From Nocardioides dokdonensis FR1436 (GTDB taxonomy: Bacteria > Actinomycetota > Actinomycetes > Propionibacteriales > Nocardioidaceae): a DNA stretch of 64,000 nt. The notes under the pieces were generated by a model that worked only from the letters and a program-made list of their open reading frames with translations, was not told the origin of the DNA and made no database searches. Position 1 is the stretch's first letter, and each line of letters begins with the position of its first letter. The DNA lies in the NCBI RefSeq assembly GCF_001653335.1, contig NZ_CP015079.1, positions 2,480,001 through 2,544,000 on the forward strand, given 5' to 3'. This document shows, in pieces, positions 1-64,000 of the stretch. The position numbers were made by a program, and so were the translations under genes.

Positions 1-56
1 TCGTCAAGAGCGCTCGCGACGCGGCCGACGAGGGCCGCCCGGCCCACACCAAGTGA
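1..56 (+). CDS. clpP1: ClpP1 protease subunit, C-terminal tail only
   Basis: Only the last 17 codons are in the window, ending in a TGA at 54-56. The tail is short, charged and ends in HTK, and it is followed at once by a second ClpP gene. Actinobacteria usually carry tandem clpP1-clpP2 genes whose products form a mixed tetradecamer, so I infer that this is the end of clpP1. The fragment is too short to identify from sequence alone; the call rests on position. Confidence 0.6.
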   Translation, partial: VKSARDAADEGRPAHTK

Positions 57-70
57 CGGGAGCACCGGAC

Positions 71-676
71 ATGAACTACTACATCCCGCAGTGGGAGGAG
101 CGCACGTCCTACGGCGTGCGCCGGATCGACCCCTACGCCAAGCTCTTCGAAGAGCGCATCATCTACCTGGGCACGCCGATCTCCGACGACGTCGCGAACG
201 CCGTGATCGCCCAGCTGCTCTGCCTGCAGTCGATGAACCCCGAGCAGGAGATCAGCATCTACATCAACAGCCCCGGTGGTTCCTTCACCGCGCTGACGGC
301 GATCTACGACACGATGAACTTCATCAAGCCCGACGTGCGCACGGTCTGCCTGGGCCAGGCGGCCTCCGCCGCCGCGATCCTGCTGGCCGCCGGCACGCCC
401 GGCAAGCGGATGGCGCTGCCCAACAGCCGGATCCTCATCCACCAGCCCTACACCGAGGGCACCTTCGGCCAGACCTCGGACATCGAGATCCAGGCCAACG
501 AGATCCTCCGGATGCGCGAGCTGCTCGAGAAGATGATCAGCGACCACTCCGGCCGTGCGGTCGAGGAGGTCAGCCGCGACATCGAGCGCGACAAGATCCT
601 CACCGCCCAGGCTGCGGTGGAGTACGGGCTGATCGACTCGGTCCTGGAGTCCCTGAAGGCACCGGCCCTCACCTGA
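71..676 (+). CDS. clpP2: ATP-dependent Clp protease proteolytic subunit 2
   Basis: This encodes the 201-residue serine protease ring subunit that degrades substrates unfolded by ClpX or ClpC in the cytoplasm. The catalytic triad is visible: Ser99 in GQAASA, His124 in LIHQP and Asp174 in ERDKI. The SPGG oxyanion segment is near residue 68. I chose the ATG at 71, which has GGGAG at a normal distance, over an upstream GTG at 53 that overlaps the clpP1 stop and has no ribosome site. The gene follows clpP1 with almost no gap and precedes clpX, so protease and unfoldase are probably co-expressed. Length is normal for the family. Confidence 0.96.
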   Translation: MNYYIPQWEERTSYGVRRIDPYAKLFEERIIYLGTPISDDVANAVIAQLLCLQSMNPEQEISIYINSPGGSFTALTAIYDTMNFIKPDVRTVCLGQAASAAAILLAAGTPGKRMALPNSRILIHQPYTEGTFGQTSDIEIQANEILRMRELLEKMISDHSGRAVEEVSRDIERDKILTAQAAVEYGLIDSVLESLKAPALT

Positions 677-811
677 GGGCCGACAAGGCGAGGTATCTCC
701 CCGTGTCTGCCCCCGAGAGGGCGGTCCGGGGAGTACCTTCGTCCAGATCGGTACAACGAGCACGACCCCGGGCGTCCCCCACGCCTGAGATGACTGAGGA
801 GGGTGACCCCG

Positions 812-2095
<1,284 letters not shown>

Positions 2096-2108
2096 CCCGA
2101 GCCCCCAC

Positions 2109-2158
2109 CACGCAGAGCAGCGCCCCGACCGGATCCCGGTCGGGGCGCTGCTGCGTGT
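2109..2158. terminator. Bidirectional terminator hairpin between clpX and valS
   Basis: A long inverted repeat has a core of 17-base arms at 2116-2132 and 2136-2152 around a 3-base loop. It extends outwards with CACGCAG against CTGCGTG, interrupted by a mismatch. It sits between two converging genes. No strong T run follows on either side, which is common in high-GC actinobacteria. Confidence 0.8.
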
Positions 2159-2177
2159 GTGCCGCGTCGGCCCGGGA

Positions 2178-4790
2178 TCAGTCCTGGGCGAGCGGTGCGA
2201 GCTCGGCGGCCACGCTGAGCTCGGTGGCGGCGGCGTCGACGGTGAAGACGAGGTCGCCCACGATCCGCCCGGTGCGCCGCAGGTCGTCGGCGGCCTGCTC
2301 GGCGGCCCGGACCAGGGCCTCGGGGCCGCTGACCTCGACGCGGCCCAGCTCGGCGCGCATGCTGACCTTGGCCTGCGACTTGGCGCCACGGATGCCGCCC
2401 AGGGCGGTCGCGACCGCCTCGACGACGATCGGGTCGGCGGCCGCCGCCGAGCCCAGGTCGAGCTCCGTGGGCCACGAGGCCTGGTGGATCGAGCCCTCCT
2501 GCCACCACGACCAGACCTCCTCGGTCACGTAGGGCAGGAACGGCGCGAGCAGGCGCAGCTGCACCTGCAGGGCGATCGCCAGCGTCGACCTCGCCGAGGC
2601 CGTCGCGGGGCCGCCGTCCTCGGCGTAGGCCCGCTCCTTGACCAGCTCGAGGTAGTCGTCGCAGAACTCCCAGAAGAACTTCTCCACCGACTCCAGGGCG
2701 CTGGTGTAGTCGTAGGCCTCGAAGGACTCGGTGGCCTTGCGGGTCACCACGGCCAAGCGGCCCAGCAGGGCGCAGTCGACGGGCTCGGAGACCTCGTAGG
2801 CGTTGCTCGAGGTCGCGCCCACGTTGCCCAGGACGAACTTGGAGGCGTTGAGCACCTTCATCGCCAGCCGGCGCCCGACCTTCATCTGCGCCTCGTCGAA
2901 GGGCGAGTCGAGGCCGGGACGGGCCATCGCGGCGCGCCAGCGCACCGCGTCGGCGCCGAACTTGTCGAGGATCTCGGTGGGCACCACGACGTTGCCCTTG
3001 GACTTCGACATCTTCTTGCGGTCCGGGTCGAGGATGAACCCGGAGACCAGCGCGTGCGACCACGGGGCGACGTGGTGCTCGAAGTGGGCACGCACCACGC
3101 GGGAGAACAGCCAGGTGCGGATGATGTCGTGGGCCTGGGTGCACAGGTCCATCGGGAAGACGCGCTCGAAGAGGTCCGGGTCGCTCTCCCAGCCGCCCGC
3201 GATCTGCGGGGTCAACGACGAGGTGGCCCAGGTGTCCATGACGTCCGGGTCGCCCATGAAGCCGCCGGGCTGGTTGCGGTGCGCCTCGTCGTAGCCGCGC
3301 GGGGCGTCGGTGGACGGGTCCACCGGCAGCTCGTCCTCACTGGGCAGCAGCGGGTGCTCGTAGTCCGGCTCGCCCTCGGCGTCGAGGGGGTACCAGACGG
3401 GGAACGGGATGCCGAAGAAGCGCTGGCGCGAGATCAGCCAGTCACCGTTGAGCCCGCCGACCCAGTTGTCGTAGCGGTGCTTCATGTGCGCCGGGAGCCA
3501 GGTGATCTCCTCGGAGCGGGACTGCATCTCGTCGCGCAGCGCGGCGTCGCGGCCGCCGTTGCGGATGTACCACTGGCGGGTCGCGACGATCTCGAGGGGC
3601 TTGTCGCCCTTCTCGTAGAAGTTCGCCATCCGCTGGGTCGGCTCGGGCTCGCCCTCGAGGTGGCCGCTCTCGCGCAGCATCGCGACCATCTCCTCGCGGG
3701 CGGAGAAGACGGTCTTGCCGGCCATCCGCTCGTAGGCGGTCTCGGCGGCGGCCAGCCAGGGCGGGGTCTCCCGCGTGAAGCGGCCGTCGCGGCCGATCAC
3801 GGTGCGCACCGGCAGGTTCAGCTCGCGCCACCAGGTGACGTCGGTGAGGTCGCCGAAGGTGCAGCACATGGCGATGCCGGCGCCCTTGTCCATCTCCGCG
3901 CCGGGGTGGGCCAGGACCGGCACCTCGACCCCGAAGACGGGGGAGGTCACGGTCGTGCCGAAGAGCGGCTGGTAGCGCTCGTCGTCGGGGTGCGCGATGA
4001 GCGCGACCACGCTCGGGATCAGCTCGGGCCGGGTGGTCTCGACGTGGACGGCGCTGCCGTCGGCGGCGTGGTAGGCGACGCGGTGGTAGGCGCCGGCGTA
4101 GTCGCGCGCCTCCAGCTCGGCCTGGGCGACCGCGGTCTGGAAGGTGACGTCCCACAGCGTGGGCGCCTCCTGGAGGTAGGCCTCGCCGCGGGCGAAGTTG
4201 CGCAGGAACGCGCGCTGGCTGACCGTCTGCGCCTTCGGGCCGATGGTCGTGTAGTGCTGCGACCAGTCCACGGACAGGCCCAGCGTGCGCCACAGCGACT
4301 CGAAGACCTCCTCGTCCTGGGCCACGAGCTCCTCGCACAGGGCGATGAAGTTGGGGCGGCTGACCGGGACCTGCTTCTTGGGGTCCGGCTTGGCCGGCGT
4401 GGTGAAGTCGGGGTCGAAGGGCAGCGAGGGGTCGCAGCGCACGCCGTAGTAGTTCTGCACCCGGCGCTCGGTGGGCAGGCCGTTGTCGTCCCAGCCCATC
4501 GGGTAGAACACCGACTTGCCCTGCATGCGCTGGTAGCGCGCGATCAGGTCGGTGTGGGTGTAGGAGAAGACGTGGCCCACGTGCAGGCTGCCGCTGACGG
4601 TCGGCGGGGGAGTGTCGATCGAGAAGACGTTCTCGCGCGGCTGGGTGCGGTCGAAGGTGTAGGTGCCCTGCTCCTTCCAGCGCGCCGCCCAGGTCGACTC
4701 GAGACCCTCGAGCGCCGGCTTGTCCGGTACGACGAGAGCACGCGCATCGGTGCTCGTCGCGTCGGTGGCCTGGGGCGTGGTCTCGGTCAT
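2178..4790 (-). CDS. valS: Valyl-tRNA synthetase, archaeal-style subfamily
   Basis: This class I synthetase charges tRNA-Val with valine. The 870-residue protein carries the HIGH-type motif HVGH in GSLHVGHVF (about residue 60) and KMSKS in KKMSKSKGN. The Rossmann fold, the CP1 editing insertion and the anticodon-binding region follow in order. The start is the ATG at 4788-4790, just before the first recognisable synthetase sequence; the open frame continues upstream but that part is not synthetase-like. The C-terminus stops soon after the anticodon-binding domain, without the long coiled-coil arm of the E. coli type. The N-terminal style ([22 protein letters not shown]) fits the archaeal/rickettsial-like ValS subfamily. 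In many actinobacteria valS lies beside folC; here two genes intervene. Confidence 0.95.
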
Positions 4791-4850
4791 GGCGTCAATC
4801 CTATGAGTCCCGCTCCTGCGGACCGAACCCGCCGTCCGGGGTCCGGGTCC

Positions 4851-4856
4851 TAACCT
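4851..4856 (+). promoter_or_regulatory. Candidate -10 box, leaderless acetyltransferase mRNA
   Basis: TAACCT ends six bases before the GTG at 4863. There is no ribosome-binding site between them, so the transcript would start at or near the start codon. I see no clear -35 box. Confidence 0.4.
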
Positions 4857-4862
4857 GCGTGC

Positions 4863-5765
4863 GTGACCTCCTACCGATTCGAGACCACGACGGACCCGGG
4901 CGCCTTCCTGGCCCGCGCCGGCGACCACCTGGCGCAGGAGCCGGTGCTGGCCACGGTGGTGGCCTCCTCCGCCCACGGGGCGTTGGGGGACGACGGCCCC
5001 GGGCCGCAGCACCCGCAGTGGTGGGTGAGCGTGCTCGCCGACGGGACCGACGGCGAGGAGGTCGTCGGGGTCGCGATGCGCACGGCGCCGTTCGTGCCGC
5101 ACCCGATGTGGGTGCACCTGATGCCGGACGACGCCGCGCTCGCGCTGGCCCGCGACCTGCACGCGCGCGGGGAGGACGTCACCGCCGCCAACGGTGCGCT
5201 GCCGAGCGTGGCCGTCTTCATGGACGAGCTGGCCCGCCTCCGCGACCGCGCGGCGTACGTCCACGAGCACCTGCGGCTCTTCGAGCTGCACAGCCTGGTC
5301 GAGCCGCGTCCGGTGCGCGGGCGGGCCCGTCCTGCGGGGCCCGAGGACCTCGACCTGGTCACCCGGTGGGCGGCGGCGTTCTCGGTCGACGCCGACGAGC
5401 AGGCCGGGCGCGAGCCCGAGCCCGGGGAGCACCTCGACGCGGCGTGGACCACGAGCCGGATCGAGCGCGGCCTGCTGTGGGTGTGGGAGGTCGACGGACG
5501 GCCCGTGCACTTCAGCGCCCGGTCCCCGGAGAGCTTCGGTGTCGTCCGGCTGGGGCCGGTCTACACCCCGCGCGAGCAGCGCGGGCACGGCTGGGCGAGC
5601 GCGCTGGTGGCGCACCTGAGCCGGGAGGTCCTCGACGAGGGGGCCCGCCCGACGCTCTTCACCGACCAGGCGAACCCGGTGTCGAACCGGATCTACCAGG
5701 CGCTGGGCTACGAGGCGCTGGCCGACACCGCCAACCTGCGGCTCACCACACCAGCACCGGCTTGA
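4863..5765 (+). CDS. GNAT family N-acetyltransferase
   Basis: The 300-residue product has a C-terminal GNAT fold. The acetyl-CoA loop appears as [13 protein letters not shown] (about residues 238-250), followed by [14 protein letters not shown], the usual final strand-helix. The N-terminal 130 residues look like a degenerate first GNAT-like half, so this may be a tandem-GNAT protein. Such proteins move an acetyl group from acetyl-CoA to an amine; the substrate cannot be told from sequence. The start is a GTG with a -10-like box directly upstream. The last 23 bases overlap the converging alcohol dehydrogenase gene. Confidence 0.85.
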
Positions 5766-6840
5766 CGACCCGACCGGCCAGCACGTCGTCCACCGCGTCG
5801 TTGATCTTCTCGAACGGGTAGGTCGTCACCAGCGCGTCGAGGTCGAAGCGACCCTGCGCGCGCATCGCGAGCAGCCGAGGCACCATCACCAGCGGGTCGG
5901 AGTCGCCCTCGACCGAGGCCAGCACCCGCTTGCCGCCCTGCAGCAGGTCGATCGCGTCGAGCTGGTACTCCTCGGGCCCCAGGCCGAGGACGACCAGCGT
6001 GCCGCGCGAGGCCAGGGACTGCTGGGCCTGCTTGACCACCGCAGGCACCGCGGTGGTGTCGACGGCGTACGTCGCGCCCCCACCGGTGAGCTCCTTGACC
6101 CGGGCCACGACCTCGGCCGGCTCGAGCCCCGAGGCGTCGACCGCGGTCGCGCCGAGCCGGGTCGCCTCGGCGAGCCGGGCCCCGACCAGGTCGACGGCCA
6201 GCACGGTGCCGACCCCCTCCGCGACGGCTGCCGCGACCGAGGCCAGCCCGACCGCGCCGACGCCGTACACGACCAAGGAGTCGTCGGCGTCGGGGTGCAG
6301 GACGTTGAGCACGGTGCCTGCGCCGGTCTGGTAGCCGCAGCCGAAGGGCGCAGCGAGGGTCAGGTCGAGGTCCGGGTCGACCACGACGCAGTTGTCGGCG
6401 TGGGCGAGGGCGTGCCGGGCCAGGCTGGACTGGCCGAAGAACGAGCCGAAGACGGGGGAGCCGTCCTGGTGCATGGTCGTCGAGCCGTCCGCGCGCATGC
6501 CCATGTAGTTGAGCAGCAGGGTCTGGTCGCAGTAGCCGACCAGACCCTCGCGGCAGGGACCGCACTCGCGGCAGGAGCGGAAGGACAGCACCACCTGGTC
6601 ACCGACGGCGATCCCCTCGACGTCGGTGCCGACCGACTCCACGACGCCGGCCCCCTCGTGGCCGAAGACGTTGGGGAACATCTCGGCCGGCAGGAGGCTG
6701 CGCATCGTGAGGTCGGTGTGGCACAGCCCCGTGGCCACGATCCGCACCAGCACCTCGTCCGCGCGGGGCTCGTCGAGCTCTACCTCGGCGAGCTCGAACG
6801 AGCCGCCCTGCCGGGTGACCATCGCCACTGTCGTCCTCAT
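5743..6840 (-). CDS. Zinc-dependent NAD(P) alcohol dehydrogenase, MDR family
   Basis: The 365-residue protein has the medium-chain dehydrogenase layout. The catalytic zinc ligands are Cys in GLCHTDL, His in GHEGAG and Cys in PFGCGYQTG. The structural zinc lobe is [15 protein letters not shown], and the nucleotide-binding glycines are in [11 protein letters not shown]. It resembles aryl- and sterol-linked alcohol dehydrogenases of actinobacteria that oxidise primary alcohols to aldehydes; the substrate is not resolved. A KstR-like palindrome lies 8 bases before its ATG, hinting at control by a lipid- or sterol-sensing TetR repressor. It overlaps the acetyltransferase gene tail-to-tail. Confidence 0.92.
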
Positions 6841-6848
6841 GCCAGAAC

Positions 6849-6862
6849 TAGAACCTGTTCCA
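6849..6862. promoter_or_regulatory. KstR-like operator upstream of the alcohol dehydrogenase
   Basis: The 14 bases TAGAACCTGTTCCA match the published KstR pattern TNNAACNNGTTNNA at every fixed position. The site lies between divergent genes, 8 bases upstream of the dehydrogenase ATG (minus strand) and 42 bases upstream of folC. Repression of the dehydrogenase by a TetR-type sterol/fatty acyl-CoA sensor is my inference. Confidence 0.5.
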
Positions 6863-6889
6863 GAGTCTGGGTCAAGCGGTGGTCGTCCC

Positions 6890-6895
6890 TAGACT
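6890..6895 (+). promoter_or_regulatory. Candidate -10 box, leaderless folC mRNA
   Basis: TAGACT ends nine bases before the folC ATG at 6905, and no ribosome-binding site fits between them. Confidence 0.45.
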
Positions 6896-6904
6896 GGACC
6901 GGAC

Positions 6905-8323
6905 ATGAGTGAGCCTTCGTCTGACCCCGCCGCCGTCCCGCGTCCCGCCCAGAGCTTCGCCGAGGTGGAGGACGCCCTGCTGTCGCGCTGGCCCGAGACC
7001 CGTCTCGAGCCGTCGCTGGACCGGATCGAGGCCTTCCTCGAGCTGCTCGGCGACCCCCAGCGCTCGCTGCGCCTGGTCCACCTGACCGGCACCAACGGCA
7101 AGACGTCCACCGCGCGGATGATCGACGCGCTGCTGCGCACGCTGGAGCTGCGCACCGGGCGGTTCACCAGCCCGCACGTGGAGACGATGCACGAACGGAT
7201 CAGCATCGACGGCGAGCCGCTCGACGACGAGGCCTTCGTGCGCGCCTTCAACGACGTCGCGGCGTACACGCACCTGGTCGACGAGGACCAGGCGCACCCG
7301 TTGTCGTTCTTCGAGACGGTCGTGGGCATGGCCTACGCCGCGTTCGCCGACGCGCCGGTCGACGTCGCGGTCGTCGAGGTCGGCATGGGCGGCGCCTGGG
7401 ACGCCACCAACGTCGCCGACGCCGACGTCGCGGTGATCCTGCCGATCGCCGTCGACCACGCCCGCTACCTCGGGGGCACGCCCGACGTGATCGCCCAGGA
7501 GAAGGCCGGGATCATCAAGCCGGGCTCGACGGTGGTGATGGCCCAGCAGGAGGTCGAGGCCGCCGCCGTGCTGATGGCGCGCGCCGCCGAGGTCGGTGCC
7601 ACCGTGGCCCGCGAGGGCCTGGAGTTCGGCGTCGTCGCCCGCACCGCGGCCGTCGGCGGCCAGATGATGTCGCTGCAGGGCCTGCGGGCCCGCTACGACG
7701 ACGTCTTCGTGCCGCTGTACGGCGCCCACCAGGCGCAGAACGCCGCCGTCGCGCTGGCCGCGGTCGAGGCGTTCGTCGGCGGGACCGACGCGCAGCCGCT
7801 CGACGCCGAGCTCGTGCGCGCGGCCTTCGCCGAGGTCACCTCGCCGGCCCGCCTCGAGGTGGTGCGCCGCAGCCCCACCGTGCTGCTCGACGCCGCCCAC
7901 AACCCGCACGGCGCCGAGGCCGTGGGGGCCGCGCTCGAGGACTCCTTCACCTTCGAGCCGGTCATCGGCGTGCTCGGCGTGATGAGCGACAAGGACGTCG
8001 AGGGCCTGCTCGTGGCCCTGGAGCCGCACCTGGCCCACGTCGTGTGCACCCAGAGCTCCACCGACCGCGCGATGCCGGCCGACGCCCTCGGCGAGGCCGC
8101 CGTGGAGGTCTTCGGCCAGGACCGCGTCAGCGTGGTGCCCCGCCTGATCGACGCGATCGACGCCGCGGCTGCGCTCGCCGAGGCCGGCGAGAGCGTCGGC
8201 TCCTCGATCGGCTCCGGGGCGGTGCTGGTCACCGGCTCCGTCGTCACCGCCGGCGAGGCCCGCACCCTGCTGACCCGCGGTCGCCGGGAGCCCGGCGCCC
8301 CGCGCGAGGAGGAGCCGTCGTGA
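6905..8323 (+). CDS. folC: Bifunctional dihydrofolate synthase / folylpolyglutamate synthase
   Basis: FolC adds glutamate to dihydropteroate and folates using ATP, in the cytoplasm. The 472-residue protein shows the Mur-ligase-type P-loop TGTNGKTST (about residues 60-68), the SPHVETMHERI segment, the VGMGGAWDATN motif that marks FolC, and a C-terminal ligase domain with DAAHNPHGAEAV. A few dozen residues at each end are low-complexity and acidic. The gene overlaps the next one by four bases (GTGA), so the DUF4233 protein is translationally coupled. Confidence 0.95.
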   Translation: MSEPSSDPAAVPRPAQSFAEVEDALLSRWPETRLEPSLDRIEAFLELLGDPQRSLRLVHLTGTNGKTSTARMIDALLRTLELRTGRFTSPHVETMHERISIDGEPLDDEAFVRAFNDVAAYTHLVDEDQAHPLSFFETVVGMAYAAFADAPVDVAVVEVGMGGAWDATNVADADVAVILPIAVDHARYLGGTPDVIAQEKAGIIKPGSTVVMAQQEVEAAAVLMARAAEVGATVAREGLEFGVVARTAAVGGQMMSLQGLRARYDDVFVPLYGAHQAQNAAVALAAVEAFVGGTDAQPLDAELVRAAFAEVTSPARLEVVRRSPTVLLDAAHNPHGAEAVGAALEDSFTFEPVIGVLGVMSDKDVEGLLVALEPHLAHVVCTQSSTDRAMPADALGEAAVEVFGQDRVSVVPRLIDAIDAAAALAEAGESVGSSIGSGAVLVTGSVVTAGEARTLLTRGRREPGAPREEEPS

Positions 8324-8682
8324 AGCGGTCGCCCCGCCGCGGCATGTGCGCCGCGATCCTCTCCCTCGAGGCCATCACCCTGGGTCTGACCACCCCGGTG
8401 CTCATCTCGCTGACCGACGTGCCCACCGGGCTCGCGCTGCTCATCGGCCTCGGGCTCGCCGTGGTCTGCCTGCTGCTGGCCGGCATGCTGCGCTCGGAGT
8501 GGGCCTACACCGCCGGCTGGGCGGTGCAGGTGGCGGCTGTCGGTCTGGGCTTCGTGATCCCGATGATGTTCTTCCTGGGCGGCGTCTTCGCGCTGCTCTG
8601 GGCCACCGCCGTGCTGCTGGGTCGCAAGATCGAGCGCGAGCGGGCCGCCGCCTACGCGGCGTACGAGGCGCAGCAGGGGTAG
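8320..8682 (+). CDS. DUF4233 family small membrane protein
   Basis: The 120-residue protein has about four hydrophobic helices and a positively charged C-terminus (GRKIERERAAAYAAYEAQQ). Proteins of this family lie directly after folC and before ndk across actinobacteria; no function is known to me. The GTG start overlaps the folC TGA. Normally ndk would follow, but here a regulator/oxidase pair intervenes. Confidence 0.85.
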   Translation: MKRSPRRGMCAAILSLEAITLGLTTPVLISLTDVPTGLALLIGLGLAVVCLLLAGMLRSEWAYTAGWAVQVAAVGLGFVIPMMFFLGGVFALLWATAVLLGRKIERERAAAYAAYEAQQG

Positions 8683-8692
8683 CCCGCCCGGG

Positions 8693-10018
8693 TCACTCGA
8701 CGGCTGCTGCCACGACCGCCAGCACCCGGTCGAGCTCGGCGTCGGTGCAGCCGCCGAAGCCCAGCACCAGCCCGTGCCGGACGCTGCTGCGGCAGTAGTC
8801 GGCGAGCAGGGGCAGGTCGAAGCCCTCCCGCAGGGCCGCCTCGCGGGCCCGTCGGGCCGTGGCGGCGGGCAGGGTCCAGGTCGCGTACATCCCGGCGAGC
8901 GGGCCGTCGAGGTGCTCGCCCAGGGCCGCGGTGATCCGCGCCGCCCGCTCCGCGTAGGTGCGCCGCGCCGAGCGCACGACGCGGTCGACGTACCCGTCGC
9001 GGAGCAGGGAGAGCAGCGCACGCTGCACCGGCCAGGACGCCGCGTCGTGGGTGCGGGAGCGGTGGGCGTCGATGCGCTCGCCCAGGCCCGGCGGCGGCAC
9101 CAGCCACCCCAGCCGCAGGCTGGGCGAGACGGCCTTGCTCGTGGTGCCGAGGTAGGCCACCCGTTCGCGGTCGAGCGCCGTCAGGGCCGGGATCGGTGCC
9201 ACGTCGTAGCGGAACTCCGAGTCGTAGTCGTCCTCGACGAGCACCGTGCCGCTGCGGGTGGCCTCCGCGAGCAGCGCCAGGCGCGCGGCCCCGGACATCG
9301 TGGCGCCCAGCGGGTGCTGGTGCGCCGGCGTGACGTACGCCGCCGCGAGACCGCCCAGGTCGGCCCCGGCCGCGCCGGGCGGGAGGTCCACGACCCGACG
9401 CCCCGTGGCGCTCGCCGTGGCCACGGCCGCCCGGTACCCGGGGTCCTCCACCCCGACCGGACCGGGCCCGAGGGCCGTGAGCAGGTGGCGCAGGCCGTCG
9501 GTCGTCCCGGCGGTGATGCGCACGTCGTCGGGACCGACGTCGAGACCCCGGTCGCGGACCAGCCGGTGCGCGACCTCGGCGCGCAGCGCGGGCAGGCCGC
9601 GCGGGTCGTCGTACCCGCGCGGCGGGGTGGCGGCGGCGACGTCGCGCCAGGCCCGGCGCCAGGCGGCCACGTGCCGGGGATCGATCCACGGGGTGCCGGT
9701 GTCGAGCCGGACCAGGGACGGACCCGTCGGTGCCGCCGGCCCGGCCCGGCGCCGGGGTGGGGTGCGGGCGCGTCCGGCGGCCACGAAGGTCCCCGAGCCC
9801 TGCCGACCCTCGAGCCACCCCTCGGCGACCAGCTGGGCCCAGGCCTGCTCGACCACGGTGCGGGCCACGCCGAGCTCGGCGGCCAGGGCGCGGCTGCTGG
9901 GCAGGCGCTCACCGGGCGGCAGCCGGCCGTCGGTGATGCGGGCGCGCACGGCGTCGCTGAGCTGCACGCCGAGCGGGCGGGTGCTGCCGCGGTCGAGGCG
10001 GACGGCGAGCGGCGTCAT
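8693..10018 (-). CDS. MocR-type (GntR family) PLP-dependent transcriptional regulator
   Basis: The 441-residue protein joins a GntR winged helix (about residues 10-75, with PPGERLPSSRALAAELGV) to a class I aminotransferase-like domain (about 100-441). The PLP-binding lysine is in GTTSKAVSP. MocR proteins sense PLP or a related amine and commonly control vitamin B6, GABA or taurine genes; PdxR is the best known. The start is the ATG at 10016-10018; reading upstream leaves the recognisable domain. It is transcribed divergently from an FMN-barrel oxidase with a 69-base gap containing an inverted repeat, the usual arrangement of a MocR with its target. Confidence 0.92.
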   Translation of the reverse strand: MTPLAVRLDRGSTRPLGVQLSDAVRARITDGRLPPGERLPSSRALAAELGVARTVVEQAWAQLVAEGWLEGRQGSGTFVAAGRARTPPRRRAGPAAPTGPSLVRLDTGTPWIDPRHVAAWRRAWRDVAAATPPRGYDDPRGLPALRAEVAHRLVRDRGLDVGPDDVRITAGTTDGLRHLLTALGPGPVGVEDPGYRAAVATASATGRRVVDLPPGAAGADLGGLAAAYVTPAHQHPLGATMSGAARLALLAEATRSGTVLVEDDYDSEFRYDVAPIPALTALDRERVAYLGTTSKAVSPSLRLGWLVPPPGLGERIDAHRSRTHDAASWPVQRALLSLLRDGYVDRVVRSARRTYAERAARITAALGEHLDGPLAGMYATWTLPAATARRAREAALREGFDLPLLADYCRSSVRHGLVLGFGGCTDAELDRVLAVVAAAVE

Positions 10019-10046
10019 CGAGTGGCCTGTCCAGATCGTCGTGAAT

Positions 10047-10066
10047 TGGCCCTGGTTCGTGGGCCA
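10047..10066. promoter_or_regulatory. Inverted repeat between the MocR regulator and oxidase genes
   Basis: TGGCCC and GGGCCA form perfect 6-base arms with an 8-base spacer, in the middle of the 69-base divergent gap. A further TGGCC lies at 10023-10027 next to the regulator start. The position suits an operator controlling both genes. Binding by this MocR is inferred. Confidence 0.5.
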
Positions 10067-10075
10067 TTGTGCCCG

Positions 10076-10081
10076 CAGGAT
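10076..10081 (+). promoter_or_regulatory. Candidate -10 box for the FMN-barrel oxidase gene
   Basis: CAGGAT ends six bases before the ATG at 10088, matching the spacing of other apparently leaderless starts in this window. The inverted repeat lies directly upstream, where a regulator could act. Confidence 0.35.
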
Positions 10082-10087
10082 CGGAGC

Positions 10088-10783
10088 ATGACCACCGCAG
10101 CGCTCTCGCCCACCGACCGCACCACCGCGACCCGGGGTCGCCACCGCATGGTGGCGGAGCGCGCCGCGCTGCACGCCCTGCTGGCGGAGGCGATGGTGGC
10201 CCACGTCGGGCTGACGGTCGGGTCCGGACCGGACGCCCACCCGCTGGTCCTGCCCACGGCCTACGCCGCCGACCCCGACGGCCCCGACGACGGCGGCTCG
10301 CTCTACCTGCACGGCTCGGTCGCGGCCGGTTGGCTGCCCACGGTGCTCGCGGGCCAGGTCTGCGTGACGATCACGCTCCTCGACGGGCTGGTCGCGGCCC
10401 GGTCCGGGTTCCACCACTCGGCGAACTACCGCTCCGCGGTCGTGCTCGGCCGGCCCCGCCTGGTCGAGGACGAGGTCGAGAAGGTGCGGGCCCTGGACCT
10501 GGTGGTCGACCAGGTGGTGCCGGGGCGCTCGGGCACGCTGCGCCCGCACACGCGCAAGGAGCTGGCGGCGACCGCGGTGCTGGCGCTCCCGCTGGCGGAG
10601 GCCTCGCTCAAGGTGCGCGCCGGGGGACCGGTCGACGACGAGCCCGACATCGCGGCGGGGGTCTGGGGCGGCCACGTCCCGCTGCGCCTGGTCGCCGGCG
10701 AGCCGGTCGCCGACGCCGACGCGGTCGGCGTCCCGGTGCCCGCCGAGGTGGCCGCACGCGCGGCGGCGCTCGCTGCTCGGTAG
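10088..10783 (+). CDS. Pyridoxamine 5'-phosphate oxidase family protein
   Basis: The 231-residue product has the split-barrel flavin fold of the pyridoxamine phosphate oxidase superfamily: a strand-rich N-terminal half with [12 protein letters not shown] (cofactor-phosphate side) and a conserved [12 protein letters not shown] segment typical of the FMN-binding NimA-like branch. It may oxidise or bind a pyridoxine-type or nitro compound using FMN; it is not the classical PdxH. It is paired with a divergent MocR regulator, which supports a role in B6 or amine metabolism. The ATG at 10088 is preferred since upstream sequence is intergenic. Its TAG stop forms part of a -10-like box for ndk. Confidence 0.85.
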
Positions 10784-10786
10784 GGT
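10781..10786 (+). promoter_or_regulatory. Candidate -10 box, leaderless ndk mRNA
   Basis: TAGGGT overlaps the stop codon of the oxidase gene and ends seven bases before the ndk ATG. No ribosome-binding site is present between them. Confidence 0.4.
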
Positions 10787-10793
10787 CGCGGGC

Positions 10794-11213
10794 ATGACCG
10801 AGCGCACCCTGGCCCTGATCAAGCCCGACGGCGTACGCCGCGGCCTCACCGGCGAGATCGTGCGCCGCATCGAGGCCAAGGGCTACACGCTGGCCCGCCT
10901 CGAGCTGCGCGAGGCGACGCCCGAGCTGCTCGCCGAGCACTACGAGGAGCACCACGGCAAGCCGTTCTACGAGCCGCTGGTCGAGTTCATGCTCTCCGGC
11001 CCGGTCGTGGCGATGGTCCTCGAGGGCGAGCGCTGCATCGAGGGCTTCCGCTCGCTGGCCGGTGCCACCGACCCGACCGTGGCCGCCCCCGGCACCATCC
11101 GCGGCGACCTGGGCCGCGACTGGGGCCTGAAGGTCCAGCAGAACCTGGTGCACGGCTCCGACGCGCCCGAGACCGCCGAGCGCGAGATCGGCATCTGGTT
11201 CCCCGCCTCCTGA
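10794..11213 (+). CDS. ndk: Nucleoside-diphosphate kinase
   Basis: Ndk transfers the gamma phosphate between nucleoside tri- and diphosphates through a phosphohistidine. The 139-residue protein has the full family sequence, with the catalytic His120 in NLVHGSD, Lys10 in IKPDG and the GxxRAxxG-like loop [16 protein letters not shown]. Length is standard. In related genomes it follows folC-DUF4233, so the intervening regulator and oxidase look like an insertion into a conserved order. Confidence 0.97.
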
Positions 11214-11386
11214 CGCCACCTGTGGCAGATGTGACTCGTGAGGCGCCTGATCCACCGGCGTGGCGTCCCTGATCCGTGGTAGGTGCTCCCTAGTCTCGTG
11301 ACCGGGTCGCACCGGGATCGTGCGCGCGGGACGACCCACCTTCCCGGGTCAGCACCGCGCACGAGGGACCACGAGGCGCACCCGCC

Positions 11387-12415
11387 ATGGCGAACAGCTT
11401 CTTCGGCCGCGACATGGCCGTCGACCTCGGCACGGCCAACACGCTGGTCTACGCCCGCGGGCGCGGCGTGCTGCTCGACGAGCCCAGCGTCGTCGCGCTC
11501 AACGCGAACACCGGCGAGATCCTCGCCGTGGGCCACGAGGCGAAGCGGATGATCGGGCGCACGCCCGACAACATCACCGCGATCCGACCCCTCAAGGACG
11601 GCGTGATCGCCGACTTCGAGGCCACCGAGCAGATGCTGCGCTACTTCATCCAGCAGGTGCACCGGCGCAGCGTCTTCGCCAAGCCCCGCATGGTCATCTG
11701 CGTGCCCAGCGGCATCACCGCCGTCGAGCAGCGCGCGGTCAAGGAGGCCGGCTACCAGGCCGGCGCCCGCCGCGTCTACATCGTCGAGGAGCCGATGGCG
11801 GCTGCGATCGGCGCCGGGCTCCCGGTCCACGAGGCCACCGGCAACATGGTCGTCGACGTCGGCGGCGGCACCACCGAGGTCGCGGTCATCAGCCTCGGCG
11901 GCATCGTGACGAGCCTGTCGATCCGCACCGCCGGTGACGACCTCGACGCCGCGATCGTGGCGTGGATGAAGAAGGAGTACTCCCTCATGCTCGGCGAGCG
12001 CACCGCCGAGGAGGTCAAGATGACGCTCGGGTCGGCCTTCCCGCTGCCCGACGAGCCGGAGGCCGAGATCCGCGGCCGCGACATGATCTCCGGGCTGCCG
12101 CGCACCGTCGTGGTCTCCAGCGCCGAGGTCCGCCAGGCCCTCGAGGAGCCGCTGCACGCGATCGTCGACGCGGTCCGCACCACCCTCGACCAGACCCCGC
12201 CCGAGCTGGCCGGCGACATCATGGACCGCGGCATCGTGCTCACCGGCGGCGGTGCGCTGCTGCGCGGCCTCGACGAGCGGCTGCGCCACGAGACCGGCAT
12301 GCCGGTGCACATCGCCCCCGACCCGTTGAGCTCGGTGGTCCTGGGCGCCGGCAAGTGCGTCGAGGAGTTCGAGGCCCTCCAGCAGGTCCTCGTCACCGAC
12401 CCGAGGCGCTACTGA
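11387..12415 (+). CDS. mreB: Rod shape-determining protein MreB (actin-like)
   Basis: MreB polymerises under the membrane and guides the side-wall elongation machinery. The 342-residue product has the actin-fold phosphate loops (DLGTANTL near residue 13, DVGGGTTEVAV near 161) and the adenosine motif TGGGALLRG near residue 285. The N-terminus MANSFFGRDMAV resembles a short membrane-binding helix. The 173 bases upstream hold no gene; a weak TAGTCT at 11291-11296 may be a -10 box. It is first in an operon of five overlapping genes, which fits a rod-shaped actinobacterium that retains dispersed elongation. Confidence 0.96.
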   Translation: MANSFFGRDMAVDLGTANTLVYARGRGVLLDEPSVVALNANTGEILAVGHEAKRMIGRTPDNITAIRPLKDGVIADFEATEQMLRYFIQQVHRRSVFAKPRMVICVPSGITAVEQRAVKEAGYQAGARRVYIVEEPMAAAIGAGLPVHEATGNMVVDVGGGTTEVAVISLGGIVTSLSIRTAGDDLDAAIVAWMKKEYSLMLGERTAEEVKMTLGSAFPLPDEPEAEIRGRDMISGLPRTVVVSSAEVRQALEEPLHAIVDAVRTTLDQTPPELAGDIMDRGIVLTGGGALLRGLDERLRHETGMPVHIAPDPLSSVVLGAGKCVEEFEALQQVLVTDPRRY

Positions 12416-13458
12416 TGGCCCTGCTCGACCGCGTGGGCCCCGCCCGGAACCCCGGTGCGCCGCGTCCCGACCAGCCCGGCCGGCCACGGCGCACCCGGTC
12501 GCTGATGGCGCGCCACGACCGCCGCGAGCGCCGGTGGGGCACCGCCCCCGGCGGCGGCCCGGACGCCGAGCAGCAGAAGCCGTCGCGCGCGCTATTCGTC
12601 GCACTGCTGCTGGCCTGCGCGAGCGTGACGACCCTCGACCTGACCACGGGTGCCGACTCACCGCTCGACCCGGTGCGCGCGGGTCTCGCCGACACGCTGG
12701 GCCCCGCGCAGACCGGTGCGACCGCCCTGGTGCGCCCCTTCACGTCGGTGGGCGGGTGGTTCCAGAGCAACGGCGCGCTGCGTGACGAGGTCGCGTCGCT
12801 GGAGTCCGAGAACTCCGCCCTGCGCGCCGACCTCAACACCTCCGCCTACGACCGCAACCGGCTGGCGGAGTACGACGGCCTGACCAGCGTCGCCTCCGAC
12901 CTCGGCTACTCCCTGGTCCCGGCCCGCGTCGTCGGGGTGGGCGCCGCGCAGTCGTTCTCCAGCACCGTGACGATCGACGCCGGCACCGACGCCGGCCTCG
13001 CCCCGGACATGACCGTGGTCAACAACGACGGCCTGGTCGGTCGGGTGCTCAGCGCCGGGCGCTCCAGCGCCACCGTGCTGCTGCTGGTCGACCAGGAGTC
13101 GACCGTCGGCGCCCGGGTGGGCGACTCGATGGCGATGGGCTTCCTCAGCGGCCGCGGCGCCCTGGGCGAGGACGGCCGCCTCGACCTCGAGCTGGTCGAC
13201 ACCACCTCGGTGCCCGCGCGCGCCGACAGCGTCGTCACCTGGGGCAGCGAGGGCGGGGCGCCGTACCTCGCCGGCATCCCCGTCGGCCGGGTCACCAAGG
13301 TCTACTCCTCGCTGCGCGAGACCTCCCAGCGCGCGGTCATCGACCCCTACGTCGACTTCGGCTCCCTCGACCTGGTCGGGGTGGTGGTGCCTACCGGCAC
13401 CCGCAGCGACCGCGGCGTGATCGGTGCCGACGGCGAGATCACCGGGGGCTCCCGGTGA
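12415..13458 (+). CDS. mreC: Rod shape-determining protein MreC
   Basis: MreC links MreB to PBP2 and RodA from the outer face of the membrane. The 347-residue protein has a basic cytoplasmic N-terminus (residues 1-58), one membrane helix (about 59-77), a short coiled coil (LRDEVASLESENSALRADL) and the MreC beta domains with characteristic VNNDGLVGRV and VTWGSEGGAPY. The ATG overlaps the mreB stop (TGATG). A later ATG at 12505 would remove the first 30 residues, so the exact start is uncertain. The last four bases overlap mreD. Confidence 0.93.
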   Translation: MALLDRVGPARNPGAPRPDQPGRPRRTRSLMARHDRRERRWGTAPGGGPDAEQQKPSRALFVALLLACASVTTLDLTTGADSPLDPVRAGLADTLGPAQTGATALVRPFTSVGGWFQSNGALRDEVASLESENSALRADLNTSAYDRNRLAEYDGLTSVASDLGYSLVPARVVGVGAAQSFSSTVTIDAGTDAGLAPDMTVVNNDGLVGRVLSAGRSSATVLLLVDQESTVGARVGDSMAMGFLSGRGALGEDGRLDLELVDTTSVPARADSVVTWGSEGGAPYLAGIPVGRVTKVYSSLRETSQRAVIDPYVDFGSLDLVGVVVPTGTRSDRGVIGADGEITGGSR

Positions 13459-13964
13459 CCGCGGTGCGCGCCGTGGTGGCGGCCGTGGCCGTCGTCGCCG
13501 CGCTGGTGCTGCAGGTCTCGGTCTTCGGGCCGCTGGCCTGGGAGGGGATCGTGCCCAACCTGTGCCTGCTCGTGGTGGTCGCGGGCGCGCTGACCCGCGG
13601 GCCGCAGTTCGCGATGGTGCTCGGCTTCGGGGCCGGGCTGCTGCTCGACCTGGCTCCGCCGGCCGATCACGTGGCCGGCCGCTGGGCCCTGGCGCTGCTG
13701 CTCGTGGGCTACCTGGTCGGTCGGGTCCGGCCCGAGTCGCGGCCCACCGCCACGACCGTGGTGGCCACGGTCGCTGCCGCCTCGTTCGTCGGCACCTCGG
13801 TCTTCGCCCTCACCGGCATCGCGCTGCAGGACCCCGTCGTCGGGGTCGGCCAGACCCTCCAGGTCCTGGTGGTCTCGCTGGTCTGGGACGTGCTGCTCAC
13901 CCCCTTCGTGCTCCCTCCGCTGATGGCGCTGTTCCGTCGCCTCGAACCCGCCCACGCCCTGTGA
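13455..13964 (+). CDS. mreD: Rod shape-determining membrane protein MreD
   Basis: The 169-residue protein has five or six hydrophobic helices and the motif GFGAGLLLDLAPP (helix 3), typical of MreD. It is an integral membrane partner of MreC. Sequence conservation in this family is low, so position after mreC adds much of the support. It starts with a GTG that overlaps the mreC TGA by the GTGA arrangement. Confidence 0.9.
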   Translation: MTAVRAVVAAVAVVAALVLQVSVFGPLAWEGIVPNLCLLVVVAGALTRGPQFAMVLGFGAGLLLDLAPPADHVAGRWALALLLVGYLVGRVRPESRPTATTVVATVAAASFVGTSVFALTGIALQDPVVGVGQTLQVLVVSLVWDVLLTPFVLPPLMALFRRLEPAHAL

Positions 13965-13986
13965 ATGCTCCTGTGAGGTCCTGCTG

Positions 13987-16134
13987 ATGCGTGCTCCCAC
14001 CCGCGGCGAGGAGGCCGCCGGCACCCGTCGTTCGCGGCTGCGGATCCTGGTCATCCAGGCCCTCGTGCTGTCGCTGTTCGCGACCCTGCTGGTGCGGCTC
14101 TACTACATCCAGGTCGTCACCGGCGAGGAGTACACCGCACAGGCGGCCTCGCAGTCGGTGCGCGACATCGTCGTGCAGCCCCAGCGCGGCCTGATCGTCG
14201 ACGACATGGGTCGCCCCCTGGTCACCAACCGCACCGCCTGGGTGGTCTCGGTCGACCGGACCCTGCTGGGCAAGATGGGCGGACGGGACCGCCGCGAGGT
14301 GCTCAACCGCGTCGCGGTCGTCACCGGTGCCGGCCGCAGCGAGGTCGAGAAGCGCCTGGTCACCTGCGGCGACGCCGGCTCGGTCAGCGGCACCTGCTGG
14401 AACGGCTCGCCCTACCAGCCGGTCCCGGTCGCCACCGACGTCGAGCGCGGCGTCGCGCTGAAGATCCTCGAGCAGCCCGAGGACTACCCGGGCGTGCTCG
14501 CCGAGCAGCAGACCGTGCGTGCCTACCCCCGCCCCTACGGCGTCAACCTCGCCCACGTCCTGGGCTACCTCAGCCCGATCACCGAGGACGAGCTCGACCA
14601 GGCCGACAGCGACGGCGACGCGAGCGTCAACGGCGCGTCCTCGGTCGGTCGCGCCGGCGTCGAGAAGCAGTACGACGCCTGGTTGCGCGGGATGCCCGGC
14701 TACCAGTCGGTGGCCGTGGACTCGATGGGCCGCGTGCTCGGCGAGGACAGCCAGACCCAGGCGCGGCCCGGCGACACGCTCGTCACCTCCATCGACGCCC
14801 GCGTGCAGAGCGTGGTGGAGAAGCAGCTCGCCGAGACCATCAAGACGGCGCGGGCCACGACCGACACCGTGACCGGGCGCCGCTACGCCGCCGACTCCGG
14901 CGCCGCGATCGTGCTGGAGGCCGACACCGGCCGCGTGGTCGCGATGGCCAGCCAGCCGACGTACGACCCGGAGGTCTGGGTGGGCGGCATCTCCGACAAG
15001 GAGCTCGCGCACCTCTACTCCGAGGCCGCCGGCACCCCGCTGCTCGGGCGCGCCACCCAGGGCCAGTTCGCGCCGGGCTCGACCTGGAAGCCGTTCATGA
15101 CCGCCGGCGCGCTCAGCAACGGGTACGGCACCGACACGATGCTCAACTGCTCCTCCGCGCTGCGCGTGGGCAACCGCGACTTCAAGAACTACGAGTCCGG
15201 CGCCTACGGCTTCATCGGCTTCGCCAAGGCCCTCGAGGTCTCCTGCAACACGTTCTTCTACCGCGTCGGGCTCGACTACTGGCAGCGCTACGGCTCCGAC
15301 GTGTCCGACGTGGACGCCAAGGACCCGCTGGTGCAGGAGGCCAAGGACTGGGGCTTCGGCGCCGAGACCGGGATCGACATGCCGGGGGAGGCCCCCGGCC
15401 GGATCGCCGACCGGCAGTGGAAGCGCGACTACTACGAGTCGATGAAGGACTACTACTGCGGCATCTCGGAGAAGCCTCAGGACGCCGAGACCAGCGACTT
15501 CGTCTACAGGTTCTCCCGCGAGTTCTGCGTCGAGGGCTTCGCCTACCGGGCCGGTGACGCCGTCAACTTCGCCATCGGCCAGGGCGACACGATCGTCACG
15601 CCGCTGCAGCTGGCCCGCGCGTACGGCGCGATCGCCAACGGCGGCACGCTCTACGAGCCGCGGATCGCCAAGGCGGTCGTCGGCCCGGACGGCAAGGTGC
15701 TGCGCCGCATCGACCCCGAGGTCCAGGGCGAGGTCGACCTGCCGGCGAAGACGTTCGGCTACATCGACGAGGCGCTCGCCGGCGTGACCCGCCAGGGCAC
15801 CATGTCGTGGCGGATGATCGGCTTCCCGCTCGAGGAGGTGCCGATCCGCTCCAAGACCGGCTCCGCCGAGGTCTACGGCAAGCAGTCGACCTCGTGGGTG
15901 GCCTCCTACTCCGAGGACTACGTCGTGGTGATGATGGTCAGCCAGGGCGGCACCGGGTCGGGCACCTCCGGCCCGGCGATCCGCACCATCTGGGAGACGC
16001 TGTACGGCGTCGACGGTGAGCAGGTGCGACCCGCGAAGGCCGCCATCCCCGGCACCACGCCGCCCACGCAGCTGCCCACCTTCACCCGCGACGGCTCGGT
16101 GCTCCCGCCCGCTCGCGCGAAGGGCGACTCGTGA
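13987..16134 (+). CDS. mrdA: Penicillin-binding protein 2 (elongation transpeptidase)
   Basis: This class B penicillin-binding protein cross-links peptidoglycan during side-wall growth. The 715-residue protein has a basic N-terminus, one membrane helix (about residues 19-40), a dimerisation domain and the transpeptidase domain. The active-site motifs are S365-T-W-K368, S419-C-N421 and K623-T-G. Two cysteines near residue 135 and several around 500 could form external disulfides. It starts 22 bases after mreD and ends overlapping rodA, its glycosyltransferase partner. Confidence 0.95.
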   Translation: MRAPTRGEEAAGTRRSRLRILVIQALVLSLFATLLVRLYYIQVVTGEEYTAQAASQSVRDIVVQPQRGLIVDDMGRPLVTNRTAWVVSVDRTLLGKMGGRDRREVLNRVAVVTGAGRSEVEKRLVTCGDAGSVSGTCWNGSPYQPVPVATDVERGVALKILEQPEDYPGVLAEQQTVRAYPRPYGVNLAHVLGYLSPITEDELDQADSDGDASVNGASSVGRAGVEKQYDAWLRGMPGYQSVAVDSMGRVLGEDSQTQARPGDTLVTSIDARVQSVVEKQLAETIKTARATTDTVTGRRYAADSGAAIVLEADTGRVVAMASQPTYDPEVWVGGISDKELAHLYSEAAGTPLLGRATQGQFAPGSTWKPFMTAGALSNGYGTDTMLNCSSALRVGNRDFKNYESGAYGFIGFAKALEVSCNTFFYRVGLDYWQRYGSDVSDVDAKDPLVQEAKDWGFGAETGIDMPGEAPGRIADRQWKRDYYESMKDYYCGISEKPQDAETSDFVYRFSREFCVEGFAYRAGDAVNFAIGQGDTIVTPLQLARAYGAIANGGTLYEPRIAKAVVGPDGKVLRRIDPEVQGEVDLPAKTFGYIDEALAGVTRQGTMSWRMIGFPLEEVPIRSKTGSAEVYGKQSTSWVASYSEDYVVVMMVSQGGTGSGTSGPAIRTIWETLYGVDGEQVRPAKAAIPGTTPPTQLPTFTRDGSVLPPARAKGDS

Positions 16135-17336
16135 GCACCGGCGTCCGGCTCAGGTCCGCCGGCGGCACCAAGCCGCGGTTCCGCTGGGCGGGGCTCGACT
16201 GGGTGCTGCTCGGTGCGGTGCTGGCGCTGGTGGTGATCGGCACCCTGCTGGTGTGGTCGGCCACCTCGACGCGCGAGGACCTGACCGGCGGCAACCCGCG
16301 CGCCTACCTGGAGAAGCAGCTCTTCAACATCTCCGTGGGCCTGCTGCTGATGGCCGTGGTGGTGGTCGCCGACCACCGCTGGGTGCGGGTCGCCGCGCCC
16401 GCGGTCTACCTCGCCTCCGTCGTCGGGCTGGTCCTGGTGCTGGTGATGGGCTCGACCATCAACGGCTCGCGCTCCTGGCTGATGCTGGGCGGGATGTCGG
16501 TGCAGCCGGCCGAGTTCGCCAAGCTCGCCGTGATCATCGGCATGAGCCTGGTCCTGGCGCACCGCGCCGCTGGTCGGTGGCGCCCCAAGGTCGGTCTCGT
16601 CGAGGTGCTGCTGATGCTGCTCATCGCAGCCGTGCCGGCGGCACTGATCCTGCTCCAGCCCGACCTCGGCACGATGCTGGTGCTCACCGCCACCGTCGTG
16701 GGGGTCCTCGCGGTCTCGGGCGCCCCGCGGCGCTGGCTGGCCCTGCTGGGCGCGGGCGGGGTGACGGCAGCGGTCGTCGCGGTCGCCGCCGGGGTGCTCA
16801 AGGACTACCAGGTCGACCGCTTCCTGGCCTTCACCAACCCCGACCTCGACCCGCGCGGTGCCGGCTACAACGTCGAGCAGGCCCGGGTCGCCGTCGGCAA
16901 CGGCGGCCTCTTCGGCCAGGGCCTCTTCAACGGCTCCCAGACCCGCTCGGGCTTCGTGCCCGAGCAGCACACCGACTTCGTCTTCACCGTCGCCGGCGAG
17001 GAGCTCGGCCTGGTCGGCGCCGGCCTGGTCGTGCTGCTGCTCGGCGTCGTCATCTGGCGGGCCCTGGCCATCGCCACCGCCACCGAGGACGTCTTCGGCC
17101 GGGTCGCGGCCGCCGGGATCGCCTGCTGGTTCGGCTTCCAGGCCTTCCAGAACATCGGGATGTGCCTGGGCATCATGCCGGTCACCGGCGTGCCGCTGCC
17201 GTTCGTGTCGTACGGCGGCTCCTCCATGTTCGCCGGCCTGCTCGCGGTCGGGCTGCTGCAGAACATCCACCTGCGCTCCACCGAGCAGGCGCCCCGGCGC
17301 TACTCCGCTCCGCGGGTGCTGGTCAGCGCGCGCTAG
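16131..17336 (+). CDS. rodA: SEDS peptidoglycan glycosyltransferase RodA
   Basis: RodA polymerises lipid II into glycan strands in the elongasome. The 401-residue protein has about ten membrane helices. SEDS signatures are visible: INGSRSWLMLGGMSVQPAEF, LLQPDLGTM, QTRSGFVPEQHTDFVF and the final GVPLPFVSYGGSS. The GTG start overlaps the PBP2 stop. The gene's last four bases overlap a converging antiporter gene. Confidence 0.96.
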   Translation: MSTGVRLRSAGGTKPRFRWAGLDWVLLGAVLALVVIGTLLVWSATSTREDLTGGNPRAYLEKQLFNISVGLLLMAVVVVADHRWVRVAAPAVYLASVVGLVLVLVMGSTINGSRSWLMLGGMSVQPAEFAKLAVIIGMSLVLAHRAAGRWRPKVGLVEVLLMLLIAAVPAALILLQPDLGTMLVLTATVVGVLAVSGAPRRWLALLGAGGVTAAVVAVAAGVLKDYQVDRFLAFTNPDLDPRGAGYNVEQARVAVGNGGLFGQGLFNGSQTRSGFVPEQHTDFVFTVAGEELGLVGAGLVVLLLGVVIWRALAIATATEDVFGRVAAAGIACWFGFQAFQNIGMCLGIMPVTGVPLPFVSYGGSSMFAGLLAVGLLQNIHLRSTEQAPRRYSAPRVLVSAR

Positions 17337-18454
17337 GGCTTGACCGAGAAGAACAGGAACGTCGCGAACAGCACCAGGTGCACCACGCCCTGCAGGGTCT
17401 TGGCTCGACCCTGGGCCAGGGTGAGGGTCGAGATCGCCACGGTGATGGCCAGCAGCACGATCTGCAACGGCTCGAGGCCCAGCACCAGGTCGCCGTCGAT
17501 CCAGATCATCGCCACGGCGATGGTCGGGATCGTCAGGCCCACCGAGGCCATGGCTGAGCCGTAGGCCAGGTTGAGGCTGTTCTGCACCCGGTCGCGCTCC
17601 GCGTTGCGCAGCGCGGAGATCGACTCGGGCGAGAGCACCAGCAGTGCGATCACCACACCGACCACGGTGTAGGGCAGCCCGAGACCGGCGACGGCGTCCT
17701 CGATCGTGGGGGACAGGATCTTGGCCAGGCCCACCACCGAGACCAGGGCGACCACCAGCAGAGCCAGGCTCTGCTTCGCCGCGCGGTCCGAGGGCGGGTC
17801 GGCGTGCCCGTCCTCGTCCTGGTCGAGCAGCCCGGTGACCCGGCCATGGTCGTCGGAGGAGACCGGCAGGAAGAAGTCGCGGTGCTGCACCGTCTGGGTC
17901 AGCACGAACGCGCCGTACAGCACCAGCGAGGCGACCGAGACGTAGGCCAGCTGGGAGGGCGAGTACGACAGTCCGGCCTCGCTGACGGTGAAGCCGGGCA
18001 GCACCAGGCACACCGCAGCCAGCGCGACGACCGTCGACAGCGCCGAGCCGGTGCCGCTGGCGTTGAAGCTGACCAGGTGGTGGCGCAGCGCCCCCACGAG
18101 CAGCGAGATGCCGACGATGCCGTTGAGGGTGATCATCAGGGCGGCGAAGACCGTGTCACGGGCGTAGGTGCTGGCTCCGTCGCCGCCCCCGATCATCAGC
18201 ATCACGATCAGGCCGACCTCGATGACGGTGACCGCCACCGCGAGGATCAGCGACCCGAACGGCTCGCCCACGCGGTGCGCCACCACCTCGGCATGGTGCA
18301 CGGCTGCGACGACCGAGCCCACCAGCGCGACGGCGACCGCGACCAGCACCGGCCACGCGTCGTGGTTGGCCCAGGTGGCCAACAGCAGCACGAACGCCAC
18401 TCCCGGCACGGCCACGGTCCAGCTGAGGGGGTGTCGGACCGTGGGTTCGCTCAT
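17333..18454 (-). CDS. Calcium/cation:proton antiporter, CaCA (ChaA-like) family
   Basis: The 373-residue protein has about eleven membrane helices in two related halves. Each half carries an acidic ion-binding motif: GEPFGSLILAVAVTVIE with a nearby glutamate in the first, and SPESISALRNAERDRVQNSLN in the second, which is the usual ChaA second repeat. A short hydrophilic loop rich in acidic residues and prolines (DQDEDGHADPPSD) separates them. It probably exports calcium or sodium in exchange for protons. The ATG at 18452-18454 has a TAGTCT box seven bases upstream. Confidence 0.9.
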   Translation of the reverse strand: MSEPTVRHPLSWTVAVPGVAFVLLLATWANHDAWPVLVAVAVALVGSVVAAVHHAEVVAHRVGEPFGSLILAVAVTVIEVGLIVMLMIGGGDGASTYARDTVFAALMITLNGIVGISLLVGALRHHLVSFNASGTGSALSTVVALAAVCLVLPGFTVSEAGLSYSPSQLAYVSVASLVLYGAFVLTQTVQHRDFFLPVSSDDHGRVTGLLDQDEDGHADPPSDRAAKQSLALLVVALVSVVGLAKILSPTIEDAVAGLGLPYTVVGVVIALLVLSPESISALRNAERDRVQNSLNLAYGSAMASVGLTIPTIAVAMIWIDGDLVLGLEPLQIVLLAITVAISTLTLAQGRAKTLQGVVHLVLFATFLFFSVKP

Positions 18455-18461
18455 GTGCCGA

Positions 18462-18467
18462 AGACTA
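18462..18467 (-). promoter_or_regulatory. Candidate -10 box, leaderless antiporter mRNA
   Basis: On the minus strand, TAGTCT ends seven bases before the antiporter ATG, with no ribosome-binding site between. Confidence 0.4.
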
Positions 18468-18557
18468 GAGAGGCGGAGAAATGGCCCACCGAACGGCACC
18501 GCCGTACGCTGGAGCCTTCCCGACCGTTCGCCGAACCACCGCTTGCGAGGTTGCTCC

Positions 18558-20528
18558 ATGTCTGCGTCCACCGTCGAGACCACGCGCCAGGCAGGCCGCT
18601 CCGTCTTCGCCGACCTGGAGCCGCACCTGCCCAGCGTCTCGAAGCCCATCCAGTACGTCGGCGGCGAGCTCAACTCGACCGTCAAGGACTGGGACGCCGC
18701 CCCCGAGGGCGAGACGGTCCGCTGGGCGCTGATGTATCCCGACGCCTACGAAGTGGGCCTGCCCAACCAGGGCGTGCAGATCCTCTACGAGGTGCTCAAC
18801 GAGCGCGACTGGATCGTGGCCGAGCGCACCTACGCCGTGTGGCCCGACATGGAGGCCGTGCTGCGTGAGCACGACATCCCGCAGTTCACCGTCGACGCGC
18901 ACCGCCCGGTCGGCGACTTCGACGTGCTGGGGCTGAGCTTCTCGACCGAGCTCGGCTACACCAACATGCTCACCGCGCTCGACCTCGCCCGCATCCCGCT
19001 GCACGCGGTCGACCGCGGCGAGCACGACCCGGTGGTCCTGGCCGGTGGCCACGCCGCGTTCAACCCCGAGCCGATCGCCGACTTCGTCGACGCCGCTGTG
19101 CTCGGTGACGGCGAGGAGGTCGTGCTCGCGATCTCCGAGGTCGTGCGCGAGTGGAAGACCGAGGGCCGCCCCGGCGGTCGCGACGAGCTGCTGCGCCGCC
19201 TCGCGGTCACCGGCAACGTCTACGTCCCGAAGTTCTACGACGTCGTGTACGCCGAGGACGGCTCCATCGAGGCGATCGTCCCGAACAAGCCGGGCGTGCC
19301 GTTCCGGGTCAAGAAGCACACCCTGATGGACCTCGACGCCTGGCCCTACCCGCGCAAGCCGCTGGTGCCGCTGGCCGAGACGGTGCACGAGCGCTTCAGC
19401 GTCGAGATCTTCCGTGGCTGCACCCGCGGCTGCCGCTTCTGCCAGGCCGGGATGATCACCCGCCCGGTGCGGGAGCGCTCGATCAAGACCATCGGCGACA
19501 TGGTCGAGAACGGCATCCGCTCCACCGGCTTCGAGGAGGTCGGGCTGCTGTCGCTCTCCAGCGCCGACCACACCGAGATCGGCGAGGTCGCCAAGGGTCT
19601 GGCCGACCGCTACGAGGGCACCAACGTCTCGCTCTCGCTGCCCTCGACCCGCGTGGACGCCTTCAACATCACCCTCGCCAACGAGTTCTCCCGCAACGGC
19701 CGGCGCTCGGGGCTGACCTTCGCCCCCGAGGGCGGCTCGGAGCGGATGCGCAAGGTCATCAACAAGATGGTGACCGAGGAGGACCTGATCCGCACGGTGG
19801 CGGCGGCGTACTCCCACGGCTGGCGACAGGTGAAGCTCTACTTCATGGTGGGCCTGCCCACCGAGACCGACGACGACGTCCTCCAGGTCGCCGAGCTGGC
19901 CAAGAAGGTCATCGCCAAGGGTCGCGAGGTCTCCGGGCGCAACGACATCCGCTGCACCGTCTCGATCGGCGGGTTCGTGCCCAAGCCGCACACGCCGTTC
20001 CAGTGGGCCGCGCAGCTCGATCACGAGACCACCGACTCGCGGCTCAAGAAGCTGCGCGACACCGTGCGCGAGGACAAGAAGTACGGCCGCGCCATCGGGT
20101 TCCGCTACCACGACGGCAAGCCCGGCAGCATCGAGGGACTGCTCTCCCGCGGCGACCGTCGCGTCGGTGCGGTCATCGAGCAGGCATGGCGCTCCGGGGG
20201 CCGCTTCGACGGCTGGAGCGAGCACTTCTCCTACGACCGCTGGGCCGAGTCCGCGGCCACCGCCCTGGCCGGCACCGGCGTGGACCTCGAGTGGTACACC
20301 ACCCGCGAGCGCCCCTACGACGAGGTGCTGCCCTGGGACCACCTCGACTCCGGCCTCGACAAGGACTGGCTGTGGGCCGACTGGGAGGACGCTCTCGACC
20401 CCGACTCCGTCGACGTCGAGGACTGCCGCTGGACCCCCTGCTACGACTGCGGCGTGTGCCCCGAGATGGGCACCGAGATCCAGGTCGGCCCCACCGGCCA
20501 GACGCTGCTCCCGCTCGCCGTCGTCTGA
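18558..20528 (+). CDS. B12-binding-domain radical SAM protein, TIGR03960 family
   Basis: The 656-residue protein has an N-terminal cobalamin-binding-like fold (about residues 50-200, with VGLPNQGVQILYEVLN and LAGGHAAFNPEP), then a radical SAM core whose cluster ligands are C288, C292 and C295 in RGCTRGCRFCQAG. A cysteine cluster near the C-terminus (CRWTPCYDCGVC) may bind a second metal centre. The family is found next to a DUF2344 (TIGR03936) protein, sometimes fused, and before RNase E/G; its reaction is unknown to me. Here the partner is 3.3 kb downstream, behind three unrelated genes. The start is the ATG at 18558; the upstream open frame is antisense to the antiporter. Confidence 0.9.
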   Translation: MSASTVETTRQAGRSVFADLEPHLPSVSKPIQYVGGELNSTVKDWDAAPEGETVRWALMYPDAYEVGLPNQGVQILYEVLNERDWIVAERTYAVWPDMEAVLREHDIPQFTVDAHRPVGDFDVLGLSFSTELGYTNMLTALDLARIPLHAVDRGEHDPVVLAGGHAAFNPEPIADFVDAAVLGDGEEVVLAISEVVREWKTEGRPGGRDELLRRLAVTGNVYVPKFYDVVYAEDGSIEAIVPNKPGVPFRVKKHTLMDLDAWPYPRKPLVPLAETVHERFSVEIFRGCTRGCRFCQAGMITRPVRERSIKTIGDMVENGIRSTGFEEVGLLSLSSADHTEIGEVAKGLADRYEGTNVSLSLPSTRVDAFNITLANEFSRNGRRSGLTFAPEGGSERMRKVINKMVTEEDLIRTVAAAYSHGWRQVKLYFMVGLPTETDDDVLQVAELAKKVIAKGREVSGRNDIRCTVSIGGFVPKPHTPFQWAAQLDHETTDSRLKKLRDTVREDKKYGRAIGFRYHDGKPGSIEGLLSRGDRRVGAVIEQAWRSGGRFDGWSEHFSYDRWAESAATALAGTGVDLEWYTTRERPYDEVLPWDHLDSGLDKDWLWADWEDALDPDSVDVEDCRWTPCYDCGVCPEMGTEIQVGPTGQTLLPLAVV

Positions 20529-20540
20529 CCCCCCGCGGGC

Positions 20541-20676
20541 CGAGCAGTCACTTTCGCACCACCGAGCAGTCACTTCTGCACCTGCGAGCGGTCGATCCCG
20601 GCCCGCGCGACGTACGCCGGTGACCGGTCGGTGGTGCAGAACTGACCGCTGGGTGGTGCAGAAGTGACTGCTCGTG
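20541..20676. repeat. Palindromic array of 22-bp units
   Basis: Two direct 22-base units begin at 20541 and 20563 with CGAGCAGTCACTT and end in GCACC; a diverged third begins in register at 20585 with CGAGCGGTC. Inverted units lie at 20633-20650 and 20655-20674, again 22 bases apart, reading GGTGCAGAACTGACCGCT and GGTGCAGAAGTGACTGCTCG. The two sets would fold into a long stem around a central 48-base segment. The array lies between converging genes, so it could act as a terminator or be a REP-like mobile repeat. Confidence 0.85.
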
Positions 20677-20694
20677 CGTGGGCTGGGGGGTGGC

Positions 20695-21378
20695 TCAGCC
20701 GAGGGGTGCGGTGAGCTTCTCGCCGTCGGTGCGCTCGAAGAAGCAGGCGACCTGGTCGCCGGGGTCGGGGTCGGCCACGTCGGTGGCGAACGTCGCGTCG
20801 AGGTCGTCCCGGTCGCTGCCGGACGAGGCCAGGAAGGCCGGGGTGCAGATCTCGGTGTAGTCGCGGTCCGGGTGCTGCGCGAGCAGGTCCTCGGTGAGCT
20901 CGTAGACCCCGACCACCTCCGCGTCGTGGCTCTCGGTGCACTCGGCCAGCGTGATCGCGGAGAAGGTCTCGGTGCTGCTGCTGTCGTCGACTCCGGAGAA
21001 GTTCACGCACTGGCCCTCCTCCAGGTCGTCGACCGACTGGACCTGGGAGGCGAACACCACGATGAGCACGACCACGGCGATCGTGGCCAGCAGCACCAGG
21101 GTGCTGATGACGATGCCGGCGATGGCCAGACCCCGGCCGTGGTCGCGGCCGTTCCTGCTGCGCCCCAGCACGATGACCCCGAGCACGATCGAGGCGATGG
21201 CTGCCACGAAGGGCACGCAGAACAGGAACGAGAGCACCAGCGAGGCGACCGCCATCGCCTTGGACGGCGGTCCCTCCTGGCGCGGGTCCCCGGCGCCGGG
21301 GAACGCCTGCCCGTACGGGTTCTGGGGCGGGGGCGGCGGCTGCGGGTGGTAGGGGTCCTCGGGCGGCGGGTTGCTCAC
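20695..21378 (-). CDS. DUF4190 domain membrane protein
   Basis: The 227-residue protein begins with a proline/tyrosine-rich cytoplasmic stretch (PYHPQPPPPPQNPYGQ), then two membrane helices separated by a short loop (SRNGRDHGRGLA) in the DUF4190 pattern, then a roughly 115-residue outer domain with four cysteines. The outer domain resembles the septum-formation-like sensor parts seen in actinobacterial membrane proteins. The GTG start overlaps the stop of the upstream transporter, so the two are an operon. No function is assigned. Confidence 0.8.
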   Translation of the reverse strand: MSNPPPEDPYHPQPPPPPQNPYGQAFPGAGDPRQEGPPSKAMAVASLVLSFLFCVPFVAAIASIVLGVIVLGRSRNGRDHGRGLAIAGIVISTLVLLATIAVVVLIVVFASQVQSVDDLEEGQCVNFSGVDDSSSTETFSAITLAECTESHDAEVVGVYELTEDLLAQHPDRDYTEICTPAFLASSGSDRDDLDATFATDVADPDPGDQVACFFERTDGEKLTAPLG

Positions 21379-22580
21379 GGGCGGGTGCTCCTTCGTGGAG
21401 TGCTGCCCCCGAGCTGGTCCTCGAGGAAGTGGGGTCGGGCCAACCACGAGGCCAGGGCCAGCATGGGGACCACCAGGGCCAGCAGCAGCGCCAGCGGCAC
21501 CGTCCACTCGCCGGTCGCATCGTAGAGCAGCCCGACCACGAAGGGACCGGAAGCGGCCAGCAGGTAGCCGGCGGACTGGGTGAAGGCCGACAGGGCGGCC
21601 GTGCCCTCAGGGGTGCGGGCGCGCAGCCCGATCAGGGTCAGGATCAGCGGGAACGTGCAGGCGCCCACCCCGGCCAGCAGGGCCCACAGCACCGCGCCGG
21701 CGGCGGGAGCCACCAGCAGCCCGACGTACGCGACGGGGTAGCAGGAGATGACCGCCACCAGGATCCGGCGCTGGTGCGACGACCGGGCCAGGAGCGGGGG
21801 CAGCAGCCACGACAGCGGGATGCTGACACCGGCGATCAGCCCGACCAGCGCGCCCGCGGCGGTGGGGGAGTAGCCGGCGTCGCGCCACAGCTGGGCGAAC
21901 CACCCGAACATCACGTAGGCATGGATCGACTGGACGCCGAAGAACGCCGCCATCGCCAGGCCCAGGGGCGTCCGGGCGACCTGTCCGACGGTGATCGGGC
22001 CCCCGGGCGTCGGGGTCACGCGGTCGTGGCGGGCCAGCAGGATCCACGGCAGCACCGCCACGCCGGCCAGCACCGCCCAGGCGCCCAGCCCGCCGCGCCA
22101 CCCGCCGAGGGCCGTGGACAGCGGGACCGTGAGCAGCAGCGCCGAGGTGAGCCCGATGGCCAGGGCGGTGGAGTAGATCGCGGTCACCGCACCGATCCGC
22201 TCGGGCGCGTGCCGCTTGACCAGCGAGGGCATCAGCACGTTGGCCATCGCCATGCCTGCCACGGCCAGCAGCGACAGCGCCAGGAAGGCTATGTCGGAGC
22301 CGGTGACGGCACGACCGGCGAGACCCACGACGACCGCGAGCAGCGCGACCAGGGTGACCCGGTGCAGGCCGCCGCGCGCGGCGGCGGCCGAGGCGAGCGC
22401 GCCGAAGACGGCGAAGGCGAGGACCGGGAGCGTGGTCAGCAGGGACGCCTCGGTCGCCGACATCGACAACCCCTCGCGGACCTCGGCCAGCACCGGACCC
22501 ACGCTGACCGCGGCCGGGCGCAGGTTGAAGGAGAGCAGCACGAGGCCGAGCAGGAAGAGCGGACCACCACGACGCGACAC
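21375..22580 (-). CDS. MFS transporter, CynX/NimT-like family
   Basis: The 401-residue protein has twelve predicted membrane helices. The start sequence LLLGLVLLSFNLRPAA-type (here VLLSFNLRPAAVSVGPVL) and the MANVLMPSLVKRHAPER segment are typical of the CynX/NimT branch, which includes cyanate and 2-nitroimidazole transporters. The substrate here is unknown. The GTG start (22578-22580) has GAGGTGGGA upstream on the minus strand. It is transcribed divergently from a winged-helix protein gene 78 bases away and is coupled to the DUF4190 gene. Confidence 0.88.
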   Translation of the reverse strand: MSRRGGPLFLLGLVLLSFNLRPAAVSVGPVLAEVREGLSMSATEASLLTTLPVLAFAVFGALASAAAARGGLHRVTLVALLAVVVGLAGRAVTGSDIAFLALSLLAVAGMAMANVLMPSLVKRHAPERIGAVTAIYSTALAIGLTSALLLTVPLSTALGGWRGGLGAWAVLAGVAVLPWILLARHDRVTPTPGGPITVGQVARTPLGLAMAAFFGVQSIHAYVMFGWFAQLWRDAGYSPTAAGALVGLIAGVSIPLSWLLPPLLARSSHQRRILVAVISCYPVAYVGLLVAPAAGAVLWALLAGVGACTFPLILTLIGLRARTPEGTAALSAFTQSAGYLLAASGPFVVGLLYDATGEWTVPLALLLALVVPMLALASWLARPHFLEDQLGGSTPRRSTRP

Positions 22581-22658
22581 CCGTGGATGCTCCCACCTCG
22601 CCCCTCACCCTCCGTGACGGGTGTCGGTGCGCCGCGCCACCATGGGGGCGTGCGACAC

Positions 22659-23837
22659 GTGAGCGACCACGAGCGGCGCGACCGGCTGGCCCGCCGGCAC
22701 GCCCTCGCCCCCAGCCACAGGGCGCCGGACCCGGCGAGCGCCACCCGCGCCGTGGTCGTGCTGCACGCGACCGAGCCGGCCACCGTCCACCTCTCCCTGC
22801 AGGCGCGGGTGGACGGGTTGCGCGTCGCCGACGTCGACCGAGCGCTGTACGACGACCGCAGCCTGGTGCGCCAGCTCGCGATGCGGCGCACCATGTTCGT
22901 CTTCCCACGCGACCTGCTGCCCGCGGCCTGGGGGAGCGCCGCGGCGCGCACCGCCGCGGCCGAGCGCGCCCGGCTCCTCAAGGACGTCCGGGCCGCGGGG
23001 GTGGCGGCCGACGGGGAGGAGTGGCTGCGGGCGCGGCAGGACGAGGTCCGGGCCGCGCTGGCCGCCGAACCCGGCGGCCTGACCAGCCTGGAGGTCCGCG
23101 CCCGGGTGCCGGGCCTGGAGGTCCGGATCAACGGCGGCACGGTCTGGGCGGCCGGCCGGGTCCTGGGCCAGCTGGGCGCCGCAGCCGAGATCGTGCGCGG
23201 GCCCAACCTCCTGCACTGGCGCCAGTCGCGGCCGCGCTGGCGGCTGGCGCAGGAGTGGCTGGGAGGGCCGCCGACCCCGCTCGACGCCCCCGCGGGCTAC
23301 GCCGAGCTCGTACGCCGCTGGTTGCACCGCTTCGGCCCCGGCACCGAGAGCGACCTGGTCTGGTGGCTCGGCGCCACCAAGGGCGCCGTGCGGGCCGCGC
23401 TGGCCGAGGTCGGCGCGGTCGAGGTCGGCACCGACGCCGCGGAGGCGGCGTACCTGCTGCCCGACGACCTCGAGCCCGAGCCGTCGGTGGCGCCGTGGGC
23501 GGCGCTGCTGCCGGTGCTCGACCCCACGGTCATGGGCTGGAAGCAGCGGGCGTTCTACCTCGGCGAGCACCAACCGGTGCTGTTCGACCGCAACGGCAAC
23601 GCCGGCACCACCGCCTGGTGGGCCGGCCGGGTCGTGGGCTGCTGGGTGCAGGACGAGGACGGTGCGGTCGAGGTGCGGCTGATCGAGGACGTCGGCGCCG
23701 AGGGACGGGCCGCGCTGGGCAGCGAGGCCGCCCGGCTCACCGACTGGCTCGAGGGCCAGCGCGTCGGCACCGTCTACCCCTCGCCGGCGATGCGGGCCGA
23801 CCCCGGTGACCTCGCCTACGCTGTGGTGCGTGCGTGA
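22659..23837 (+). CDS. Winged helix DNA-binding domain protein (HTH_42 family)
   Basis: The 392-residue protein belongs to the family that includes the YcaQ/AlkX-type DNA glycosylases. It shows LHATEPATVHLSLQAR near residue 30, LVRQLAMRRTMFVFP, and a C-terminal half with LPVLDPTVMGWKQR and FDRNGNAGTTAWW. Such proteins act on damaged or cross-linked DNA or simply bind DNA; the catalytic QxQ motif of YcaQ is not obvious here, so activity is uncertain. I chose GTG 22659, with GGGGG ten bases upstream; a GTG at 22650 has no usable ribosome site. Its end overlaps the DUF2344 gene by eight bases. Confidence 0.82.
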   Translation: MSDHERRDRLARRHALAPSHRAPDPASATRAVVVLHATEPATVHLSLQARVDGLRVADVDRALYDDRSLVRQLAMRRTMFVFPRDLLPAAWGSAAARTAAAERARLLKDVRAAGVAADGEEWLRARQDEVRAALAAEPGGLTSLEVRARVPGLEVRINGGTVWAAGRVLGQLGAAAEIVRGPNLLHWRQSRPRWRLAQEWLGGPPTPLDAPAGYAELVRRWLHRFGPGTESDLVWWLGATKGAVRAALAEVGAVEVGTDAAEAAYLLPDDLEPEPSVAPWAALLPVLDPTVMGWKQRAFYLGEHQPVLFDRNGNAGTTAWWAGRVVGCWVQDEDGAVEVRLIEDVGAEGRAALGSEAARLTDWLEGQRVGTVYPSPAMRADPGDLAYAVVRA

Positions 23838-24534
23838 ACAGCCCGAGCAGCAGGCCCCTCCCGTCCAACGGCTCCGCATCCGCTACGCCAAGCGCGGGCG
23901 GCTGCGCTTCACCAGCCACCGCGACTTCTCCCGGGCCTTCGAGCGCGCGGTCTTCCGGGCCCGGCTGCCGATGGCCTACTCCTCCGGGTTCAACCCGCAC
24001 CCCCGCATCTCGTACGCCGGTGCCGCGCCGACCGGGTCCGCCAGCGAGGCGGAGTACCTCGAGATCGGCCTGGCCCAGGTGGTCGACCCCGCCGACATCC
24101 ATGGTGAGCTCGCCGCCGCGCTGCCCGACGGGCTCGACGTGCTCGAGGTCGTCGAGTCGCCCGGCGGCTCGCTGAGCGACCGGCTCGAGGCCAGCCACTG
24201 GCGCCTCGACATCGAGGCGATGCCCGAGGAGGCCGCCGCGGCGGTGACCACGTTCCTGGCCACCGACGAGGTGCTGGTGGAGCGGATGATGAAGAAGGGG
24301 CTGCGCGAGTTCGACTGCCGCGCGCCGGTGGTCTCGCTGGGCACCGAGCCCCGCGAGGACGGCGCCTCGCTCGACCTGGTGCTGCGCCACGGCGTGCCCT
24401 CGGTGCGACCCGACGACGTGCTGCGCGGCCTCGCCGCCCTCACCGGCCTCGATTCGGGTCGCGCGCCGCTGCTGACCCGGCTGGCGCAGGGCCCCCTCGA
24501 GCAGGACGGGAGCGTCGGCGACCCGCTGTCCTGA
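23830..24534 (+). CDS. TIGR03936 / DUF2344 radical SAM-linked protein
   Basis: The 234-residue protein carries the family N-terminus (LRIRYAKRGRLRFTSHRDF, FERAVFRARLPMAYSSGFNPHP). Family members occur beside, or fused to, TIGR03960 radical SAM proteins and upstream of RNase E/G; the function is unknown. The start is taken as GTG 23830, which overlaps the previous gene; an in-frame GTG at 23806 is possible. The radical SAM partner is upstream at 18558-20528, separated by three genes and the repeat array. Confidence 0.9.
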   Translation: MREQPEQQAPPVQRLRIRYAKRGRLRFTSHRDFSRAFERAVFRARLPMAYSSGFNPHPRISYAGAAPTGSASEAEYLEIGLAQVVDPADIHGELAAALPDGLDVLEVVESPGGSLSDRLEASHWRLDIEAMPEEAAAAVTTFLATDEVLVERMMKKGLREFDCRAPVVSLGTEPREDGASLDLVLRHGVPSVRPDDVLRGLAALTGLDSGRAPLLTRLAQGPLEQDGSVGDPLS

Positions 24535-24932
24535 CGTGACATGACGGGACTTGGGGGCCCGGTGTGCGATACTCGCCACGGTCCCCGACCTGCGGTCGTA
24601 CCCGACGAGGGCGCACTCCAGCGCCTGCCCCGAGGGCACAGCTGTGGTCGTCGACCCGACGACGTTCTCGCCGTTCCTCCCAGCTGGAGGGCGGCACACC
24701 AGGGAACCGGTCGTCGCCAGACCGCGACGCGGCAGGCAGGCCCGGTGACAGCGAGCCTTCCACCTCCATCCGGAGGCCAGCCCGGCGACCGCGGCAGGTG
24801 ACGGCGGGGGACGTGGTGACGCACACACGCGGAGGGTGTCGTCGCCACCGAAGGCTTTGCGTCGCCCCGCACCGCGGGAGCCGGCGTCTGACCGTCCGGC
24901 ACCCGCTGGCGTGCCGGGCAGAGGAGCACCAC
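24535..24932 (+). promoter_or_regulatory. Long non-coding leader of the RNase E/G gene
   Basis: No credible gene lies in these 398 bases. A hairpin with 7-base arms CCGGCAC (24896-24902) and GTGCCGG (24911-24917) stands four bases before the ribosome site GAGGAG (24921-24926). A GATACT at 24569-24574 may be a -10 box, but the -35 is poor. E. coli rne is autoregulated through a long structured leader; a similar role here is only inferred from length and the hairpin. Confidence 0.45.
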
Positions 24933-27900
24933 ATGCCCGACGAGAACCAGGTCGGCCAGGAGCCGACCACCTCCGAGGTTCCCACCGCTGAGAGCGGTGC
25001 GGCCGCGCAGGAGACTGCGGCGCCAAAGGTCACCACCACGACCCGCACCCGCAAGAGCACCGCCAAGGCGCCGGCCAAGAAGTCGGCGACCAAGAAATCG
25101 ACCGCCAAGGCCGCCACCCCGACCGACGAGCCGGGCGAGGCCCAGCTCGACCTCGGCGAGGTCGAGGCCGCGCCGGCGAAGAAGGCCGCTGCCAAGAAGG
25201 CCCCGGCCAAGAAGGCCGCTGCCAAGAAGGCGCCGGCCAAGAAGGCTGCCGCCAAGCCCGCCGAGGACCAGGGTGTCGACGCGGCCGCCGCCGAGGCGCC
25301 GACCAGCACGCGCACCACCACCACGACCCGGGCGGCGCGCAAGAGCCCCGCGAAGAAGACGGCCGCCGCCGCGGAGGAGACCCCGGTGCCCGCGACCGTG
25401 GCCCCCGAGGCCCGGACCGAGCCCACCACCGAGCCCACCACCGAGCCCGTGGTCGAGGCCGGCGCCGGTGTGGCGCCGCTGTTCCAGGCGCCCGCCGTGA
25501 CGACCACGACCCGCAAGCGCACCGCCAAGAAGGTCGCGCCCGCCAAGGTCGCCGAGCCCGTCGTGCCCGCCGAGGACGAGGACGAGGCCGACGAGGCGGC
25601 GCCCGCGGTCCAGGAGAGCAGCACGCCCGCGCGCACCACCACGACGACCACGACGCGGCGCACCCGAGGGACGGCGGCGGCCAAGGCCGCTGCGGCCACG
25701 CAGTCCGGTGAGCAGGCCGACGAGCAGGCCGCGGAGAAGGCCCCGGAGAAGGCCGCGGAGAAGCCGGCCGCGAAGACCCGCAACGACGACCGGAACCGCG
25801 ACAGCAGCGTCGACCAGGACGACGACAGCGACGACGACGACGAGAACGACGACGACGAGACCGGTGGGCAGGGCTCGGGCACGGGCCGGCGCCGGCGCCG
25901 GCGCGGCGGTCGACGCCGCCGCAAGTCCGGCGATGGCGGCGATGGCGGCCAGCAGGACTCCGACGACTCCTCGGGCTCCACCGACACTGCGGACGCCTCC
26001 GAGAGCGGCACCCCCAACGGCGGCGGCAACAGCGGCGGCAACGGCGGCGGCAACGGTGGCGGGGGTCGCCAGGGTGGCGGCCGCGACGGCAACCGGGGCG
26101 GTTCGTCGGCGGCCAAGGAGAAGGCCGAGAACGACAACGGCCCCGGCAACGGACCCGGCGACGACGAGCAGGACGGCGACGAGAACGGTGGCAGCACCAG
26201 CTCGCGGCGCCGTCGGCGTCGTCGCCGCTCGGGTGAGGACGGCGGCGACGGCGGGGACGACCCGAGCAACACCGTCACCCGGGTGCGCAGCTCGCGCACC
26301 GGCGAGGACCAGATCACCGCACTGTCCGGCTCCACCCGGCTCGAGGCGAAGAAGCAGCGTCGTCGCGAGGGCCGCGAGGCCGGTCGTCGGCGCGCGCCGA
26401 TCGCCAGCGAGGCCGAGTTCCTGGCCCGTCGCGAGGCGGTCGACCGCGTCATGGTCATCCGCCAGCGCGAGGACCTGACCCAGATCGGCGTCCTCGAGGA
26501 CAAGGTGCTCGTCGAGCACTACGTGGCTCGCGAGTCGCAGACCTCGCTCATCGGCAACGTCTACCTGGGCCGTGTGCAGAACGTGCTGCCCTCCATGGAG
26601 GCGGCCTTCATCGACATCGGCAAGGGTCGCAACGCGGTCCTGTACGCCGGCGAGGTCAACTGGGCCGCGCTGGGCCACAAGGAGGGCCAGCCCCGCAAGA
26701 TGGAGTCGGTCCTCTCCTCCGGCCAGTCGGTGCTGGTGCAGGTCACCAAGGACCCGATGGGCCACAAGGGCGCCCGGCTCACCAGCCAGGTCAGCCTGGC
26801 CGGCCGGTTCCTCGTCTACGTGCCCGACGGCACCAGCAGCGGCATCTCGCGCAAGCTGCCCGACACCGAGCGGGCGCGACTCAAGGCACTGCTCAAGGAG
26901 ATCGTCCCGGACTCCGCCGGCGTGATCGTGCGCACGGCCGCCGAGGGCGCCAGCGAGGAGGAGCTGACCCGCGACGTCGAGCGGCTCAAGGCCCGCTGGG
27001 ACGACATCGAGAAGAAGGCCAAGGGCAACGGGCCGCAGCTGCTCTACGGTGAGCCCGACCTGACCCTCAAGGTCGTCCGGGACCTCTTCACCGAGGACTT
27101 CGCCAAGCTCGTCATCGACGGCGACGAGGCCTGGGAGACCGTGAGCGACTACGTCAGCCACGTCGCCCCGGACCTCCAGGAGCGCCTCGAGCGCTTCGAG
27201 CCGGCCACCGAGGGCAAGCAGGCCGGCAAGGACGCCTTCGCCGCGCACCGCATCGACGAGCAGATCGCCAAGGGCCTGGACCGCAAGGTCTTCCTGCCCT
27301 CGGGCGGCTCGCTGGTCATCGACCGCACCGAGGCGATGACGGTCGTCGACGTCAACACCGGGAAGTTCACCGGCTCGGGCGGCAACCTCGAGGAGACCGT
27401 CACCAAGAACAACCTGGAGGCGGCCGAGGAGGTCGTGCGCCAGCTGCGGCTGCGCGACATCGGCGGGATCATCGTCGTCGACTTCATCGACATGGTGCTC
27501 GAGTCGAACCGCGACCTGGTGCTGCGCCGCATGGTCGAGTGCCTCGGCCGGGACCGGACCCGTCACCAGGTCGCGGAGGTGACCTCGCTCGGCCTGATCC
27601 AGATGACGCGCAAGCGCATCGGCACCGGACTGCTCGAGGCGTTCAGCGAGCCCTGCGAGCACTGCTCCGGTCGCGGCATCCTCACCCTCGACCACCCGGT
27701 CGAGCCCAAGCACGACGACGACGGTCGCCGCGGCGGCGGCGGTGGTGGGAACAGCAGCGGCGGCGGCAACAGCGGCAGCAGCAGCCGACGCTCCCGTGGG
27801 GGCAAGGGCGGCGGCAACGACAGCGACGCCGGCAACGACGGCGGTCGCGGCGGCAGGGGTGGCGGCAAGGGCGGGTCGTCCGACGACACCTCCGCCACGA

Positions 27901-28475
27901 AGGCGCCCTCGCCGAAGGACGTCGCGGCCATGGCACGCCACGAGAACGCCGAGCAGGACGCCGCCTCCGCGCCGGCCGAGCAGCAGAAGGCGGCCGAGCA
28001 GGACCAGCCGACCGGGCAGGACCAGCCGGCCGAGCCGGAGCAGCCGCAGAAGTCCACGCGGACCCGCTCGCGCCGTGCGCCCCAGAACGAGAAGGCCCAG
28101 AACGAGAAGGCCCAGACCGAGAAGGTTCAGGCCGACGAGGTCCAGCCGGTCGCCGAGCCGGAGACGGTTCCGGTGCCGGACGAGGCGCACAAAGGAGCCG
28201 ACTCGCAGCCCACGGGGTCGTCGGGGTCGGCTGAGCCGGCTCAGCAGCCTGCTGCGCCGGCCGAGCAGGACAGTGGGCAGGACGCAGCAGGAGCCCCCGG
28301 CACCCGGGTCGTGACCCGGACCCGTCGTCGGGCCGCCACGCGACCCGCAGGGCAGCCCACGACGGCCGGTGAGCCGGTCGTCATGACGGCGCCCGACGTC
28401 GTACCGGCTCCGGAGGCGGCTGCAGCGCCCGCGACGACGGCTCCCAAGGTCGTCACCCGCACGCGCAAGCGCTGA
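24933..28475 (+). CDS. rne: Ribonuclease E/G
   Basis: This endoribonuclease processes rRNA and starts mRNA decay. The 1180-residue protein has a roughly 500-residue disordered N-terminus, including alternating PAKKAAAKK repeats (about residues 75-109), an acidic run near 295 and glycine/asparagine-rich stretches. The S1 domain follows (about 538-610), then the catalytic core with metal-binding aspartates in VVDVNTGKF (about 806) and VVDFIDM (about 848), and the zinc-link cysteines in CEHCSGRG (about 908). The C-terminal 250 residues are again disordered. The core is standard; the long N-terminal extension, rather than a long C-terminus alone, is typical of actinobacteria. The ATG has GAGGAG upstream. 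Confidence 0.95.
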
Positions 28476-28512
28476 CGCACATGCACGATCGGGCGGGGTC
28501 CGGGCTGGCGTT

Positions 28513-28541
28513 TTGCGCCTGTCCGGCCCCGTCCGTAGTAT
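28513..28541 (+). promoter_or_regulatory. Promoter of the rplU-rpmA operon
   Basis: TTGCGC (28513-28518) and TAGTAT (28536-28541) are separated by exactly 17 bases and form the clearest housekeeping promoter in the window. Transcription would begin near 28548, giving a leader of about 130 bases before rplU. Confidence 0.7.
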
Positions 28542-28596
28542 TGCCCCTCGGTGCGTTCACGCGTGCTGTCTCTGTGTGGCACCCCCACTGAAGAGG

Positions 28597-28612
28597 CACC
28601 TCCCCGGAGGTG
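28597..28612 (+). promoter_or_regulatory. Hairpin in the rplU leader
   Basis: CACCTCC and GGAGGTG form perfect 7-base arms with two bases between, in the middle of the leader between promoter and rplU. Ribosomal protein leaders often carry autoregulatory structures, so this may be one; no known L21 leader fold is claimed. Confidence 0.4.
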
Positions 28613-28677
28613 GCCCGACCGTGGGCGGGCAGCCCCAGACCCAAGACACATCCAGATGTTCGACGAAGGAGACCGCG

Positions 28678-28980
28678 GTGTACGCGATCGTGCGCGCAGG
28701 CGCCACTCAGCAGAAGGTTGCCGTGGGCGACGTCATCCAGATCGACAAGGTCACGACGGGCGTCGGCGAGACTCTGACCCTTCCCGTCCTGATGGCAGTC
28801 GACGGTGAGAAGGTCACGGCCAGCGGCCTGGACAAGGCGGCCGTGACCGTCGAGGTCCTCGGCGCTCTCAAGGGCCCCAAGATCATCATCCAGAAGTACA
28901 AGAACAAGACCGGTTACAAGAAGCGCCAGGGTCACCGCCAGCGGTACACCCAGGTCAAGGTCACCGACATCTCGCTCTGA
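28678..28980 (+). CDS. rplU: 50S ribosomal protein L21
   Basis: The 100-residue protein matches L21 throughout, from [14 protein letters not shown] to the RNA-binding tail [16 protein letters not shown]21 binds 23S rRNA with L20. The start is a GTG preceded by GAAGGAG at a good distance. It lies 51 bases before rpmA, the usual pairing. Confidence 0.98.
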
Positions 28981-29031
28981 GCCTCTGGCTCCAGGCCTCC
29001 TCCGAACGCATCCAGGACTAAGGAACTCGAC

Positions 29032-29286
29032 ATGGCACACAAGAAGGGCGCGGCGTCCACCAAGAACGGCCGCGACTCCAACTCCCAGCGCCTCGGCGTC
29101 AAGCGCTTCGGCGGCCAGCTCGTCAACGCCGGCGAGATCATCGTGCGCCAGCGTGGCACCCACTTCCACCCGGGTTCGAACGTCGGTCGCGGCAACGACG
29201 ACACGCTGTTCGCGCTCGCGGCCGGTGCGGTCGAGTTCGGCACCCGTCGCGGTCGTCGGGTCGTCAACATCGTCCCGGGCGAGTGA
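29032..29286 (+). CDS. rpmA: 50S ribosomal protein L27
   Basis: The 84-residue protein begins [16 protein letters not shown], with the flexible N-terminus that reaches the peptidyl transferase centre and no cleavable firmicute-type extension. AAGGAA lies upstream of the ATG. A strong terminator follows after 45 bases. Confidence 0.98.
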
Positions 29287-29331
29287 CCTGACACCACGTG
29301 TGCGCCGGTCCTGACCGGCAGCTGTTCAGGA

Positions 29332-29354
29332 GGGCGCCCCGACCCGGGGCGCCC
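29332..29354 (+). terminator. Terminator after rpmA
   Basis: GGGCGCCCC (29332-29340) and GGGGCGCCC (29346-29354) form a perfect 9-base stem with a 5-base loop, followed by TTCGGCATTTCT. It separates the ribosomal protein operon from obg. Confidence 0.8.
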
Positions 29355-29395
29355 TTCGGCATTTCTGTAGTAGAACGACCCCGAGGAGCACCACC

Positions 29396-30949
29396 ATGGC
29401 CGTCCCCACCTTCGTGGACCGAGTGTCGCTGCACGTCAGCGCCGGACGCGGCGGCAACGGCGTCGCCGGGGTGCACCGCGAGAAGTTCAAGCCGCTGGGC
29501 GGCCCCGACGGCGGCAACGGTGGTCTCGGCGGGTCGGTGATCCTGCGCGTCGACAGCGACGTCACCACGCTGCTGGACTACCACCACAGCCCCAAGCGCC
29601 GTGCCGAGTCCGGCGGGCACGGCGCCGGCTCGCACCGCAACGGCGGGCACGGCAGCGACCTCGTGCTGCCCGTCCCCGAGGGCACCGTCGTCAGCGACCC
29701 GCAGGGCAACGTGATCGCCGACATGGTCGGGCCCGGCACCGAGCTGGTGATCGCCCAGGGCGGTCGCGGCGGCCTCGGCAACGCGGCGCTGGCCTCGGCC
29801 AAGCGCAAGGCGCCCGGCTTCGCCCTGCTCGGCGAGCCCGGCGACGAGCTCGAGATCGTGCTCGAGCTCAAGGTGGTCGCCGACATCGGCCTGGTCGGCT
29901 TCCCCAGCGCCGGCAAGTCCAGCCTGATCGCCGCGATCTCGCGGGCCCGGCCCAAGATCGCCGACTACCCCTTCACCACACTGGTGCCCAACCTCGGCGT
30001 GGTCACCGCCGGCGACCTGACGTTCACCGTCGCCGACGTGCCCGGCCTCATCGAGGGGGCCAGCGAGGGACGCGGCCTGGGCCACGACTTCCTGCGCCAC
30101 ATCGAGCGCTGCGCCGCCCTGGTCCACGTCATCGACACCGCCTCGATCGAGCCGGGCCGCAACCCCGTCGACGACCTGGACGTCATCGAGAACGAGCTGG
30201 CGCGCTACGGCGGGCTCGAGGACCGACCCCGCCTGGTGGCCCTGAACAAGATCGACGTGCCCGACGGGCGCGACCTCTCCGACATCACCATCGAGGACCT
30301 GCGGGCCCGCGGGCTCAAGGTGTTCCCGATCTCAGCGGCCTCGGGGGAGGGCCTCAAGGAGCTCGGCTTCGCCATGGGCGAGATCGTGGCCGCGGCCCGC
30401 GCGGAGCGCACCGTCGTCGAGCCCCAGCGCATCGTGATCCGCCCGCCCAGCGCCGACGGCGGCGACGACTTCACCATCACCCGGACCGAGGACGGCTGGC
30501 GGGTGCGCGGCACCAAGCCGGAGCGCTGGGTGCGCCAGACCGACTTCAGCAACGAGGAGGCCGTGGGCTTCCTCGCCGACCGCTTCAGCCGGCTGGGCAT
30601 CGAGGAGCAGCTGGTCGCGCTCGGCGCCCAGGCGGGCGACCCCGTGCTCATCGGCCACCCCGACAACGCGGTGGTCTTCGACTTCGAGCCCGGCATCGAG
30701 ACCGGTGCCGAGATGCTCGGTCGCCGTGGCGAGGACCAGCGCTTCGACGACTCCCGCCCGGCGGCCCGCCGTCGTCGCGACATCGACGAGGCCATGCCCG
30801 ACCGCGCCGAGGCCGAGACCCGCGCCGACGTGGCGCGTCGTCTCGACACCCCCAAGCGCGGCGGCGCGAGCGGCCCGACGTCGTACGAGATCGGCAGCAG
30901 GAACGACCCGGACTGGGCCGAGTCCGACCCCGGCCGCGACCAGGACTAG
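29396..30949 (+). CDS. obgE: GTPase Obg/CgtA
   Basis: Obg is an essential GTPase acting in 50S assembly and stress signalling. The 517-residue protein has the glycine-rich Obg fold ([30 protein letters not shown]), the G domain with G1 [10 protein letters not shown]3 DVPGLIEG and G4 NKID, then the C-terminal OCT domain and an acidic/arginine-rich tail of about 85 residues. It follows rpmA, as is usual, and is two or three bases from proB, so they are co-transcribed. Confidence 0.97.
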
Positions 30950-30953
30950 AGAC

Positions 30954-32069
30954 GTGAGCCTGCGCCCGGAGGTCACCGGGGCCCGACGGGTCGTGGTCAA
31001 GGTGGGCTCGTCGTCGCTGACGACCGCGGCCGGCGGGATCGATCCCGACCGGGTCCGCGCGCTCGTCGACGTGCTGGCTGCGGCCCGCGAGCGCGGGATC
31101 GAGGTCGTGCTGGTGTCCTCGGGCGCCATCGCCGCCGGACTGGCTCCGCTCGGGCTGCGCCGACGACCCTCCGGGCTCGCCGCCCAGCAGGCCGCGGCCT
31201 CGGTGGGCCAGGGCCTGCTCGTGCACCGCTACACCGAGGAGCTGCGCCGCCACGGGCTGATCGCCGGGCAGGTGCTGCTCACCGTCGACGACGTCACCCG
31301 CCGCGCGCACTACCGCAACGCCTCGCAGACCTTCACCCAGCTGCTCGAGCTGGGGGTGCTGCCGATCGTCAACGAGAACGACACCGTGGCGACCTCCGAG
31401 ATCCGGTTCGGGGACAACGACCGGCTCGCAGCGCTCGTGGCGCACCTGGTGCACGCCGACCTGCTGGTGCTGCTCTCCGACGTCGACGGTCTCTACGACG
31501 CCGACCCGCGCACCCCCGGGAGCCGGCTGCTCGGTGACGTGCAGGGCCTCGACGACCTCGACGGCGTGCGGATCGGGCGCACGGGTGCGGCGGGGCTGGG
31601 CACCGGCGGGATGGAGACCAAGGTGCAGGCGGCGCGGATCGCGACCGGTGCGGGCATCCCGGTCGTGCTGACCTCCGCGGACCGGGCCGCGGACGCGGTG
31701 GGCGGTGAGCGCGTCGGCACCCTCTTCCACGCCACCGGCAAGCGTCGCGCCAAGCGGCTGCTGTGGTTGGCGCACGCCACCGAGCCGATGGGCACGGTGC
31801 ACCTCGACGAGGGCGCGGTGCGCGCGGTGGTCGACCGCCGCGCGTCGCTGCTGGCCGCCGGGGTGGTCGGGGCCACGGGTTCCTTCCACGCGGGCGACCC
31901 CGTGGACCTGACCGGTCCCGACGGCACGTCGGTGGCGCGCGGGCTGGTGAACTTCGACGCCGAGGAGATCCCCCGCCTGGTCGGGCGCTCGAGCCACGAC
32001 CTCAAGCACGAGCTCGGCGCCGCCTACGAGCGCGAGGTCGTGCACCGCGACGACCTGGTCCTGCTCTGA
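30954..32069 (+). CDS. proB: Glutamate 5-kinase
   Basis: ProB phosphorylates glutamate in the first step of proline synthesis. The 371-residue protein has the amino acid kinase domain (KVGSSSLT at the N-terminus, VSSGAIAAG, NENDTVATSEIRFGDND, LLSDVDGLYDADPR, GTGGMETKVQAA) and a C-terminal PUA domain. The start is the GTG at 30954, four bases after the obg stop. The usual partner proA does not follow within the window. Confidence 0.96.
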   Translation: MSLRPEVTGARRVVVKVGSSSLTTAAGGIDPDRVRALVDVLAAARERGIEVVLVSSGAIAAGLAPLGLRRRPSGLAAQQAAASVGQGLLVHRYTEELRRHGLIAGQVLLTVDDVTRRAHYRNASQTFTQLLELGVLPIVNENDTVATSEIRFGDNDRLAALVAHLVHADLLVLLSDVDGLYDADPRTPGSRLLGDVQGLDDLDGVRIGRTGAAGLGTGGMETKVQAARIATGAGIPVVLTSADRAADAVGGERVGTLFHATGKRRAKRLLWLAHATEPMGTVHLDEGAVRAVVDRRASLLAAGVVGATGSFHAGDPVDLTGPDGTSVARGLVNFDAEEIPRLVGRSSHDLKHELGAAYEREVVHRDDLVLL

Positions 32070-32070
32070 G

Positions 32071-33036
32071 ATGAGCGCGCGACGGGTCCTCTGGTGGGTG
32101 CTCCTGGCCGTGACCCTGGTCCCGGCCCTGCTGCTGAGCGTCCTGCGGGTCGCCGAGCTCGAGCAGGGACAGGCGGTGCGACTGGTCTCCTTCGCGCCGT
32201 ACGCGCTGCCGGGCTACGCAGCCGCCCTGCTGCTGCTCCTCGCCGTCGTACGCCGCCGGCGGGCGGCGCGGGTCGGGGTGCTGCTCGCCCTGGCGGGTCT
32301 GGTCGTGCACGCATGGTGGCTGGCGCCGCTGGTCACCGGCCCCACGACGGAGGCCGACGGTGAACCGCTGACGGTGATGAGCAGCAACCTGCTCCGGGGA
32401 CGCGGCGACGCCGCCGCCGTGGTGGCCGCCGCCGTGGCGGACGACGTCGACGTGCTGGTGCTGCAGGAGGTGACCGCGGCCGTGCTCGCCGACCTCGACC
32501 GGGCCGGGCTGGACGAGCTGATGCCGCACCGCATCGGCCACCCGGACGCCGGCGAGCCGCCGTTCGCCGACACGGTCGGCACGATGGTCTTCGCCCGCAC
32601 ACCGCTGGAGCAGCCCGTGCGGCTGGGCACCGAGCTGCAGTCGTGGCGGGTCGAGGTCGAGGGACTCACGCTGCTGGCGCTGCACTCCAACGCGCCCACC
32701 GATCCCGCCGGGTGGATCAGCGACCACGCGGTGCTGCGCGAGGCCGCCCGCGATCCGGAGGTCGACCTGCTGGTCGGCGACTTCAACGCCACGCTCGACC
32801 ACGCACCGCTGCAGCGCCTGGTCTCCGACGGCTATCGCGACGCCGTCGAGCAGTCCAACGCCGGATGGCAGCCCACCTGGCCGGACAACGGCCTCTTCAA
32901 GGGCCTGCCGCTACCGCCCCTGGTGGCGATCGACCACGTCCTGACCCAGCCGGGACTGGCGGCCACCGGGGTCTGGACCGTGCCGATCGAGGGCACCGAC
33001 CACCGCGCCATCCTGGTCGAGCTGCGACGACGCTGA
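32071..33036 (+). CDS. Membrane-anchored endonuclease/exonuclease/phosphatase family protein
   Basis: The 321-residue protein has three N-terminal membrane helices (about residues 5-90) and then an EEP-fold domain. The catalytic motifs are SNLLRG (metal ligand Asn), LQEV (Glu), GDFNATLDH (Asp/Asn) and the final DHVL and DHRAILV histidines. Related proteins are surface phosphodiesterases or nucleases; the domain should face outwards if the third helix exits the membrane. The ATG lies two bases after proB and is probably in the same transcript. Confidence 0.87.
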   Translation: MSARRVLWWVLLAVTLVPALLLSVLRVAELEQGQAVRLVSFAPYALPGYAAALLLLLAVVRRRRAARVGVLLALAGLVVHAWWLAPLVTGPTTEADGEPLTVMSSNLLRGRGDAAAVVAAAVADDVDVLVLQEVTAAVLADLDRAGLDELMPHRIGHPDAGEPPFADTVGTMVFARTPLEQPVRLGTELQSWRVEVEGLTLLALHSNAPTDPAGWISDHAVLREAARDPEVDLLVGDFNATLDHAPLQRLVSDGYRDAVEQSNAGWQPTWPDNGLFKGLPLPPLVAIDHVLTQPGLAATGVWTVPIEGTDHRAILVELRRR

Positions 33037-33067
33037 GCCACGAACGGCCCCGACGGGTGCCGCCGCC

Positions 33068-33250
33068 TCAGCGCTTCCTGCGGTCCCGCCAGGCGAACAG
33101 GGCACGGAACAACCGCACCGCGAACGACGGGTCACCGCCGTGCGCCACCGACGACGTGCCGAGGAAGTCCCGCTGGACCGACTGTCGGGCGCCTGCGCGC
33201 CCCTCGTAGCTCTCGTTGGACTGGCCGGGGCGGCGCGGCTCGGGACTCAT
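33068..33250 (-). CDS. Small basic hypothetical protein
   Basis: The 60-residue frame begins ATG at 33248-33250 with GGGCGG just upstream and ends with a basic tail (FRALFAWRDRRKR) that could be an amphipathic helix. Codon use is in keeping with neighbours. It fills most of the gap between the phosphodiesterase and SRPBCC genes and has no recognised domain. It may be a real small gene or chance. Confidence 0.4.
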   Translation of the reverse strand: MSPEPRRPGQSNESYEGRAGARQSVQRDFLGTSSVAHGGDPSFAVRLFRALFAWRDRRKR

Positions 33251-33410
33251 CCGCCCAGGGTAAACCCCCCTGTCCACGACTCGTCCCGAGAAGAACCAGC
33301 CGGCGCTGCGCGAGGCCGTCGGTGCCACCGAGCCGGCCGACCACCCGTGGCGCCGGCTCCTCACCCCCTCAGGTGTGGGTGGACCAGACCACGAGGTGGA
33401 CGGTGGAGGG

Positions 33411-33872
33411 ATGAGCGATCAGAGCATCACCGTCAGCCGCACCATCCAGGCACCCACCCAGGACGTCTTCTCGGTCCTGACCAACCCCGAGCGGCACCCC
33501 GAGCTCGACGGCTCCGGGTTCGTGGTCAGCGACGAGAAGACCGACCGGATCACCGCGACCGGGCAGGTGTTCCGGATGAACATGACCGGGGACCACATGG
33601 GCGGTGACTACCAGACCGACAACACCGTCACCGGCTACGACCCCAACCACCTGGTCGCCTGGCAGACCGCGCCCGCGGGCACGCCGCCGCCGGGGTGGGA
33701 GTGGACCTGGGAGCTGAAGTCGCTGGGCTCGGACTCCTGCGACGTCTCGCTGACCTACGACTGGAGCAAGGTCACCGACAAGGAGCTGCTGTCGAAGATC
33801 ACCTTCCCGCTGGTCGAGCGCTCCGCCCTCGAAGGGTCGCTGGACAACCTCGCGTCGGCCGTGTCGGGCTGA
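33411..33872 (+). CDS. SRPBCC (START-like) family protein
   Basis: The 153-residue protein has the helix-grip fold pattern: ISVSRTIQAPTQDVFSVLTNP-like N-terminus (here TVSRTIQAPTQDVFSVLTN), a strand-rich middle, and a long C-terminal helix (SALEGSLDNLASAVSG). Such domains bind hydrophobic ligands or act in cyclase/aromatase chemistry; the ligand is unknown. I use the ATG at 33411 after GGTGGAGGG; an upstream in-frame GTG at 33375 would add non-conserved residues. Confidence 0.82.
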   Translation: MSDQSITVSRTIQAPTQDVFSVLTNPERHPELDGSGFVVSDEKTDRITATGQVFRMNMTGDHMGGDYQTDNTVTGYDPNHLVAWQTAPAGTPPPGWEWTWELKSLGSDSCDVSLTYDWSKVTDKELLSKITFPLVERSALEGSLDNLASAVSG

Positions 33873-33931
33873 ACCCGCAGCGGGTGCGGCGCGGGCCGGG
33901 GACGGGTGCGTCCGGGCGCTGGCCTGCGCCG

Positions 33932-33937
33932 TAGGCT
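33932..33937 (+). promoter_or_regulatory. Candidate -10 box, leaderless desulfurase mRNA
   Basis: TAGGCT ends nine bases before the desulfurase ATG, with no ribosome site between. Confidence 0.4.
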
Positions 33938-33946
33938 GGCACCCAC

Positions 33947-35131
33947 ATGAGCACGCCCGTCTACCTCGACCACGCCGCCACGACACCCATGGTGCCGGCG
34001 GTCCTCGACGTCATGACCCGCCACCTGGCCGCCGCGGCCAACCCGAGCTCGCTGCACGCCTCCGGTCGTCGCGCCCGCCGCATCGTCGAGGAGTCGCGCG
34101 AGACCATCGCCGACGCCCTCGGCTGCCGCCCTGGCGAGGTCGTCCTCACCTCGGGCGGCACCGAGGCCGACAACCTGGCGGTCAAGGGCATCTACTGGGC
34201 GCGCCGCGCCGCGGACCCGCGCCGGGTGCGCGTCCTGACGACCGCCGTCGAGCACCATGCCGTGCTCGACCCCCTCGACTGGCTCGCCGAGCAGGGCGAC
34301 GCCGAGGTCGAGCACCTGCCGGTCGACGCCGAGGGGCGCCTCGACGTCGACGCGCTGCGCGCGAGCATCGAGCGCGACCCCACGAGCGTCGCCCTGGTGT
34401 CGGTGATGTGGGCCAACAACGAGGTCGGCACCCGCCAGCCCGTCGCCGACGTGGTCGCGGTCACCTCGCCGCACGGCATCCCGGTGCACACCGACGCCGT
34501 CCAGGCCCTGGGCGTGCTGCCCGTCGACTTCGCCGCCTCCGGCGTCGACGCGATGACGGTGACCGGGCACAAGGTCGGCGGCCCGCACGGCGCCGGAGCC
34601 CTCGTCGTACGACGCGAGGTCGCGGTGGTCCCGCTCGTGCACGGCGGCGGGCAGGAGCGCGACATCCGCAGCGGGACCCTCGACACCCCCGCGATCGCCG
34701 GCTTCGCCGCCGCGGTCGAGCTGGCGGTGGCGGCGCAGGCCGCGCACGCGACCCGGATGGCCGGGCTGCGCGAGCGCCTGGTCGCCGGCGTGCTCGCGGC
34801 GGTGCCCGACGCCGTCCTCAACGGCCCCGGTCCCGAGACCTGGGAGGCCGAGCGGCTGCCCGGCAACGTCCACCTGTCCTTCCCCGGCTGTGAGGGCGAC
34901 TCGCTGCTGATGCTGCTCGACACCCGCGGCATCGAGTGCTCCACCGGCTCGGCCTGCTCGGCGGGAGTGCCCCAGGCCTCCCACGTGCTGCTGGCGATGG
35001 GCCGCGGTGAGCGGGCGGCGCGCAGCTCGCTGCGCTTCTCGCTGGGCCACACCTCCAGCGAGGCCGACGTCGACGCGCTGGTCGCGGCCATCGGGCCCTG
35101 CGTCGAGCGGGCGCGGGGGGTCCGGCTCTGA
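33947..35131 (+). CDS. Cysteine desulfurase (NifS/IscS family)
   Basis: This PLP enzyme takes sulfur from cysteine and passes it as a persulfide. The 394-residue protein has the PLP lysine K209 in TGHKVGG, and the active-site loop [10 protein letters not shown] where C337 should carry the persulfide; an additional C331 lies in the same loop. Its ATG-to-stop overlap with mnmA (TGATG) shows that it supplies sulfur for tRNA thiolation. It may also serve iron-sulfur assembly. Confidence 0.95.
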
Positions 35132-36243
35132 TGCGCGTCCTCGCTGCCATGTCCGGTGGGGTCGACTCGGCCGTCGCCGCGGCCCGCGCCGTCGAGGCCG
35201 GTCACGACGTCACCGGCATCCACCTCGCCCTGTCCCGGAACCCGGCGTCGTACCGCTCGGGGGCCCGCGGCTGCTGCACGATCGAGGACAGCAACGACGC
35301 CCGGCGCGCTGCGGACGTCATCGGCATCCCGTTCTACGTGTGGGACATGTCGGAGCGCTTCCACGAGGACGTCGTCGAGGACTTCATGGACGAGTACGCC
35401 GCCGGACGCACCCCGAACCCGTGCCTGCGCTGCAACGAGAAGATCAAGTTCGCCGCGGTGCTCGACAAGGCGCTCGCGCTCGGCTTCGACGCGGTCGCGA
35501 CCGGGCACTACGCCCGGCTGCGCACCGGTGCGGACGGTCTCGTCGAGATGCACCGGGCCCTCGACCACGGCAAGGACCAGTCCTACGTGCTCGGGGTCCT
35601 CGACCAGCGCCAGCTGCGGCACTCGCTGTTCCCGCTCGGCGGGTCCACCAAGACCGACGTGCGCGCCGAGGCCGCGCAGCGGGGGCTGCTCGTCGCCGAC
35701 AAGCCCGACAGCCACGACATCTGCTTCGTCGCCGACGGCGACAACGCCGGCTGGTTGCGCGAGAAGCTGGGCGAGCGGGCGCCGAACCACGAGGGGGCCG
35801 TCGTCGACGACGCCACCGGCGAGGAGCTCGGGCGCCACGAGGGCACGTACGCCTTCACCATCGGCCAGCGCAAGGGACTGCGGATCGGGCGCCCTGCTGC
35901 CGACGGCAAGCCCCGCTTCGTCCTCGACATCGAGCCCGTCACCGGCACCGTGCGGGTCGGCCCACGCGAGCGGCTGGCGGTGCACCGGCTCAGCGGCGTC
36001 CGGCCGCGCTGGTGCGGCACCCCGCCCGAGGTGCTCGACGGTCCCGAGGTCAGCGTGCAGCTGCGCGCGCACGGCTCCGAGCTCCCGGCCCGGGTCCGGG
36101 TCGCCGGCGCCGAGCGCGACGGCGTCGAGGTCGAGCTGCTCGAGCCGGCGTACGGCATCGCGCCGGGGCAGGCGGTCGTGGTCTACGACGGCACCCGCGT
36201 GGTCGGCTCGGCCACGATCAGCGCCACCCGAGGAGATCGATGA
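35131..36243 (+). CDS. mnmA: tRNA-specific 2-thiouridylase MnmA
   Basis: MnmA makes 2-thiouridine at position 34 of tRNAs for Lys, Glu and Gln. The 370-residue protein has the PP-loop [12 protein letters not shown], the nucleophile C98 in NPCLRC, and the persulfide cysteine C198 in [13 protein letters not shown] pair at 48-49 ([11 protein letters not shown]) is typical of the actinobacterial form. It is coupled by overlap to the desulfurase upstream and to the MetE-like gene downstream. Confidence 0.96.
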
Positions 36244-37280
36244 GCGTGCTCGCGACCGGCATCGGCTCGATGCCCGGAGACGACACCAGCGGCGAGGGCT
36301 ACCGCGAGGCGGTGCGCACGGTGCTGGGTGAGCTCGCCGAGCACGCGTACGTGCCCGAGATGCCCGGCCGCGGCCCCGCTGCCACCATGACCGGCCGCGC
36401 GCTGGCGGTGGTGGAGGGGCTCGACGCCGACCTCCAGCCCTCCGGCTGGCGGCTCACCGGCGGCTCCGGGAGCCCCGGGATCGACCACCGCCGCACCCGC
36501 AGCCTGCTCGCCCAGGACCTCGACGCCCTCGAGGAGCTGGGTCAGGGGTACGCAGGGGTCGTCAAGCTGCAGGTCACCGGCCCGTGGACGCTGGCCGCCA
36601 CCGTGGAGAAGCCGCGCGGAGCACTCGTCCTCGGTGACCACGGGGCCCGCCGCGACCTCGCCGAGGCACTGGCCGAGGGTGTGCGCGCCCACGTCCGCGA
36701 CGTACGGCGCCGGATGCCGGCGGCCGCCTCCCTCGTGGTCCAGCTCGACGAGCCCGCCCTGCCCTCGGTGCTCGCCGGCGCGGTGCCGACGGCCTCGGGC
36801 TTCAGCCGGCACCGCACCGTGCACCCGCCGGAGGCCTCGGCGCTGCTCGAGCAGGTCGTCGCCGCGATCGTGGCGGAGGACGCCGAGGCGTGGGTGCACT
36901 CCTGCGCCGCGGGTACGCCGCTGTCGTTGCTGCGCGGCGCGGGCGTGCGCGGCCTGCTCGTCGACGTCGATCGGCTCACCGCCGCCGACCACGACGTGCT
37001 GGCCGAGGCTCTCGAAGCGGGCGAGACGGTGGTGCTGGGCGTCGTCCCCGCCACCGACCCGCACGGCCCCGGCGGCCCCGACAGCCCCGACAGCGCCGTG
37101 GCCGACACCCGGCTGACCGAGCGGGTCGCGCGCTGGCTCGACATGCTCGGCCTGGACCCCACCATCGGCGGCCTGGGCGTCTCGCCCGCCTGCGGGCTCG
37201 CCGGCGCCTCGCCGGCCTGGTCCCGCCGCGCCCTGCAGCTGAGCCGGACCGTGGCCGACAACCTGGCGAACCTGGGCTAG
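36240..37280 (+). CDS. MetE-like methyltransferase (cobalamin-independent methionine synthase C-terminal domain)
   Basis: The 346-residue protein corresponds to a single catalytic barrel of MetE, less than half the full enzyme. Zinc ligands expected for thiol activation are visible as WVHSCAAG (His and Cys) and a final Cys in [17 protein letters not shown] holds the conserved Glu. It lacks the N-terminal half that binds polyglutamyl folate, so the methyl donor is probably not the usual one. Actinobacterial mnmA is often followed by this gene. The ATG overlaps the mnmA stop and has GAGGAG upstream. Confidence 0.85.
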
Positions 37281-37281
37281 C

Positions 37282-42839
<5,558 letters not shown>

Positions 42840-42847
<8 letters not shown>

Positions 42848-43367
42848 GGGTTCCTCCGGTGGTCGTGGTGGTGGTCGTGAGGAGGTCCTCGCCCAGGAGC
42901 GCGCGCAGGCGCTCCAGGGCGTGCGAGGTCTGGCTCTTGACGGTGCCCTCGTTGATGTCGAGAGCAGCAGCGGTCTGGGCCACGCTCATGTCCTCGTAGT
43001 AGCGCAGCACCACCACCGCCCGCTGGCGCGGGGCGAGCCGGGTGAGGGCGTCGAGCAGGGTCGGGCGCAGTGCCTCGTCGGTGTGCGTCCCCGCCTCGGG
43101 CAGCACCTCGGTGGGCCGCTCGTTGCGCCAGGACCTCTTGCGGAACCACGAGGCCGCGGTGTTGACCAGGACGGTGCGCGCGTAGCCGGGCGCCGCGTCG
43201 ACGGAACGCACCTTCGACCAGGTCGCGTAGGTCTTGGTCAGGGCTGTCTGCACCAGGTCCTCGGCCTCGGCGGCGTCGCCGAGGAGGAGGTAGGCGGTGC
43301 GGTAGAGCGCTGGCCAGCTGGCGTGCACCATCTCGCTGAACTGCGCGTCGGTCGGGGGGCGTGTCAT
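42840..43367 (-). CDS. RNA polymerase sigma factor, SigE/ECF-type family
   Basis: The 175-residue protein has sigma region 2 (ALYRTAYLLLGDAAEAEDLVQ) and region 4 (LAPRQRAVVVLRYYEDMSVAQTAAALDI). The helix-turn-helix is close to those of actinobacterial SigE-family group IV factors. It should direct polymerase to stress-type promoters. The start is the ATG at 43365-43367 with GGGAG upstream. GCAACCG (minus strand, at 43416-43422) and CATCTC (43395-43400) could be an autoregulated promoter, but I hold that weakly. It overlaps the membrane protein gene. Confidence 0.9.
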
Positions 43368-43434
43368 GGGATCTCCCGGAAGCTCACACCCGAAGAGATG
43401 CGGCGAGCCCCGATTCGGTTGCGCCGCGGTGCGA

Positions 43435-44430
43435 TCAGGCTTCGAGCATGGACAGCGCGACGGGGAAGTCTCGCAGCTGGTGGGCCAACGCATCCCACAC
43501 CTGGTCGACGCTGGCGGGGTCGCCGCCGCGACCGGTCAGGACGTCGCGCAACCAGGCTCGGGTCTCGGAGAGCACCGAGACGTCGTCGCACAGCAGCGCT
43601 CCGACGAGGGAGTCCACGACGTGGGGGGTGTGCGTGGCCAGCACGACCCGCCAGTCGTCGGGGGACAGCGCCAGGCTGCCGAGGTCGAGGGCGGCCAGCA
43701 CGTCGCGCGCGATGGCGTCGGCCCGCGCCTGCACGGTCCGCGCCTCGGTCGCGCCCCGGTGGCCCAGGGGAGGGGCGGCGTCGACGTGGCGCGGCAGCGT
43801 CGGCAGCAGCGCCAGCGCCTCGGCGGGGGAGGCGGCGTACGCCGTCGCGCCGAGCCGGCGCGCCCGGACCCCGCCGCTGTCGAAGGCCCGCCCACCGACC
43901 ACCACGGGGGTGCCGGTGCCCCGCACCGCCTCCACCTGGCGCCGCAGCCGGGACAGGGAGGACGAGAGCGACGCGCTGAGCAGCACCGCGCGAGGCCCGC
44001 GGTCGAGGATGGCGGAGACCAGGTCGTCGCGGGAGGTGGCGGCGCCGGAGTACTCGGCGCCCAGCCCTCGCGCCCTCAGCACGGTGGTGAGCACCAGGGC
44101 GGGCATCGCGTGCCACTCCCGCTCCACGCAGGCCACGAGCAGCAGCGGTCCGGCCCCGGCGGGCAACCCGTCGGCGACCCGGTGCACGACCGCCTCCGAG
44201 ACCGCGGTCGCGGCGTGCTCGCGCGCCACGCTCCACCGGTGGGAGGCCCACAGCTCACCGACCCGGCGCTGGGCGTCGACGACGACGTGCTCGAGGAGGT
44301 CCTCGACGCTGGTGCCGCGGTCGAGCACCCGTTGCGCCACGGCGTGCGCGGCGGCGGTGTCGGCGTCGGACACCGCGCGCCAGTAGTCCTCGCGGTCGGC
44401 GGGCTCGACCTCGGCCCGGACCGGGGTCAC
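43435..44430 (-). CDS. CarH-like cobalamin-binding protein without DNA-binding domain
   Basis: The 331-residue protein begins directly with a four-helix cap domain and a Rossmann B12 domain (about residues 10-210). W61, E71 and H72 reproduce the Wx9EH cap signature of CarH/LitR photoreceptors, and H107 in EWHAMP sits where the lower cobalt ligand should be (CarH W131, E141, H142, H177; all offset by 70). The residue after W61 is Ala, so the upper histidine used by CarH after light exposure (H132) is absent. There is no MerR helix-turn-helix. The C-terminal third (about 215-331) is helical and unrecognised. The GTG start overlaps the phosphatase stop, so it probably modulates that enzyme. Confidence 0.8.
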   Translation of the reverse strand: MTPVRAEVEPADREDYWRAVSDADTAAAHAVAQRVLDRGTSVEDLLEHVVVDAQRRVGELWASHRWSVAREHAATAVSEAVVHRVADGLPAGAGPLLLVACVEREWHAMPALVLTTVLRARGLGAEYSGAATSRDDLVSAILDRGPRAVLLSASLSSSLSRLRRQVEAVRGTGTPVVVGGRAFDSGGVRARRLGATAYAASPAEALALLPTLPRHVDAAPPLGHRGATEARTVQARADAIARDVLAALDLGSLALSPDDWRVVLATHTPHVVDSLVGALLCDDVSVLSETRAWLRDVLTGRGGDPASVDQVWDALAHQLRDFPVALSMLEA

Positions 44431-45776
44431 GCAGGCTCCGCGCCGTCGTTGTGCAGCACGAGCAGGGCGATGTCGTCGTGGGCGCGCTCCCCGAGGTGGT
44501 CCGAGACGGCGAGGGCCACGGCCTCGACGACGGCGGCGGCGGACATGCCCGCCACAGCGGCGAGGACGGACTCGAGCCGGTCCTGGCCGAAGAAGTCGGT
44601 GACCCCGCGCGCCTCGGTGACCCCGTCGGTGTAGAGGACCAGGCTGTCGCCGCGGTGCAGCGTGGTGGTCGCAGCGGGGAAGTCCGCGTCGGCGATGAGC
44701 CCGAGGGCCACGCCCTCACCAGCGATGGCCTCGACCCCGCCGGTGGCACGCAGCACGAGGGAGTCGGGGTGCCCGGCGCCGGCCAGCACCACGTCGAGGT
44801 CGTCGCCGTGGCGCTGCAGGCGGCCGCACACCGCGGTGGCCAGCCGCTCGCTGAAGACCTCGTCCTGGTCGGCCTCGGTCACCAGCACCCGGTTGGTGAG
44901 CGCCAGGATGCTGCCGGGGTCCTGGTGCACCAGCGACGCGGTGCGCACGGCGTTGCGGATGCGCTTGGCGTGCACGGCGGCCTCCACACCCTTGCCGGTG
45001 ACGTCGCCGCACAGCACCAGGAGGTCGTCGGGCTCCCCGGGGACGCGCAGGACGTCGAGGAAGTCGCCGCCCACGGCCTGTGCCTCGTGGGCGACGCGGA
45101 CGTGGCTGTGGATCTGCAGGCCGGGGACCTCGGGCAGGCGGGCCGGCTTCAGGGAGCGGCGCAGCACGTCGGCGACGTAGCGGCTCTCGGCCACGAGCAG
45201 GGTCGCGTCGAGCCCGACGGCGACGCGGTCGGTCAGGTCCCCGAGGAAGGCGTGGGAGCCGGAGAAGTCACCGCCGCGGTCGCGGCCGACGACCAGCGCT
45301 CCCAGGGTGCGCCCGCGGGCCGTGAGCGGCAGCACCGCCAGCAGCTCGACCTCGCTGGCGGCCACCTGCGCGACGAGGTCCTCGTCGACCAGGAGGGACC
45401 GCAGGGCCGCGAGCCGGGTCGGGCCGGAGCGCGGCAGCACGACCTCCGTCGAGAGACCGGTGTCCAACGTGGCCCCCAGGTCCTCGGGCAGCGGGTCGGC
45501 CAACGGGCGTCGCGCAGAGACCGGCTCGGCACGGTGGGTCCCGCTGCACACGAGGTGGTGCGGTCCGGAGCGGACCACCACCTGGGCCACGTCGACGACC
45601 TCGTCGAGCAGCAGGTCGACGAGGGCCGCGAGCCCGCGGTCCGGGTTCTGCACCGCGGAGACGGTGCGGGAGAGCCGCAGCAGGAACTCGGCGCGGCTGA
45701 CGGCCTGGGCGAGGCGGGCGCGGGGCTCGGCGGAGCGGGAGTCGGCCAGCAGACGGGCAGGGCGCTCACGCGTCAT
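44427..45776 (-). CDS. GAF-domain SpoIIE-type (PP2C) serine phosphatase
   Basis: The 449-residue protein has an N-terminal GAF sensor domain (about 25-190) and a SpoIIE/PPM phosphatase domain (about 215-445). Metal-binding aspartates are in VGGDFLDV (D238), GDVTGKG (257-263), LYTDGVTEARG and HDDIALLVL. Such phosphatases usually dephosphorylate a STAS anti-anti-sigma protein to free a sigma factor. No STAS or RsbW gene is in the window. The ATG at 45774-45776 has AGGAGG upstream, rather far away. The next gene, a B12-binding protein, overlaps by four bases. Confidence 0.9.
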   Translation of the reverse strand: MTRERPARLLADSRSAEPRARLAQAVSRAEFLLRLSRTVSAVQNPDRGLAALVDLLLDEVVDVAQVVVRSGPHHLVCSGTHRAEPVSARRPLADPLPEDLGATLDTGLSTEVVLPRSGPTRLAALRSLLVDEDLVAQVAASEVELLAVLPLTARGRTLGALVVGRDRGGDFSGSHAFLGDLTDRVAVGLDATLLVAESRYVADVLRRSLKPARLPEVPGLQIHSHVRVAHEAQAVGGDFLDVLRVPGEPDDLLVLCGDVTGKGVEAAVHAKRIRNAVRTASLVHQDPGSILALTNRVLVTEADQDEVFSERLATAVCGRLQRHGDDLDVVLAGAGHPDSLVLRATGGVEAIAGEGVALGLIADADFPAATTTLHRGDSLVLYTDGVTEARGVTDFFGQDRLESVLAAVAGMSAAAVVEAVALAVSDHLGERAHDDIALLVLHNDGAEPA

Positions 45777-45901
45777 CGCCGTCACGGGGCCTCCTGGGGG
45801 TGTCGGCACCGGCTGGTACCGGGGCCATCGTAAGGAAGAAGCCCGCACGGTGGTGCTTTCCCAGCAGAGCCACCCGGTCGGGTGACCGGCAGCCTGCCTC
45901 C

Positions 45902-45907
45902 TAGGAT
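45902..45907 (+). promoter_or_regulatory. Candidate -10 box, leaderless gatC mRNA
   Basis: TAGGAT ends six bases before the gatC ATG; there is no ribosome-binding site. Confidence 0.45.
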
Positions 45908-45913
45908 GGCCCC

Positions 45914-46213
45914 ATGCCCGAGATCTCCCGAGACGAGGTCGCCCACCTCGCGACCCTGGCCCGGATCGACCTGTCCGACCACGAGCTCGACCACCTGGCA
46001 CCCCAGCTGTCGGTCATTCTCGAGTCGGTCGCATCGATCCGCGACGTGGCCGGCACTGACGTGCCGCCGACGTCGCACCCGCTGCCGCTGACGAACGTGT
46101 TCCGCGAGGACGTCGTCAGGCCCGGCCTGAGCGCCGAGGAGGCGCTCGCCGCCGCCCCGGCCTCCGAGCAGCAGCGCTTCATGGTGCCGCGGATCCTGGG
46201 GGACGAGCAGTGA
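45914..46213 (+). CDS. gatC: Asp/Glu-tRNA(Asn/Gln) amidotransferase subunit C
   Basis: The 99-residue protein is a typical GatC ([18 protein letters not shown] to the extended C-terminal strap MVPRIL). It wraps around GatA and stabilises the complex that converts Glu-tRNA-Gln and Asp-tRNA-Asn to the amidated forms. First gene of gatCAB; the stop overlaps the gatA GTG. Confidence 0.96.
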
Positions 46214-47736
46214 GCATCGACCTGACCCGGGCCAGCGCCGACGAGATGGCCCGCGCCCTGGCCGCCGGGGAGACGACCTCGGTCGAGCTCACCCGCGCCG
46301 CCCTGGCCGCGACCGAGCTCGTCGACGGCGCCGTGCACGCCTACCTCCACGTCGACGCCGAGGGCGCGCTGGCCGCGGCCGCCGAGTCCGACGCCCGCCG
46401 TGCCGCCGGCACCCCCGCCTCCGCGCTCGACGGGGTCCCGATCGCGGTCAAGGACGTGCTGACCACCACCGGGCTGCCGACCACCTGCGGCTCGAAGATC
46501 CTCGAGGGCTGGATCCCGCCGTACGACGCCACGGTCGTGGCGCGCCTGAAGGCGGCCGGTCTGCCGATCCTGGGCAAGACCAACATGGACGAGTTCGCGA
46601 TGGGCTCCTCCACCGAGCACTCCGCCTACGGCCCCACGCACAACCCGTGGGACCTCGAGCGGATCCCCGGCGGCTCCGGCGGCGGCTCCGCGGCCGCGGT
46701 CGCCTCGTTCCAGGCGCCGCTGGCGCTCGGCACCGACACCGGCGGCTCGATCCGCCAGCCCGGCGCCGTCACCGGCACCGTGGGCGTGAAGCCGACGTAC
46801 GGCGGCGTCTCCCGCTACGGGCTGGTCGCGATGGCCAACTCGCTGGATCAGGTCGGTCCGGTCACCCGCACCGTGCTCGACGCCGCGCTGCTGCACGAGA
46901 TCATCGGCGGGCACGACCCGCTCGACTCCACCTCCGTCGACCAGCCGCTGCCGCCGCTGGTCGAGGCCGCCCGCCAGGGCGCGACGGGGGACCTGTCCGG
47001 CCTCAAGGTCGGCGTCATCACCGAGCTGTCCGGTGAGGGCTACCAGTCCGGGGTGCTCGCCCGCTTCAACGAGTCGGTCGACCTGCTGGTCGCCGCCGGC
47101 GCCGAGGTCGTCGAGGTGTCGTGCCCGAACTTCGTGCACGCGCTGGCCACCTACTACCTGGTGATGCCGTGCGAGGCGTCCTCCAACCTCGCCAAGTTCG
47201 ACGCGATGCGCTACGGCCTGCGGGTGCTGCCCGAGGGCGTGGAGTCGCCGTCGGCCGAGGAGGTCATGCGCGCGACCCGCGACGCCGGGTTCGGCGACGA
47301 GGTCAAGCGCCGCATCATCCTGGGCACCTACGCACTCTCCAGCGGCTACTACGACGCCTACTACGGCACCGCCCAGCGGGTGCGCACCCTGATCTCGCAG
47401 GACTTCGCCGCTGCCTTCGAGCAGGTCGACGTGCTGGTCAGCCCGACCTCGCCCACCACGGCCTTCAAGCTCGGCGAGAAGCTCGACGACCCGTTGGCGA
47501 TGTACCTCAACGACCTCGCGACCATCCCCGCCAACCTGGCGGGCGTCCCGGGCATCTCGGTGCCCAGCGGCCTCGCCGAGGAGGACGGTCTCCCGACCGG
47601 CTTCCAGGTGCTGGCCCCGGCGCTGGCCGATGACCGGCTCTACCGCGTCGGTGCGGCCCTCGAGGCCGCGCTGGAAGCGATCTGGGGCGGTCCGCTGCTC
47701 GACAAGGCCCCCACCCTGGAAGGAGCAGCCCGATGA
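46210..47736 (+). CDS. gatA: Asp/Glu-tRNA amidotransferase subunit A
   Basis: GatA releases ammonia from glutamine. The 508-residue protein is an amidase-signature enzyme with the triad K81 (PIAVKDV), S156 and S180 ([10 protein letters not shown] and [10 protein letters not shown]); spacing equals that of the structurally known GatA. The start is a GTG overlapping gatC, and the end overlaps gatB by four bases, so subunits are made together. Confidence 0.97.
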
Positions 47737-49232
47737 GTGCCGCCGAGAAGCTCGTGCCGCTCGACGACGTGCTCGCCGCGTTCGACCCCGCCCTGGGGCT
47801 CGAGGTGCACGTCGAGCTGAACACCGCCACGAAGATGTTCTGCGGCTGCCCGACCGAGTTCGGTGCGGAGCCGAACACGCAGGTCTGCCCGACCTGCCTG
47901 GGCCTGCCCGGAGCGATGCCGGCGGTGAACCGGGTCGCCGTCGAGTCGGCGATGCGCATCGGACTGGCGCTGCACTGCGAGATCGCCGAGTGGTGCCGCT
48001 TCGCGCGCAAGAACTACTTCTACCCCGACATGCCGAAGAACTTCCAGACCAGCCAGTACGACGAGCCGATCGCGTTCGAGGGCTGGATGGACGTCGAGGT
48101 CGACGGGGAGACCTTCCGCGTCGAGATCGAGCGCGCCCACATGGAGGAGGACACCGGCAAGTCGCTGCACGTGGGCGGCTCGACGGGTCGCATCCACGGC
48201 GCGGACTACTCGCTGGTCGACTACAACCGCGCCGGCATCCCCCTGATCGAGATCGTCACCAAGCCGATCACCGGCATGGGGGAGAAGGCGCCGGCCGTGG
48301 CCCGCGCCTACGTCCAGCAGCTGCGCGAGCTCATCGTGGCCCTCGGCGTCTCCGAGGCCCGGATGGACCAGGGCAACCTGCGCGCCGACGTGAACCTCTC
48401 GCTCGCCCCGAAGGGCAGCGAGGTGCTCGGCACCCGCACCGAGACCAAGAACGTCAACTCGTTCCGCTCCGTGGAGCGCGCGGTGCGCTACGAGATGCAG
48501 CGCCACGCGGGCATCCTGCAGGCCGGCGGGTCGATCCTGCAGGAGACCCGGCACTGGCACGAGGACACCGGGGTCACCACCAGCGGCCGCGAGAAGTCCG
48601 ACGCCGACGACTACCGCTACTTCCCGGAGCCCGACCTGGTCCCCGTGGCTCCCTCGCGCGAGTGGGTCGAGGAGCTGCGCGCCACCCTGCCCGAGAACCC
48701 GACCCAGAAGCGGGCCCGGCTGCAGACCGCGTGGGGCTTCACCGACCTCGAGATGCGCGACACCGTCGGAGCCGGTGCGTTCGGCCTCGTGGAGGAGACC
48801 GTCGCGGCCGGGTGCACGCCGCAGGCCGCCCGCAAGTGGTGGCTGGGGGAGATGGCGCGCCGCGCCAACGACTCCGGCGCCGACATCACCGATCTCGGCG
48901 TCTCCCCGCTCGACGTGGCCCGCGTGCAGGCCCTGGTCGACGAGGGCTCGCTCAACGACAAGCTGGCGCGGCAGGTCTTCGACGGCCTGCTGGCGGGGGA
49001 GGGCAGCCCCGACGAGGTGGTGGCCGCCCGCGGGCTCGCGATCGTCTCCGACGAGGGTGCGCTGGGCGCGGCGGTCGACAACGCGATCGCCGCCAACCCC
49101 GACGTCGCCCAGAAGATCCGCGACGGCAAGGTCGCCGCGGCGGGCGCCCTCATCGGCGCGGTGATGAAGGAGATGCGCGGCCAGGCCGATGCCGGCCGCG
49201 TGCGCGAGCTCATCGTCGAGAAGCTGGCCTGA
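47733..49232 (+). CDS. gatB: Asp/Glu-tRNA amidotransferase subunit B
   Basis: GatB phosphorylates the misacylated tRNA and transfers ammonia to it. The 499-residue protein has the kinase-like cradle ([18 protein letters not shown] with a zinc cysteine set ending CPTCLGLPG), the [13 protein letters not shown] segment and the C-terminal YqeY/tail domain. It ends gatCAB, 31 bases before the first cobalamin riboswitch region. Confidence 0.97.
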
Positions 49233-49263
49233 GGCACCCGTGCCGCCGCCGGTCACCGGCGGC

Positions 49264-49389
49264 GGTACGCTCCGCACACCAACTCCATACGCACGCCCAC
49301 GCAGGGGGAAGCCGGTCGAAGCCCGGCGCTGACCCGCAACCGTAGACCGCCTTCGAGCGGTGAGCCGGAGCACCCACGTGTCGCGTACC
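49264..49389 (+). ncRNA. Cobalamin riboswitch 1
   Basis: The closing stem pairs GGTACGC (49264-49270) with GCGTACC (49383-49389). Between them lie the conserved core pieces GGGGGAAGCCGGTCGAAG, CCGGCGCTGACCCGCAACCG and GTGAGCCGGAGCACCC, in the order of B12 aptamers. A variable hairpin ACCGCCTTCGAGCGGT separates the last two. It precedes a gene for an exported helical protein and should reduce expression when adenosylcobalamin is plentiful. The fold family is recognised from memory, not from a covariance search. Confidence 0.85.
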
Positions 49390-49446
49390 GATCACACGCT
49401 GTCGAGGACCGCAGCGGTGACGTCCTCGCCGCGTGCGGGGTCGCCG

Positions 49447-49469
49447 CCGCTGCCTGCGCAGCGGAAAGG
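49447..49469 (+). promoter_or_regulatory. Ribosome-site hairpin of riboswitch 1
   Basis: CCGCTGC (49447-49453) and GCAGCGG (49458-49464) form a perfect 7-base stem, with the ribosome site AAAGG (49465-49469) directly after it. This is a good candidate for the expression platform acting on translation. Confidence 0.45.
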
Positions 49470-49476
49470 CACCCTC

Positions 49477-50574
49477 ATGTCGCTCCGACTCACCCGTGGG
49501 GTGGCGCTCGTCGCCACCACCGCCGCCCTGGCGCTCGTCGCCACCACCACGCCGGCCGTCGCCGGCCCGGTCCGGGACCAGAAGCAGGCCTCGCGCTGGC
49601 TCTCGGGCCAGCTCACCGACGGCCTGGTCCACAACGACCAGTACGACTTCACCGACTACGGCCTGAGCGTCGACGTCGGGCTGGCCCTGCACGCCCAGGA
49701 GCGTCGGGGCGGCACGGTCACCGCGATCCGCGACGCGCTCGCCGGCGGGGTCGACAGCTACACCACCGGTGTCGACTGGGGCTCGGGCGACGTGTACGCC
49801 GGCGCCACCGCCAAGCTGACCTCGTTCGTGGCCCGGACGGACGGTGACCCCGCCTCCTTCGGCGGCGTCGACCTCGTCGAGCGGCTGGAGGGCCTGGTCT
49901 CCACCGAGGCCCCGACCACGGGTCGCCTCCAGGACGTCACCACCTCCGACGACTACGCCAACACCATCGGCCAGGCCTTCGCGGCCCAGGCGCTGGACGC
50001 GGTGGGCTCCGACGCGGCCGCCCCGGTGACGTCGTTCCTGCTGGACCAGCAGTGCGAGGCCGGCTACTTCCGGCTCGGGTTCTCCCGCAAGGACTCGGTC
50101 GACCAGACCTGCGACGGCGACCCGCGTGACGCCGGCAAGCCCGACCAGGGCGCCGACGTCACGGCACTCGTGCTGATCAGCCTCGACGCGCTCGAGAACC
50201 CCTCGGCGCAGGTGCAGGACGCCGTGGAGCGGGGCTCGGCGTGGCTAGCCGCCCAGCAGCGCAAGGGCGGCAGCTTCGACGACGGCTACGCCGGCAGCAA
50301 CGCGAACAGCACCGGCCTCGCCGGCTGGGCGCTCGGCGAGACCGGACGCTGCGGCAAGGCCCAGAAGGCGGCCCGCTGGGTGCAGAAGCAGCAGGCGGGG
50401 AGTAAGGACAAGGCGCTGTCGGCGGACAAGGGCGTCATCGCCTACGACCGCAAGGCCCTCCTGACCGGCAGGAAGGACGGCATCGAGGTCACGACCCGCG
50501 ACCAGTTCCGCCGCGCCACCGCCCAGGCAGCGCCCGCGCTGGACAACCTGCGCAAGAAGCAGTGCAAGGCCTGA
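49477..50574 (+). CDS. Secreted alpha-barrel protein, transcobalamin alpha-domain-like
   Basis: The 365-residue protein has a Sec signal peptide (cleavage likely after A29, AVA). The mature part is helical with terpenoid-cyclase/prenyltransferase-type repeats (TDYGLSVDVGLALHAQ, NTIGQAFAAQALDA, STGLAGWALGETG). The same fold makes the alpha domain of animal transcobalamin, which grips B12 from one side. Four cysteines (QQC, QTC, GRC, KQC) are conserved with the alpha part of the protein at 51705. It lies under a cobalamin riboswitch and is coupled (TGATG) to a gene for the matching small domain. Databases may label it a prenyltransferase/squalene oxidase repeat protein; enzymatic activity is unlikely. 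Confidence 0.8.
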   Translation: MSLRLTRGVALVATTAALALVATTTPAVAGPVRDQKQASRWLSGQLTDGLVHNDQYDFTDYGLSVDVGLALHAQERRGGTVTAIRDALAGGVDSYTTGVDWGSGDVYAGATAKLTSFVARTDGDPASFGGVDLVERLEGLVSTEAPTTGRLQDVTTSDDYANTIGQAFAAQALDAVGSDAAAPVTSFLLDQQCEAGYFRLGFSRKDSVDQTCDGDPRDAGKPDQGADVTALVLISLDALENPSAQVQDAVERGSAWLAAQQRKGGSFDDGYAGSNANSTGLAGWALGETGRCGKAQKAARWVQKQQAGSKDKALSADKGVIAYDRKALLTGRKDGIEVTTRDQFRRATAQAAPALDNLRKKQCKA

Positions 50575-51473
50575 TGCCGGTGCTGCGCACCGCCGCGGCC
50601 GCGCTCGTCGTGGCCGGGGCGGGTGCGGTGCCGCTGGTGGTCGGCGCGTCGGGCGCCGAGGCGGCGACGTGCTCCGGCGCCGGGGGCATCTCGGTGGTCG
50701 TCGACTTCAACAGCCTCGGCGGCGCCGACCGCACCGGCTGCGTGACCGACAGGGGCGGCAGCAGCGCGGCCACCGTCCTCAGCGCGGCCGGGGTCGACCT
50801 GACCCGGGCCCGCAACCAGCCCGGCTTCGTCTGCCGGGTCGAGGCCGTCCCGGCCGACGACCCCTGCGTCAACGCCTCGCCCGCCGACGCCTACTGGTCG
50901 TTGTGGTGGTCGGACGGCTCCTCGGGCAGCTGGAGCTACGCGAGCCTGGGCGTCGACCAGCTGAAGATCCCCGAGGGCGGCTCGGTCGCGTTCGCCTGGG
51001 ACGACCAGGAGGGTCAGGTCGCACCCGGTACGCCGCCGCCGACCAAGCCGAAGCCGGCACCGGCACCCTCCCCGGAGCCGACGACGAGCGCCCCGGCACC
51101 GACCGGCGCGACCGGCCCGGCCCCGAGCGCCCCGGCGGCGTCCACGGGCGCCGTGGAGGAGGAGGACGAGACCGGCACCAGCGGGTCCACCTCGTCGGGC
51201 AGCGCGGGGGAGAAGGACGGGAGCAGGAAGGGGAAGGCCGGCAAGGGCCAGGCCGACAAGGGCAGGTCCGAGAAGTCGGAGCGGGCCCCGTCCCCGACGC
51301 CGACCGCGGGATCGACCGCCTCCTCCGTAGACGACGACCTGACCGGCAGCGAGCCGGCCGCGGCACCGACCGACGATGCCGGCCTGCCGACCTGGGTCGC
51401 ACCGGCGCTGCTGGGCGTGCTGGGGCTCGCCCTGGCCGGCGTGGCCGTCGTACGCCGTCGCCGCCGGCCCTGA
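50574..51473 (+). CDS. Surface-anchored small-domain protein, transcobalamin beta-domain-like (DUF4430 type)
   Basis: The 299-residue protein has a signal peptide (about 1-30), a domain of about 115 residues with four cysteines (C33, C56, C87, C98) and the aromatic stretch DAYWSLWWSDG then LGVDQLKIPEGGSVAFAWDD, a long proline/serine/charged linker (about 150-268), one membrane helix and a terminal RRRRRP. The aromatic-strand pattern resembles the C-terminal beta domain of transcobalamin (DUF4430). No LPxTG is present, so it is held by the helix, not by sortase. I recall that streptomycete homologues carry an SCO2322 family name, but cannot check. Coupled to the alpha-domain gene. Confidence 0.78.
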   Translation: MPVLRTAAAALVVAGAGAVPLVVGASGAEAATCSGAGGISVVVDFNSLGGADRTGCVTDRGGSSAATVLSAAGVDLTRARNQPGFVCRVEAVPADDPCVNASPADAYWSLWWSDGSSGSWSYASLGVDQLKIPEGGSVAFAWDDQEGQVAPGTPPPTKPKPAPAPSPEPTTSAPAPTGATGPAPSAPAASTGAVEEEDETGTSGSTSSGSAGEKDGSRKGKAGKGQADKGRSEKSERAPSPTPTAGSTASSVDDDLTGSEPAAAPTDDAGLPTWVAPALLGVLGLALAGVAVVRRRRRP

Positions 51474-51504
51474 GGGACGCATGCCGCCGTCGGGTGCCGG
51501 CGGC

Positions 51505-51626
51505 GGTATGCTCCTGGGACCAACCACCCACCGCGCACGCTGGGGGAAGCCGGTCGAAGTCCGGCGCTGACCCGCAACCGTAGGCCGCCTCGAGGCGGTG
51601 AGCCGGAGCACCCACGTGGGCGTACC
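51505..51626 (+). ncRNA. Cobalamin riboswitch 2
   Basis: The second aptamer repeats the first almost base for base: closing stem GGTATGC (51505-51511) with GCGTACC (51620-51626, one wobble), core pieces GGGGGAAGCCGGTCGAAG and CCGGCGCTGACCCGCAACCG, variable hairpin GGCCGCCTCGAGGCGGT, and GTGAGCCGGAGCACCC. The sequence after it (GATCACACGCTGTCGAGG) is also shared with riboswitch 1. It controls the fused protein and transporter genes. Confidence 0.85.
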
Positions 51627-51704
51627 GATCACACGCTGTCGAGGCCACAGCGGTGACGTCCCCGCTCCCCAGGGTCGCCGCCGCGTGCAGCGGAGAGGAC
51701 CCCC

Positions 51705-53198
51705 GTGCAGAGCTGGAGGACCCGTCTCGCCGCCCTCGTCGCGGCCGCGACCGTGGTGGTCGCAGCGGTGCTGCTGTGGCCGAGCGGCACCGACGACCCC
51801 GACGAGTCCCAGGGCCCGCCGACGAGCGCCCCGGAGGCCGTCGAGCCCGGCCTGGCCGCCGACTGGTTGACCGCCCAGCTCACCGACGGGCTGGTGCACA
51901 ACGACCAGTACGACATCGACGACCACGGACTGAGCATCGACGTGGCCCTGGCGCTGCACGCCCAGGGCGGCCACGACGCCACCGTCGAGGAGATCAGCGA
52001 CGCGCTCGCGGGCGAGGTCGACGCCTACACCCGCGGCGGCACGAAGGACCTCTACTCGGGCTCCGTGGCCAAGCTGGCCTCGTTCGCGACCCGTACCGGC
52101 GCCGACCCGGGCTCGTTCGGCGGGGTGGACCTGCTCGAGCGGCTCGAGGGCCTCGTGAGCACCCGGCCCGTCTCGGCCGGTCGCTTCGAGGACCGCTCCG
52201 CGGCGGGCGACTTCGCCAACACCATCGGCCAGGCCTTCGGCGCGCACGCCCTCACCGAGGCCGGGTCGCCGCTGGCCGCGCCGGTGACGGCGTACCTGCT
52301 CGAGCAGCAGTGCGAGGGCGGCGGGTTCCGGCTCCTGCTCACCGAGGACAAGACCGCGCGGGACCAGTCCTGCGCCGCGGACGCAGCCACCCCGGAGGTC
52401 GACGCGACCGCGCTCGTGGTGCTGGCGCTCCTGGAGATCCGGGACCCCACGGACGAGGTGCTCGACGCCGTGGACGGCGCGCAGTCGTGGCTGCTCGAGC
52501 AGCAGCGGGCCGACGGCAGCCTGCCGGGCAGTGCCAACGCGACCGGGCTCGCCGGCTGGGTGTTCGGCAGGCTCGGCTCCTGCGACCCGGCGCAGCAGGC
52601 CGCCCAGTCGCTGGGCGACCTCCAGGTGCCGGCAGGGGAGCCCGAGGCGGGCGCCGTCGCCTACGCGCCGCCCGCTCTGGACGCCCTGCCCGCCTCGGGC
52701 CGCATCACCACCCGCGAGCGCGACCAGTGGCGACGGGCGACCGCGCAGGCGGCACCCGCCCTGGAGCACCTGCGACCGACCCGCTGCGAGGCGGGCGCCA
52801 CGGCACTGCCGGGCTGCGACCCCGACACCGAGATCGCGGTGGTGGTCGAGTACCGCGACCTCGGCGGTCCCGATCGACCCGACCTGTCCAGCTGCGTCGC
52901 CAGCGACGCGGCCGTGGCGAGCGAGCTGCTGCTCGAGGCCGGCGTCGAGCTCACCACCGCGCGCACCGTGCCGGGCTTCGTGTGCCGCGTCGACGGCGTC
53001 CCGGCCGACGACCCGTGCGTGACCGCGGCTCCCGCCGACGCCTACTGGGGCGTGTGGTGGGCCGACGACGCGACCGGGTGGACGTACTCGACGCTCGGCG
53101 TGGACCAGCTCGAGGTCCCCGTCGGTGGGTCCGTCGCCATGGTCTGGGACGACGAGGAGGGCGACGTCGCCCCCGCGGGCGGGGCGGGCGCCCCATGA
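51705..53198 (+). CDS. Membrane-anchored two-domain transcobalamin-like protein
   Basis: The 497-residue protein joins an alpha-barrel domain (about 48-365) to a small beta-type domain (about 370-490). The first part matches the product at 49477 (DGLVHNDQYD, GLSIDVALALHAQ, FGGVDLLERLEGLVS). The second matches the product at 50574 (FVCRVDGVPADDPCV, ADAYWGVWWADD). The order alpha then beta is that of animal transcobalamin and intrinsic factor. The N-terminal hydrophobic segment (8-25) lacks a clear cleavage site, so it may stay as a membrane anchor. The GTG start has GAGAGGA upstream. It overlaps the EcfT gene, so capture protein and transporter are coupled. Confidence 0.82.
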   Translation: MQSWRTRLAALVAAATVVVAAVLLWPSGTDDPDESQGPPTSAPEAVEPGLAADWLTAQLTDGLVHNDQYDIDDHGLSIDVALALHAQGGHDATVEEISDALAGEVDAYTRGGTKDLYSGSVAKLASFATRTGADPGSFGGVDLLERLEGLVSTRPVSAGRFEDRSAAGDFANTIGQAFGAHALTEAGSPLAAPVTAYLLEQQCEGGGFRLLLTEDKTARDQSCAADAATPEVDATALVVLALLEIRDPTDEVLDAVDGAQSWLLEQQRADGSLPGSANATGLAGWVFGRLGSCDPAQQAAQSLGDLQVPAGEPEAGAVAYAPPALDALPASGRITTRERDQWRRATAQAAPALEHLRPTRCEAGATALPGCDPDTEIAVVVEYRDLGGPDRPDLSSCVASDAAVASELLLEAGVELTTARTVPGFVCRVDGVPADDPCVTAAPADAYWGVWWADDATGWTYSTLGVDQLEVPVGGSVAMVWDDEEGDVAPAGGAGAP

Positions 53199-54313
53199 GC
53201 GGCGGCAACGCCAGGCTGCCCCGCGACCTGCACCCCGTCGCCTGGTGGGTCTGGGCGATCGGGCTGGCCGCCGCCGCCTCGGCGACCAGCAACCCGCTGA
53301 GCCTGCTCCTGCTCGTCGGCACCGCGGCGCTGGTCGTGGCGGCCCGCCGCTCCGACCAGCCGTGGGCGGGCTCGTTCCGCCTCTACCTGTGGCTGGGCCT
53401 GGCGATCGTGGTGATCCGGGTGCTGTTCCGCATCCTGCTCGGAGGCGGGTACGCCGCCGGCCCGGTGCTGCTGGACCTGCCCGAGATCCCGCTGCCCGAC
53501 CTCGCGGCCGGCATCGTGCTGCTCGGGCCGCTCAGCTCGCAGGCCCTGCTCGCCGGTCTCTACGACGGGATGCGGCTGGCCACCATCGTGATCTGCATCG
53601 GTGCCGCCAACTCCCTGGCCAACCCCAAGCGGCTGCTGCGCTCGGTGCCGCCGGCGCTCTACGAGATCGGCACCGCCCTCGTGGTCGCGGTGACCGTGCT
53701 GCCCCAGCTCGCCGACTCGGTGCGCCGGGTCCGAGCCGCGCAGGGCCTGCGCGCAGGGGCCAGCAGCCGCACGGGGCTCGTGAGACGGTCGCTGGTTCCG
53801 GTCCTGGAGGACGCCCTCGACCGCTCGCTGGCGATGGCGGCCGGGATGGACGCCCGCGGCTACGGGCGCAGCCCGGAGCAGTCCCGCAGCGCCCGCCTGC
53901 TCACCGGGACCCTGATGGTCAGCGGGCTGATCGGGGTCTGCGTGGGCACCTACGCCGTCCTCGACAGCACCGCGCCGCGGGTGCTGGCCCTGCCGATGCT
54001 CGCCCTCGGCGTCCTGCTGGCCTTCGCCGGCCTGGCGAGCGCCGGTCGCCGGGTCGAGCGCACCCGCTACCGCCCGGACCGGTGGCGCTGGCCCGAGGTC
54101 GTCGTCGCCGTGGCCGGCGTCGGGGCCGGGGCCGCTGGCCTGTGGGTCGGACGCGCCCAGCTCGACATCGCCCACCCGCCGCTCGACGCGGTCCCGACCG
54201 TCAGCCTGGCTGTGCTCCTCGGGGCCGCACTGGCGCTCGCCGGTGGCCTGGCCGCGCCCGCCGCCCCGACCGCCCCGACTGCCCAGGTCCCTGCTCCGGC
54301 GGTGGCCGCATGA
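53195..54313 (+). CDS. ecfT: ECF transporter T component (EcfT/CbiQ family)
   Basis: EcfT couples the ATPases to the substrate-binding S subunit. The 372-residue protein has about eight membrane helices and both cytoplasmic coupling motifs: the first in RAAQGLRAG and the second in GMDARGYG. It is about 100 residues longer than a usual EcfT because two further helices and an alanine/proline tail follow the second motif. It overlaps the genes on both sides by four bases. Confidence 0.9.
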   Translation: MSGGNARLPRDLHPVAWWVWAIGLAAAASATSNPLSLLLLVGTAALVVAARRSDQPWAGSFRLYLWLGLAIVVIRVLFRILLGGGYAAGPVLLDLPEIPLPDLAAGIVLLGPLSSQALLAGLYDGMRLATIVICIGAANSLANPKRLLRSVPPALYEIGTALVVAVTVLPQLADSVRRVRAAQGLRAGASSRTGLVRRSLVPVLEDALDRSLAMAAGMDARGYGRSPEQSRSARLLTGTLMVSGLIGVCVGTYAVLDSTAPRVLALPMLALGVLLAFAGLASAGRRVERTRYRPDRWRWPEVVVAVAGVGAGAAGLWVGRAQLDIAHPPLDAVPTVSLAVLLGAALALAGGLAAPAAPTAPTAQVPAPAVAA

Positions 54314-55908
54314 TCGAGCTGCGGGGCATCAGCTTCGCCTACGACCCCGAGCAGGCGCCGGTCCTCGACCGGGTCGACCTGGCGGTCGGGGAGGGCGAGC
54401 TGGTGCTCGTCTCCGGCCCCACCGGGGTCGGCAAGTCCACGCTCCTGGGGGTCGTGACCGGCCTGGTGCCCCGCTTCTCCGGCGGCACGCTGGACGGTGA
54501 CGTGCTGCTCGACGGCGCCAGCATCGTGCGCACCCCGCCCCGCGAGCGCGCCCACGCCATCGGCTACGTCGGGCAGGACCCGGCCCGCGGGTTCGTCACC
54601 GACACCGTCGAGGAGGAGCTCGCCTACGGCATGGAGCAGCTGGGCCTGCCCGCCGCGACGATGCGCCGCCGCGTCGAGGAGACCCTCGACCTGCTCGGCA
54701 TCGCCGACCTGCGCGCCCGCGACCTGCGCAGCCTGTCGGGCGGGCAGCAGCAGCGGGTCGCCATCGGCGCGGTGCTGACGATGCACCCGCGCCTGCTCGT
54801 GCTCGACGAGCCGACCTCCGCGCTCGACCCGACCGCTGCCGAGGAGGTGCTGGCCACCCTCACCCGGCTCGTGCACGACCTGGGTGTCTCGGTGCTGCTG
54901 GCCGAGCACCGGCTCGAGCGGGTGGTGCCCTTCGCCGACACCATGTGCCTGCTGCCCGGGGACGGCCGGCTGCTGGTGGGGGAGCCCGCCGAGCTGCTGC
55001 GCACCTCGCCGGTGGCCCCGCCCATCGTCGAGCTGGGGCGCGCCGCCGGCTGGTCGCCGCTCCCGCTCAGCGTCCGCGAGGCGCGCCGGCTCGCGCGCGA
55101 CCTGCGACCCCGGCTGAACGGCGTACCCGAGGAGGCGGTGGTGGTCGAGGCGCCCCGTGGCGCCGGGCTCCTCGCGCGCGGCGTCACCGTCGTCCACGGC
55201 GCCACCGTCGCGGTCCGCGAGGTCGACCTGCACCTGCCGCCGGGGCGGGTCACCGCGCTGATGGGGCGCAACGGGTCAGGCAAGTCGTCCCTGCTGTGGG
55301 CGCTGCAGGGCACCGGTCGGCGGTACGCCGGCAGCGTCGCCGTCGCCGGGACCGACCCCGCGGCGCTGGGTGCGACCGCCCGGCGGGCGCTGGTCGGGCT
55401 GCTGCCCCAGAACGCCGCGGACCTGCTCTACCTCGAGACGGTCGGCGAGGAGCTCGCCGCCGGGGACCCCGAGGGCTCTCCGGGCGCCTGTCGCGCGCTG
55501 CTGGACCGGCTGGTGCCGGGCATCGGCGACGAGGGCCACCCCCGCGACCTCTCCGAGGGGCAGCGGCTGGCGCTCGCGCTCGCGCTGGTCGTCGCCGCGC
55601 GACCGACGGTGGTGCTCCTCGACGAACCGACCCGGGGTCTGGACTACGCCGCGAAGCGTGAGCTGTCCCGGGTGCTGCGCGCGCTGGCCGCCGACGGGCA
55701 CGCGGTCCTCGTGGCCACCCACGACGTCGAGTTCGTGGCCCTGGGCGCCGACGACGCCGTGGTGCTGGCCGAGGGCGAGGTCGTCTCCTCCGGTCCGGCC
55801 CGCCGGGTCGCGATCGAGTCGCCCGCCTTCGCCCCGCAGGTCACCAAGATCCTGGGGTCGCCGTGGCTGCGCGTCGACGAGGTCGTCGCCGCCCTGGAGC
55901 CGGTGTGA
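54310..55908 (+). CDS. ecfA: Fused EcfA-EcfA' ATPase of the ECF transporter
   Basis: The 532-residue protein contains two ABC ATPase domains. The first has Walker A GPTGVGKST (36-44), signature LSGGQQQR (142-149) and Walker B LLVLDEPTS. The second has Walker A GRNGSGKSS (319-327), a diverged signature LSEGQRLAL (414 on) and Walker B VVLLDEPTRG. Both keep switch histidines (LAEHRLERV and ATHDVEFVA). It powers uptake with the T and S components. Overlaps neighbours by four bases. Confidence 0.93.
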   Translation: MIELRGISFAYDPEQAPVLDRVDLAVGEGELVLVSGPTGVGKSTLLGVVTGLVPRFSGGTLDGDVLLDGASIVRTPPRERAHAIGYVGQDPARGFVTDTVEEELAYGMEQLGLPAATMRRRVEETLDLLGIADLRARDLRSLSGGQQQRVAIGAVLTMHPRLLVLDEPTSALDPTAAEEVLATLTRLVHDLGVSVLLAEHRLERVVPFADTMCLLPGDGRLLVGEPAELLRTSPVAPPIVELGRAAGWSPLPLSVREARRLARDLRPRLNGVPEEAVVVEAPRGAGLLARGVTVVHGATVAVREVDLHLPPGRVTALMGRNGSGKSSLLWALQGTGRRYAGSVAVAGTDPAALGATARRALVGLLPQNAADLLYLETVGEELAAGDPEGSPGACRALLDRLVPGIGDEGHPRDLSEGQRLALALALVVAARPTVVLLDEPTRGLDYAAKRELSRVLRALAADGHAVLVATHDVEFVALGADDAVVLAEGEVVSSGPARRVAIESPAFAPQVTKILGSPWLRVDEVVAALEPV

Positions 55909-56741
55909 GCGCCGGCACCAGGGCCGTCCCCCTGAGCCGCCGCTCGGCGCTCGTGCTGTCCCTGGCCTCGCTGGCCGGGCTGATGATGCTGGCCTGGCCG
56001 CTGCTGCTCCGGGTGCCCGAGGGCACCCGGGTGGACCCGCCGTTCCTGTTCCTGGCGCTGCTGCCCGTGGTCGTGGCCGTCGTGCTGGCCGAGGTCAGCG
56101 AGGGCGGCCTCGATGCCCGGGTGCTCGCGGTGCTGGGTGTGCTCAGCGCCGTCAATGCGCTGGCCCGCGCCGTCTCGCCGGGCATCGCCGGCGTGGAGCT
56201 GGTCTTCTTCCTGCTCGTGCTCGGCGGCCGCGTCTTCGGTGCCGGGTTCGGCTTCGTGCTCGGCTGCACCAGCCTCTTCGCCTCGGCCCTGGTCACCGCC
56301 GGGGTGGGGCCCTGGCTGCCGTACCAAATGCTGGTCGCGGCGTGGGTCGGCATGGGGGCCGGGCTGCTGCCCCGTCGGGTTCACGGACGCGCCGAGATCG
56401 CGTTGCTGGTGGTCTACGGCATCGTCGCGGCGTACCTCTTCGGGGCCCTGATGAACCTGTCGGGCTGGCCGTTCCTGCTCGGTGTCGCGGTGCCCGGGCA
56501 CGAGGGGGACCTGACCTACGTCGCCGGGGCGCCGGTGCTGGAGAACCTGCACCGCTTCCTGATCTACACGCTGCTGACCTCGACCGGGGGCTGGGACACG
56601 CTGCGCGCGGTGACGAACACCGTCGCCATCGTGCTGCTCGGGCCCTCGATCCTCGCCGTCCTGCGCCGCGCGGCCCGCCGGGCCACGGTGACCGGGCGGG
56701 TGAGCGCCCCTGCCCCGGTCCCGGTCAGGGACGGATCCTGA
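55905..56741 (+). CDS. ECF transporter S component, probable cobalamin-binding subunit
   Basis: The 278-residue protein has six or more membrane helices, with the short conserved motifs YGIVAAYLFGALMNL and FGFVLGCTSLFASAL seen in large S components. B12 as the substrate is inferred from riboswitch control and the transcobalamin-like partners, not from binding residues. The GTG start overlaps the ATPase stop. Its end overlaps the converging lipoprotein gene by 17 bases. Confidence 0.82.
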   Translation: MSAGTRAVPLSRRSALVLSLASLAGLMMLAWPLLLRVPEGTRVDPPFLFLALLPVVVAVVLAEVSEGGLDARVLAVLGVLSAVNALARAVSPGIAGVELVFFLLVLGGRVFGAGFGFVLGCTSLFASALVTAGVGPWLPYQMLVAAWVGMGAGLLPRRVHGRAEIALLVVYGIVAAYLFGALMNLSGWPFLLGVAVPGHEGDLTYVAGAPVLENLHRFLIYTLLTSTGGWDTLRAVTNTVAIVLLGPSILAVLRRAARRATVTGRVSAPAPVPVRDGS

Positions 56742-57891
56742 GGATCCGGTCGTCGTCGGCGTCAGGGGAGCCCCGGCCGTCGCGGTTGCTGGTGGTCACC
56801 CACAGCGACCCGTCGGGCGCCTCGGCCACGGTGCGCATCCGACCGTGCTCCCCGACGAAGTACGCCGTCGGCTCGCTGGCCGTGGCCCCGTCGCGGTCGA
56901 CCTCGACGCGCCACAACCGCTCGCCCTGGAGCGCCGCGAGCCACAGGTGACCGGCTGCGAACGCCAGCCCCGACGGGGAGGCCTCGCCGGTCTCCCAGGT
57001 CAGCTGCGGATCGGTGTAGCCCTGCTCGGTCCCGCCGGTGCCCTCGACCTCGGGCCAGCCGTGGTCCTCGCCGCCCTCGACGAGGTTGAGCTCGTCGGCC
57101 TCGTCGGAGCCGAACTCCGAGGCCCACAACCGGTCAGCGACGAAGGCCAGGCCCTGCACGTTGCGGTGCCCCGACGAGAAGACCGGGCTGTCGGGCTCCG
57201 GGTTGCCGGGCGCGGGGTCGCCGCCGGCGGTGATCCGCAGGATCTTCCCGCCGAGGCTGTCGGGGTCCGGCGCCCGCGAGGGCTCGCCCGCGTCGCCGGT
57301 GGAGACGTAGAGGAAGCCGTCGGGGCCGAACTCGAGACGACCCCCGTCGTGGATGAACCCGTTGGGGATGCCGGTCAGCACCGGCTCCGTCTCGCCGAGC
57401 CGGGTGCCGCGCAGCCGGGCCCGCACCACGCGGTTGTCCTCGGCGGTGCTGACGTAGAGGTAGAGCAGCCGGTCCTCCTCGAAGTCGGGGGAGACCGCCA
57501 CGCCGAGCAGCCCCGCCTCGCCCTCGGGGGCGGCCTCGTCGACGGTGCCGGCCTCGACGACACGGTGCTCCTCGCCCCGCAGCAGCAGCACCCGGCCGCT
57601 GTCGCGCTCGGTCACCACGGCATCGCCGTCGGGCATGAAGTCCAGCCCCCAGGGGACCTCGAGACCGGTCGCCACGGTGTCGAGCAGCCGCGGGTCGGAC
57701 GTTGGAGCCTGGGGGGACGGCGAGGAGCCCGTCGGGTCCGGGGACGGCGTCGGGGTGGTCGGCAGCGGCGTACCGCTCGGGGTCGTCTCGATCATCCGCA
57801 CGTCGGTCGTGTTGCCCTCCTCGAGGCAGCCGGACAGCAGCGGCACGCTGAGCGCGCAGCCGGTGAGGACGGCGACCAGGCGCCGGTTCAC
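56725..57891 (-). CDS. PQQ-dependent sugar dehydrogenase family lipoprotein
   Basis: The 388-residue protein has a lipoprotein signal (LSGC, lipid on C22), a threonine/proline-rich spacer (about 30-65) and a six-bladed glucose/sorbosone dehydrogenase propeller. Family motifs include VPWGLDFMPDG, AGLLGVAVSPDF, NRVVRARL, HDGGRLEFGPDGFLYVSTGD and HRNVQGLAF. It should oxidise sugars on the outer face of the membrane if PQQ is available; many such actinobacterial proteins are uncharacterised. The GTG start overlaps the stop of the upstream hydrolase. Confidence 0.9.
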   Translation of the reverse strand: MNRRLVAVLTGCALSVPLLSGCLEEGNTTDVRMIETTPSGTPLPTTPTPSPDPTGSSPSPQAPTSDPRLLDTVATGLEVPWGLDFMPDGDAVVTERDSGRVLLLRGEEHRVVEAGTVDEAAPEGEAGLLGVAVSPDFEEDRLLYLYVSTAEDNRVVRARLRGTRLGETEPVLTGIPNGFIHDGGRLEFGPDGFLYVSTGDAGEPSRAPDPDSLGGKILRITAGGDPAPGNPEPDSPVFSSGHRNVQGLAFVADRLWASEFGSDEADELNLVEGGEDHGWPEVEGTGGTEQGYTDPQLTWETGEASPSGLAFAAGHLWLAALQGERLWRVEVDRDGATASEPTAYFVGEHGRMRTVAEAPDGSLWVTTSNRDGRGSPDADDDRILRIRP

Positions 57892-58802
57892 CCGACGCGC
57901 TCGAGGAAGTCGAGCAGCAGGGCGTGCAGCTCGTCAGGACGCTCCAGGGACAGGAAGTGGCTGCCCGGGAGCTCGTGGAAGGTGGCGTCCGGCAGGCGGG
58001 CGGCGGCGCTGGCCATGTCGCGGGCGCCGGCCAGGACGTCCCAGGTGCCGGCGACGAAGGCGGCGGGCACCCGGATCCGGCGCAGCGAGACCCGCGAGTG
58101 CTGGGAGGTGCGCAGCGCCAGGTGGAAGTACCAGTCCAGTGGCGTGGTGAGGAACTCGCGGACCGCCCTCGCCGCCATGTCGGGCTCGCTGACCGGCAGC
58201 ATGAACCCGGTGTGGCTCAGCGCCGCGATGGTGCGCCGGCCCACGGGCAGGCGGGTGGAGATCGGGGTCAGCGCGGACCCGGCGTGCTTGGCGGCGTGCG
58301 CGAGGGTGACGGTGAGCGTGCGGACCACCGGGCGGGGCAGGCGCAGCGGGGCCAGCATCGTGGCGAAGGTGTCGCCCGGCACGCCCGCGACGGCGAACAG
58401 GCCGCTGACCCGCTCGGGGTGGTGCAGGGCCAGCTCGAACATGGCGTTCACGCCCATCGACCAGCCCATCAGCACCGCCCGGTCGATCCCGAAGGCGTCC
58501 ATGACCGAGAGGCCGTCGTCGACGATGTCGGCGATGCCGCAGTGCTTGCGGTCCAGCGGCCGGTCGGAGCCGCCGACACCGCGGTGGTACCAGGACACGA
58601 CACGCACGCCGCAGTCGGGACGCAGCAGCGCGGGCCAGGCGTAGGGGCTGGTGCCCAGGCCGTTGCAGAGCACCACTGTCGGGCCGCTCATGGTCTGGTC
58701 GGGGTCGTTGGTCCAGGCGCGCAGCCGGGTGCCGTCGTCGGAGAGCACGTCACGGAACGCGAGCGAGGGCGAGGTGCTGGTGCGGGCCTCGGAGGTCGGC
58801 AT
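57888..58802 (-). CDS. Alpha/beta fold hydrolase
   Basis: The 304-residue protein has the hydrolase oxyanion segment (LCNGLGTSPYAW), nucleophile Ser in GWSMGVNA, a candidate Asp in GTWDVLAG and catalytic His in PGSHFLSLERP. It is similar to esterase/peroxidase-like members; the substrate is unknown. I use the ATG at 58800-58802, which has a CACAAT box six bases upstream, instead of a GTG at 58820. It is the first gene of a two-gene operon with the sugar dehydrogenase. Confidence 0.88.
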   Translation of the reverse strand: MPTSEARTSTSPSLAFRDVLSDDGTRLRAWTNDPDQTMSGPTVVLCNGLGTSPYAWPALLRPDCGVRVVSWYHRGVGGSDRPLDRKHCGIADIVDDGLSVMDAFGIDRAVLMGWSMGVNAMFELALHHPERVSGLFAVAGVPGDTFATMLAPLRLPRPVVRTLTVTLAHAAKHAGSALTPISTRLPVGRRTIAALSHTGFMLPVSEPDMAARAVREFLTTPLDWYFHLALRTSQHSRVSLRRIRVPAAFVAGTWDVLAGARDMASAAARLPDATFHELPGSHFLSLERPDELHALLLDFLERVG

Positions 58803-58808
58803 GCGCAG

Positions 58809-58814
58809 ATTGTG
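58809..58814 (-). promoter_or_regulatory. Candidate -10 box, leaderless hydrolase mRNA
   Basis: On the minus strand, CACAAT ends six bases before the hydrolase ATG. Confidence 0.35.
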
Positions 58815-58838
58815 CCCCACCGGCGCAGCGGCCGCGGA

Positions 58839-59054
58839 TCAGTGGTGGTGCGCCTGGTCCTGCTCGAAGGAGTCGCGCCGGGCCTCGAGACGCTCGAGGT
58901 AGTCCTCGACCTCCTGCCGCTCGACCCGACGCCGCGTCGTGGCGGTGCAGGCCACCATGGCGTTGCGCTGGGCGCCGCGCTGCGAGTCCACCGGCCAACG
59001 GCGGGCAGCGCCGGCGAGGTCGAGGACCGGCAGGACGAGGCGAGCGATCAGCAC
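58839..59054 (-). CDS. Small hypothetical protein
   Basis: The 71-residue frame begins with a GTG at 59052-59054 and a short hydrophobic stretch (MLIARLVLPVLDLAGA), then a charged helix (VERQEVEDYLERLEARRD) ending in HHH. It could be a small membrane-associated protein. The surrounding 58803-59148 stretch otherwise holds nothing I recognise. Support is limited to reading frame and composition. Confidence 0.45.
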   Translation of the reverse strand: MLIARLVLPVLDLAGAARRWPVDSQRGAQRNAMVACTATTRRRVERQEVEDYLERLEARRDSFEQDQAHHH

Positions 59055-59148
59055 GAGGGGGGCTCCAGGAGGTCGAGGAACCCCCGACAGTAGGACGCTT
59101 CCGTTGCCCGGGGGAGCCCGCGGCGTGACAGGTGCGTGAACACCCAGG

Positions 59149-60027
59149 TCAGTCGATCAGGGTGACCGGCCGCCGCTGGGAGCGGGTCGCGCCGATGCTC
59201 GCCAGCACCACGCACGCGACGGCGGCGTACTGCACCGCTCCGAGCAGCTCGCCGAGCACGACGATCCCGGCCAGGGCGGCCGCGGCCGGCTCGAGGCTCA
59301 TCAGGATGCCGAAGACGGCCGGGCGCAGGCGGCGCAGCGCCACCAGCTCGCAGCTGTAGGGGATCACCGAGGACAGCAGGCCGACGGCGGCGCCGATGAG
59401 CAGGATGCGCGGGTCGAGCAGGTCGGTGCCGCCGACCCCGACCGCGAAGGGCATCAGCAGCAGGGCCGCCACGAGGCTGGCCAGCACCAGGCCGTCGACG
59501 CCCTCCCAGTGCCGCCCGGTCTCCGCGCTCAACAGGATGTAGGCCGCCCACGCGCCGCCGGCCAGGAGCGCGAAGCCGACCCCGGCCCAGGTCAGGTCGG
59601 CGCCGTCGAAGCCCAGGAGCGCCACGCCGAGCCCGGCCAGCGCGACCCACACGAGGTCTCGTGCGCGCCGGGAGCCGAGGACCGCGAGGCTGAGCGGGCC
59701 GATGAACTCGATCGTGACCGCGACGCCGAGCGGGATCCGCGCGAAGGACTGGTAGATGGCCCAGTTCATCAGTCCCAGGCTGAGCCCGAACGCGACGACC
59801 ACCGCCCAGTCACGCCGGCTGCGACCGCGGACCCGGGGACGCACCACCAGGGCGAGCACCAGCACGCTGGAGGCCAGGCGCAGCCACACCATCGTGGTGG
59901 GCGCGATCTCGTCGAAGATCGACTTGGCGAAGCTCGCGCCCAGCTGCACCGAGGCGATGCCGACGAGGACCAGCCACACCGGTGACATCCCCAGTGGGAG
60001 GCGAGACGATGAGTTCACGTCGGCCAT
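59149..60027 (-). CDS. EamA family transporter (RhtA/drug-metabolite type)
   Basis: The 292-residue protein has ten membrane helices in two EamA repeats, with FIGPLSLAVLGSRRARD closing the first repeat and SLEPAAAALAGIVVLGE in the second. RhtA-type members export threonine, homoserine or related metabolites; the substrate here is unknown. The ATG has TAGGTT six bases upstream. Confidence 0.92.
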   Translation of the reverse strand: MADVNSSSRLPLGMSPVWLVLVGIASVQLGASFAKSIFDEIAPTTMVWLRLASSVLVLALVVRPRVRGRSRRDWAVVVAFGLSLGLMNWAIYQSFARIPLGVAVTIEFIGPLSLAVLGSRRARDLVWVALAGLGVALLGFDGADLTWAGVGFALLAGGAWAAYILLSAETGRHWEGVDGLVLASLVAALLLMPFAVGVGGTDLLDPRILLIGAAVGLLSSVIPYSCELVALRRLRPAVFGILMSLEPAAAALAGIVVLGELLGAVQYAAVACVVLASIGATRSQRRPVTLID

Positions 60028-60033
60028 GCGGTC

Positions 60034-60039
60034 AACCTA
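60034..60039 (-). promoter_or_regulatory. Candidate -10 box, leaderless EamA mRNA
   Basis: On the minus strand, TAGGTT ends six bases before the EamA ATG. Confidence 0.45.
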
Positions 60040-60081
60040 CGGGTAGGCCATGGACGACGAGGACATCGACGGAGGACGCAG

Positions 60082-61191
60082 ATGACGGATCGGGCGGCGA
60101 GCAGGACGGTGCTGATGGTCGGCACCCGCAAAGGGCTCTGGATCGGGACGGCCGACGACCAGCGCGAGGAGTGGTCCTTCACCGGGCCGCACTTCGACAT
60201 GCAGGAGGTCTACTCCTGCCTCGTCGACCCCCGCAGCAGCGACCAGGACGGGCGGCCGCGGCTGGTCGCGGGGGCGTCGTCGAGCTGGTTCGGCACCCAG
60301 GTGCACACCTCCGACGACCTCGGGACCGGGTGGCGGGCGGGCGCGCAGCCGCTGGCCTTCCCCGAGGACGTCGACGCCTCGGTGGAGCGCATCTGGCAGC
60401 TCAGCGCCGGCAGCGAGGCGGGGGTCCTGTGGGCCGGCACCGAGCCGGGCGCGGTCTTCCGCTCGCGCGACGACGGGGAGAGCTGGTCCCTGGAGCGTGC
60501 GCTGTGGGACCACCCGCACCGAACCCAGTGGTCCGCCGGGTTCGGCGGCCAGGCGTTCCACACCGTGCTGCCGCACCCCGACGACCCGGGGTCGGTGCTC
60601 ACGGCACTGTCGACCGGCGGCGTCTACCGCAGCACCGACGACGGCGCCTCCTGGCACCCGCGCAACCAGGGCATCCGCGCCGAGTTCCTGCCCGAGGGCG
60701 AGCAGTACCCCGAGTTCGGCCAGTGCGTGCACAAGGTCGCGCGCCACCCCTCCCGCCCCGAGCGGCTCTTCGCCCAGAACCACGGCGGGGTCTACCGCTC
60801 CGACGACGAGGGCGGCACCTGGGAGTCCATCGCCGACGGGCTGCCCGCCGACTTCGGCTTCCCGGTCGTGGTCCACCCGCACGAGCCCGACACCCTCTAC
60901 GTCTTCCCGCTCGGCGGCGCCGGCGGACGCTACCCACCCGAGGGTCGGGCCCGCGTGTGGTGCTCGCGCGACGCCGGGGCGAGCTGGACCGAGCTGGGGG
61001 AGGGCCTGCCCGACGGCTTCTTCGTCGGGGTCCTGCGCGACGCCATGTGTGCGGACGACCACGCCTCGGCCGGCCTCTACATCGGCGGCCGCAACGGCTC
61101 CGTCTGGGCCTCCGCCGACGCGGGGGAGACCTGGCGCAGCATCGTGACCGACCTGCCCGACGTCGTCTGCGTGCGCGCCGCCTCGTTCTAG
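60082..61191 (+). CDS. BNR/sortilin-type propeller protein
   Basis: The 369-residue protein is built of beta-propeller blades with repeated Asp-box motifs (SRDDGESW, STDDGASW, SDDEGGTW, SRDAGASW, SADAGETW). There is no signal peptide, so it is probably cytoplasmic. Such proteins are annotated as exo-alpha-sialidase or glycosyl hydrolase-like, but the sialidase arginine triad is not evident, so no enzymatic role is claimed. The ATG has GGAGG upstream and the gene stands alone. Confidence 0.82.
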   Translation: MTDRAASRTVLMVGTRKGLWIGTADDQREEWSFTGPHFDMQEVYSCLVDPRSSDQDGRPRLVAGASSSWFGTQVHTSDDLGTGWRAGAQPLAFPEDVDASVERIWQLSAGSEAGVLWAGTEPGAVFRSRDDGESWSLERALWDHPHRTQWSAGFGGQAFHTVLPHPDDPGSVLTALSTGGVYRSTDDGASWHPRNQGIRAEFLPEGEQYPEFGQCVHKVARHPSRPERLFAQNHGGVYRSDDEGGTWESIADGLPADFGFPVVVHPHEPDTLYVFPLGGAGGRYPPEGRARVWCSRDAGASWTELGEGLPDGFFVGVLRDAMCADDHASAGLYIGGRNGSVWASADAGETWRSIVTDLPDVVCVRAASF

Positions 61192-61320
61192 GTCCGCCGG
61201 TGGAACCGGATCGATCCCGCGAGACACACATCGGACTCGGAGGCCGAGCACAGCCTCTACACAGGTTCGCTGGGGATGGTCGAGACCGAACGAACGACAC
61301 GATCCCGACGAGGAGTCCTC

Positions 61321-61908
61321 ATGAACAGATCCACCAACATCCGACGCGGCGTGGCCATCGGCATCGCCGGAGCAGGTCTGGCCGTGGGCGGACTCGGTAT
61401 CGCTTCGGCGGCCGAGGACGGAGCCCAGTCCGAGAGCTCGACGCCCGCCGCGAGCTCCGCCACCGACACCGGTTCCGCCGAGCGCGGCGGACGCGATCGC
61501 GGTCACGGCCCGGGGCGCGGTCATGGGCCCGATGGCCCGGAGCTCGCCGAGGCCCTCGGCGTCAGTGAGACCGAGCTGAAGTCCGCGCTCGCGTCGGTCC
61601 GCGAGCAGCTCGAGCCGTCGCAGACCGACCGGTCCACGCCGCCGGCCGACGGCGAGCGCGAGGAGCGGCGCGGCCAGATGATCGACGCGCTCGCAGAAGA
61701 GCTCGGCCTTCCCGCAGCCGAGGTCACCTCGGCCTTCGAGGAGCTGCAGCAGGGTCTCGCGGAGGAGCGGCGTACCGGGCTGGGTGACCGGCTGGACGAA
61801 GCGGTCTCGGACGGCGACCTCACTGCCGGAGACCGGGCCTCGGTGCTGAAGGCCTTCGACGCCGGAGTGCTCGGTGGTGGGGCCGGGGGAGGCCACCGGG
61901 CTCGCTGA
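61321..61908 (+). CDS. Small secreted helical-repeat protein
   Basis: The 195-residue protein has a signal peptide (cleavage likely after A30, ASA), a serine/threonine-rich stretch, a GHGPGRGHGPDG linker, and two similar helical units: LAEALGVSETELKSAL (75-90) and LAEELGLPAAEVTSAF (124-139). A third, weaker unit lies at 159-184. The ATG at 61321 is preferred because GAGGAG lies directly upstream; an ATG at 61276 lacks one. Function unknown. Similar helical repeats occur in other actinobacterial exported proteins. Confidence 0.8.
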   Translation: MNRSTNIRRGVAIGIAGAGLAVGGLGIASAAEDGAQSESSTPAASSATDTGSAERGGRDRGHGPGRGHGPDGPELAEALGVSETELKSALASVREQLEPSQTDRSTPPADGEREERRGQMIDALAEELGLPAAEVTSAFEELQQGLAEERRTGLGDRLDEAVSDGDLTAGDRASVLKAFDAGVLGGGAGGGHRAR

Positions 61909-61926
61909 GCCCGCCGCCCCGGTGGG

Positions 61927-61957
61927 CCGGGCGCCCCCTGCGCACAGGGACGCCCGG
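61927..61957. terminator. Terminator hairpin between converging genes
   Basis: CCGGGCG (61927-61933) pairs with CGCCCGG (61951-61957), and inside it CCCTG (61936-61940) pairs with CAGGG (61945-61949) around CGCA. It lies between the secreted repeat protein gene and the GH65 gene and can serve both. Confidence 0.7.
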
Positions 61958-64000
61958 TCAGATCGTGGGGGCCGGCACCCCCGCGGTGATCCGGCTGCCG
62001 TCGGCACGGGTGCCGCCGAGCTGCGGCCGCTCGTCGAGCGGGTGCGGGAGCCGGGTCCCGCGGGCGTCGAGGTCGATCTCGAGAGGTCGCTCGGCGCTCA
62101 CCGTGTGCTCGGTGCCGCGCACGCTCAGGTGCACCGGACCGGTGCCCTCGACCATGGTGACCAGCAGCCGGGTCGCCGTCAGCTCGAGGCGCAGGCGGTG
62201 CTGCTGCCAGCGCAACGAGCAGCGCAGCACCGGGAAGGCGTCGGGCAGGCGCGGGTCGAAGGACAGCCGGCCGCCGTGGTCGCGCATCCCCGCGAAGCCG
62301 TTGACCAGCGCCGCCCACACCCCGCCCGCGGAGGCGATGTGCAGTCCGTCGTCGGTGTTGCCGTGCAGGTTGGCCAGGTCCACGTAGAGCGCGTTGCAGA
62401 AGTAGCTCCAGGCCGCGTCGGCGTAGCCCACCTCGGCCGCCACCACCGACTGGACCACCGCTGAGAGCGTCGAGTCGCCGGTGGTGATCGGGTCGTAGTA
62501 CTCGAAGTCGGCGCGCTTCTCCTCCGCGGTGAAGCGGTCGCCCTGCAGGAAGAGCGCCAGGACCACGTCGGCCTGCTTGAGCACCTGGAAGCGGTAGATC
62601 ACCAGCGGGTGGTAGTGCAGGAGCAGGGGGCGCAGCCGGTCCGGGGTCTGCGAGAGGTCCCACACCTCCCGGTCGAGGAACGCGTCGGCCTGCGGGTGGA
62701 TGCCCAGGCCCTCGTCGAAGGGGATGTGCATGCCGGCGGCGCAGCGGGCCCACTCCTCGACCTCGTCGTCGCGCAGATCGAGGCGGGCGCAGATCTGCGT
62801 GAAGTCCTCGGGATGCTCGCGGCGCACCATGTCGACGGCGGCCACCGCCTGCTCGAGGTTGTCGCGGGCCATCACGTTGGTGAACAGGTTGTTGTTGACC
62901 ACCGTCGTGTACTCGTCGGGGCCGGTCACGCCGTGGATGTGGAAGGACGGGGTGCCGTTGCTGCGCCAGAACCCGAGGTCGGCCCACATCCGGGAGGTCT
63001 CCACGAGGATGTCGATGCCGTCGCGCACCAGGAAGCCCACGTCGCCGGACGCCGCGACGTACTTGGTCAGCGCGTGCGCGACGTCGGCGTCGATGTGCAC
63101 CTGGGCGGTGCCGGCGGCGTAGTAGGCCGAGGCCTCCTCGCCGTTGATGGTGCGCCAGGGGAAGAGGGCGCCGTTCTGGGCCATCTCGCGGGCCCGGTGC
63201 CGGGCGGCGGGCAGCATCCGGCTGCGGAAGTGCAGCAGGTTCCGGGCCAGGTGCGGCTGGGTGTAGGTCAGGAACGGCGCGACGTAGATCTCGCTGTCCC
63301 AGAAGTAGTGGCCCTCGTAGCCGGACCCCGTCACGCCCTTGGCGGGCACGCCCTGCTGGTCGGCGCGCGCGGTGGCCTGGGCCAGTGAGAACAGGTTGAA
63401 GCGGATCGCCTGCTGCACCGCGATCTGCTCGTCGTCGGCGTCCGGCGAGGTGACCTCGACGTCGGCGCCCGACCAGAAGTCGGCGTACCAGTCGCGCTGC
63501 TCGTCGAGGTAGTGGTCCAGGCCGTGACGTCGGGACCGGTCGAGGGTGCGCTCGCAACGGTCGGCCAGCTCGCGCACGGGGACACCGCGCGAGGTGTGGT
63601 AGGCCACGGTCTTCTGCAGCCGCACCGGCTGGCCCTCGGTCGCCTCGACGCGGAAGACCATCTTGGTCAGGTCGGCCTCGGCACGGCGCACGACCTCGCT
63701 GGGATCGGTGGTGGTGAGCTGGTGGTCGGCAGCCACTGCGATCGTCATCCGCGAGTTGGCACAGCTGTAGCCGAGCATCATCCGCTCGTCCTGGGCCGAG
63801 TGCAGCCGCGGCACGAGCACCCGGTCCTCGAACGCCGAGGCCTTGCGGGGGTCGATGCCCTCACCCATCGCCGCCCGCGGGTCGTGGTACTCGTCGGTGC
63901 CGTCCTGGCGGTTGAGCAGCTGCGACGAGATCGTGATCGGCGCGTCGCCCTCGAGCATCGTGACCGTCAGGCTCAGCAGCGCGAGGTGGCGCTGGGTCAT
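61958..64000 (-). CDS. Glycoside hydrolase family 65 protein, partial at the right edge
   Basis: The 680 residues in the window are the C-terminal part; the start lies beyond the right edge, with about 100 residues missing by comparison with family length. The central (alpha/alpha)6 barrel is clear: YEGHYFWDSEIYVAPF, FPWRTINGEEASAYY, and the catalytic Glu in HGVTGPDEYTTVV. Family members are mostly disaccharide phosphorylases (trehalose, maltose or kojibiose) using inorganic phosphate; the sugar cannot be told here. No fused phosphoglucomutase follows. The stop directly abuts the terminator hairpin. Confidence 0.93.
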   Translation of the reverse strand: MTQRHLALLSLTVTMLEGDAPITISSQLLNRQDGTDEYHDPRAAMGEGIDPRKASAFEDRVLVPRLHSAQDERMMLGYSCANSRMTIAVAADHQLTTTDPSEVVRRAEADLTKMVFRVEATEGQPVRLQKTVAYHTSRGVPVRELADRCERTLDRSRRHGLDHYLDEQRDWYADFWSGADVEVTSPDADDEQIAVQQAIRFNLFSLAQATARADQQGVPAKGVTGSGYEGHYFWDSEIYVAPFLTYTQPHLARNLLHFRSRMLPAARHRAREMAQNGALFPWRTINGEEASAYYAAGTAQVHIDADVAHALTKYVAASGDVGFLVRDGIDILVETSRMWADLGFWRSNGTPSFHIHGVTGPDEYTTVVNNNLFTNVMARDNLEQAVAAVDMVRREHPEDFTQICARLDLRDDEVEEWARCAAGMHIPFDEGLGIHPQADAFLDREVWDLSQTPDRLRPLLLHYHPLVIYRFQVLKQADVVLALFLQGDRFTAEEKRADFEYYDPITTGDSTLSAVVQSVVAAEVGYADAAWSYFCNALYVDLANLHGNTDDGLHIASAGGVWAALVNGFAGMRDHGGRLSFDPRLPDAFPVLRCSLRWQQHRLRLELTATRLLVTMVEGTGPVHLSVRGTEHTVSAERPLEIDLDARGTRLPHPLDERPQLGGTRADGSRITAGVPAPTI

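Follow-up and report, generated by a model that had tools for sequence, protein, structure and literature searches.

Described cobalamin photoreceptors

The closest described systems are the photocobilins, in which a B12 helical cap and a Rossmann domain are joined to a C-terminal five-helix globin (photoglobin) domain and which are further characterized by AdoCbl and biliverdin binding and by photoconversion, and CarH of Thermus thermophilus (5C8D), with a MerR HTH and a B12 half whose reference residues are W131, His132, E141-H142, and H177 (numbering of PMC11796333). AbDPcob/AbPcob (8J2Y) represents a photocobilin-diguanylate cyclase fusion, while SasPcob of Saccharothrix syringae (8J2W/8J2X) is a standalone protein (PMC10979010). 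The photocobilin light state alters diguanylate cyclase activity, both in the fused protein and in trans, and an interaction of SasPcob with STAS and SpoIIE proteins was proposed from network data, the function of standalone photocobilins being called "less clear" in the paper that named the family (PMC10979010). That paper was the only relevant one to emerge from literature searches on B12 and SpoIIE, and the papers covered, in their main texts, describe no assay of a SpoIIE phosphatase with a photocobilin.

Organization of the locus

The window analysed here is a 64,000-nucleotide stretch of the Nocardioides dokdonensis FR1436 genome (contig NZ_CP015079.1, positions 2,480,001 to 2,544,000). 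Nocardioides is a soil-type bacterium. Two genes at 43435-44430 and 44427-45776, both on the minus strand, are the subject of this analysis; their features are as follows:

43435..44430, minus strand, standalone photocobilin-family protein of 331 aa (helical cap, B12 Rossmann domain, and C-terminal globin domain)
44182..44394, minus strand, PF02607 helical cap, residues 13-83, with W61 and E71-H72 (Pfam)
44110..44112, minus strand, H107, predicted lower axial cobalt ligand, equivalent to SasPcob His108 of PMC10979010 (alignment)
43816..44142, minus strand, PF02310 B12-binding Rossmann domain, residues 97-205 (Pfam)
43438..43758, minus strand, photoglobin domain, residues ~225-331, with W293 kept and His267 at the bilin anchor (structure match and alignment)
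44427..45776, minus strand, SpoIIE/RsbU-type PPM phosphatase of 449 aa with a GAF-like N-terminal region and linker helix 175-209 (Pfam PF07228)
44427..44430, minus strand, GTGA, a 4-nt overlap of the phosphatase TGA stop and the photocobilin GTG start (sequence)

The gene overlap recorded in a preliminary description of this DNA, which did not give the strand, is thus confirmed, and it suggests translational coupling of the phosphatase and the photocobilin. A promoter/terminator scan gave no match. The explanation of the locus held here to be reasonably probable as a whole is a photocobilin-SpoIIE sensor-effector pair, in which light would act on the phosphatase and, through it, on a partner switch; it draws on comparison of family, architecture, conserved sites, the conserved pair, its co-inheritance, and the partner-switching genes beside its relatives.

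Family and architecture of the putative sensor

Pfam recognizes only PF02607 (residues 13-83) and PF02310 (residues 97-205) in the 331-aa protein and finds no HTH or other DNA-binding domain, in agreement with the preliminary description. Among solved structures the best sequence match is SasPcob (8j2x/8j2w; E 1e-44, residues 9-324), followed by another photocobilin, AbPcob (8j2y; E 3e-25), while CarH is matched at E ~4e-13 and in the B12 half only. An AlphaFold model of the protein (pLDDT 96, pTM 0.92) gave five photocobilin chains as its top five Foldseek matches, all end to end (TM 0.83-0.88), against a TMq of ~0.53 and about half coverage for CarH. The end-to-end fold match to photocobilin chains places a globin (photoglobin) domain after residue ~225. 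The protein scores 71 bits with the NCBIfam CarH model NF052513, whose cut-off is 400. By its architecture, comprising the predicted cap, Rossmann, and C-terminal five-helix globin domains, the window protein is a member of the photocobilin family and a full-length relative of SasPcob, and identity with CarH is excluded. Nor is it a trimmed CarH, given the full-length photocobilin match (E 1e-44) and the end-to-end fold match. The earlier "CarH-like" label therefore describes the B12 half correctly and fails as a family assignment, since the best sequence and fold matches are photocobilins over the full length, including the globin domain at residues ~225-331, which had been overlooked.

The window protein shares with CarH the W-x9-EH motif and the lower His of the B12 half in identical spacing, but lacks the MerR HTH and has the globin domain in addition. 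It resembles SasPcob in being standalone, in its homology over residues 9-324, and in the presence of W61, E71-H72, the lower-ligand His, and the equivalent of Trp296, and differs from it in that SasPcob Asp270/His137/Gln62 are His267/Asp136/Ala62 in the window protein and in not keeping the GxxH and GxxxP elements. With AbDPcob/AbPcob it has in common the same three-part sensor and a His at the bilin anchor, whereas the output there is a fused GGDEF domain and here a separate PPM phosphatase.

The predicted cobalamin site

W61, E71, H72, and H107 had been described as lying at the CarH spacing, and the distances are exact: W61-E71 is 10 and W61-H107 46 residues, as are CarH W131-E141 and W131-H177. 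The photocobilin motifs W-x9/10-EH and E/DxH are likewise present (W61, E71-H72, and E105-W-H107), and the W/EH/H residues are conserved without exception in the SpoIIE-linked proteins (37/37, counting the window protein). The window genome encodes a cobalamin adenosyltransferase. Sequence comparison supports the conclusion that the protein has a predicted adenosylcobalamin (AdoCbl) pocket of the CarH type and is genetically coupled to a SpoIIE-type phosphatase.

The residue equivalent to CarH His132 is Ala62 in the alignment, as had been reported. It was taken as a sign of a different sensing route, which does not follow: the position is occupied by Gln in SasPcob and by Tyr in AbDPcob, and both respond to green light (PMC11796333), so that Ala62 in a position varying within the family needs no special route. 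With no His there, the bis-His light state of CarH would be unavailable in that form.

The SignatureFinder light-responsive signature is present in its GxxW and EH elements (G58-W61, E71-H72) and absent in GxxH and GxxxP (R104xxH107, G129xxxS133), so the protein fails the strict signature. The two missing elements, with R104 and S133 in place of the Gly and the Pro, count against the light-driven pair as the best explanation, although most SpoIIE-linked relatives share the deviation, the Gly of GxxH occurring in 9/37 and the Pro of GxxxP in 13/37 SpoIIE-linked proteins. The published light signature, strictly applied, would overlook most SpoIIE-linked photocobilins. AdoCbl is intrinsically photolabile, which speaks against a sensor that would read the amount of AdoCbl instead of light, its apo and AdoCbl-bound states setting the phosphatase activity. 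Such a sensor would be compatible with the kept lower ligand and adenosyl pocket and with the two absent signature elements, and the cyclase activity of AbDPcob does differ between the apo and AdoCbl-dark forms (PMC10979010); it appears improbable, as every close relative with this pocket that has been examined (CarH, SasPcob, AbDPcob, and CtMerR) is green-light responsive (PMC11796333). A light-responsive photocobilin thus stays the preferred reading.

In a Nocardioidaceae clade near groEL, the photocobilin ORFs L064, L069, L070, L071, and L077 have lost the lower-ligand His through a two-residue gap, and their EH motif has become EQ, QR, QQ, or RQ. With these changes, the five proteins may have lost the normal mode of AdoCbl binding.

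The bilin-anchor position

Asp270, the biliverdin anchor of SasPcob, is replaced by His267 in the window protein, while SasPcob Trp296 is kept as W293. The anchor Asp is not universal in photocobilins, since AbPcob, a founding member, has a His there; it binds biliverdin weakly and its red-light response persists (PMC10979010). The search of the window genome yielded no PF01126 heme oxygenase. As a candidate companion of photocobilins, heme oxygenase was rejected for want of association: by listing, PF01126 occurs in about half of the photocobilin genomes and in a similar share, about half, of all the family genomes. Among the 37 pairs it is present in 14/21 genomes with an Asp or Gln anchor versus 3/16 others (raw p 0.007), a link that is not significant under a phylogenetic pairing test with only three independent pairs and, not being robust to phylogeny, carries little weight.

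The replacement of the anchor Asp by His, together with the lack of a PF01126 heme oxygenase, leads to the proposal that the window lineage may sense with B12 absorption (green light) alone. SasPcob without biliverdin is monomeric both in the dark and in the light (PMC11796333), a point against the favoured scheme, since the output mechanism of a form with B12 alone may be different. The anchor replacement and the missing heme oxygenase also weigh against a two-chromophore photocobilin like SasPcob, which would also bind a bilin, through the nearby His270 or the anchor-position His in place of Asp, and respond to red and green light. That reading is rather unlikely, even with the globin fold and the W293 equivalent kept in 37/37 SpoIIE-linked proteins and with the precedent of AbPcob, whose anchor His permits some biliverdin binding and a red-light response (PMC10979010). 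In the preferred B12-only reading, one lineage has kept the B12 site and lost the bilin anchor.

The phosphatase

The upstream gene had been described as a GAF-SpoIIE phosphatase. Its SpoIIE part is well founded (PF07228, E 8e-40), and the metal-binding residues D238, D258, D384, and D434/D435, characteristic of SpoIIE/RsbU-type PPM phosphatases, are present and invariant in 37/37 proteins. The GAF match stays below the threshold (14.9 bits vs a Pfam cut-off of 28.6), and fold searches returned matches filled by the PPM domain; the predicted secondary structure of the N-terminal part is compatible with a GAF domain, and this is how far the GAF part of the description can be retained. The phosphatase domain, preceded by a predicted long linker helix (175-209), finds its nearest match in the RsbU domain of Rv1364c (Z 28). 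The protein is thus like the partner-switching phosphatases RsbU, RsbP, and SpoIIE, including the Rv1364c RsbU domain (3KE6), in its PPM fold, metal-site Asp residues, and N-terminal sensor-like region with a linker helix, and in the STAS/RsbW genes found beside relatives of the pair; what sets it apart is the predicted input, which would come from a B12 photoreceptor that is a protein of its own, with a gene overlapping that of the phosphatase.

Distribution and inheritance of the pair

An initial contig scan gave one close and one weak relative; the counts below rest on whole-genome searches, with loci located by tblastn. A photocobilin relative (E 1e-20 or better) is present in 51/342 Nocardioidaceae genomes. 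A SpoIIE gene is the immediate upstream neighbour, in the same orientation, at 28 of the 58 Nocardioidaceae loci (window included), mostly with a 4-nt overlap; the remaining loci belong mainly to the clade near groEL, which is without SpoIIE, and to a set beside GGDEF genes. In a phylum-wide sample, SpoIIE is directly upstream in all 11 loci from other Actinomycetes families and in 0/17 loci from other classes, 8/17 of which have a GGDEF gene nearby. At L155-L161, L166, L084, and L090, which are loci outside Actinomycetes and a few from Nocardioidaceae, a separate photocobilin gene follows a GGDEF gene, a split counterpart of the AbDPcob fusion.

Altogether, SpoIIE and photocobilin genes are adjacent in 39 loci, across families and at several separate genomic sites, which is far beyond chance, given that the window genome has just eight SpoIIE domains in total. 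Photocobilin and SpoIIE sequences give congruent trees (Mantel r 0.93, p 1e-4, n = 37). Both resolve three deep lineages of the pair, all of them represented in Nocardioidaceae, in keeping with the two genes having moved together. The congruence is to be read as co-inheritance only, as tightly linked genes may agree without contact of their products. Every pair (37/37) has retained the conserved residues of the sensor as well as the metal-binding Asp residues of the phosphatase. On this comparative evidence, which is strong, the genetic coupling of sensor and phosphatase appears real.

At the gatC-ligA site, L038 and L044 have a photocobilin gene but no SpoIIE, and no close SpoIIE ortholog was found elsewhere in their genomes, which counts against the sensor-effector explanation. 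Together with the whole groEL-linked clade without SpoIIE, they favour a pair that is simply co-transcribed and co-inherited, the photocobilin acting on a protein other than SpoIIE. This is given a low probability in view of the 39 adjacent loci, in different families and at several sites, where the genes move as a pair, and of the partner-switching genes around it; action of the photocobilin on the adjacent phosphatase is preferred. In L068 and L082 the photocobilin frame seems broken or frameshifted beside an intact-looking SpoIIE gene, which could be decay or a sequencing error.

Genomic context

STAS (RsbV-like) and HATPase_c_2 (RsbW-like) genes both adjoin the pair in nine loci, while 19/39 loci have one or both of them, the identity of these genes being Pfam-confirmed on five representatives. 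Their presence beside the pair in relatives points to partner switching of the RsbU-RsbV-RsbW type, and the recurrence of the two-gene pair across actinobacteria makes it probable that light is an input to a sigma-factor switch, a link that had been suspected before. In the window and its nearest relatives the surroundings of the pair, up to 6 kb away, contain neither a STAS nor a HATPase gene, which counts against the favoured explanation; HATPase_c_2 genes are present elsewhere in the window genome.

Between ligA and the pair, an ECF sigma factor gene and a probable membrane anti-sigma gene occupy 41732-43367 on the minus strand. A LitS-like arrangement, with the ECF sigma/anti-sigma pair as the output of the sensor, might be read from the start of the ECF gene 67 nt downstream of the photocobilin gene on the same strand, and from an ECF gene also downstream in L039, L044, and L068. 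It is very improbable: the same two genes lie at gatC-ligA without photocobilin or SpoIIE in eight Nocardioides genomes (L172, L173, L175, L176, L180, L182, L184, and L185), and are absent from most SpoIIE-photocobilin loci. Being present at this site in genomes lacking the pair there, they are older neighbours and were rejected as part of the system.

Proposed mechanism

In the preferred photocobilin-SpoIIE scheme, the standalone photocobilin probably binds AdoCbl in the base-off/His-on form via H107, with the adenosyl group under W61/E71/H72. Light would break the Co-C bond, and the EH-helix and the dimer interface would rearrange. The altered photocobilin would contact the SpoIIE/RsbU-type phosphatase coupled to it, with the GAF-like region or the linker helix (175-209) of the phosphatase as the probable contact site, and thereby change the rate at which an RsbV-type STAS protein is dephosphorylated. 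The state of the STAS protein would in turn determine if a sigma factor is kept bound by an RsbW-type kinase, the STAS, kinase, and sigma targets in the window genome being putative. In the window lineage B12 absorption (green light) is probably the sole driver, and the globin would serve as a structural or contact domain. A more specific version is put forward tentatively and with some doubt: a B12-only photocobilin branch that lost the bilin anchor would act as an independently encoded regulatory subunit for a SpoIIE/RsbU phosphatase, forming a light-controlled sigma partner switch encoded by a mobile two-gene module.

Significance

The coupling of a CarH-like B12 sensor to a phosphatase was at first presented as an unusual design. 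Its genetic side has held (39 loci, r 0.93), and the CarH family and the unusual design have not, for photocobilin control of an enzyme had been published and a SpoIIE/STAS link proposed for SasPcob (PMC10979010); a design of this kind thus has precedents. What is known, then, is photocobilin control of enzymes and a suspected SpoIIE link, and what is new is the comparative evidence making the predicted partner specific and testable. The conserved, mostly overlapping SpoIIE pair, sometimes in a complete STAS-kinase-phosphatase operon, offers standalone photocobilins both a candidate partner and a candidate pathway. If the scheme is true, a mobile two-gene module would allow actinobacteria to set a sigma-factor partner switch by light.
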